Source: Treponema sp.
Lineage (GTDB): Bacteria; Spirochaetota; Spirochaetia; Treponematales; Breznakiellaceae
Direction of reading: 5' to 3'
DNA length: 36,749 bases
NCBI GenBank assembly: GCA_031256035.1
Contig: JAIRRJ010000004.1
Location: 1-36,749, forward strand
Part shown: positions 1 through 36,749 of the stretch, piece by piece
Position numbering within the stretch: the first letter of the stretch is position 1
Layout of the letters: every line of letters starts with the position of its first letter
Notes under the pieces: model-generated
The model's database searches: none
What the model saw: the letters and a program-made list of their open reading frames with translations, nothing else
Told to the model about the DNA's origin: nothing
Made by a program: the position numbers and the translations under genes

Positions 1-1
1 A

Positions 2-565
2 TACGTAAAAATATTAATTGACGCCATGATGGCAAACGGGGTGTATGCGGATGATATACGCGGCTGGAATTTGGAATCGGTTGTTTCATCAGCGCGCCTT
101 CATGACATCGGTAAAATCGCAATTCCGGATTCTATTTTGAACAAACCCGGCTCATTGACACCGGAAGAATATCATGAGATGAAGACTCATTCTTCAGCGG
201 GTGAGCGGATTATCGACCAGATAGTCGCGCGGACAGGAGAAGCTGAATTTTTGCATAACGCCAAATTGTCCGCGGCTTACCACCATGAACGCTGGAACGG
301 CACCGGTTATCCGTACGGCCTGAAAGAAACCGAGATACCACTGCATGGGCGCATAATGGCGATTGTCGATGTATACGATGCGCTCACTTCCGAAAGGCCG
401 TACACACAAGCCTTTTCCAGCGAAGAAGCGGTTAAAATTATCATGGATGACGCAGGTAAACATTTTGATCCTGCCATTGCGGATGTCTTTTTCAAAATAA
501 AAGATCAGATTGAAGCGGCGCGGGTGAAACTGACCCAACAAAGGCAGCAAGATGACAAAAAATAA
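2..565 (+). CDS. HD-GYP domain protein, C-terminal part (cut by window edge)
   Basis: The reading frame is open from the first bases of the window, so the N-terminus lies outside; the first internal ATG is at 26. The visible part is the C-terminal portion of an HD-GYP domain, the family that hydrolyses cyclic di-GMP in the cytoplasm. It shows the metal-binding HD motif (ARLHDIGKIAIPD), a following EYHEMKTHSSAGERII helix, the YHHERWNGTGYP signature that contains the GYP triad, and the usual IPLHGRIMAIVDVYDALTS segment. All expected catalytic residues in this part are present, so enzymatic activity is plausible. The gene overlaps the next one by 14 bases and is probably co-transcribed with the binding protein and hybrid kinase downstream. 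An N-terminal receiver or other sensor domain is likely but not visible. Confidence 0.88.
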   Translation, partial: YVKILIDAMMANGVYADDIRGWNLESVVSSARLHDIGKIAIPDSILNKPGSLTPEEYHEMKTHSSAGERIIDQIVARTGEAEFLHNAKLSAAYHHERWNGTGYPYGLKETEIPLHGRIMAIVDVYDALTSERPYTQAFSSEEAVKIIMDDAGKHFDPAIADVFFKIKDQIEAARVKLTQQRQQDDKK

Positions 566-1526
566 GTTGGTGATATTCTTGGCAGTTTTTATTTCTGTCA
601 GTTTCATGGGCTGCAAGAAAACCGAACACAAGAAAATCCGCTTTGGCTGCATCGGGCTGGATCAGATGCACAGCCCCGCCGTCATGGTGATGAAAGAAAA
701 GAAGCTGCTTGAAGCGGCGGGTTTTGCCGTTGAGTGGGTTGAATTTCTCACCGGGGCGTATGCGATGCAGGAGATGGCTGCAAGTTCCATTGATTTCGCA
801 AGCTGCGGCGCTTCCCCCATAATGATCGCCCATTCGCAGGGAACGGCTCTTGTCATCCTTGCCGGCGCAAATGAAGAAGGCTCCAGTCTTGTCGTGGATA
901 ATTCGATTCACACAATCAAAGACCTTGAAGGCAAGAGAATCGGCACTCCCGGCACAGGTTCCATTCAGGATACCATGCTGGCGCAATGGGCGAGGGTGAA
1001 TAAAATATGGATCAGGCGCGTAGCCGTGCAGGTTGCCGACATGCCCGACCTCCTGCAAAAAAAAGAAATCGATGGTTTTATCTCGTGGGCGCCCCATCCT
1101 GCAAGGGCAGTAGAAAACAGGGACGGGCATGAGCTGCTGACATCGTATGACATGATGCCGCACCATCAGTGCTGCGTGCTTGTTACAAGGGATGACATCC
1201 TGCGTGACGATTATGATACCGTAAACAAGGTGCTGGAAGTGTACCTTGCCGCTTATAAGTGGTTTCTCGCCAACCATGAGGAGTCCATAAAATTAATGGT
1301 TAAAACCACCGGCATGCACGAGTCCGTTATCCGCAAATCCATAAGAACCGTCCATTATTCCAATCCCCCGTATTGCAATACGGAGAGTCTGCACAATATG
1401 GCTAATGGCCTTATTGAAATCGGCAGGATCAGCATAAAAGAAGAGGATGTGGAGCCTTTTTTGCACAGCCTGTACCGCCCGGAACTGCTGGAAAAAATTA
1501 CCGGCACCAGACAGCCTCATCATTAA
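552..1526 (+). CDS. ABC-type substrate-binding lipoprotein (NMT1/SsuA-like)
   Basis: This encodes a 324-residue periplasmic solute-binding protein of the nitrate/sulfonate/taurine (NMT1/THI5-like) fold. A short basic N-terminus, a hydrophobic stretch and the lipobox FMGC (Cys21) mark it as a lipoprotein. The order 'GCIGLDQMHSPA..', 'DFASCGASP', 'DLEGKRIGTPG' and 'EIDGFISWAPHP' follows the two-lobe binding-protein pattern. The ATG at 552 lies inside the end of the HD-GYP gene with AAGG about 8 bases upstream. No permease or ATPase of an ABC transporter is present in the window; the next gene, 9 bases downstream, is a transmembrane hybrid kinase. I infer that it may deliver a ligand to that sensor rather than feed a transporter, although transporter genes could lie upstream. 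The ligand cannot be read from the sequence. Confidence 0.85.
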   Translation: MTKNKLVIFLAVFISVSFMGCKKTEHKKIRFGCIGLDQMHSPAVMVMKEKKLLEAAGFAVEWVEFLTGAYAMQEMAASSIDFASCGASPIMIAHSQGTALVILAGANEEGSSLVVDNSIHTIKDLEGKRIGTPGTGSIQDTMLAQWARVNKIWIRRVAVQVADMPDLLQKKEIDGFISWAPHPARAVENRDGHELLTSYDMMPHHQCCVLVTRDDILRDDYDTVNKVLEVYLAAYKWFLANHEESIKLMVKTTGMHESVIRKSIRTVHYSNPPYCNTESLHNMANGLIEIGRISIKEEDVEPFLHSLYRPELLEKITGTRQPHH

Positions 1527-1535
1527 GGAAACAGC

Positions 1536-4500
1536 ATGAAATGGTTTGAAAACATAAAAATACGGAACAAGCTTTTTATCGTATTCGGGATGCTTGTATT
1601 CATTATGATCTCTTTTTCGGTGTTTGCCGTTGCGCGAATTATCAGCATGGGCAGCCACTATAATGAGCTGATTACTATTCACCAGGTGCGGCAAATCCAC
1701 ATAGCGGATGCAATCGCGGATGCTTACGGGCTGCGCGTTGTAAACCTTTCCAGAGGGTATCTCCTGGAAGATGATCATTTCAGGGATTTGATTGTCAGAA
1801 TGCTGGAAAACTATCAGGAAAATGCCGATTCGTTTATGGAAAATCTTAATGGTTATCGCAGTAACATGCTTTCCGATCCAAGTTATACAGAAGCGGAAAA
1901 ACAGGAACGTTTGGCTATCGTAAACGGAATTGAAGACATATTCAACGGATATTTGGAAATTACCATAAGACTCGAAAACGCCGTGGAGAATAATGACAAA
2001 GCCGAAGTGATCAGTATTTTTAATGAAGCCATCCCTGCAGGAACAGAGCTTATTGATAAATTGCAGGACTTCCGCAATTTGGTCTTTTACACAGCAAGGC
2101 TCAAAGCCGCTCAAACAATGGACAGCACTGCCAATACAATAGTCATAATTGTTATTATGACTGCCGCCTTTATTCTTATTTCAACTTTAGTTTTGCTGTT
2201 CACGGTCAGCAGTCTTAACCGCCCCTTTGTAAAACTGGAAAAAGCGGTAGCAGAAATAGCAAGAGGGAACCTTGCCTACCCTGTCCGGGATACCCGCAGA
2301 GATGAACTGGGAAAACTTTCAAACTGCATAGGCGACATGGTAGACAAAGTCTCAGAACATAATAAAACGATGGCTGTCATGGACATTCTGGACTCCATGA
2401 TAAATGTTGTTGACCTTGACTATAATCTGCTCTATATGAACAGGCACATGGCGGATACATTCGACCTTGACAGGGAAAAATGCCTGGGGCAAAAATGCTA
2501 CAAGGTTACCAAACACAAGGACAGCCCCTGCGAGTTCTGTCAATTGCCGGAACTTCTGCCTGACAAAGATTCATTCCCGTCCAAAGAGTTTGAATACCTG
2601 TGGGATGACGCTTTAGGTATATGGGTCGGCGGTACAGCTTCAATCATACGCTGGATAGACGGTTCAATTGCGTTTTTCCGGGCGTCAAGGGACGAAACGG
2701 ATAAAAAAGAACAGGACATAAAATTGGAAGAGGCGCTTGAAACGGCAAAAGCGGCGTCTGCGACAAAGTCTTCCTTTCTTGCAAACATGAGCCACGAAAT
2801 CCGCACCCCCATGAACGCCATTTTGGGTGTAACAGAAATTCTTTTACGGGACGAAAACCACAGGCAAAGCACCGTAGAAGGGCTGCAACGTATATACCAT
2901 TCGGGCGATTTGCTGCTTAACATAATCAACGACATACTGGATTTGTCAAAAATAGAAGCGGGCAAGCTGGAATTGGTGTACAGCAATTATGAAATCGCAA
3001 GCACTATCAACGATACCGTAACACTTAACATGATGCGGATTGGCAGTAAGCCCATTGAGTTTGAACTTTCCGTAAACGAGAACCTCCCATCCGTGCTGCA
3101 CGGAGACGAGCTTCGCATTAAACAGATTTTGAATAACCTCCTCTCCAATGCGTTCAAGTATACAAAAGAAGGCAGGGTTAAACTTTCGATTTCCTTCGAG
3201 GGGCATCCTCAGGACAATGAAGAGGTAACGCTTGTTTTTGCCGTGAGCGACACGGGGCAGGGGATGAGCGAGGAGCAGGTCAGTAAGCTCTTTGATGAAT
3301 ATTCGCGGTTTAACGTAGAAGCCAACCGTACAACCGAAGGTACGGGGCTGGGCATGAGCATAACAAAAAATCTGTTATTCATGATGAACGGTGATATTGA
3401 CGTAACAAGCGAGATGGGCAAGGGGTCGGTGTTTACCGTGTGGATGCCGCAAAAGTGTGTCGGCAGCGAAACATTGGGCAAGGAACTGGCGGAGAACCTT
3501 GAAAAATTCAGGGCAACCGGAGACGGAAGCCCGTTTAAAAAAGCGCAAATAGTGTGCGAACCGATGCCTTACGGCAAGGTCCTGGTTGTTGATGATGTAG
3601 AATCGAATTTGTTTGTCGCCCAGGGGCTGATGAGACCTTATGAACTGTCTGTTGAAACCGCCGGAAGCGGTTTTGCCGCGATTGATAAAATCAAGGACGG
3701 CAATGTGTATGACATAGTTTTTATGGATCACATGATGCCCAAGATGGACGGCATTGAAACTGTCAAGAAAATACGCGAGTGGGGATATTTACAGCCCATT
3801 GTCGCGCTGACTGCGAATGCGGTGGTCGGGCAATCCGATGTATTTTTGGCAAACGGCTTTGACGGGTTTGTTTCCAAGCCGATTGACTTGCGCCAACTAA
3901 ACGCCGCGCTCAGGAAATTCGTGCGCGACAAACAGCCTCCCGAAGTGATTGCGGCGGTATCGGCGGCGCGAAAAGGCGATCAACAGATCGGCGCAGCTTC
4001 GCAGCAAGCATCGCTGCAAGCAGCGGAGGTTTCTGAAACATGGAAAAAGATTGAACAGATAGATGGGCTTTCCGTGCAGACAGGGCTGGAAAGGCTCATG
4101 GGACAGCGTGACATTTACGAAAAGGCATTGAAATTATTGTTAAAGGAAATTGACAAGTGCGACAGAAACTTAAAAGAATTTTTGTCCGTTAACGATATGC
4201 ACAACTTTGCCATCGAGGTTCACGGTATGAAAGGGTCGCTGGCAAACGTCGGCGCGATGGAAATCTCCGCATTGGCAAAAGAACTTGAAATGGCATCCAA
4301 AGCGGTAGACGCTGACTTTTGCGCAACAAACCTGCCTCCGTTCCTTGACCGTCTCGGTAATTTCAAAGCGAGCCTTGTGGATGCTTTTGCAGAAGAAAAA
4401 CAAAACCAAGGGCCGGTTGAAATTCCGCCCGAATTACCGCCCATTCTTGAAAAAATAAAAGCCGCCATTAGTAATGAAGAAACTGACTATGTGGCAATAG

Positions 4501-4631
4501 ACGAAGGATTGGAAGATTTGGACAAGCTTAATGCCGGCGCTCTGAAAGAAGATATAGATCAAATAAAGGAAGCTGTGGCAATGCTGGATTATGAAAACGC
4601 CATGGAAATGATGCGGAGGCTTGCCATCTAG
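1536..4631 (+). CDS. Membrane hybrid histidine kinase with PAS, receiver and HPt domains
   Basis: This 1031-residue inner-membrane sensor kinase has, in order: TM1 (about 13-35), a periplasmic helical sensor region (36-198) like four-helix-bundle MCP sensors, TM2 (199-222), HAMP (224-276), PAS (280-395), HisKA with phospho-acceptor His420 in SHEIRTP, HATPase_c with N box, DTGQGM and GTGLGM boxes, a receiver domain with phospho-acceptor Asp731 in VFMDHMMP, and an HPt domain with His896 in VHGMKGSLANVG. The complete His-Asp-His relay is in one chain. The PAS domain holds four cysteines (316, 321, 332, 335), two as CxxC. AAGGAA lies 5 bases before the ATG. It follows the binding lipoprotein by 9 bases and its stop overlaps that of the convergent response regulator in a shared CTAG. 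Confidence 0.95.
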   Translation: MKWFENIKIRNKLFIVFGMLVFIMISFSVFAVARIISMGSHYNELITIHQVRQIHIADAIADAYGLRVVNLSRGYLLEDDHFRDLIVRMLENYQENADSFMENLNGYRSNMLSDPSYTEAEKQERLAIVNGIEDIFNGYLEITIRLENAVENNDKAEVISIFNEAIPAGTELIDKLQDFRNLVFYTARLKAAQTMDSTANTIVIIVIMTAAFILISTLVLLFTVSSLNRPFVKLEKAVAEIARGNLAYPVRDTRRDELGKLSNCIGDMVDKVSEHNKTMAVMDILDSMINVVDLDYNLLYMNRHMADTFDLDREKCLGQKCYKVTKHKDSPCEFCQLPELLPDKDSFPSKEFEYLWDDALGIWVGGTASIIRWIDGSIAFFRASRDETDKKEQDIKLEEALETAKAASATKSSFLANMSHEIRTPMNAILGVTEILLRDENHRQSTVEGLQRIYHSGDLLLNIINDILDLSKIEAGKLELVYSNYEIASTINDTVTLNMMRIGSKPIEFELSVNENLPSVLHGDELRIKQILNNLLSNAFKYTKEGRVKLSISFEGHPQDNEEVTLVFAVSDTGQGMSEEQVSKLFDEYSRFNVEANRTTEGTGLGMSITKNLLFMMNGDIDVTSEMGKGSVFTVWMPQKCVGSETLGKELAENLEKFRATGDGSPFKKAQIVCEPMPYGKVLVVDDVESNLFVAQGLMRPYELSVETAGSGFAAIDKIKDGNVYDIVFMDHMMPKMDGIETVKKIREWGYLQPIVALTANAVVGQSDVFLANGFDGFVSKPIDLRQLNAALRKFVRDKQPPEVIAAVSAARKGDQQIGAASQQASLQAAEVSETWKKIEQIDGLSVQTGLERLMGQRDIYEKALKLLLKEIDKCDRNLKEFLSVNDMHNFAIEVHGMKGSLANVGAMEISALAKELEMASKAVDADFCATNLPPFLDRLGNFKASLVDAFAEEKQNQGPVEIPPELPPILEKIKAAISNEETDYVAIDEGLEDLDKLNAGALKEDIDQIKEAVAMLDYENAMEMMRRLAI

Positions 4632-5452
4632 TGTCTTCTGCCGATATGTTTCGCTACTTTTTCGAGCAGAAGGTTCGGCTGAAACGGCTTTACGATAAAA
4701 TCGCAGGCTCCGCGGCTCAGGGCTTCCGCCACATGATCGGGAGTTCCTTCAGAAGTTAAAAATATAATCGGCGTATTCTTGTGCTCCCAGAATTTCCTTA
4801 TAATGGGGATAAGTTCAAACCCGTTGAGTACGGGCATCTGGTAATCAAGCAAAAATAAATCAGGCGTTATCTGATGTAAGAACTTTTCAACCCGTGTGGG
4901 GTCGGGCAGTATGTGTACCTTGTACTTTTCGCTCAAAAGGGAAGATATTGTTCTTAACATAACAGGAGCGTCGTCAACAGCCAGAATTTGCAGCTTGTTG
5001 GCGGCATCCCCTTTTTCCAGCAGGATCAAATAATCCTTTAAGCGCTGTGTTTTATCAATGCCTGTCTCTCCTGTTATTTTTGTTTTGATTATCTGTGCGC
5101 AGAACCCGTTAAACTCATCAACAATTTTCTTCGCCAAATCAGCCGCATATTCCTTGTGGCCCCTGTTCCAGCCGGATTTGATGATGTCTTCGAGTTCATG
5201 TACAAATTTGACGCTTCCCAGGCTTTCCAGCAGCGTATTAAAAGTTTCCAAAGCATCGTAATCAGTTTCAACGGCTTCCTGAGAGACAATTTTGCCGAAA
5301 GCTTCTATTGCCTTTGGAGCCTGCTCACAGCAGTTTGACAGCATATTGAAATATTCCCCGACTTGTAACGCCAGGTTGATCCTTATTACTCTGTGAATAT
5401 CCAGGCTGCCCTGTTTCAAAATAGCCGGAATATCAAAGTTTTCGTCACTCAT
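4628..5452 (-). CDS. Response regulator with long N-terminal helical domain
   Basis: This 274-residue cytoplasmic protein ends in a receiver domain (about 153-274). It has the acidic pair Asp160-Asp161, phospho-acceptor Asp203 in LLDYQMPVLNG, Thr233 and Lys255, so all conserved receiver residues are present. The first 150 residues are helical, contain several cysteines (41, 42, 118) and match no output domain I know. There is no DNA-binding or enzymatic output, so a relay or protein-interaction role is likely. It is convergent with the hybrid kinase, the stop codons overlapping within CTAG, and its partner is probably the HPt domain of that kinase (inference). The gene has its own promoter only 9 bases from the start codon and no Shine-Dalgarno sequence. 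Confidence 0.88.
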   Translation of the reverse strand: MSDENFDIPAILKQGSLDIHRVIRINLALQVGEYFNMLSNCCEQAPKAIEAFGKIVSQEAVETDYDALETFNTLLESLGSVKFVHELEDIIKSGWNRGHKEYAADLAKKIVDEFNGFCAQIIKTKITGETGIDKTQRLKDYLILLEKGDAANKLQILAVDDAPVMLRTISSLLSEKYKVHILPDPTRVEKFLHQITPDLFLLDYQMPVLNGFELIPIIRKFWEHKNTPIIFLTSEGTPDHVAEALSRGACDFIVKPFQPNLLLEKVAKHIGRRH

Positions 5453-5461
5453 GGTATTTTA

Positions 5462-5490
5462 ATTTTATCATATTTGCGCCGCGTGATCAA
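5462..5490 (-). promoter_or_regulatory. Sigma70-type promoter of the response regulator gene (leaderless type)
   Basis: Read on the minus strand there is TTGATC (5485-5490), a 17-base spacer and TAAAAT (5462-5467), followed by 9 bases and the ATG. The predicted transcription start lies at or 1-3 bases before the start codon. Confidence 0.55.
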
Positions 5491-5509
5491 TCAGATATAG
5501 TAATCTGAC

Positions 5510-5554
5510 ACCTACGCTACATGTGGAGGCAGCCTCGCTACATATAGCGTAGGT
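5510..5554. repeat. Inverted repeat in intergenic region
   Basis: ACCTACGCTA (5510-5519) is the exact reverse complement of TAGCGTAGGT (5545-5554). The 25-base centre carries a smaller GAGG/CCTC palindrome and two partial copies of GCTACAT. It lies between the response regulator promoter and the 3' end of rnc. It could form a hairpin in either transcript but has no T-run, so it is not a classical terminator. It may be a small dispersed repeat. Confidence 0.6.
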
Positions 5555-5568
5555 GCCGAGCCGGAGGT

Positions 5569-6255
5569 TTAACTTTCACTGTTCACTGCTAACTCTTCAT
5601 ACGCAAGCCGGGCGGCTTCCTGTTCGGCAGTTTTTTTGCTGCGGCCTGTTCCTTGCCCGCAGGCTCTTCCGTTCACGCTGACTTCCATCCAGAAGATGCG
5701 TTCATGTTCGGGACCGGAACGTTTGACCATGCGGTATTCGGGATAACAGCGGTAAACACGCTGGCAGTATTCCTGCAGCAGTGATTTGTAATCTTTATGA
5801 TAATCGGTATCGGTTACGCGGCTTATTTCAGGAGCAAGAAGCGCGCTTACAAAGTCAAATGCGGCTTTGTATCCCGAATCAAGGTAGAATGCGCCGATAA
5901 GGGCTTCCAGTGCATCGGCAAGGATTGCCTTCTTGGTTCTGCCGCCCGAAAGCTCTTCGCCCTTGCCCAGCAAAAGCATTTCATCGATCTGTAAAAGACG
6001 TGCGATGCCGGACAAAACGTCTTCGGAAACAACAACGGCTTTTATTTTGGCAAGTTCGCCTTCGCTCTTGCCGGCATAATTCCGGTACAGAAGAGTCGCG
6101 CACACTGCGCCCAAAATCGAATCGCCCAAAAACTCAAGGCGCTCATTGTTGGCTTTTACTCCTGTTTCATTGGAAATAGAGCGGTGAAAAAAAGAAAGGT
6201 TCAGCAGCTCAATGTTTTTAAATTTAAAACCGGCGGCTTTCTGAAAAGCCGCCAG
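5569..6255 (-). CDS. rnc: Ribonuclease III
   Basis: RNase III cleaves double-stranded RNA in rRNA processing. The catalytic domain shows ERLEFLGDSILG (signature with the metal-binding Glu and Asp) and DALEALIGAFYLDSG, followed by a dsRNA-binding domain (YKSLLQEYCQ to KKTAEQEAARLAYEEL). The conserved body extends upstream of the first usual start-type codon (TTG at 6129, which falls inside the signature): the frame reads AAGFKFKNIELLNLSFFHRS before it. Between the in-frame stop at 6322-6324 and the signature there is no ATG or GTG. I chose a CTG at 6253-6255, preceded by AGGAAAG, as the most plausible start, giving 228 residues, normal for the family. The C-terminus (VNSES) is encoded by a CAGTGA-type repeat. 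It is third in rpmF-acpP-rnc, about 28 bases after acpP. Confidence 0.9.
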   Translation of the reverse strand: MAAFQKAAGFKFKNIELLNLSFFHRSISNETGVKANNERLEFLGDSILGAVCATLLYRNYAGKSEGELAKIKAVVVSEDVLSGIARLLQIDEMLLLGKGEELSGGRTKKAILADALEALIGAFYLDSGYKAAFDFVSALLAPEISRVTDTDYHKDYKSLLQEYCQRVYRCYPEYRMVKRSGPEHERIFWMEVSVNGRACGQGTGRSKKTAEQEAARLAYEELAVNSES

Positions 6256-6283
6256 TTGTCTTTTTCTTTCCTGACTGAGACCG

Positions 6284-6520
6284 TTACTTTTGCTGGGACT
6301 TAATAAATTCGTATGCGTCCTTCACAGTCTCAAATTCATTGGCTTTGTCGTCAGGAATCTGGATGCCCATTTCTTCCTCTATTGCATAAACCAACTCATA
6401 GGTGTCAAGGCTGTCGGCGCCAAGGTCCTGACGGAATGACGCTTCCAGTGTGATTTTCCCCTCATCAACTTCCAGTTTTTCCGCGATGAGTTTTTTCATT
6501 TTTTCAAATAATTCGTCCAT
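6284..6520 (-). CDS. acpP: Acyl carrier protein
   Basis: This 78-residue acidic cytoplasmic protein carries growing acyl chains in fatty-acid synthesis. The GADSLDTYEL motif contains the phosphopantetheine attachment Ser37. Length, acidity and helix pattern are those of ACP. The Shine-Dalgarno site AGGGAG precedes the ATG. It lies between rpmF (17 bases upstream) and rnc, a common bacterial order (rpmF followed by fatty-acid genes and rnc). The usual fab genes between rpmF and acpP are absent here. Confidence 0.97.
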   Translation of the reverse strand: MDELFEKMKKLIAEKLEVDEGKITLEASFRQDLGADSLDTYELVYAIEEEMGIQIPDDKANEFETVKDAYEFIKSQQK

Positions 6521-6537
6521 TTCTTCTTTTCTCCCTT

Positions 6538-6726
6538 TTAGACTTTCGAATTAGGAACAATTACCTGCTTCCCGCGATAAAAGCCGCATTTTGGGCAGAC
6601 ACGGTGCAAAAGAACCTTGTTACTGCAAGTGCTGCAATTTATCATCGTAGGTGCGGTAAGTTTCATGTTAATGGACTGCCGACGGCGCGTCCGTGCTTTA
6701 GATGTTTTATTTCTGGGTACTGCCAT
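6538..6726 (-). CDS. rpmF: 50S ribosomal protein L32
   Basis: This 62-residue basic protein starts MAVPRNKTSKARTRRRQS, characteristic of L32, and has a zinc ribbon with CSTC (31-34) and CPKC (44-47). It is the cysteine-containing (zinc-binding) form of the protein. GAGG precedes the start. It is the first gene of a probable rpmF-acpP-rnc operon and is preceded by its own promoter. Confidence 0.97.
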   Translation of the reverse strand: MAVPRNKTSKARTRRRQSINMKLTAPTMINCSTCSNKVLLHRVCPKCGFYRGKQVIVPNSKV

Positions 6727-6746
6727 GTTTAAACCTCACTTTTATG

Positions 6747-6775
6747 AAAATAACAAAAACCTACATTTGTGTCAA
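6747..6775 (-). promoter_or_regulatory. Sigma70-type promoter of rpmF-acpP-rnc
   Basis: On the minus strand: TTGACA (6770-6775), 17-base spacer, TATTTT (6747-6752). The predicted start is near 6740, giving a short leader of about 14 bases that still contains the GAGG Shine-Dalgarno site of rpmF. It overlaps the region just after coaD. Confidence 0.6.
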
Positions 6776-6783
6776 GATGGAGA

Positions 6784-7260
6784 TCAGTGGTATTTATTTT
6801 CTAGCGCCTTGGCAACCAGTGGGGGAACCATCCCGTGCAGGTTTCCCCGGAAGGAGGCCAGTTCCTTGATGGACGATGAACGTATGACAAAATATTCGGG
6901 ATCGGTTGTCATAAAAATGGTCTCAATTGACGGGTCAAGCGTCCTGTTCATCATTGAAAGCTCAAATTCATAGGAAAAATCCTCAAGGCCGCGAACCCCG
7001 CGAATAAGGAGTTTTATGCCGTTTTTACGTAAAAAATCAACAATTAGGGAATCACAAACAGTAACCGACACGTTTTTCCGCTCTTTTACAAGCTCGCGGA
7101 TCATGGAAGCACGCTCTTCAGCGGAAAAAAGATACTTTTTCTGCTTATTTTCAGCCACTACCACCACAAGTTCATCAAAAATGGCAGCCGCACGCTCAAT
7201 TATGTTAATATGACCAGATGTGGGAGGATCAAAAGAACCCGGAAAAGCGGCTTTTAGCAT
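6784..7260 (-). CDS. coaD: Phosphopantetheine adenylyltransferase
   Basis: CoaD transfers AMP from ATP to 4'-phosphopantetheine, the penultimate step of coenzyme A synthesis. The N-terminus [18 protein letters not shown] carries the TxGH nucleotidyltransferase motif, and [13 protein letters not shown] is the second nucleotide-binding motif; [14 protein letters not shown] is also typical. The open frame extends upstream, but homologous sequence begins at the ATG at 7258-7260, giving 158 residues, the normal size. No Shine-Dalgarno site precedes it; instead a promoter lies 6 bases upstream. It lies upstream of rpmF-acpP-rnc on the same strand, separated by 57 bases and a new promoter, and is divergent from a lipoprotein gene. 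CoaD supplies the precursor of the ACP prosthetic group. Confidence 0.96.
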
Positions 7261-7266
7261 ACACAC

Positions 7267-7295
7267 ACCATACAGTTTGATGATATTCCGGTCAA
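7267..7295 (-). promoter_or_regulatory. Promoter of coaD (leaderless type)
   Basis: On the minus strand: TTGACC (7290-7295), 17-base spacer, TATGGT (7267-7272), then GTGTGT and the ATG of coaD. The -10 box is weak, but the spacing matches the other leaderless candidates exactly. Confidence 0.45.
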
Positions 7296-7313
7296 GCCCC
7301 GCAAATATTTTTA

Positions 7314-7342
7314 TTGACATATTTCCGGTAAGGCTGTAAGAT
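7314..7342 (+). promoter_or_regulatory. Consensus-like promoter of lipoprotein gene (leaderless type)
   Basis: TTGACA (7314-7319), a 17-base spacer and TAAGAT (7337-7342) are followed by six bases and the ATG at 7349. The expected transcription start coincides with the A of the start codon. Confidence 0.65.
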
Positions 7343-7348
7343 AGTCTT

Positions 7349-7894
7349 ATGGAAAGTGTAAAATTGCGCTTAGTGTTGATCACGGCGTTAATCGTGGCAA
7401 TTTCCTGCGGTTCCAATCCTACGGTCTCAAAGCCACAGATTAAAAACGATAACGATAAGGAAGAAACGACCGCTCAGCAAGCGGAAGACGTTTTCGATCC
7501 GGATAAAATCAGTCAGGAACTTTATGCTTCTACCAGAAATAATGTGCAGCAATTTATTGACGGTCTAAACGAAGTTATAAGAAACAAAAATTACAATGCC
7601 TGGAAAGCAGTGTTGTCACCGGAAAAATTTGAGGAAATGTCTTCTACAGAGTTTCTCAACCAGGCTTCAGAAGACATGAGAACCCGGATAAGAACCATAC
7701 AGGAATATTTTGAAAAAGTTGTTGTTCCTTCCAGAGCCGGCACCAGAGTTGATTATCTTGAAGTTGATATAAAATTTATCAGCCGGAACAGGGTCACCGC
7801 GTATGCTTTGGTAAAAGCTAATGACGGCAGTATCAGGAGGCAGGTTCTGTATGATCTTGAACAAATTGATAATTTGTGGAAAATAATCAAATAA
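7349..7894 (+). CDS. Putative lipoprotein, unknown function
   Basis: This encodes 181 residues with a lipoprotein signal: hydrophobic [12 protein letters not shown] ending at Cys20, followed by a polar, acidic linker rich in Asp, Glu and Gln. The rest (about 48-181) is a soluble alpha/beta domain with helices ([20 protein letters not shown]) followed by strands ending [14 protein letters not shown] recognise no family; the shape recalls small nuclear-transport-factor-2-like domains, but this is only an impression. The ATG lies at the predicted transcription start. A TTG at codon 6, preceded by GGAAAG, is an alternative that would give a shorter signal. It is 9 bases from the HEAT-repeat gene and surely co-transcribed with it. 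Confidence 0.75.
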
Positions 7895-7903
7895 GGAGTA
7901 AAT

Positions 7904-8614
7904 ATGATTAAGCGTTTTTCCATCCTATTGGCAATAGCCATTATTTTTGCATCTGTTTCCTGGGCGCAAAGTAATTCGGCAGAGGAAATGACTGTTGAAC
8001 AGTCCTATAGGCAGGAAGCCATCGAAATGATGCTCATCAGGGAAACCTCAAGGGTAAACACCAGAGAGCAAAAAATGATAGCCCTGGAATATATAGGCGA
8101 GGCCCTTAACCGGGGAAGCACCAACCCCGAAGTCCGCCAGACACTGGAATACCTTTCTCAGGAGGGAACCAGAAGCGTAGCCAGGGAAAACAACAGGGTA
8201 ATAAACAATTACCCCGATGTCAGGCGGCAATCGGCAAAATACCTTGGTCAGATAAAGACCGAGGAAGCAAAAGACGCCCTGATTGAAATAATCAAGTTTG
8301 ATAATGAACCCATGGTCCTGCAGGAAGCAATAAAAGCCCTTGGCGAAATTGGAATCGACACTAACGGCGATACAATCGCAAATATAGCCTGGGTTGTCTC
8401 ACGTTTTGACACCTTAAACCCCGACAACATGATAGCCATTGCCACGATTGACGCTTTTGAAAAAATAGCGAAAAAGAACGGCGGCATCAAAGACCCGGCG
8501 GCAATCAATCTCCTGCTTCGCATTTCTACCGGTCACTATGTTAAACCGGTACAGGAACGTGCAAAACAACTGTTGGCTGATATGCGCTCTTTCGGCAGCA
8601 CCGGCAACAGGTAA
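7904..8614 (+). CDS. Exported HEAT-repeat protein
   Basis: This 236-residue protein has a clear signal peptide ending at SWAQ/SN. The remainder is helical with HEAT-like repeats: RRQSAKYLGQIKTEEAKDALIEIIK and MVLQEAIKALGEIGID are typical units, and the C-terminal PVQERAKQLLADM is another. Such proteins act as periplasmic scaffolds; the partner is unknown. AAGGAG sits 6 bases before the ATG. It is the second gene of a two-gene unit with the lipoprotein and ends just before a strong terminator. Confidence 0.8.
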   Translation: MIKRFSILLAIAIIFASVSWAQSNSAEEMTVEQSYRQEAIEMMLIRETSRVNTREQKMIALEYIGEALNRGSTNPEVRQTLEYLSQEGTRSVARENNRVINNYPDVRRQSAKYLGQIKTEEAKDALIEIIKFDNEPMVLQEAIKALGEIGIDTNGDTIANIAWVVSRFDTLNPDNMIAIATIDAFEKIAKKNGGIKDPAAINLLLRISTGHYVKPVQERAKQLLADMRSFGSTGNR

Positions 8615-8628
8615 CACGACCCCGATGT

Positions 8629-8710
8629 AAAAAAAGCTGGTGTTCTGTAATATACAGAATCATGTAAATGATTATTACAGAACACCGGTTGTTGACTGGG
8701 CTTTTTTTTT
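8629..8710 (+). terminator. Layered rho-independent terminator
   Basis: There are three nested stems: AAAAAAAGC/GCTTTTTTT on the outside (8629-8637 with 8700-8708), a perfect 13-bp stem GGTGTTCTGTAAT (8639-8651) with 8674-8686, and an inner AATCAT-gtaa-ATGATT (8658-8673). It ends in a run of nine T. It terminates the lipoprotein/HEAT unit; the promoter of the next gene overlaps its 3' side. Confidence 0.85.
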
Positions 8711-8725
8711 ATACACTAATCATTA

Positions 8726-9580
8726 ATGTTTCTTAACTTCCTTTTTCTCAAGCGAAAAAAAACTCTCGCATTAATCGGTGAAAGCGGCACCGGTAAAAGT
8801 TTTCGCGCAAAGCTGGTCGCTCAAAAATACGGAATAGACCTCATTATTGACGACGGCTTGTTGATCAAGGAAAACCGGATTTTGGCGGGACATTCGGCAA
8901 AAAAAGAAAAAACTTTTCTTTCGGCAGTCAAGGTTGCCCTGTTTGATGAAAAAGCGCACAGGGACGAAGTAGCCCGAAGACTGCAAAGCGAAAAATTCAA
9001 GCGTATTTTAATTCTTGGAACATCGGAAAAAATGGCATTTAAAATAGCAGCCCGCTTGCAGCTTCCGCCACCTTCCAAAATTATTAAAATCGAAGACATC
9101 GCTTCTCAGGAAGAGATAGACAAAGCCATAAGAACGCGCCGGATTGAAGGAAAGCATGTAATTCCTGTTCCTTCCATCGAAGTAAAACGCAGTTATCCCA
9201 ATATTTTTTACGATGCGATAAAAATTTTCAAAAGACGGAAGGCGCCCGCCGTCATCGGTCCTGTGCCGACTATGCATGAAAAATCAGTTGTACGGCCTGA
9301 ATATTCCAAACGGGGGAAGGTCATCATTTCCGAAATCGCGCTCAGCCAGATGGTAATCCATTGTGTTGACGAGTACAACCAAAATATCAAGATAAAAAAA
9401 ATCCTTGTAAAGGACGCGGAAATGGGTTACCGTCTTGTTATAACAATTGACGTACCTTACGGAACCCAGCTCGGCGGAAACATCCATGAATTACAGCAGT
9501 ATATAATTGACAATATTGAGCGGTATACAGGGATTTTAATCGAAGAAGTAAATATAATAATTGATAAAATATCTGAATAA
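8726..9580 (+). CDS. P-loop NTPase fused to Asp23/Gls24-like domain
   Basis: This encodes 284 residues. Residues 18-25 (GESGTGKS) form a perfect Walker A motif in a strand-loop-helix context, so the N-terminal half (about 10-150) is a P-loop nucleotide-binding domain; I see no clear Walker B acidic residue. Residues 197-283 resemble the Asp23/Gls24 family: ISEIALSQMV, GYRLVITIDVPYGTQL, HELQQYIIDNIERYTG and IEEVNIIID match its strand-helix-strand pattern. That family is usually a small stand-alone envelope-stress protein, so the fusion is unusual. There is no signal peptide. The ATG has no Shine-Dalgarno site, and a possible -10 (TATACA, 8710-8715) lies 10 bases upstream. Its biochemical role is unknown. 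Confidence 0.8.
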   Translation: MFLNFLFLKRKKTLALIGESGTGKSFRAKLVAQKYGIDLIIDDGLLIKENRILAGHSAKKEKTFLSAVKVALFDEKAHRDEVARRLQSEKFKRILILGTSEKMAFKIAARLQLPPPSKIIKIEDIASQEEIDKAIRTRRIEGKHVIPVPSIEVKRSYPNIFYDAIKIFKRRKAPAVIGPVPTMHEKSVVRPEYSKRGKVIISEIALSQMVIHCVDEYNQNIKIKKILVKDAEMGYRLVITIDVPYGTQLGGNIHELQQYIIDNIERYTGILIEEVNIIIDKISE

Positions 9581-9581
9581 T

Positions 9582-9632
9582 GGACTTGTTCGGAACCCGC
9601 GAACCAAAGGTTCGATGGTTCCTCACAAGTCC
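9582..9632. repeat. Hairpin repeat 1 with CGAACC-AAA-GGTTCG core
   Basis: This is a long interrupted palindrome: GGACTTGT/ACAAGTCC (outer), GGAACC/GGTTCC (middle), CGAACC/GGTTCG (inner), loop AAA. It starts directly after the stop codon of the P-loop/Asp23 gene. There is no T-run immediately after it. Confidence 0.8.
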
Positions 9633-9633
9633 T

Positions 9634-9654
9634 GCAAAATACTACATATTTTGC
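9634..9654. repeat. Small A/T-rich hairpin between the two larger hairpins
   Basis: GCAAAATA (9634-9641) and TATTTTGC (9647-9654) form a perfect 8-bp stem with a 5-base loop. It lies one base after hairpin 1. Together with the following TATTTTAT it might act as a weak terminator. Confidence 0.6.
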
Positions 9655-9664
9655 TATTTTATAA

Positions 9665-9717
9665 GGAAGTTGTTCAGGAAACTGTCGAACCAAAGGTTCG
9701 CGTTTCCGAACAACTCC
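9665..9717. repeat. Hairpin repeat 2 with the same CGAACC-AAA-GGTTCG core
   Basis: The stems are AGTTGTTC/GAACAACT (9668-9675 with 9708-9715), GGAAAC/GTTTCC (9677-9682 with 9702-9707) and CGAACC/GGTTCG (9686-9691 with 9695-9700), loop AAA. The outer stems differ in sequence from hairpin 1 while the 15-base core is identical, suggesting conserved folding of a repeat family. It ends about 10 bases before the Shine-Dalgarno site of the next gene. Confidence 0.8.
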
Positions 9718-9739
9718 AATGGCAGCGGGAGGTATTTTT

Positions 9740-10885
9740 ATGAATAGATTAAAAGCGGTATTTGCATTTGCGGGGATTTTATTTTTTGCTCAAGGAATCT
9801 TTGGGCAGGAACCGGTACGGACAAAACATTATGAAATAGTATCAGGCACAGAGCAGTTGGGGCAGCAGATGGAAACGCTCTTTGAGGTGTACAACCGCGT
9901 GTTCATGTTCGATCCCGAAGAGGCGGCGCTGCCATTAAGAGTGAGAGTTTTTTCCGGCACGGACGAATACAACGATTATGCCCGTTCCATGTCGGCGGTC
10001 GTAAGTCCCGGCGCAATGTACCTGCACTATGTTCAAAGCGGCAGGCGGGAACTCATTTTAGACGGGAGCAATGCGGATAATTCCCTCCCCTATCAGGCAT
10101 TTATTCAGTATCTGCGGGCATTTGTCGCACAGCCGCCGTACTGGATGCAAAAAGGGTTTGCCGAATTTTTCCGCGCATTGTCGTTTACCGCGGACGGCGT
10201 ACTTGATTACGAGGAAAACCTTTCATGGCTGCAGCCTGTAAGAAAAATGAAAAGCCGCCCTAAGATCGAAGGCATTTTGACGGCGGAAAGCGGCGGCGTT
10301 ATTGCGAACAGCGATGAATTCGCCGGTCTTGCCTGTTCTCTTGTTTCGTTTTTCCTCAACAGCGGCAAAGAAGAATATACCCGTTCTTTTACCGACAGCA
10401 TAATGACGCTGTCAAACGAAAACTCATCCTCTGTAAACGCGGCTTCTGTGATGAAAAGGCTTTTGCTTGGGCGCGACTCAAGCCAAATGTCGCTTGATTA
10501 CGAACGCTATATCAATTCAAGAAAAACATTTTCAGAGCTTGTAAGTGAAGGGCAGAAAGCATACTCGTCAGGCGACAGCGCCGGCGCAAAACTTTCTTTT
10601 CTTGCTGCGCTGGAACTCAAAAGCAGCCATCATGTTCCCTATTACTATTTGGGGCTATTGGCATACAATGCGGATAAATATGACGAAGCGCGTGAGAATT
10701 ACCTTGCCGCCATTGAAAACGGAGCGGAGAAGGCTCTTGTTTTTTACGCTCTTGGCATAAATGCCGCCGCAGCAAAAAAAATCCAGGAAGCTGTGGATTA
10801 CTTACGCCGCTCAGGGGAAGAAGACCCAAAGCAGTACAAGGAAAAAACTGACAAAATCAGGCAGCAATTGACGAGTTGGAACTAA
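9740..10885 (+). CDS. Exported TPR protein with degenerate peptidase-MA-like domain
   Basis: I chose the ATG at 9740 because GGGAGG lies 8 bases before it and the protein then begins with a clean signal peptide cleaved near IFGQ/EP; this gives 381 residues. Residues about 25-150 follow the gluzincin (peptidase MA / DUF1570-like) layout, including PYWMQKGFAEFF, which matches the usual P-W-L-x-E-G-L-A-E-Y-F block. However, the preceding HExxH zinc motif is replaced by a sequence like QAFIQYL, so catalysis is unlikely. The C-terminal 130 residues hold TPR-like helices (SEGQKAYSSGDSAGAKLSFL, YYYLGLLAYNADKYDEARENY). The stop overlaps that of pcnB on the other strand. I infer a periplasmic scaffold. 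Confidence 0.75.
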   Translation: MNRLKAVFAFAGILFFAQGIFGQEPVRTKHYEIVSGTEQLGQQMETLFEVYNRVFMFDPEEAALPLRVRVFSGTDEYNDYARSMSAVVSPGAMYLHYVQSGRRELILDGSNADNSLPYQAFIQYLRAFVAQPPYWMQKGFAEFFRALSFTADGVLDYEENLSWLQPVRKMKSRPKIEGILTAESGGVIANSDEFAGLACSLVSFFLNSGKEEYTRSFTDSIMTLSNENSSSVNAASVMKRLLLGRDSSQMSLDYERYINSRKTFSELVSEGQKAYSSGDSAGAKLSFLAALELKSSHHVPYYYLGLLAYNADKYDEARENYLAAIENGAEKALVFYALGINAAAAKKIQEAVDYLRRSGEEDPKQYKEKTDKIRQQLTSWN

Positions 10886-12045
10886 GTAGTTGCGGCTTGC
10901 CGCGCTTTTGAAGGCTTACGCCGGCGCTTTCGTTTTTTTGTAGGAGGGCGGGGTTCGCCCGAGGCGGCTTCCGGTTCTGCCTTTACCGGTTTTGGCGGCT
11001 CCGCAAGATGCAGCTTTTTGACTGTTATTCCGTGAGACGCAAAGAATTTGCGTATTGCGCGATCCAGATCATGACGCGGAGGCGCCATGGGAAAAATAAA
11101 TGAACGCGCCGCCTTTATAAAAATTCTGTAATTTTCAACTATTCCGTTTTTCCAGTTGGCGATATCTTCAAGATGATCAAAGAACAACGCGCCAAGAACA
11201 TCGGCGCTCCGGCTTTCCTGCACCTTTTGGTTAGCCGCCATGCTCCGCATATATCGCTGCCTGAAATCAGGATTTTCACGCATGAGTTTCGCCGCCTGCG
11301 GCTGAAGATAGGAATACAATCCTGCTTTATCCAATGCATCAACAATTTCAGCCGCCTGACTGGAATGAATGATCTTAAAAATTTCTTCTGTCAGGCGCGA
11401 ATTGGAGATCGAAGAAATTAACGGCGACTGTTTTTTTATTTTCCATTTCATGTTTATCGGAACGGTAAAACCTGCCGCCGCCGCGTACTTAATCGCGCGT
11501 ATCATGCGCACAGGATCATCAGTGAAAATTTCGTCAAGCGGGATAACGGGTTTTATCAGTTTTTTTTCAATGTCTTTCATACCGCCCACATAATCAACCA
11601 CGATTTGCTGAGACGGGTCATAAAAAAGTGCGTTCAATGAAAAATCGCGGCGAAATACATCTTCTTCTATTGTGCCGAAAGTATTGCTTGTTAGACCGTC
11701 CCGCAGTGAACGGAAGGTGGAAACTTCAAATATTCTCATGCCCGAATAAACATGTACTAGGCGGAAACGCCGCCCGATTATTCTGGCATTGCGGAATATT
11801 TTTTTTATCCGCGCCGGGCTTGCTTCGCTTACAATGTCAAAATCTTTTGGTTTTTTCCCCAATACCAAATCACGGACCGCGCCGCCGACAATGTAGGTTT
11901 CAAAGCCCGCTTCTTTTAATTTTTTGACAATACTCACTGCGTCTTTGTCTACATCGGCGAAATTGATGCCGTGTTCATCACAAGTGTAAATTACAGCTTT
12001 TTTTACAAGTTCGCCGTCTTTCCCGGCGGAATATCTATATCTCAC
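10882..12045 (-). CDS. pcnB: Poly(A) polymerase (PcnB-type class II nucleotidyltransferase)
   Basis: This 387-residue cytoplasmic enzyme adds A residues (or CCA) to RNA 3' ends. The head domain has YIVGGAVRDLVLG and KDFDIVSEA (catalytic DxD) and RRDFSLNALFYD; DDPVRMIRAIKYAA follows. The C-terminal tail is strongly basic (PPTKKRKRRRKPSKARQ), as in PcnB enzymes, and there is no HD domain. A separate cca gene 2.3 kb away supports assignment as poly(A) polymerase. The start is a GTG at 12045, inside the end of the alpha/beta hydrolase gene (11-base overlap), so the two are coupled. It is convergent with the TPR gene, the stop codons overlapping by three bases. Confidence 0.88.
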   Translation of the reverse strand: MRYRYSAGKDGELVKKAVIYTCDEHGINFADVDKDAVSIVKKLKEAGFETYIVGGAVRDLVLGKKPKDFDIVSEASPARIKKIFRNARIIGRRFRLVHVYSGMRIFEVSTFRSLRDGLTSNTFGTIEEDVFRRDFSLNALFYDPSQQIVVDYVGGMKDIEKKLIKPVIPLDEIFTDDPVRMIRAIKYAAAAGFTVPINMKWKIKKQSPLISSISNSRLTEEIFKIIHSSQAAEIVDALDKAGLYSYLQPQAAKLMRENPDFRQRYMRSMAANQKVQESRSADVLGALFFDHLEDIANWKNGIVENYRIFIKAARSFIFPMAPPRHDLDRAIRKFFASHGITVKKLHLAEPPKPVKAEPEAASGEPRPPTKKRKRRRKPSKARQAATT

Positions 12046-12994
12046 GTTGTCTTTTTTTTATCCATGCAAGAAGATTGTCCATCACTTCCTCGCGGTTGGT
12101 TTCGTTGATTGTTTCGTGCCTTGCGCCCGGATACAACACAAACTCAAGGTCTTTGATTCCAAGGCTGCGGTACGCGTTTACAAGCGCGGTCGGGCTTGCC
12201 CCCATGTCGCCTACCGGATCGGCGCTGCCTGAAAAAACATACACGGACAGATTTTTGTTTATCTTTCCCATCGCCCCATCGCGGTGAATGCCGTACAAAC
12301 CCTTTGCAAGATCGCGGTAAAAACCGACTGAACAGAGCTTGCCGCAGAGAGGATCATTTACATATTTATCCACCTCTGCTTCATCACGCGACAGCCAATC
12401 GAAAGGCGTACGATTGGGCTTGAACGGATTGTTATACTGACCGTCCGCCATTGTTTTGGCAACAACTGATCCGTTACGCTTGCCTCTAAAAGCCGCAAGC
12501 ACTGATAAAAAAGGAATCCCCGCCCTGATTTTGAAACCGCCCGGCCCCCTTGAGCCCGACAGGACACAGCCTTTTATATCCAAATCGTTTGAGTATTCCT
12601 CTATGTAATTCTGAACGATGAAAGAACCCCATGAATGCCCAAGGAGGAAAATAGGAACATTCGGTCTTGTTTTTCGGATTTCCCTGTTCAGGGCATGGAC
12701 ATCTTTTGAAACACGCGCAAAGGTGTTTTTATCGGCGCAATGCCCCAGCAGCCCGCCCCTGTCAGGCTTGTTAACGCCTGTGTCGGCAGTTTTGCCGTGA
12801 CCCCTTTGGTCAGCAGCCCAAACCTCAATCCCGGCTGATGATAATTTTTCCGCCAGCCGGCGGTAACGGAGGGCATGTTCAGCCATTCCATGAACTATAT
12901 GTAAAACAGCCTCCGGCGCTTGCTCCCCAGTCCACCGGTATAAAAAAAGCTTGGTCTCATCGTAACTATCAAAATACGTTTCATTTTGAACCAT
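12035..12994 (-). CDS. Alpha/beta hydrolase (monoacylglycerol lipase/lysophospholipase type)
   Basis: This 319-residue cytoplasmic serine hydrolase has an oxyanion region HGMAEH (35-40), DQRGHGKT, the nucleophile elbow GHSWG with Ser121, acid Asp259 (SADPVGD) and His293 (GARHE). The complete triad and the HGMAEH-DQRGHG arrangement are typical of the Serine aminopeptidase S33/monoglyceride lipase group, which cleaves glycerol esters or lysophospholipids. No signal peptide is present. The gene has its own promoter 7 bases from the ATG and no Shine-Dalgarno site; it is followed by overlapping pcnB and is divergent from the methyltransferase gene. The physiological substrate cannot be told. Confidence 0.9.
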   Translation of the reverse strand: MVQNETYFDSYDETKLFLYRWTGEQAPEAVLHIVHGMAEHALRYRRLAEKLSSAGIEVWAADQRGHGKTADTGVNKPDRGGLLGHCADKNTFARVSKDVHALNREIRKTRPNVPIFLLGHSWGSFIVQNYIEEYSNDLDIKGCVLSGSRGPGGFKIRAGIPFLSVLAAFRGKRNGSVVAKTMADGQYNNPFKPNRTPFDWLSRDEAEVDKYVNDPLCGKLCSVGFYRDLAKGLYGIHRDGAMGKINKNLSVYVFSGSADPVGDMGASPTALVNAYRSLGIKDLEFVLYPGARHETINETNREEVMDNLLAWIKKRQREI

Positions 12995-13001
12995 AAATGG
13001 T

Positions 13002-13031
13002 ATTGTACTATATTAACCCCGGCTTGTTCAA
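13002..13031 (-). promoter_or_regulatory. Promoter of hydrolase-pcnB (leaderless type)
   Basis: On the minus strand: TTGAAC (13026-13031), 18-base spacer, TACAAT (13002-13007), then 7 bases to the ATG at 12994. The -35 box overlaps that of the divergent promoter. Confidence 0.55.
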
Positions 13032-13052
13032 GAAACAGGTTGGCTCTAATAT
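13024..13052 (+). promoter_or_regulatory. Promoter of RNA methyltransferase gene (leaderless type)
   Basis: TTGTTC (13024-13029), 17-base spacer, TAATAT (13047-13052), then 6 bases to the ATG at 13059. The two divergent -35 boxes share the near-palindrome CTTGTTCAAG. Confidence 0.55.
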
Positions 13053-13058
13053 TCTTTT

Positions 13059-14228
13059 ATGGCAGCCGGTGATATTTATAAATTGGAGCTTCTTGGTATC
13101 GCTTCCGGCGGGGAAGCCCTTGCCCGTATACGAGGCAAACCTGTTTTTGTCGAAGGCGGCGCTCCCTGTGAAAAGGCAGTTTGCCGCATAAACGAAGAGC
13201 ATAAATCATGGGCAAGGGCGGAAATACTGGAAATTATCGAAGCTTCTCCTGTCAGGACAAGCGCCGCCTGCGTTTATTACGGAAAATGCGGCGGGTGTAA
13301 CCTTCAGCACATCGATTACAATGCCCAGCTTGAGGCAAAAGCCGCTATTCTGACCGAATCTTTTGTAAAAATCGGCGGTTTTGCCCCTCCTATGCCGGAA
13401 ATTCATCCCTCGCCGCCCTGGGAATACCGTAACAGGATGCAGTTTCATTGTTTCAGGGAACAAAAGCACGATGAAAACAAGAAATTCGGCGTAAAAGGGC
13501 GAAGAAGCGGGGAAATCATCCCGGTTTCTGACTGCCCTATCGCCGATCCTAAAATCAGGGAACTATTGCAGAATAACACCCCGGTTTCCTTCCCGCCGGA
13601 AAAGGACAGGTTTACCGTCTATGCAAGGAATGAGCTTTTGATAAACGAAGGCGGTGTACAGCGGGGAAAAATCAGCTTCCTTGGCAGGGAAATCACCCTG
13701 GACGCGCAGGTGTTTTTTCAGAGTAACGGAACGATGCTGGAAAAGCTCATTTCTGACCTACAGAAAATAACGGCAGGCGCGGGAAAAAATATGCCAATGG
13801 CTGATCTGTACGCCGGAGTTGGGACATTCGCTTTTTTCCTCTTTGATAAACATGAATTCACGAAAGCCGACATTGTGGAAGAAAACAAAACAGCCCTCAG
13901 CCTTGCGCGGGAAAACATGAGGGGAAAAAATGCGGATTTTTTCGCTATGCGTGATTCTGATTGGGTAAAGAATGTACGAAACAAACCGGCGTATGGTTTT
14001 GTAATTGCCGATCCCCCGCGCTCAGGACTCGCGCCAACGTTAACCGCATGGCTTGCAGAATCAGGGACGCCCATGCTGACTTATGTATCCTGCGACCCCG
14101 CATCCCTCGCGCGCGATTCCAAAATACTCATAAACGGCGGCTATAAACTCGAAAAACTCGCGCTCTATGATTTTTATCCTCAAACCGCGCATATAGAAAC
14201 GTTGTCTGTATTTACACGAGCTTGTTAA
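13059..14228 (+). CDS. RNA (uracil-5-)-methyltransferase, TrmA/RlmD family
   Basis: This 389-residue SAM-dependent enzyme methylates C5 of a uridine in rRNA or tRNA. It has an N-terminal TRAM-like domain (about 1-60), four cluster-type cysteines (71, 77, 80 in CVYYGKCGGC and 159 in VSDCP) that should bind a 4Fe-4S cluster, the SAM motif DLYAGVGTFAFF, the DPPRSG motif, the catalytic nucleophile Cys345 in YVSCDPASLARD, and the general base Glu in HIETLSVF. Cluster and catalytic residues are all present. The cluster points to the RlmD/RlmCD side of the family rather than TrmA, but the target uridine cannot be fixed. It starts directly at a predicted transcription start and is divergent from the hydrolase gene. 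Confidence 0.92.
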   Translation: MAAGDIYKLELLGIASGGEALARIRGKPVFVEGGAPCEKAVCRINEEHKSWARAEILEIIEASPVRTSAACVYYGKCGGCNLQHIDYNAQLEAKAAILTESFVKIGGFAPPMPEIHPSPPWEYRNRMQFHCFREQKHDENKKFGVKGRRSGEIIPVSDCPIADPKIRELLQNNTPVSFPPEKDRFTVYARNELLINEGGVQRGKISFLGREITLDAQVFFQSNGTMLEKLISDLQKITAGAGKNMPMADLYAGVGTFAFFLFDKHEFTKADIVEENKTALSLARENMRGKNADFFAMRDSDWVKNVRNKPAYGFVIADPPRSGLAPTLTAWLAESGTPMLTYVSCDPASLARDSKILINGGYKLEKLALYDFYPQTAHIETLSVFTRAC

Positions 14229-14368
14229 AAGTTTTGTTGTTAAAATATTTCTCGAAAAAAGTGGACTTCCCCCAGTTGCGTTACGGTCATGAGGAAAGCG
14301 TAGCATGAAAAGGGGAATGAGCAAGAAAAGAGAGCAGTGGAACAGTTGAAGAGAAACACTACTCACTG
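14229..14368. other. Intergenic region with CAGTGA-type repeats
   Basis: No gene is seen. The right part contains GAGCAGTGGAACAGTTGA on the plus strand and TCACTGCT/GCTCACTG copies that continue into the end of cca; AGAGCAGT (14331-14338) can pair with ACTGCTCT (14386-14393). No good terminator is visible for either convergent gene. Confidence 0.5.
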
Positions 14369-15739
14369 CTACTTGCTCACTGATAACTGCTCTATCATTT
14401 TTTTTGCGATTTCCAATAATTTTTCCCGCGTGTTCTGCGCCGGGTCGTCAAGCACGGTTTCTAAAAGTTCGCGCAGGATTATTCCCACTGTTTTGCCCGG
14501 CTGGATACCGAGCGCGATCAGGTCATTCCCTGAAACGGCAAGGTCTTTGACAGAGAATGCGCGGCTTTGGGCAAGGATTTTTTCCACCCTGTTTGCAAGT
14601 AACAGGAGGGAATGAGGCTTGGTTTCATCGCCCGAAAGGGCATAAGCGTCCGCGCGGCGCAGGCGGTAGAGATCTTCCAGATTTTCTTCGCCAACGCGGG
14701 CGATAAAGCGGCGGACTGCTGAGTCAGACCAATCTTCCGTATAGTGGAACATGTGCTCTTTTACAAGATGGCTGACGCTGTCTATGACGTCATTTGAACA
14801 GCGCAGGCGTTTGAGCATTTTCCGGCACATATTGTTTGAGATTTCTTCATGACGGTAAAATGTGTAAACACCGTTTTTATCCAGTTTTCTTGCCTGCGGC
14901 TTTCCGACATCGTGCAGAAGACTTGCAAGGCGCAGTTCATGGGAATAACCAAGACGCGCGGCATAGTCGCATGCCATTAGGGAATGATCCAGTACATCGA
15001 AACGGTGATAGCCCTTCTGCTCAATCCCCCGGCAGGAGGCAAGCTCTCCAAGGAAAAGGCTGAGAAGCCCCGTTTTTTCCATCAAAAGAAAGGCGCGGGA
15101 GGGCAGGGGAGAGGCGAGTATCTTGTCAATTTCATCGCGAACCCGCTCCCATGAAACCATTGCGCTTACAGGCAGAGCGCCGGAAATAGCGTCCTCTGTG
15201 TCTTTTTCAAGCTCAAAATTAAGCTGGGATGCAAAACGCACAGCCCGCATGGGGCGCAGTCCGTCTTCGCCAAAACGCTCTGCCGCATTCCCAACACAGC
15301 GGATAATACCCGCCTTGATGTCCTTTTCCCCGCCAAAGGGATCGATAATCTCTCCCTCAGGGAGGCGCAGGGCGATGGCGTTCATTGTAAAATCCCGCCG
15401 CGAAAGGTCTTCTTCGATAGTGGCGGCGTACTTAACATTGTCAGGCCTGCGCCCGTCCGAATAACCGGCTTCGGTTCTGAATGTGGTAATTTCGGCGCTG
15501 TGTTTTTTGTAAAAAACGGTAACGGTTCCGTGTTTAATCCCTGTGGGAACCACCTTGCCGCCCGCGCTTTTGACGATTGCGGTTACTTCATCGGGCAGTG
15601 CGCCTGTCGCGATGTCCCAGTCATGGATATTTTCCCCCCTCAGCATATCCCTGACCGCGCCGCCCACAAGGTATACTTCTTTCCCGTGGCTGTTAAATAT
15701 CGCGGCAATTTCTTTCAGTATTGAGTGAACCTTGATCAA
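14369..15739 (-). CDS. cca: CCA tRNA nucleotidyltransferase with HD domain
   Basis: This 456-residue enzyme builds or repairs the CCA end of tRNAs. The head and neck show LVGGAVRDMLRG, DWDIAT (catalytic DxD), RRDFTMNAIALR and DGLRPMRAVRFA; the C-terminal half carries an HD phosphohydrolase domain with LASLLHDVGKP. The architecture equals that of HD-containing CCA-adding enzymes. The start is a TTG at 15737-15739 preceded by TAAGGA at 8 bases; no ATG suits. The last residues (QLSVSK) are encoded by a CAGTGAGCA-type repeat, so the extreme C-terminus may not be ancestral. It is divergent from thiN; an AGTATACT palindrome (15760-15767) could serve as -10 for both directions. Confidence 0.92.
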   Translation of the reverse strand: MIKVHSILKEIAAIFNSHGKEVYLVGGAVRDMLRGENIHDWDIATGALPDEVTAIVKSAGGKVVPTGIKHGTVTVFYKKHSAEITTFRTEAGYSDGRRPDNVKYAATIEEDLSRRDFTMNAIALRLPEGEIIDPFGGEKDIKAGIIRCVGNAAERFGEDGLRPMRAVRFASQLNFELEKDTEDAISGALPVSAMVSWERVRDEIDKILASPLPSRAFLLMEKTGLLSLFLGELASCRGIEQKGYHRFDVLDHSLMACDYAARLGYSHELRLASLLHDVGKPQARKLDKNGVYTFYRHEEISNNMCRKMLKRLRCSNDVIDSVSHLVKEHMFHYTEDWSDSAVRRFIARVGEENLEDLYRLRRADAYALSGDETKPHSLLLLANRVEKILAQSRAFSVKDLAVSGNDLIALGIQPGKTVGIILRELLETVLDDPAQNTREKLLEIAKKMIEQLSVSK

Positions 15740-15783
15740 TGGATTTTTCCTTATGTTTAAGTATACTGTAACGGGGAGATAAT

Positions 15784-16425
15784 GTGCTGGGTATAATATT
15801 TACGGGCGGAGATGGTCCGGCGCCGGAGATTATCAGGCGAGAGCTGGATGGAAAAACTCACTTTTGCATCGCGGCGGATTCGGGGCTTGTCGCCGCCGAA
15901 AGAGCCGGGATAAAACCCGATTGCATTATCGGCGATATGGATTCAGTTGCCGCTTCCCGCCTTGCCGCTTATCCGCCTGAGTGCATTATGCGCCATGATA
16001 CCGACAAAGACTACACCGATACTGAACTGGCGTTAACGGCTGCAATCGAAAGAGGCTGCGAAATATGGATAATTGGCGGTGGCGGCGGCAGGCTCGATCA
16101 TCTATTCGGGATACGTTCCCTCTTTGAAAGGGACGTTTTTCCGCGCCGTTGGATTACAGATACCGCCGATATCCGCTGTGTGGACGCCGCTTCAGGAGAC
16201 AGGCTTTCTCTTGCGCTTGAAAAAGGCGCTCTTGTTTCAGTGTTTCCGCTTGGCGCAGGGCCGTGGAAGGCAAAGAGCAGCGGGCTTAAATGGCGGCTTG
16301 ATGATCTAAAATGGAATCGCGGTTTTTTTGGATTAAGCAATGTTGTGGTTGACGGATATTTTTCAATTGCGGCGGAGCAGGGAAGGTTTATGGTTATACT
16401 TCCGTTGCATGCAAGGAGTAAATGA
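15784..16425 (+). CDS. thiN: Thiamine diphosphokinase
   Basis: This 213-residue enzyme transfers pyrophosphate from ATP to thiamine, giving thiamine diphosphate. Motifs are CIAADSGL, IIGDMDS, DKDYTDTELAL and IIGGGGGRLDH, which together define the family; the C-terminal beta region (about 130-213) is the thiamine-binding part. The start is GTG at 15784 with GGGGAG 5 bases before it; the out-of-frame ATG two bases earlier runs into a stop. It is the first gene of a six-gene operon and overlaps folD around an ATGATG. Confidence 0.92.
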   Translation: MLGIIFTGGDGPAPEIIRRELDGKTHFCIAADSGLVAAERAGIKPDCIIGDMDSVAASRLAAYPPECIMRHDTDKDYTDTELALTAAIERGCEIWIIGGGGGRLDHLFGIRSLFERDVFPRRWITDTADIRCVDAASGDRLSLALEKGALVSVFPLGAGPWKAKSSGLKWRLDDLKWNRGFFGLSNVVVDGYFSIAAEQGRFMVILPLHARSK

Positions 16426-17303
16426 TGTCAGCAATAATAATGGATGGGAAGGCACTCTCTGAAAAAATCCGCGAAAAAGTAAAGGCAAGAAGCGCGGTTC
16501 TTGCGGGAAGGGGAATTACTCCCTGCCTTGCCGTGATACTTGTCGGGGAAGACCCCGCGAGCCTTTCCTACGTGAACTCCAAGGAAAAGGCTCTTGCTGC
16601 GGCGGGGATGGAAAGTCGTGATATAAGGCTGCCTGCTGATACGGCGGAAGACGCTCTCCTTTTGCTTATCGGCGGATTGAACCGTGATGAAAAAGTACAC
16701 GGTATTTTGGTACAACTGCCCCTGCCAAAGCACATAAGCGAAGAAAAAGTGATAAGCGCGATTGCTCCTGAAAAAGACGTAGACTGTTTTCATCCGGTTT
16801 CGGTTGGGAACATGATGCTGGGCAGGCAGGGCTTTCTGCCATGTACTCCCGCGGGAGTTCTTGCGCTGTTACGCGAATATAACATCCCCGTTTCCGGCTC
16901 CCATGCGGTAGTGGTGGGCAGGTCTAACATCGTGGGAAAGCCGCTTGCGAATCTGCTGATCCGCCGCGAATTGAACGCCACTGTAACAGTCTGCCATACA
17001 GGGACTAAAGACCTTGCCCGTTACACACTGGAAGCGGACATACTGATCGCCGCCGCCGGAATGCCGGGGGTGATTAAGCCGGACATGGTAAAAGAAGGGG
17101 CAACAGTAATTGATGTGGGAGTGAACAGGGTAGAGGACGCTTCGGCAAAAAAAGGCTACCGTATTTGCGGAGACGTAGATATTGCCGTAGCTGAAAAAGC
17201 AGGCTATATTACACCTGTACCCGGAGGGGTCGGCCCTATGACCATCGCCATGCTGCTGGAAAATGTGGCGCTCGCCGCCGAAAGGGTAAAGGAGAGATCA
17301 TGA
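16425..17303 (+). CDS. folD: Methylenetetrahydrofolate dehydrogenase/cyclohydrolase
   Basis: FolD interconverts 5,10-methylene-, methenyl- and 10-formyl-tetrahydrofolate using NADP. Key motifs are SYVNSKEKA with catalytic Tyr and Lys53, GILVQLPLPKH, DVDCFHPVS, VVVGRSNIVGKP (dinucleotide binding), and the signature PGGVGPMT. The length of 292 residues is normal. Two adjacent ATGs exist (16422 and 16425); the second has better spacing from AGGAG. In acetogenic or one-carbon-using treponemes it would also serve the Wood-Ljungdahl methyl branch, but nothing here proves that. Confidence 0.95.
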   Translation: MSAIIMDGKALSEKIREKVKARSAVLAGRGITPCLAVILVGEDPASLSYVNSKEKALAAAGMESRDIRLPADTAEDALLLLIGGLNRDEKVHGILVQLPLPKHISEEKVISAIAPEKDVDCFHPVSVGNMMLGRQGFLPCTPAGVLALLREYNIPVSGSHAVVVGRSNIVGKPLANLLIRRELNATVTVCHTGTKDLARYTLEADILIAAAGMPGVIKPDMVKEGATVIDVGVNRVEDASAKKGYRICGDVDIAVAEKAGYITPVPGGVGPMTIAMLLENVALAAERVKERS

Positions 17304-17674
17304 GTGATATTGAAAGCAGGAGCAATATTCCGTCCACATCGACTTTGGCTAAACAGGGGCTGACTGCGGCAGTTTGCGCCGCGGGCGGGATTTTTCTCAT
17401 TATTTTACAGATTGTTTCCAAGTTCAGGGTTTTGGGTCTAATCGTAAGCGTTGTTGTGTGCGCGGTGGGCATAGGAGCGCTTATGTCAAAAGACCCCACT
17501 GACCGCAAACCCGGCGCGGTGATTACCGCAGCAGGCGTCCTTGCCGTTTTGTCCAAGATTAAGTTTATAGCTCCTCTCGCCGGTACGCTGTTATCAATCG
17601 GCGCGGTCGGCCTTTTGGCGATGGGCATTTACAACGGCATAAAATTCTTTAAGGGGCTTAAAGACCGCTCTTGA
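17300..17674 (+). CDS. Small membrane protein, unknown
   Basis: This 124-residue protein has about three hydrophobic segments (near 18-38, 42-62 and 84-115), a polar N-terminus and a short basic C-terminus. No family is recognised. It overlaps folD by ATGA and miaB by TTGA, so it is translationally coupled on both sides, which supports it being a real gene. Its job cannot be inferred. Confidence 0.75.
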   Translation: MSDIESRSNIPSTSTLAKQGLTAAVCAAGGIFLIILQIVSKFRVLGLIVSVVVCAVGIGALMSKDPTDRKPGAVITAAGVLAVLSKIKFIAPLAGTLLSIGAVGLLAMGIYNGIKFFKGLKDRS

Positions 17675-19005
17675 CTTATTTTTTTGAAACTTACGGCTGC
17701 CAGATGAACTCAGCCGAATCGGCGGCGTTGATCCTTGCCTGTAAAGAGCGCGGCTGGACTGAAGCTGAAAGTGGTGAAAGCGCCGATCTTGTGCTTCTTA
17801 ATACCTGTTCCGTAAGGCTTACCGCCGAAAAGCGGGCGCTGGGCAGGATTGCCCTTTACGCCAGCCTCAAAAAAAAACAAAAGAAATTTACCCTTGTTGC
17901 CGCCGGCTGCATGGCGCAGAGGTTAGGTGAAAAGCTTAAGGAAAAATACCCGCAGGTAGATTATGTTATGGGTACTTATGCCCGCTCTCTTTTTCCCCTG
18001 ATACTTGAAGCCGCTGAAAAAGGCGACAAAACTTTTTTGGATTTGACGGAAAATGCGGTCTTCAGTTTTTCATCACTCCACCTTGAAGACGGATATTTTA
18101 GAAGTTTTGTCCCCATCATGCACGGCTGCAACAATTTTTGTTCGTACTGTATTGTCCCTTATGTACGGGGCAGGGAGGTCTCCCGCGATCCGGCGCAAAT
18201 TGCGCAGGAAATCAACCACGTTGGTGATCGAGGAGTGCGGGAGATTACCCTGCTGGGGCAGAATGTAAACAGCTATTTTTGGGAAAAGGACGGGACAGAT
18301 TTTTCACGACTCCTGAAACTTGCCGCCGCTGAAGCTGAAAAAAGCGGCGTAAAATGGATTCGGTTTCTTTCGGCAAACCCGAAAAACTTTTCATCAGAAA
18401 CCATAAGAGTAATGGCAGAGCATCCGGTTTTCTGCCGCCATTTGCATCTGCCCGTTCAACATGGCTCTGACACGGTGCTTAAAGCGATGAACCGCGGCTA
18501 CACGGTTGAACGATACATGGAGCTGGTTTCCCAAATACGGGAAGCCATGCCGGAGATCACCCTCTCCACGGATGTACTGACCGGCTTTCCGGGGGAAACT
18601 GAGGATGATTTGAAAAAAACACTCAAATTAATGGAAGATGTGAGATTTATCTATTCGTATATGTACCATTTTAACCCCAGGGAAGGGACAAAAGCCTTTG
18701 ATCTGCCGGGCAGAATCCCGGAAGAGGTAAAAAGAGAGAGGCTTTCACGGGTGATTGCCCTGCAAAAAAAGCATACTTCGGAACTGTTGAAAAGCAGAAT
18801 TGGCAGCCGGGAACTGGTTTTGGTAGAGGGAATTTCCCGGAAAAATGCCGATGAATTAATAACACGCACTGAAAAGGATGAAATGGCGGTTGTTCCCGGT
18901 CCTGCATCAATGATTGGCTCCTTCGTCCGGCTCACCCTTTCGGGGCTGAGGGGAAATACTTTCCACTCTAAAAAAATTGATGAGGTCGTATGCGCCGGTT
19001 CATAA
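17671..19005 (+). CDS. miaB: tRNA-2-methylthio-N6-dimethylallyladenosine synthase
   Basis: MiaB inserts sulfur and a methyl group at C2 of i6A37 in tRNA. The N-terminal UPF0004 domain carries cluster cysteines 10, 46 and 80 (YGCQMN, NTCSVR, AGCMAQ); the radical-SAM domain has Cys153, 157 and 160 in GCNNFCSYCIVPYVRG; a C-terminal TRAM domain follows (SRELVLVEGISRKN to GNTFHSKK). The length of 444 residues is normal. Translation starts at a TTG overlapping the stop of the previous gene (TTGA); no later start would keep the YGCQMN motif. A paralogue of the same superfamily, mtaB, lies at the right end of the window. Confidence 0.95.
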   Translation: MTYFFETYGCQMNSAESAALILACKERGWTEAESGESADLVLLNTCSVRLTAEKRALGRIALYASLKKKQKKFTLVAAGCMAQRLGEKLKEKYPQVDYVMGTYARSLFPLILEAAEKGDKTFLDLTENAVFSFSSLHLEDGYFRSFVPIMHGCNNFCSYCIVPYVRGREVSRDPAQIAQEINHVGDRGVREITLLGQNVNSYFWEKDGTDFSRLLKLAAAEAEKSGVKWIRFLSANPKNFSSETIRVMAEHPVFCRHLHLPVQHGSDTVLKAMNRGYTVERYMELVSQIREAMPEITLSTDVLTGFPGETEDDLKKTLKLMEDVRFIYSYMYHFNPREGTKAFDLPGRIPEEVKRERLSRVIALQKKHTSELLKSRIGSRELVLVEGISRKNADELITRTEKDEMAVVPGPASMIGSFVRLTLSGLRGNTFHSKKIDEVVCAGS

Positions 19006-19298
19006 TTTTTATCGTTATCTTTGCCGTATTTCTGGCATTTATTACTTTTAATCTGGAAAATAAAGGCGATGTAAGTATAGGTTTCAAAACATTCACTGAC
19101 GTGCCGGTTTTCATTACCGTATTTACTTCATTTTTTTTCGGAATACTGTGCGGTGTCCCTTTTATCTACACTGCGGGAAGAAAACGCAGGGAAAAGCCGG
19201 TGAAGGAAAAAACCGGAAGTGATGCCAAGCCCATAAAAGATAAAAAAGATTCAAAATCCAAAGACGCGGGAGATGCCAGTCTATATGGTATCGACTAA
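18990..19298 (+). CDS. LapA/DUF1049-like membrane protein
   Basis: This 102-residue protein has two transmembrane segments (about 3-19 and 40-61) separated by a strand-like stretch (NLENKGDVSIGF), the layout of the LapA (DUF1049) family associated with lipopolysaccharide or envelope assembly. The C-terminal 40 residues are highly charged (RKRREKPVKEKTG, DKKDSKSKD). GAGG precedes the ATG, which lies within the end of miaB (16-base overlap). The family call is from the pattern only. Confidence 0.7.
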   Translation: MRRFIIFIVIFAVFLAFITFNLENKGDVSIGFKTFTDVPVFITVFTSFFFGILCGVPFIYTAGRKRREKPVKEKTGSDAKPIKDKKDSKSKDAGDASLYGID

Positions 19299-20217
19299 GA
19301 TTATTTTTCTTGCCGTACTATTTGCGGCTGTTAGCCCGCTCTTTGCGCAGGATGCCCATTCCGGTATTTCGTTAACGGCGGAAATCCAAAACATTGAGGA
19401 AACAATTAGCCGCAAGGAAACGACGGGTTTGAAGAAGTACGACGCCCTTGTCCGTCTTGCGCGGCTTCGCCAGCTTGCCGGGGACATTGATGGTGCGGCA
19501 AAAAACTGGCTTGAAGCCGCCACCGCTATCCCAAATACGTTAAATGAAAATGCACTCCTGTCCTGCGCCTACTGCCTTGCCGCAATGGGCGAATGGGAAA
19601 GAGCTTCCGCCGCGCTGGAACCTTTGCTGTTCAATTCAAAACGGGCGCGTTTCCTTCAGGTCTGCATCAACTCCTGGAAATCAGGCGACATATCGGCGCT
19701 TGGCGCAATCGCCGGTAATCCCGATTATTCCGAATATAAAAGCGAGATATATTTTCTGCTCTGGAAAACGGCGGACGGTGCATTAGCTGAAACATGGAAA
19801 CAGCGGCTTCTTGCCGAATTCCCTCAAAGCCCGGAGGGACGCCTTGCCGCTTCGGAGACTTCTTCCGCATTCACGGTTAAGCCCAGCCCGTTCTGGCTTT
19901 ACCTTGCCGGCAGGGATACATTTTCTCTTTTGGAAACAGCGGCTCAGAAGCCTTCCATTGCGGTTTCCAATGCCGCGCCTGAGCCTCAACCCGCATTGCC
20001 CGCGAAGTCCGTTATGCTGCAAACTGGGATTTTCGGTAAAGAACTCAATGCGCAGGCTCAGATTGCTGCCCTGAAAAAAGCGGGCTTTTCTCCGTTGATG
20101 GAACGGCGTAACGTTAACGGGAACGAAATGTGGGCAGTTATCGTCCCGGCGCAGGATGAAAACCGCGGTATCAGGGAACTGCTTGCTGCTGGGTTTGAGT
20201 CGTTTCCGGTAAAGTAG
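19285..20217 (+). CDS. Exported SPOR-domain protein
   Basis: I prefer the ATG at 19285, which gives a clean signal peptide cleaved after LFAQ; an in-frame ATG at 19273 would add four residues. The middle (about 35-200) is helical with TPR-like units (DALVRLARLRQLAGDIDGA, ALLSCAYCLAAMGEWERA). The C-terminal 75 residues, starting VMLQTGIFGKELNAQAQ and including ALKKAGFSPLMERR, form a SPOR domain, which binds denuded septal peptidoglycan. A role at the cell wall or division site is therefore likely. It ends the thiN operon and overlaps the LapA-like gene. Confidence 0.82.
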   Translation: MVSTKIIFLAVLFAAVSPLFAQDAHSGISLTAEIQNIEETISRKETTGLKKYDALVRLARLRQLAGDIDGAAKNWLEAATAIPNTLNENALLSCAYCLAAMGEWERASAALEPLLFNSKRARFLQVCINSWKSGDISALGAIAGNPDYSEYKSEIYFLLWKTADGALAETWKQRLLAEFPQSPEGRLAASETSSAFTVKPSPFWLYLAGRDTFSLLETAAQKPSIAVSNAAPEPQPALPAKSVMLQTGIFGKELNAQAQIAALKKAGFSPLMERRNVNGNEMWAVIVPAQDENRGIRELLAAGFESFPVK

Positions 20218-20223
20218 ACCTGA

Positions 20224-20252
20224 TTGCCACACATGATAAAAAAATGTAAAAT
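20224..20252 (+). promoter_or_regulatory. Promoter of aminotransferase-gdhA (near-leaderless)
   Basis: TTGCCA (20224-20229), 17-base spacer, TG-TAAAAT (20247-20252), then 9 bases to the ATG at 20262. No Shine-Dalgarno site is present between them. Confidence 0.5.
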
Positions 20253-20261
20253 CAAGCGACT

Positions 20262-22905
<2,644 letters not shown>

Positions 22906-24378
22906 CTATTCACTGCTCACTAATGTCAGCGTAACCTGCCCTTCAAGCATATCCTGAATGACGGCTGCTCCAAGCCGTACTCTTGAAAGGCTAAGGGCTG
23001 TATTTCCAGCCGCCTCTACGCGATAAACAGTGCGGTTTTTCACAGGGTCTTCATTTTCAGGGCGGAGTTCCAAAAGGTCGTATTCGCCGACTTTGAAAAA
23101 GACATAATGCCCCTTTTTTGCGGTCCCTCCTGAATGAAGCGTATATTCTCCTGAACTGTGGAAATGAAGCCTTCCCCATGAACTGTCGTAGACGGCGGCT
23201 ATGGCAGGCTTAATAGGCTGCTGCTGAATTGCAGGTTTTGCTGTTCCGGCGCGGCGATAGGAGCCGTCCCATGTTGCGCTTACGGTGATTTTCAATCTGA
23301 CATCTTCAAAAACCCGCAGACGTATGCTGTCCAGGGATTCAAGTTCAATGTCTATAAAACGCCGAAGCGTGCTGATCGATATGTTCTGGCTTGAAATATA
23401 AAGGCCGTAACGAGTCCGTGTTGAATTTTGCCATTGAAAAACCTGCTGGGACTCATCACCAAAAAAAATGATCTCCTTGCCCGCATGGTTAAAATACAGA
23501 TATTGCCTTGAATCCAGGGTACCTTGAGGGCTTACATAATACCACAGATCATTTATAAAATTTTCAAAGACTCCGGGAACGCCGCTTAACAATTCACGCA
23601 GTCTTCGCTGTTCAATTTGGGAACCGGGTATTTTCGTAATTTTGCTCAGTTCATATTGTTCGCTGACAGGGTTAAAAACATAGGTAGACTCAAGCTGATC
23701 CAGAATGTTTTCCGATGAAGCGTCATGCCCGTATGCGACAATGGCAAAACTTTGCCCTTTTGTAATACCCTGCTGGTACGCCAGAGAACGCGCCGTTTCC
23801 TGAATAATAATTGAACCCTCTATCCTGAGATCGGCAATCCTGCTAAAAGCCTGCCCCTGACCGAGCCTGAAAACAGTCATGGTATGTTCATTGTGGTTAT
23901 TCATGCCGGTAACAATCAGGCAGTCATTTCTGTCGCCGATTAAATCCTGGATAAAGAGGGATACGGTCTCAACACGGCTGGCGGCGGTGGGAGCATTCCA
24001 GAGCCGTTTGTACTCCCTGCTTTTTTCGTCGTATTTTATGTACGCAATGTATAACTGGTTTTCGATTTCATCCTGACGGCGGTAGGCGACGATCTGTTCG
24101 CCCAAAACCTCTCTTCCCTGTTCCTGGTTTAGTACGGCAATGACGGTTTCTCCGTCTTCCATGGCAACTTTTGTGTTCAGGTTTTCTTCGCGTGCTGTTT
24201 GTCCTGTTGTGCCGGAATCCGGAGAAAAGCCGGTTTCCCCCGGCGTGATTATCTTTGTTCTTGGTTGTTCCTGTGTCTTCGGATAAAAAAAATGTTCCCA
24301 GAAACCTGAGACAAGAGCTATTATGATGAGAATACAGACTGTAACGCCGATCGAGAAACCTATATAGGACTTCTTCAT
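22906..24378 (-). CDS. Pallilysin-related membrane-anchored protein (Tp0751-like)
   Basis: This 490-residue protein has one N-terminal transmembrane anchor (about 6-26) and an extracytoplasmic beta-rich body. The C-terminal third (about 375-490) has alternating strands, including WGRLHFHSSGEYTLHSGG and GHYVFFKVGEYDLLEL, consistent with a lipocalin-like barrel as in Tp0751. I assign it mainly by position: it shares an operon with a vWA protein opposite cfpA, as I recall for the pallilysin region of T. pallidum. No HExxH zinc motif is present, so it should not be a metalloprotease. The final residues (VSSE) are encoded by a GAGCAGTGA repeat. The start overlaps the end of nrnA by ATGA. Confidence 0.65.
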   Translation of the reverse strand: MKKSYIGFSIGVTVCILIIIALVSGFWEHFFYPKTQEQPRTKIITPGETGFSPDSGTTGQTAREENLNTKVAMEDGETVIAVLNQEQGREVLGEQIVAYRRQDEIENQLYIAYIKYDEKSREYKRLWNAPTAASRVETVSLFIQDLIGDRNDCLIVTGMNNHNEHTMTVFRLGQGQAFSRIADLRIEGSIIIQETARSLAYQQGITKGQSFAIVAYGHDASSENILDQLESTYVFNPVSEQYELSKITKIPGSQIEQRRLRELLSGVPGVFENFINDLWYYVSPQGTLDSRQYLYFNHAGKEIIFFGDESQQVFQWQNSTRTRYGLYISSQNISISTLRRFIDIELESLDSIRLRVFEDVRLKITVSATWDGSYRRAGTAKPAIQQQPIKPAIAAVYDSSWGRLHFHSSGEYTLHSGGTAKKGHYVFFKVGEYDLLELRPENEDPVKNRTVYRVEAAGNTALSLSRVRLGAAVIQDMLEGQVTLTLVSSE

Positions 24379-25340
24379 TCAACACGCCCTTCCATACATT
24401 CAAGCAGTTTTTTCAATGTTTCCTCTACGTTCATGGCGCTCCTGAAACCAGAGGCTGTAACATGACCGCCGCCGCCGAAGCCTTGAGCGATTTTTGAAAC
24501 GTTTACTTTTCCCTTTGAGCGAAGGGAACAGCGTACCTCTCCTGTCGATTTTTCCTTGATCAAAATGGATACTTCCACATCTTTTACTTTAAGGGGTATG
24601 TTGACAAGTCCGTCCGCTTCTTCAAAATCGGCTCCCGCTATTGTAAAGTCTTCTTTGTGAAGCGCCAAAACTGCTATTTTTCTGCCAGCATGAAATTCCA
24701 GTGTTGAAAGCGCCTGTTTTTGAAGCAGCAGGGCGGAGCCTGTGGCGCTTTCCATAAGCTGCATATAAACATAATGCGGATCCGCTCCCCATTCTATGGT
24801 TTTCAGGGCGGCGTTGAATGTCCTGACTGTTGTTTTTTTGTATCCGAAAAAGCCACTGTCATAGACAATGCCGGCATAGACGGCTGTGGCGGTATGCGGA
24901 TCAAGCGTTAAGCCAACAGCCTGCGCCAGCTCTACTGCCAGTTCGGTGGTGGAAGCCGCAGTAGGATCGGCAAACCCCGTTAATTTCGCAAGAGGCTTCG
25001 GCTCATGATGATCAAAGATAAAAACCTCCCGCGCTTTTTTAAGGACTTCTCTCATGGCGCCAATGTGGTATTCATCCGAAGTGTCCAGAACAATAATCGC
25101 GGACTTTTCCATAAACGCATGGTGTTTTTCGTCCAGGATTTCGATGACAGAATCATGATCAACAAATTTAAAAATAACGGGTATTGCCGAGGCGTTTATT
25201 ATTTTGTATTCTTTTCCCCTGTCTCTTAAAATGGCGGCAAATGCCAGCTGCGCGCCAAGGCCGTCTGCATCCGGCGGCTCATGGGTGGTCAAAACGAATG
25301 ATTGGTGTCTGTCAAAAAAAGAAAAAAGATTGTCAAACAT
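24375..25340 (-). CDS. nrnA: DHH/DHHA1 phosphoesterase, NrnA type (nano-RNase/pAp phosphatase)
   Basis: This 321-residue cytoplasmic enzyme degrades 2-5 nt RNAs and/or 3'-phosphoadenosine 5'-phosphate. The manganese-binding motifs are visible: TTHEPPDADGLGAQ, VLDTSD, IFDHHEPKP (the DHH) and DPTAASTTEL, and the DHHA1 domain ends with GFGGGGHVTASGF. All metal ligands appear intact. AAAAGG lies before the ATG. It sits between two exported-protein genes in one operon (9-base gap upstream, 4-base overlap downstream), an odd partner for putative surface proteins. Confidence 0.9.
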   Translation of the reverse strand: MFDNLFSFFDRHQSFVLTTHEPPDADGLGAQLAFAAILRDRGKEYKIINASAIPVIFKFVDHDSVIEILDEKHHAFMEKSAIIVLDTSDEYHIGAMREVLKKAREVFIFDHHEPKPLAKLTGFADPTAASTTELAVELAQAVGLTLDPHTATAVYAGIVYDSGFFGYKKTTVRTFNAALKTIEWGADPHYVYMQLMESATGSALLLQKQALSTLEFHAGRKIAVLALHKEDFTIAGADFEEADGLVNIPLKVKDVEVSILIKEKSTGEVRCSLRSKGKVNVSKIAQGFGGGGHVTASGFRSAMNVEETLKKLLECMEGRVE

Positions 25341-25349
25341 TTTGCCTTT

Positions 25350-25913
25350 TTAGAAACCCATAAAAGCGGAGGCGGCTTTTTTTACTTTTGTGTCAAGGTC
25401 AAGCCCTACCACCAGCACCCGCCACTTTGAGAATTCCTCAACCCTGGAGTAGCGGAGAAGGTTTGCCTGCTGCGCGAGGACTGAAGAAAGCGCCGCCGGC
25501 GACACGCTGATGAGCAGGGTATAGCTTAAACCTGAACTTTTAGCAGAAGCCGCTTCCTTTAGAGCGCCTGAAAAATCAGCCTTTTCGCCGGAAGCTGTAA
25601 TTTCCCGGATAGCTTTTTTTATATTCTCCTTGTCCGGAGCGCCGGATATTCTGCCTGAAAATACCGCTTTTGCCGAAGCGCCAGCGCTCCAGACGGTTAT
25701 CCTGTCGCCAGCCGTTAACATCTGGTCAACGATAGTCCGCGTCACCCATGCGTTGATTTCATCTTTGACAGAGGACAGGGCTTCGCTTGAGTCAATTATC
25801 AAATTTATGTCAATTGGTACGCGCTGGGAATCCTGCCCATACAGCGGCGAAAAACACCAAAAAACCGTAAAAACCAATGAAACGATTTTTCTCCCAAAAA
25901 TACTAACATTCAT
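25350..25913 (-). CDS. Exported von Willebrand A-like protein (Tp0750-like)
   Basis: This 187-residue protein has a signal peptide ending near LYGQ/DS and then a single vWA-like domain. The first strand INLIIDSSEALSS resembles the MIDAS DxSxS motif, but the last Ser is Ala; the helix-strand sequence DQMLTAGDRITVWSAG, GALKEAASA and SYTLLISVS follow the vWA order. Metal binding is probably weakened. Position opposite cfpA and beside the pallilysin-related gene matches the Tp0750 neighbourhood as I remember it. It is the first gene of the operon and its ATG lies 7 bases after an extended -10 box. Confidence 0.7.
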   Translation of the reverse strand: MNVSIFGRKIVSLVFTVFWCFSPLYGQDSQRVPIDINLIIDSSEALSSVKDEINAWVTRTIVDQMLTAGDRITVWSAGASAKAVFSGRISGAPDKENIKKAIREITASGEKADFSGALKEAASAKSSGLSYTLLISVSPAALSSVLAQQANLLRYSRVEEFSKWRVLVVGLDLDTKVKKAASAFMGF

Positions 25914-25920
25914 ATTCCTG

Positions 25921-25929
25921 ATTATAGCA
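25921..25929 (-). promoter_or_regulatory. Extended -10 promoter of vWA-nrnA-pallilysin operon (leaderless type)
   Basis: On the minus strand TGCTATAAT (with TATAAT at 25921-25926) is followed by 7 bases and the ATG at 25913. No good -35 box is seen, as expected for an extended -10 promoter. Confidence 0.55.
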
Positions 25930-25961
25930 TATTTGGCAGTTTAGACCAGCCAAAAAAAGAC

Positions 25962-25991
25962 TTTACAATCCCGCTTTAAGTATGGTATTAT
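25962..25991 (+). promoter_or_regulatory. Sigma70-type promoter of cfpA
   Basis: TTTACA (25962-25967), 18-base spacer, TATTAT (25986-25991). Predicted start near 25998 gives a leader of about 35 bases with AAGGAG (26022-26027) before the ATG, unlike the leaderless genes. Confidence 0.6.
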
Positions 25992-26033
25992 CTCCATAGA
26001 CTGTCGTAAAACCAATTTATTAAGGAGTGTTAT

Positions 26034-28031
26034 ATGGGAGCAATTGATCTGCCCAAAAGCCCGAATGTATTTCATCCGGAAAAACCAAGCGCCGTAGGTT
26101 CACGGAATTCATTAGCCCAGGAATACCGCGATCAACAGGCTGAAGTTAATTTATTACTGGAGGAGGAAACCAATAAAGTTATCCACCACCTGACAGCAAA
26201 ACTGCCCAAGGACGTTCTTGAACGCCTTGACATCATGGGCAGCATGAAAGAAAAGCTGTACAACTACTTCAACCAGAATTACCAGAACATGTTCAACCGT
26301 TACATGGTAACGAGTGAAGATGAAATGGTCAAAAAAGTCAGGAACTTTATTGACAAGGAAGAGACCAAGGTTCTGACCAGGTATACGCCGAAAGAAATAG
26401 CCGATCTTCTTGACGCCGTAGGCGGCGCCGACAAGTTCAACACCGGCGAAGTTGAAAAATCAGTCGTGAATATGTACGGCCACTTGCAGGGGCATATTCA
26501 GAGGGGCGTCAACGAACTTGAAACCCACACGAACAGCATCCTCCGCCAGAAGACCGACACCGGCGCTTTTGTCCGCGGTGAGAATGCCTATTCAATCGTA
26601 AAATGCGCTTTCAAGGATAACCAGTTAAAGCCCAAGACCGTAACCGATGTAAAGCTTTCAGTCAATATTCTGGACTCCGAGCTTATAAGCCCGATTTTCC
26701 ATTATCAGGTTACCGTTGAGTACCTTATCAAGGACCTTATTTCCAAGCACATCATCGACAGCATCGACAAGCTGATTGAACAGCTTAAAGACGACAGGAT
26801 CGACCAGGGGCTTGAAGAACTTACCGACAGCGAGCTTATTTTCGGCAAGATCAACCGGGTGGAAAATTTCACCGATGATAACTCCGGTGAAGCCAAATCC
26901 AAGCGCTATGCTTACATTGCCAAAGCGCTCATGGAAAGGATCGCCGATCTCCGCGCTGAAATTGACCCCGAAACATTTGACGCCCTTAACGTCCGTGAAA
27001 ACATCAAGAAAATCGTCGATATGGAAAATATCCGTAACCGCGGCTTTAACACGGCAATTAACTCCATTACAGCCATTCTTGACACTTCCAAGATGGGGTA
27101 TCAGTACATTGAAAACCTCAAGAACGGGCGCGAAGTCATCATCCGCGAATACGAAGACACCGATGCCGCCCATCTGCCTGACGAACGGTATCAAATCAAG
27201 CTGCGCTACTTTGACAACGCCCAGTTGATTGAAGACCGCAAGGCATACGATGTGCAGATTAAGAGCTTTGAGACCGAAGTTCAGCATCTGTGGGACATTC
27301 TGGAAGTCATTTATCAGGATTCAAAGAGCTTCTTCCATGTCAATGATTATGACGATCTTGCCAAAAAGAGCAAAAACAGGATACGCAAGCTCATTAAGGA
27401 AAAAACAGGCGAGCCTTTGTACGAAGATATCGCCAAGGTTTGGGACGAGATTTCATTTGTCAAACCCGCCGAAACCGAAGTGGAAAAATCAAACCGCACC
27501 TATGTCTATGAAAAAGACAGGATTCGCACCAGAACCATCAGGATGAGGGACAGGCTTAAACAGATGTACACTTATCTGTACCCGATTGAAAGGCGGGTCA
27601 TGGAAGACAGGCTCTCTTGGCTCGAAAAGGAATACTACCGGTTTGAATACATGATCAACCCGTACCACCTCCAGCCCGGCATCCTCCTCGATGTGGATAT
27701 TACATCCATCAAGCGGAAAAAAGCCACTTTGGACGCTATGGCGAACGTACTCAACGAATTCCTCCACGGAGTTTCAAAGGGCTTCCAGGATGCTGCTTTT
27801 GCGTCTTTCAGCCGCAGAAGGTCAACCGTAAGGGAAGACATCAATCAGTCTTTCAGCAGCACAGTTGATTCAGAGGCTGAAGCTGCCGTTCCTGCCGCTG
27901 CTCCTAAACCAAGGCCGGCAATAGCGGCTCCCAAAGCAGCGCCGAAGAAGAAACCCGGAGTGGTCGATTCCAAAGCAAAAGCAAAGGCCAAAAAATCTGG
28001 CCGCGGCGGATCTCAAATTGCGGAACTCTAA
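26034..28031 (+). CDS. cfpA: Cytoplasmic filament protein A
   Basis: This 665-residue protein matches the treponemal CfpA that forms the cytoplasmic filament ribbon under the flagella (T. pallidum CfpA is of similar size). I recognise the family start [16 protein letters not shown]. The body is almost entirely helical and charged, with long coiled-coil-prone segments (for example [47 protein letters not shown]) and no signal or membrane segment. The last 50 residues are low-complexity and rich in Ala, Pro and Lys ([19 protein letters not shown]), probably disordered. AAGGAG is 6 bases before the ATG. A strong terminator follows, so its mRNA can be abundant independently of the downstream pair. 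Confidence 0.88.
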
Positions 28032-28068
28032 CAGAAAGGAACTGAAATAGCAGTCAAATTATTAAATC

Positions 28069-28098
28069 GCCCCCGAAGTATTATTCGGGGGCTTTTTT
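28069..28098 (+). terminator. Rho-independent terminator after cfpA
   Basis: GCCCCCGAA (28069-28077) pairs perfectly with TTCGGGGGC (28084-28092), loop GTATTA, followed by six T. I see no clear promoter between it and the next gene, so the HPr-like/PPDK-like pair may depend on read-through. Confidence 0.92.
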
Positions 28099-28124
28099 CT
28101 ATGTGTTGTAAAAAAGGAGGTTCT

Positions 28125-29108
28125 ATGACACCTGAAAATAATCTTGAGGTGCTGTCCACCCGTACTGGTTTTAACAATGCTGTCCGGCATATTCAAAAAA
28201 CAATGGGGATAGCATCGGAAAAAGGAAATCTTGGCGACATTCTTTACAAGATGGAAGATGAGGAACTTTCCGGCGGCAGAACCGGAATGCTTTTAAGAAT
28301 GTACCTTATTGATAAACTTGGTTACAAAACCGCATCCACCAACCTTGTTTCTGTTGCCGCCGATATGTCAAAGCTGGCGCAGGAATTTCAAAAATGGAAA
28401 GGCGTTGATTTGGTCGCCGCATATCATCATCCTGAGCTTGGCCTTTTGGTGGCGAATCCCAAAATTGCGGAAGAGCTTGCCGGCTTTGGCGAAATGCGTA
28501 AGCGCGAACTTTTGGCAGTCTATGCCGGTCTTCAGGGAAAGGAAGCCGATGAAAATTGCCAAAAGGCGGCAGAGCTTGCCCTCAGCGCATTTGAAGGCGC
28601 AAAAGTAAATGTTCCCTCTGCTTTAACAAAGGGAAATTTTGCCGCCGCCAAAATTTCAAAACCAAAAAAAGAAACCGAAGCCAAGCCAAAGAAAACCGCA
28701 GCAGTTAAAGGCAAAGCCGGAGCCAAGGCTGCCCCGGCGGCTAAAGCCGCGCCTGCGCCAAAAGCCGGTTCAGGGCCGGTAAAAATGACACCCAGATACG
28801 CGGTAGTGGTTCAAAACGAACTCTTTCATAACGGAAATGTGGAGGCATGGAAGCGGATTGTCGCAAGTTACAAGGCAAAAAATACCGGATTAGATGTCTA
28901 TATTTACTACGAGGGAGAGCGGATTCTGGACATCAATTCATTGTTTAAGTGGGGGAAAGTAAAACATGGCAGCGCCATTGAGTTTGCCGTAGCCGGACAT
29001 GAAATTCAGGATGTGGCAAAATTGCAGCGTTATCTTGCTCAGGGGGCAAGCCACCAATTTGAAGCATTCCTTCGCGGACCGGTAAACTCGGTTCTGAAAT
29101 TATTCTAA
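28125..29108 (+). CDS. Two-domain protein with C-terminal HPr-like domain, unknown function
   Basis: This 327-residue cytoplasmic protein starts at 28125 after AAGGAGG. The N-terminal domain (1-165) is helical and unrecognised. Residues 178-218 form a Lys/Ala/Pro-rich linker (KPKKTAAVKGKAGAKAAP). The C-terminal domain (222-327) resembles HPr by eye: a first strand YAVVVQN followed by His235 in the place of the phosphorylatable HPr His15, a helix (EAWKRIVASYK), strands LDVYIYYEGE, then SLFKWGKVKHGSAIEFAVAG and a final helix. Ser272 would correspond to HPr Ser46. The Arg of the HPr HxRP motif is missing. Fourteen bases later begins a PPDK-like gene whose catalytic domain belongs to the same phosphotransfer superfamily as PTS enzyme I. 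The HPr assignment is tentative. Confidence 0.7.
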   Translation: MTPENNLEVLSTRTGFNNAVRHIQKTMGIASEKGNLGDILYKMEDEELSGGRTGMLLRMYLIDKLGYKTASTNLVSVAADMSKLAQEFQKWKGVDLVAAYHHPELGLLVANPKIAEELAGFGEMRKRELLAVYAGLQGKEADENCQKAAELALSAFEGAKVNVPSALTKGNFAAAKISKPKKETEAKPKKTAAVKGKAGAKAAPAAKAAPAPKAGSGPVKMTPRYAVVVQNELFHNGNVEAWKRIVASYKAKNTGLDVYIYYEGERILDINSLFKWGKVKHGSAIEFAVAGHEIQDVAKLQRYLAQGASHQFEAFLRGPVNSVLKLF

Positions 29109-29122
29109 CATAAGGAAAATAT

Positions 29123-31801
29123 ATGGACTCAAGGATTCATTTTTTTAGCCAGAAAAACTTTATTTCTCAAAAAGACAAAGCGGATTTGCTGGGTATCCGC
29201 GGACGGCAGGCCAATGAATTTGCCGAACTGGAATTTCCAATTTTGCCGGGAATTATTCTGGATACCGAGATTGCATCCAGGATTGATCCAAAAGCTGTCA
29301 AAAAGGATATTCTTGAACTTTTGGGAAAGTGCGCCAAAATAGCCGGTAAAAATTTCGGAGACAAAGACAATCCACTGCTCCTTAAAGTGGTTGTTTCTTC
29401 GAACTTGGCAATTAACACATACCCTGCGCTGCATAACTTCGGGCTTGTAAAGCCCACACAGGAAGGTTTCGCGAAATGGGTAGGCGCTGATTTTGCCGTC
29501 AATGAACTTTTGTTCATGATCAGGGGCATGCTGATAGTTGAAGAACGGATAAAGGAACTGGAAAAAAAGCCCAAGGAACAGGAGGATATTGCTTCAAAAA
29601 TAAAACTTCTGGGACGGCTTCTGGGTTTTTCCGGCCCTTCCAACGAACTGCACCAGAAAAAAGAACCTCCTCTTCCCGCAAAAAAATCCATCAAAGAATA
29701 CATGGACGAATACGCAAAATATTTCCCAAAGGGCTTTTTCGAAGATGCCGAAAGCCAGCTTCTTATAACCCTTGGCGAAATCTCCAGAATGCTCGACATG
29801 GATGATCAAAACGACAATGATACCGCGATTTTGATTCAGCCGATGGTTTACGGCAATTACGGCAAAGATTCCTGTTCAGGCCATTTTTACAGCCGCAATG
29901 TTATAACCGGGGAAAAAAGGCTCCAGGGAAGTTTTTTCCGGGGCAAATTCAACGAATCCGGCGCCGAGGGCCAGGAAATAAACAAGATAGATCAGGCATA
30001 TCTTAAACAGCTTGAAAAAATCGCATGGACGCTGGAAGACAGATTCAAGGAAATCCGCCAGATACGCTTTACCGTTGAGAACGGCAAACTTTGGCTGATT
30101 GAACAGCGGCTGGTTGATCAAAAATCAACCCAATCCGACCTTAAGCTTTTACTCGATCTTGCGAAGCGCAAAATCGTTGATCCTGCGTATGTAATAAAAG
30201 CGATTGATCCGGTAAGGCTCAATGAAATTCTCCACCCTGTTATTAATATGCCCAGCGTCAAGGGGTTAAGGTCATGGAAGGGTGGCATAGCGGGTGCGCC
30301 GGGAGCCGCCATAGGCAGGGTTTATTTCAGCACGAACGCCCTGCTTGATGCAAAGAAAGCAGCCATACAAAAGGGTGAGGATGACAAAACAATCCTTGTG
30401 CTGATGTCTTCCTTCGCAGAAGACGTGAAGGCTATCGAAGTAAGTACGGGGGTGTTGACAGCAGAAGGCGGCTATTCCGCCCACGCATCCGTAGTGGCGC
30501 GCCAGTACGGAAAGGTGTCCCTTGTCTCGCCGGCGCTTAAAATCAAGGGCAACAAGGCGACCTTGGGCGAATTCAGTTTTTCTGAAGGCGAATACATCAC
30601 CATTAACGTTCCGTTCTACGGCGAATCCACCGTATACAAGGGGGTGGCTGAACTCATAGAGCCGAATCCCAAAGAATCGGGATTGCTGGATTTCATTGAA
30701 CTGTCAAAAGGTTTCCTTAAGAAATTCCATGTCCGCTGTAATGCCGATACCCCGCGGGACGCGGCTCTTGCCTTAAGTTTCGGCGCGGAAGGCGTTGGCC
30801 TGTGCCGTACCGAGCATATGTTTTTCAAGGCTGATCGTATCAACGTATTCCGGGAGATGCTGGTTTCCGATGACAAGAAAGAACGGCAAAAAACCCTTGA
30901 TAAACTACAGGTTATGCAGAGGGAAGATTTTTACGGCATCATGAAAGTGATGGCGGGCAAGGAAGTAACGATCCGTCTTTTGGATTCGCCGCTCCATGAA
31001 TTTATGCCGCACAATGACGCTGAATTGACCGCTTTCATAGCCCATTTAACTAGGACAAAAAAGACCAAACCATCAAAAGCGGATATTGCCGCCCGTATTG
31101 AAACCCTGCATGAATTTAACCCCATGCTTGGACACCGCGGTTGCCGTATTGCAGTTTCGTATCCTGAGATTTACGCCATGCAGGTAAAAGCCATTTTTGA
31201 AGCCGCCTACAAACTGCGCTCCGAAAAGATTGATGTTCATCCTGAGATCATGGTTCCCATCGTTATGAACGCTTCGGAATTGAAACTCATCGCTTACGGA
31301 AAAAAGATCGAGGGGTCAAGCTATTCAGGAATCGTTGATATTGAAGAAGCGCTCAGGAAGGAAAAAAAGGCAAAAGAGGTGGAATACAAAATCGGCACCA
31401 TGATAGAGCTGCCTGCCGCCGCCCTCGGCGCCGGAGAAATTGCCAGATACGGACGTTTTTTCAGTTTCGGCACCAATGACCTTACCCAGACAACACTCGG
31501 TATTTCAAGGGACGATTTTACCGCTTTTATGCCGGATTATACCCTGTTCGACCTTATTGACGGTAATCCATTCAGCACGCTTGATTTTAGAGTGAAGGAG
31601 CTTATCGCCCTCGCAACCGACCGCGGGCGGCTTACGCGGCCTGACCTTGTCTGCGGCCTGTGCGGCGAGCATGGCGCAAATCCCGCCAATGTACGCTTCT
31701 GTATGGATGCCGGCCTAAACTATGTGTCATGTTCCCCGTACTCGGTGCCGATTGCGCTATTGGCGGTAGCTCAGGCGGAAATTGAGAAAGACGCAAAGTA
31801 G
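29123..31801 (+). CDS. ppdK: Pyruvate-phosphate-dikinase-like protein with degenerate ATP-grasp domain
   Basis: This 892-residue protein is collinear with PPDK, which interconverts pyruvate, ATP, phosphate with PEP, AMP and PPi. The swivelling domain has the catalytic His454 in GGYSAHASVVAR. The PEP/pyruvate barrel is intact: VRCNADTP, GVGLCRTEHMFF, LGHRGCR, GTMIELPAAALGA, FSFGTNDLTQTT and CGLCGEHGANP with the acid Cys. In contrast, residues that bind ATP in the Clostridium symbiosum enzyme are changed: Lys22 is Arg (GIRGRQANEF), Arg92 is Val (KVVVSSNL), the SMPGMMDT block is absent, and Glu323 is Arg (QIRFTVENGKL). AAGGAA is 7 bases before the ATG. It may therefore transfer phosphate from PEP without using ATP. 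It is followed by a strong terminator. Confidence 0.88.
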   Translation: MDSRIHFFSQKNFISQKDKADLLGIRGRQANEFAELEFPILPGIILDTEIASRIDPKAVKKDILELLGKCAKIAGKNFGDKDNPLLLKVVVSSNLAINTYPALHNFGLVKPTQEGFAKWVGADFAVNELLFMIRGMLIVEERIKELEKKPKEQEDIASKIKLLGRLLGFSGPSNELHQKKEPPLPAKKSIKEYMDEYAKYFPKGFFEDAESQLLITLGEISRMLDMDDQNDNDTAILIQPMVYGNYGKDSCSGHFYSRNVITGEKRLQGSFFRGKFNESGAEGQEINKIDQAYLKQLEKIAWTLEDRFKEIRQIRFTVENGKLWLIEQRLVDQKSTQSDLKLLLDLAKRKIVDPAYVIKAIDPVRLNEILHPVINMPSVKGLRSWKGGIAGAPGAAIGRVYFSTNALLDAKKAAIQKGEDDKTILVLMSSFAEDVKAIEVSTGVLTAEGGYSAHASVVARQYGKVSLVSPALKIKGNKATLGEFSFSEGEYITINVPFYGESTVYKGVAELIEPNPKESGLLDFIELSKGFLKKFHVRCNADTPRDAALALSFGAEGVGLCRTEHMFFKADRINVFREMLVSDDKKERQKTLDKLQVMQREDFYGIMKVMAGKEVTIRLLDSPLHEFMPHNDAELTAFIAHLTRTKKTKPSKADIAARIETLHEFNPMLGHRGCRIAVSYPEIYAMQVKAIFEAAYKLRSEKIDVHPEIMVPIVMNASELKLIAYGKKIEGSSYSGIVDIEEALRKEKKAKEVEYKIGTMIELPAAALGAGEIARYGRFFSFGTNDLTQTTLGISRDDFTAFMPDYTLFDLIDGNPFSTLDFRVKELIALATDRGRLTRPDLVCGLCGEHGANPANVRFCMDAGLNYVSCSPYSVPIALLAVAQAEIEKDAK

Positions 31802-31819
31802 CGGTTTGGTGTTGGCATG

Positions 31820-31860
31820 AAAAAAGGCTGCCCGGGAAGTTTCCTTGGCAGCCTTTTTTT
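31820..31860. terminator. Bidirectional terminator between the PPDK-like gene and the Lys/Ala-repeat gene
   Basis: AAAAAAGGCTGCC (31820-31832) pairs with GGCAGCC followed by seven T (31847-31860). A-run and T-run on opposite sides make it work for both convergent transcripts. Confidence 0.92.
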
Positions 31861-31873
31861 ATTTCTGCTTGTT

Positions 31874-32665
31874 TTACTCGAACTCGCCCTTAAAGCCCAT
31901 GGATTTCTCTACAATCGAAGTGATCAGATGAGCGGCTTTTTTTGCGTCCGCCTGCGGGACTTTGCGCTGTATGTTCAATGATTTTTCAAAGAAAGAGGCG
32001 ATGGACGTGTACACATCCGGGAGCTGGTAGAACACTACCGCAAAATTCGCCCCCATGGGTTTGAGAACGGTAAAGGAGCCGTAGGTTTCATTCGGCTCTT
32101 TTGCGACCATTATTTTGGTCTGATTGCTTGCGGTGATGATTTCCAGTTCGTTGTAGCGTTTTGGAATCTTTTCGCCTTCCGCCCTGCTGACAGGTTCCTC
32201 GTGTTTTTTCTCATAAGAGCCTGGCTCAACCAGAATAAACAGTTTTTTTCCGCCGGTAACGAATTGCAGTCCGGTATCGGTAACAAATATTTCTTTTACG
32301 CCGGCATAGGATACAATTTCGTAAATGGAATATGCGGTGTTTACGCTGAAGAACGATGAAATAATGTAACCGTGGGCAAACGGAAGTTTCCCCTGAGCGA
32401 AGGCGTCAAACAAATTGCGGGATTTTACATTGGAATCGAGAACATCACTGTGTTTTAACGATGAAGGCGGAGTGGTTTTTTTCTCCACAGCCGGCTTCTT
32501 TACTTCAATTTTTTTCGCCGCTGTTTTTTTAACCGCCGGTTTCTTTACAGCCGCTTTTTTGGCTACAGGCTTTTTCGCTGCGGGCTTTTTAACCGCAGGT
32601 TTTTTAGCAGCCGGCTTTTTTGCCGCAGGCTTCTTCACTTTGGTTTTTGGTTTAGCAGTCGCCAT
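31874..32665 (-). CDS. Protein with histone-H1-like Lys/Ala/Pro repeats and unknown C-terminal domain
   Basis: This 263-residue protein begins with MATAKPKTK and about ten pentapeptide units of the type KKPAA or KKPAV (residues 11-60), like eukaryotic H1 tails and bacterial histone-like proteins; this part should bind nucleic acid or another polyanion. The C-terminal domain (about 70-263) is a mixed alpha/beta fold (GYIISSFFSVNTAYSIYEI, VKEIFVTDTGLQFVTGG, MGANFAVVFYQLPDVYTS) that I cannot place. Two ATGs are adjacent; the second (32665) has better spacing from AAGGGGG. The frame stays open upstream, but that part holds the structured leader. It has its own promoter with an approximately 120-base leader. 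Confidence 0.8.
   Translation of the reverse strand: MATAKPKTKVKKPAAKKPAAKKPAVKKPAAKKPVAKKAAVKKPAVKKTAAKKIEVKKPAVEKKTTPPSSLKHSDVLDSNVKSRNLFDAFAQGKLPFAHGYIISSFFSVNTAYSIYEIVSYAGVKEIFVTDTGLQFVTGGKKLFILVEPGSYEKKHEEPVSRAEGEKIPKRYNELEIITASNQTKIMVAKEPNETYGSFTVLKPMGANFAVVFYQLPDVYTSIASFFEKSLNIQRKVPQADAKKAAHLITSIVEKSMGFKGEFE
32486..32635 (-). repeat. Imperfect 15-bp tandem repeats encoding KKPAA-type pentapeptides
   Basis: Ten consecutive 15-bp units encode KKPAA, KKPAV, KKAAV, KKTAA and similar. On the plus strand they appear as repeats of GGCTTTTT and TTAACCG/TTAGCAG types. The units differ at third codon positions, so the array is not a very recent expansion. Confidence 0.85.
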
Positions 32666-32690
32666 CATTTTCCCCCTTTGAATTTTACAT

Positions 32691-32778
32691 GGAGTTGTCC
32701 GTATTAATACAACTTCCATAAACAATAAAATGCGGCGGACATTGCCGCGCATTTTATTCCCTGCAGGATATGCCTGCA
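32691..32778 (-). promoter_or_regulatory. Structured 5' leader with three hairpins upstream of the Lys/Ala-repeat gene
   Basis: Three inverted repeats lie between promoter and Shine-Dalgarno site: AGTTGT/ACAACT (32693-32698 with 32709-32714), AATAAAATGC/GCATTTTATT enclosing GGC/GCC (32724-32758), and TGCAGG/CCTGCA (32762-32778). The middle one is A/T-edged like an attenuator and might also end pta transcripts. Function is not known. Confidence 0.55.
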
Positions 32779-32792
32779 AGAACAATACACAA

Positions 32793-32822
32793 ATTATAGA
32801 CCCATCTTGCAGATATTAGCAA
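32793..32822 (-). promoter_or_regulatory. Promoter of the Lys/Ala-repeat gene
   Basis: On the minus strand: TTGCTA (32817-32822), 18-base spacer, perfect TATAAT (32793-32798). Predicted start near 32786, immediately after the pta stop codon region. Confidence 0.6.
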
Positions 32823-32838
32823 CAGTTTTTCACTAATC

Positions 32839-33834
32839 TTATTTTGCCCGCGACAATGTTACGGCGCATGTGGTAACAATATCGTTTACGGAAGCGCCTC
32901 GTGATAAATCGCTCAAGGGTTTTGCAAAGCCCTGCAGGAACGGTCCGAATGCTTCAACCTTACCGAGGCGCTGGACAAGCTTGTAACCGATATTGCCTGC
33001 GCTTAATTCCGGGAAAATCATAACATTGACCTTGCCGCGCACCGGGCTTCCCGGCGCTTTTTTGTCCAGTACTGACGGAACCAGCGCGGCGTCCGCCTGC
33101 AATTCGCCGTCAAAGATAAAGTTTACGTTTCTTTTTTTTAGTATTTCTACCGTGCTTTGTATCTTGGTAACATCATCGTGAGCGGCGGAACCCTTGGTCG
33201 AGAAAGACAATAAGGCGGCGACAGGCTCCGTCTTCAAAAATTCACGGCAGGAAAGTGCGGCGCTTTCGGTAATGTCCGCAAGCTGATCGGCTGTGGGTTC
33301 GGGAACTACCGCACAATCTGAGAAGATCATGGCGCCTTCCGTTCCGTACTGGGTATCCATTCCTGTCATCACAAAACAGGAAGAGGCGGTCTTGATACCC
33401 TGTACCGTCCCGATTATGGAAAGTCCCGCGCGAAGTACGTCTCCTGTTGTTTTTTCAGCGCCGGCGACCATAGCGTCCGCTTCTCCTAAATGTACCATCA
33501 TGGCGCCCCATCTGAGGGTGTCGGTCATGTCAATTTTCGCCTGTTCGGGAGTCATGCCTTTATGTTTGCGCAATTCATAAAAAGCGTCGGCATATCTGGG
33601 AAGATTTGGGTCACCGGACGGTGAAATGATTTGAATGCCGTGAAGATCCACCCCCTCCTTTCTGGCGGTTTCCTGAATATCCGCCACTTTACCCAAAAGG
33701 GTAACACTGACTGCTATACTTTCATCCATCAGTACCTTTGCAGCTCTGATGATCCTTGGCTCAGTGCCTTCCGGCAAAACCAGCCTTTTGTGCAGTGATT
33801 TTGCCTTTGCTTTCATATCCGATACAAAATCCAT
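32839..33834 (-). CDS. pta: Phosphate acetyltransferase
   Basis: Pta interconverts acetyl-CoA plus phosphate with acetyl phosphate plus CoA, feeding acetate kinase and ATP formation. Family patterns are KRLVLPEGTEPRIIRAAKVL, GMDTQYGTEGAMIFSDCAVV, SFSTKGSAAHDDV and PVRGKVNVMIFPELSAGNIG. The open frame extends farther upstream, but the ATG at 33832-33834 has AAGGAG 8 bases before it and the conserved start KSLHKRLVLPEG, giving 331 residues, the normal length of the single-domain form. No ackA is adjacent. Its promoter region is shared with divergent bactofilin. Confidence 0.95.
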   Translation of the reverse strand: MDFVSDMKAKAKSLHKRLVLPEGTEPRIIRAAKVLMDESIAVSVTLLGKVADIQETARKEGVDLHGIQIISPSGDPNLPRYADAFYELRKHKGMTPEQAKIDMTDTLRWGAMMVHLGEADAMVAGAEKTTGDVLRAGLSIIGTVQGIKTASSCFVMTGMDTQYGTEGAMIFSDCAVVPEPTADQLADITESAALSCREFLKTEPVAALLSFSTKGSAAHDDVTKIQSTVEILKKRNVNFIFDGELQADAALVPSVLDKKAPGSPVRGKVNVMIFPELSAGNIGYKLVQRLGKVEAFGPFLQGFAKPLSDLSRGASVNDIVTTCAVTLSRAK

Positions 33835-33866
33835 GTTTCGCTCCTTAATACCCTCTGTCAAGGAAT

Positions 33867-33895
33867 ATAATACCCTGTTTCTGTAAATTCCGCAA
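33867..33895 (-). promoter_or_regulatory. Promoter of pta
   Basis: On the minus strand: TTGCGG (33890-33895), 17-base spacer, TATTAT (33867-33872). The leader of about 25 bases contains the AAGGAG of pta. Confidence 0.5.
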
Positions 33896-33909
33896 GGCAT
33901 TGCGCACAC

Positions 33910-33938
33910 TTGGAATTCTTTCCCATTACTGCTATAAT
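33910..33938 (+). promoter_or_regulatory. Promoter of bactofilin gene (leaderless type)
   Basis: TTGGAA (33910-33915), 17-base spacer, perfect TATAAT (33933-33938), then 7 bases to the ATG at 33946. No Shine-Dalgarno site. Confidence 0.65.
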
Positions 33939-33945
33939 TTACACA

Positions 33946-34308
33946 ATGACTGAAGTATATAACGATTTTCTGGAAGATACGGATTTTGATACAATCCTGT
34001 CTTCCGATATAGATTTTACAGGAAACCTGCATTTTGAGAAGCCTTTTTTGATTAGAGGAAAGGTATCCGGGGAGATCAACTCTACCGGAGTGTTGGTTAT
34101 AGATGAGGATGCGGTGGTAAACGCCAATATTAACGCTCTGCGGGTCTTAATTCGCGGGCAGGTGAAGGGTAATGTAACCGCCTCGGAGAAAGTTGAAGTT
34201 ACTCTGACAGGCAGGCTGGTCGGAAATGTAACGTCCCCTGAAATTTTTATGGAAACCGGCTGCATTTTTAACGGCCGCTGTACCATGATTGGGAAAGGCT
34301 CTGAATGA
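33946..34308 (+). CDS. Bactofilin (polymer-forming cytoskeletal protein)
   Basis: This 120-residue protein has a central beta-helix (about 22-115) with the repeating glycine/hydrophobic pattern of bactofilins (LHFEKPFLIRGKVSGEI, NANINALRVLIRGQVKGNV, ASEKVEVTLTGRLVGNV). Bactofilins polymerise without nucleotide and localise cell-shape or wall enzymes. The start is the ATG at 33946; a TTG upstream at 33910 keeps the frame open but is the -35 box. The stop overlaps the start of the TPR gene (ATGA). It is the second cytoskeletal gene of the window, 6 kb from cfpA. Confidence 0.92.
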   Translation: MTEVYNDFLEDTDFDTILSSDIDFTGNLHFEKPFLIRGKVSGEINSTGVLVIDEDAVVNANINALRVLIRGQVKGNVTASEKVEVTLTGRLVGNVTSPEIFMETGCIFNGRCTMIGKGSE

Positions 34309-34931
34309 AAAAATATTTGCTTTGTTTATTTTTTTTGCTCCTTTCTTTTGTTTCTCACGCGCAAAACCGCCCGCCTGACGCGCTGGCCGAGTACAAGGCA
34401 GGTAACTTTGAACGCTCCGTGCAAATATGCCGTGATGAAATAGCAGCCAATCCACAGAATATAGAATCGCATGTAGTAATTTGTTGGAGCCTCCTTAAAC
34501 TGAACCGTTTTGAGGAGGCGTTGCGGTTTGCGCGTCTTGGCCGCGCCTTAAGCCGCTATGACCCAAGAATTACCGAAATACTTGGAGAGATTCATTTTTA
34601 TCAAGGCTTAAACAATGAGGCGCTGCAGTATTTTCAGGAATATGTAAGTCTGGCACCCGAGGGGCAAAGAATCGAAATGGTCTACTATTTCATGGGTGAA
34701 ATATATATCCGTCAGGGTAAATTCCGCCATGCGGACATTGCGCTTTCCACTGCCGTTCACTGGACGCCCGGTAATGCTCAGTGGTGGGTCAGACTTGCCT
34801 ACACAAGAGAAAATGCAGGTGATTTGTCCAGCGCAATAACTGCTTATGAACGGGCGCTTTCCCTCAATCCGCAATTAACTGATGCCCAGAGAGGGCTGGA
34901 TCGAACCAGGCGGACTATGGGCGCACAGTAA
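34305..34931 (+). CDS. Exported TPR protein
   Basis: This 208-residue protein has a signal peptide cleaved near SHAQ/NR. The rest consists of about five TPR units (ALAEYKAGNFERSVQICRDE, ESHVVICWSLLKLNRFEEAL, YYFMGEIYIRQGKFRHADIA, WWVRLAYTRENAGDLSSAI and others). It should be a periplasmic scaffold. The overlap with bactofilin (ATGA) suggests translational coupling; perhaps the two act on cell-wall organisation from opposite sides of the membrane (inference). AAAGG lies before the ATG. Confidence 0.85.
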   Translation: MKKYLLCLFFLLLSFVSHAQNRPPDALAEYKAGNFERSVQICRDEIAANPQNIESHVVICWSLLKLNRFEEALRFARLGRALSRYDPRITEILGEIHFYQGLNNEALQYFQEYVSLAPEGQRIEMVYYFMGEIYIRQGKFRHADIALSTAVHWTPGNAQWWVRLAYTRENAGDLSSAITAYERALSLNPQLTDAQRGLDRTRRTMGAQ

Positions 34932-34936
34932 AACTG

Positions 34937-36325
34937 ATGCTATCGGTCTTGTTTCATACGCTGGGATGCAAAATAAATCAGTTAGAAAGTGAAGCCCTCG
35001 CAGATGCCTTCACCCATGCAGGCTTCCGCCTGTGCAAACCGGATGATGTTTCTCCGTCAATAATACTGATCAATACCTGCACTGTAACCTCAAAAGCGGA
35101 TCAAAAGGCCAGGCGCGTCATACGCCAGGCGTTACGGGATAACCCTCTTTCCTGTGTTCTTGTAACCGGATGCTACGCCCAGTTGGATAAAGAGCAAATC
35201 ATGAAACTGGATGACGGCAGGGGGCGTTTTTTTGTGTTTAAGAGCGGGGAGAAAAACCGCCTTTTGGAACTGCCTGTTTTTCTTTGTGAAAAAGAGAACG
35301 ATCCGGACGGCGTTATCAGGGACTGGATTGAGAAAAACAGCGAACTGGATTCAAACCATGGCGTATTTGATTTTTCACCGGAACGTTTTTCGAATCATAC
35401 GCGCGGGTTCTTAAAAATCCAGGATGGCTGCGACAAACATTGTACTTATTGCAGAATCCGTCTGGCGCGCGGAAACAGCGTAAGCCTTAATGCCCCTCAG
35501 GTACTGGAGCGCCTTCGCCTTCTTGAGGGAAACCATGCCGAGGCGGTGCTCGCTGGCGTTAATATTTCACAGTACCGCGATGAAACAAGCACCATTGGCA
35601 GTCTTGCAGAGCTTTTGGACTACTTATTGAACGGAACAGAGAAAATAGCCTTGCGCTTATCCTCACTTGAACCGGACAGCATCGACGAAAACCTTGCTAA
35701 AATCCTTTCAAATAAACGAATACGGCCTCATTTTCACCTTTCGATACAATCGGGAAGTGAAACAATACTGGAAAAGATGGGGCGCAGCTACACTCCCGAA
35801 ACCATTGAAAAAACCGTTAATCTGCTGCGTTCCGTAAAGAACGATCCGTTTCTTGCCTGCGATATGATAACCGGTTTCCCCGGAGAAAACGAAGCTGAGT
35901 TCAAAAAAACATACGAACTGTGCCAAAAATATGACTTTGCCTGGATACATGTATTTCCCTATTCAAAAAGGCCCGGTACTCCGGCATGGTTGTATAAAAA
36001 CCTCGTTCATGAGGCGGATGTTACCGGCCGGGTGCAGATGCTCACAGATTTGGCAGCAAAGGGGAAAATTGCCTATATAAGCCGCTGGTTTGACCGTGAA
36101 ATTGACGTTTTAATTGAAAAAGGCGGTTCAGCCAAAAATCCAGGAAACTTCTGCCGGGGAACATCAGAGAATTACCTAAAATTGCTTATTCAATGTGAAG
36201 GAGATACCCCGCATGCCGGAACTGTTTTACGGTGCATTATACCCTCAAATCAGAAGATCAAGGGACTTAACAAATTGTACGATGCCGTTGCAAAACCACT
36301 TGACAAGAAGTTTGAAAATGTGTAG
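34937..36325 (+). CDS. mtaB: tRNA t6A37 methylthiotransferase
   Basis: MtaB converts t6A37 to ms2t6A37 in tRNA. The N-terminal domain has FHTLGCKINQLESEAL with Cys11, Cys48 (NTCTVT) and Cys79 (TGCYAQ); the radical-SAM motif is CDKHCTYCRI (Cys165, 169, 172). The GCKxNQxE motif and the CxxxCxYCxI(R/V) form separate it from MiaB (GCQMN). The C-terminal TRAM-like region is present (about 395-455). It is 5 bases after the TPR gene, so it belongs to the bactofilin operon. The Shine-Dalgarno site is poor. Confidence 0.92.
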   Translation: MLSVLFHTLGCKINQLESEALADAFTHAGFRLCKPDDVSPSIILINTCTVTSKADQKARRVIRQALRDNPLSCVLVTGCYAQLDKEQIMKLDDGRGRFFVFKSGEKNRLLELPVFLCEKENDPDGVIRDWIEKNSELDSNHGVFDFSPERFSNHTRGFLKIQDGCDKHCTYCRIRLARGNSVSLNAPQVLERLRLLEGNHAEAVLAGVNISQYRDETSTIGSLAELLDYLLNGTEKIALRLSSLEPDSIDENLAKILSNKRIRPHFHLSIQSGSETILEKMGRSYTPETIEKTVNLLRSVKNDPFLACDMITGFPGENEAEFKKTYELCQKYDFAWIHVFPYSKRPGTPAWLYKNLVHEADVTGRVQMLTDLAAKGKIAYISRWFDREIDVLIEKGGSAKNPGNFCRGTSENYLKLLIQCEGDTPHAGTVLRCIIPSNQKIKGLNKLYDAVAKPLDKKFENV

Positions 36326-36425
36326 TTTTTGAACAGTATTTAAAATTGCTGATTTCATGGTGAATCAACCTGTTTTACATAAGAAATTATTTCAGAAAAA
36401 AGAGAAAATATTTTTCAAAAAGCGC

Positions 36426-36455
36426 TTGACAAGGCGAGTTGAAAAGTAGTAATTT
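36426..36455 (+). promoter_or_regulatory. Strong promoter upstream of structured region
   Basis: Perfect TTGACA (36426-36431), 18-base spacer, TAATTT (36450-36455). Predicted start near 36462. No start codon with Shine-Dalgarno site follows closely. Confidence 0.6.
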
Positions 36456-36461
36456 CTGAAA

Positions 36462-36749
36462 ACTTGCGTTTGACCACTTATTTAAGTGTTCAGACATGAG
36501 CCGCCTTTTTTGGCGCGTAAGGCTGCATTGATGGCGGCCAGAGATATTTGGCAAATAGCCGGCTATTGAAAGGTAACCGGCATAGGGAAGGGGAGAAGAG
36601 GAAAATGCAGCATTGTGCCAAGTGATCGGCACGATGGATGCCGAGCGTATGTTTGGAGGGCGGAGTTTCATATTAGGAAACTCCATTGCCTGCGAAAGGG
36701 CAGGCAAACCTTGACTAAATGTCAGGCGCTGAACGGCAAAGCCGTTTAG
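36462..36749 (+). ncRNA. Candidate structured non-coding RNA or long structured leader (runs to window edge)
   Basis: At least eight stems follow one another after the promoter: TGA-CACTT/AAGTG-TCA (36471-36492), GGCTGC/GCGGCC (36521-36539), GCCGG/CCGGC (36558-36581), CATTGTGCC/GGCACGATG (36611-36636), GGAGTTTC/GAAACTCC (36662-36684), TTGCCTGC/GCAGGCAA (36686-36707), TGAC/GTCA (36712-36724) and CTGAACGGC/GCCGTTTAG (36729-36749). I compared it in mind with RNase P RNA, tmRNA, 6S, SRP RNA, group I/II introns and c-di-GMP riboswitches and found no convincing match. The boundaries are inferred and the 3' end may lie outside the window. Confidence 0.45.

Follow-up and report, generated by a model that had tools for sequence, protein, structure and literature searches.

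Gene organization downstream of cfpA

The window, as the whole 36,749-nucleotide stretch of Treponema sp. DNA analysed here is called, carries cfpA (26034..28031, + strand), whose 665-residue product, the cytoplasmic filament protein, scores 1196 bits against NCBIfam NF040882 (cut-off 500). Downstream lies a terminator-like hairpin of nine pairs followed by TTTTTT (28069..28092, + strand), a consensus match only; 12 terminator-like sites were found in the region versus 8.4 expected in shuffles. Beyond the hairpin, two genes run on the + strand. The first (28125..29108) encodes a 327-residue protein, designated a tandem HPr-fold protein from predicted structure; the second (29123..31801) encodes an 892-residue PPDK-like PEP-utilizing protein which, from profile scores and aligned residues, has no usable ATP site. 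They are spaced by 14 bases, and their positions agree with the preliminary description of a two-gene pair downstream of cfpA. By gene order among neighbouring locus tags, the HPr-like gene corresponds to T. pallidum TP0747 and T. denticola TDE0843.

The PPDK-like protein combines a degenerate ATP half with an intact PEP half

The PPDK-like protein shares the domain order of PPDK, with a degenerate ATP-grasp half (about residues 1–340; 29123..30142, + strand), a swivelling phospho-histidine domain (about residues 389–507; 30287..30643, + strand) and a PEP-binding domain (residues 533–886; 30719..31780, + strand). The middle domain is recognized by Pfam PEP-utilizers (30.8 bits) and matches PPDK fragment 2fm4 across residues 389–507; the PEP-binding domain is recognized by PEP-utilizers_C (228 bits). 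The ATP-grasp half scores 22.6 bits against Pfam PPDK_N, under the cut-off of 27. Five residues, which we take to form the ATP site in Clostridium symbiosum PPDK numbering (K22, R92, D321, E323, and Q335), are replaced in the window protein by R, V, Q, R, and E, respectively; at the Q335 place one alignment reads Q and two others E, and the HMMER alignment fits E. None of the five is kept in any of 136 aligned PPDK-like homologues, a set in which pieces shorter than 800 residues were omitted except for three from genus g52, and in which some genomes may occur twice, coming from two collections. The 21 canonical paralogues, by comparison, all keep the five. Two residues of the SMPG loop, Pro and Gly, are likewise kept in none of the 136 sequences. 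A divergent copy outside this set (genome G407) has T and L at the K22 and R92 places and retains the phospho-histidine. The preliminary description of an ATP-deficient PPDK is thus borne out, and the aligned residues indicate that the ATP-site loss is phylum-wide. In the three g52 genomes (L032, L033, and L034) the ATP half is missing entirely while the gene pair is retained; the degenerate half is present in the other 133 of 136 sequences. Both the phylum-wide loss and the lineage without an ATP half extend the earlier account.

The PEP half is conserved. The phospho-histidine His454 (codon 30482..30484, + strand), equivalent to PPDK His455, is found in 136/136 homologues, as is each of the PEP-site residues R561, R617, D620, N768, D769, and C831; E745 is present in 135 of 136, with one X. 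The phospho-histidine and complete PEP active site that define PPDK (TIGR01828) are therefore present, and the working ATP-grasp site is not. The same phospho-histidine and PEP domains are those of PTS Enzyme I. The protein is nevertheless nearer to PPDK (TIGR01828, 639.4 bits) than to Enzyme I (TIGR01417, 97.5 bits; cut-off 341.7), and PF05524, the N-terminal HPr-binding domain of Enzyme I, was found in neither the window protein nor the three short g52 proteins, whereas the genome's own Enzyme I matches.

It could be argued that the protein is still a PPDK, which makes ATP from PEP, AMP, and PPi through a remodelled nucleotide site. The overall similarity (TIGR01828, 639 bits in the window and 609.1 in T. 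pallidum) speaks for this view, as does the published account of TP0746 considered below, but all these scores, including those of the three g52 proteins (490.6–537.6), fall below the cut-off of 843.45, and the window's genome has its own canonical PPDK paralogue scoring 1333 bits. A separate PPDK_N-domain protein occurs in 22 of 24 genomes checked. Together with the five missing residues, the missing Pro and Gly of the SMPG loop, and the complete absence of the ATP half in g52, these observations make a PPDK function highly improbable.

T. pallidum TP0746 belongs to the conserved locus and keeps 0 of the 5 ATP-site residues checked. No PPDK_N match reached the search threshold in the complete genome that holds it (G204). 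PMC10013896 names ATP formation from PEP, AMP, and diphosphate as the most likely activity of TP0746. The syphilis bacterium's 'PPDK' probably does not deserve that name, and the absence of all five residues from TP0746 calls into question a published assumption on T. pallidum energy supply. This published annotation was not part of the preliminary description.

Two predicted HPr-like folds in the HPr-like protein

Structure models suggest that the HPr-like protein contains two HPr-like folds, residues 67–160 (28323..28604, + strand) and residues 221–313 (28785..29063, + strand). The second follows the β-α-β-β-α-β-α order of an open-faced β sandwich that characterizes HPr (PF00381), in models rather than solved structures. 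His235 (codon 28827..28829, + strand) directly precedes the helix of residues 236–252, and in the first fold the corresponding position carries no conserved His. When the models were compared by structure, the 21 best rows for the window protein and the 31 best for an orthologue were all HPr-family proteins, with Foldseek E-values all above 0.01. Both halves of the protein appear among these HPr rows, and the printed ranges suggest HPr position 14 or 15 for His235. The preliminary description had likened the C-terminal domain to HPr by eye, and the models of both orthologues, with HPr ranked first, support it. The additional fold in the N-terminal half was absent from that description. Because hhalign gave nothing useful for this half, either against the C-terminal half or against HPr, its assignment derives from structure prediction alone.

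In sequence, the likeness to HPr is weak. HMMER, Pfam, and PDB sequence searches gave no HPr match for the protein or for a 30-row C-terminal-domain alignment, and the PTS-HPr family HMM (PF00381) was not listed for the full protein or for 30 C-terminal domains. Sub-threshold matches to DUF6465 and ubiquitin were dropped. An hhalign comparison of the C-terminal domain with a broader HPr set produced a weak match (Prob 4; 22 under different settings) that is collinear over 72 columns and places His235 on the HPr active-site His. After column shuffling, 3 of 400 comparisons reached its score and none aligned at least 60 columns; with block shuffling the score was reached in 12 of 200, one of them with at least 60 columns. 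When the HPr set was narrow and the domain alignment of low diversity, hhalign aligned 7 columns at Prob 0.3. A scan of viral contigs with the whole protein returned no relative.

His235 is kept in 82 of 82 rows, in the place of the conserved active-site His before helix A of HPr. In a wider set it is kept in 101 of 102 rows; the exception (L233) is a split reading frame whose in-frame piece keeps the His, so the residue is invariant in 102 rows once the split is allowed for. The HPr signature His-x-Arg-Pro is replaced by H-N-G-N in 82/82 rows. The SLFKWGKVKHGSAIEF segment, His235, and the missing Arg after it, all pointed out beforehand, were each recovered.

These features bear on whether the His is used at all. 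In Crh the active-site His of HPr is replaced, and the protein works by binding. The HPr-like protein may similarly be a non-phosphorylated adaptor whose invariant NELFHNGNVEAWK surface is a docking site for CfpA or the PPDK-like protein, the latter then being a PEP or pyruvate sensor with its own phospho-histidine state as the signal. The conserved stretch indeed far exceeds the active site (all 82 rows share LFHNGNVEAWK and LF-WGKVK), the Arg of HPr is missing from H-N-G-N, and one of the two folds already lacks the His. However, His235 at the HPr phosphorylation place is not replaced in the 102 rows, the split frame being allowed for, and the complete PEP-to-His site of the donor needs an outlet. 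We consider an adaptor unlikely, though a reading to be taken seriously.

The pair is co-inherited with cfpA

The order cfpA, HPr-like gene, PPDK-like gene is found in 74 of 82 Treponematales loci, which confirms that the pair is conserved beside cfpA in other treponemes. It recurs in 17 of 20 deep-phylum loci and, among the best 80 of the 339 loci found in GTDB, in 74. Across 296 sampled phylum genomes, 101 have all three proteins, 12 have part, and 183 have none; the PPDK-like protein was called with an N-terminal query at a chosen cut of E 2.2e-34, which misses a truncated copy (G141) and the divergent G407 copy. The HPr-like C-terminal domain was counted in 105 genomes, including one marginal match at a contig end (G546). 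Even where they are unlinked, the three genes are inherited together, and they are mostly absent jointly; in one survey behind the joint-absence evidence, 'canonical' PPDK was defined by identity and score, not residues.

That the HPr likeness is a chance β-α-β arrangement, and the gene order an ancestral linkage without function, deserves almost no credence: HPr heads both structure-comparison lists with both protein halves among the rows, and unlinked genes are still inherited, and mostly absent, together. The co-inheritance of CfpA speaks for a scheme in which the PPDK-like protein and its neighbour deliver phosphate to some third acceptor, either a small molecule or CfpA itself, and the HPr-like protein has a structural role as a subunit. 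The degenerate ATP-grasp half, retained in nearly all homologues, may therefore hold another ligand. Against this, the g52 genomes have the pair without that half, and a conserved His in an HPr fold would be a simpler outlet; a third acceptor is accordingly rather improbable.

A candidate PEP-driven phosphorelay linked to the CfpA filament

The preliminary proposal of a PEP-driven phosphorelay through this pair is supported: of the outcomes named in advance as refuting it, neither a fold unrelated to HPr nor a His235 that varies among homologues was seen. Speaking against it are the H-N-G-N in place of the HPr signature, the failure of sequence searches to recognize HPr, and the Foldseek E-values. 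With a probability of roughly 0.6, we regard the two proteins as a dedicated PEP-driven phosphotransfer unit of spirochaetes, running from PEP to His454 of the PPDK-like protein and on to His235 of the HPr-like protein, and tied to the CfpA filament. This reading draws on sequence and structure comparison, namely the intact PEP and phospho-histidine site, the lost ATP site, the predicted HPr fold, the invariant His, and cfpA co-inheritance; we infer the phosphate transfer itself, its direction, and its effect on CfpA. The PPDK-like protein would take phosphate from PEP onto His454 and free pyruvate, as in PPDK and Enzyme I. Onward transfer to AMP and PPi would no longer be possible, because the nucleotide site is either nonfunctional or absent. 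Instead, the swivelling domain with the phospho-histidine would pass the phosphate to His235 in the second HPr-like domain of its neighbour, and the first domain, without the His, probably serves for docking or regulation. Through its phosphorylation state the unit may inform the CfpA filament of PEP/pyruvate (glycolytic) status, or control filament assembly or anchoring.

The scheme resembles PTS Enzyme I and HPr, in which phosphate passes from PEP to a phospho-histidine on a swivelling domain and then to a His at the N-terminal end of helix A in an HPr fold, donor and carrier being paired; the nitrogen-PTS pair PtsP–NPr is comparable. It differs in the PPDK-like donor without PF05524 and in a carrier with two HPr-like folds and H-N-G-N. 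From PPDK it differs in the loss or absence of the ATP/AMP–PPi site, and the PPDK-like proteins form a clade apart from canonical spirochaete PPDKs. Tandem or degenerate HPr folds serve as docking or regulatory modules in the multi-domain phosphocarriers FruB/FPr and DhaM and in the His-less HPr relative Crh. The HPr-like protein shares such folds, but no IIA, Enzyme I, or sugar-specific domain was shown in it by Pfam, and it is linked to a cytoskeletal gene. The pair is not taken for an ordinary PTS, because the window's genome encodes an ordinary Enzyme I and HPr of its own.

The partners of the spirochaete filament are poorly known; cfpA is the direct neighbour and phyletic companion of the pair. 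According to PMC3398590, a T. denticola cfpA mutant has no filaments and shows filamentation and chromosome condensation. Passages from PMC10013896, PMC8525777, PMC3398590, PMC3931704, PMC3914990, and PMC3373638 contain no tie of CfpA to PEP or phosphotransfer, and no description of the pair beside cfpA was found in titles and abstract openings of open-licence papers.

In many spirochaetes, an ATP-less PEP enzyme with an HPr-fold partner beside a filament gene suggests fuel-driven signalling to the cytoskeleton. We tentatively extend this, with more doubt than confidence, to much of the Spirochaetota, where a second PEP phosphorelay, derived from PPDK and consisting of an ATP-less PPDK with a tandem HPr-fold carrier, might couple glycolytic PEP to the CfpA cytoskeleton, the two proteins may be components that bridge or anchor the filament ribbon and still lack a name, and the supposed PPDK of T. 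pallidum could not make ATP. If true, a donor–carrier pair would have drawn its donor from PPDK rather than Enzyme I, the same chemistry being built twice from related parts, and central metabolism would be linked to the spirochaete filament.

A three-gene locus conserved across much of one phylum

In the window, cfpA (26034–28031, + strand), which encodes the cytoplasmic filament protein CfpA, lies upstream of the genes for P0001, an HPr-like protein of 327 residues (28125–29108, +), and P0002, a PPDK-like protein of 892 residues (29123–31801, +) whose gene starts after a gap of 14 bases. A terminator-like hairpin with TTTTTT (28069–28092, +) separates cfpA from the pair, so the three proteins may be made in unequal amounts; the hairpin perhaps sets a high ratio of CfpA to its partners. 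Ordinary versions of HPr, PPDK and Enzyme I are all encoded elsewhere in the same genome, and the P0001/P0002 pair is therefore additional to these.

The arrangement cfpA-P0001-P0002 recurs at 74 of the 82 loci from the order and at 17 of 20 deep-phylum loci; among named GTDB loci, of which the best 80 of 339 were taken, it is seen in 74, and the genomes of this set overlap with those of the order set. Among the 17 exceptions, a contig end lies upstream in nine; L051 is cut downstream, and the others, such as genomes G218, G372, G415 and the genus g52, are real departures. The preliminary description had placed the pair 14 bases apart downstream of cfpA and had asked whether this neighbourhood is conserved; the coordinates agree with the former and the locus counts affirm the latter.

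P0001 is present in 104/195 genomes of the family and 119/291 sampled from the order, and its C-terminal domain in 105/296 sampled from the phylum; CfpA is present in 122 and 110 genomes of the order and phylum samples, respectively. The order sample contains 115 genomes with both P0001 and cfpA, 4 with P0001 only, 7 with cfpA only and 165 with neither. When the PPDK-like N-terminal half is added as a third marker, the phylum sample has 101 genomes with all three genes, 183 with none and 12 with a partial set. Two of these 12 (G141 and G407) do carry a PPDK-like gene of a different form. Only cfpA was present in five; P0001 alone was missing from two and cfpA alone from two more, and G550 shows nothing but the PPDK-like half. 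None of these counts is independent, as the sampled genomes share ancestry. The three genes stay together even where unlinked: each is on a separate contig in G415, G421, G443 and G466, and cfpA is located apart from the pair in G218 and G372. PPDK-like identity was checked in 17 genomes. In the five with P0001 the orthologues match at 59–65% identity; the best matches in 11 of the 12 without it are at the level of the canonical paralogue (35–44%), and G142 yields Enzyme I-like matches only. The locus is conserved across much of one phylum.

Other features were seen nearby. The product of a gene at 31874–32662 (−) begins with a part that is rich in Lys and Ala and resembles the histone Hc2 (Pfam HC2 34.9 bits, under the cut-off of 40), fused to another stretch conserved among relatives; among the best 80 of 339 GTDB loci, 50 have this gene converging on the pair. 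A second cytoskeletal gene, for a bactofilin (33910–34308, +; Pfam 96 bits), lies ∼2 kb downstream of the pair. Diverged second cfpA copies occur away from the pair in G139 (C1:845014–847005), G072, G004, G188 and other family genomes.

An invariant histidine in P0001 and a lost ATP site in P0002

In the predicted model of P0001, helix 236–252 begins directly after His235, the placement of the phosphorylated histidine of HPr, with moderate to low model confidence immediately around this residue. His235 is His in 82/82 rows of the family and order alignment and in 101/102 rows once 20 deep-phylum loci are added; in the one remaining row the reading frame is split, and the domain that is in frame there retains the histidine. 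The surrounding NELFHNGNVEAWK is invariant across the 82 rows, except for one D in place of E. At the matching place of the first HPr-like fold (residues 78–82), the 102-row alignment shows no conserved His. The hairpin of this fold carries a second well-conserved histidine, His102 (28428–28430), beside Pro103; His102 is kept in 90/102 rows and is not located at the HPr active-site place. The HPr signature H-x-R-P is replaced by H-N-G-N. The putative carrier is HPr only by predicted fold and histidine, not by signature or HMM.

The analysis of P0002 set 136 PPDK-like sequences against 21 canonical paralogues of PPDK found in the same phylum. None of K22, R92, D321, E323 and Q335, which we take to be ATP-site residues in PPDK numbering, is kept in any of the 136, whereas all five are kept in 21/21 canonical paralogues; R337 is retained in 110/136. 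The phospho-histidine and PEP site (H455, R561, R617, D620, N768, D769 and C831) is intact in 136/136, and E745 in 135, the remaining one being an unread residue; the T453 place is S or A in all. A tree built from 46 PPDK-like sequences and 21 canonical ones splits the two kinds with 100/100 support. Against the NCBIfam PPDK cut-off of 843, P0002 scores 639, the T. pallidum protein 609 and three short g52 forms 491–538, all below; the canonical paralogue of the window's genome scores 1333. By the tests run, the donor belongs to neither Enzyme I nor PPDK. What the preliminary description had noted, namely an HPr resemblance (seen by eye) around His235, the missing Arg after it and an ATP-deficient PPDK, is all upheld.

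A very diverged PPDK-like protein at L279 (G407) has a shortened N-terminal half and still has the phospho-His; its gene adjoins the HPr-like gene and cfpA, spans two frames and is cut by the contig end.

Natural loss of the ATP half

In three g52 genomes (G141, G143 and G145) the ATP half of the PPDK-like protein is absent. The short open frame (548–587 codons) matches the Pfam mobile and PEP domains without PPDK_N and lies directly 3' of the HPr-like gene. Because the pair persists in this form, a nucleotide domain is dispensable for the unit. Within this genus, cfpA has an internal stop in G141 (C1:2249885–2251657), which retains the HPr-like gene, is fragmented in G144 (C9), and gave no match in searches of G143 and G145, so the unit can outlive CfpA. 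cfpA also has internal stops or is fragmented in G154 (C78) and gives a partial diverged match in G148 (C34); the HPr-like gene had no match in G144, G148 or G154.

Counterparts in Treponema pallidum and T. denticola

The same three genes occur at locus L064 of a complete T. pallidum genome (G204). Published TP0746 residues A869, P655 and E501 and nucleotide positions 810772 and 811414 match L064 exactly, given a 901-residue protein, the length listed in PMC3373638 (885 in PMC10013896). Gene order identifies the HPr-like gene as TP0747, a tag not found in that spelling in the open-licence papers searched. PMC10013896 states that TP0746 most likely forms ATP using PEP, AMP and diphosphate. This role is doubtful: at the threshold used, the search of G204 gave no match to PPDK_N, and the five ATP-site positions of the PPDK-like protein of G204 read R, V, E, R and E. 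Among 24 genomes checked, only G204 and G453 lack such a match; G453, a full-trio genome, may for this reason also lack an ordinary PPDK.

Published T. denticola data fit this picture. Among 16 major proteins of the envelope fraction, band 1 is TDE0844 (called PPDK) and band 3 is TDE0842 (CfpA) (PMC3931704); a soluble glycolytic enzyme would not be expected there. TDE0842, TDE0843 and TDE0844 are jointly repressed when other oral species are present (PMC3914990); gene order suggests that TDE0843 is the HPr-like and TDE0844 the PPDK-like gene. A T. denticola cfpA mutant is described in PMC3398590 as missing filaments, with filamentation and chromosome condensation, and one of the references cited there is a tomography study of novel components that bridge and anchor the filaments. 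It is tempting to speculate that P0001 and P0002 are among them.

A proposed phosphorelay

PEP would phosphorylate His454 of P0002 (PPDK H455), releasing pyruvate, a step to which the conserved site points strongly. Its swivel domain, which no longer heads for a nucleotide, would then hand the phosphate to His235, as the preliminary description proposed. The main rivals are that P0001 is a non-phosphorylated adaptor or that the phosphate goes to a different acceptor; the invariant histidine in an HPr fold and the co-inherited partner make transfer from His454 to His235 likely. Phosphorylated P0001 might in turn act on, or report to, the CfpA filament, a guess that draws support from the joint inheritance with cfpA. 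In this best reading the pair would work like Enzyme I and HPr. The finding is real, and more surprising than a first reading from sequence alone could know.
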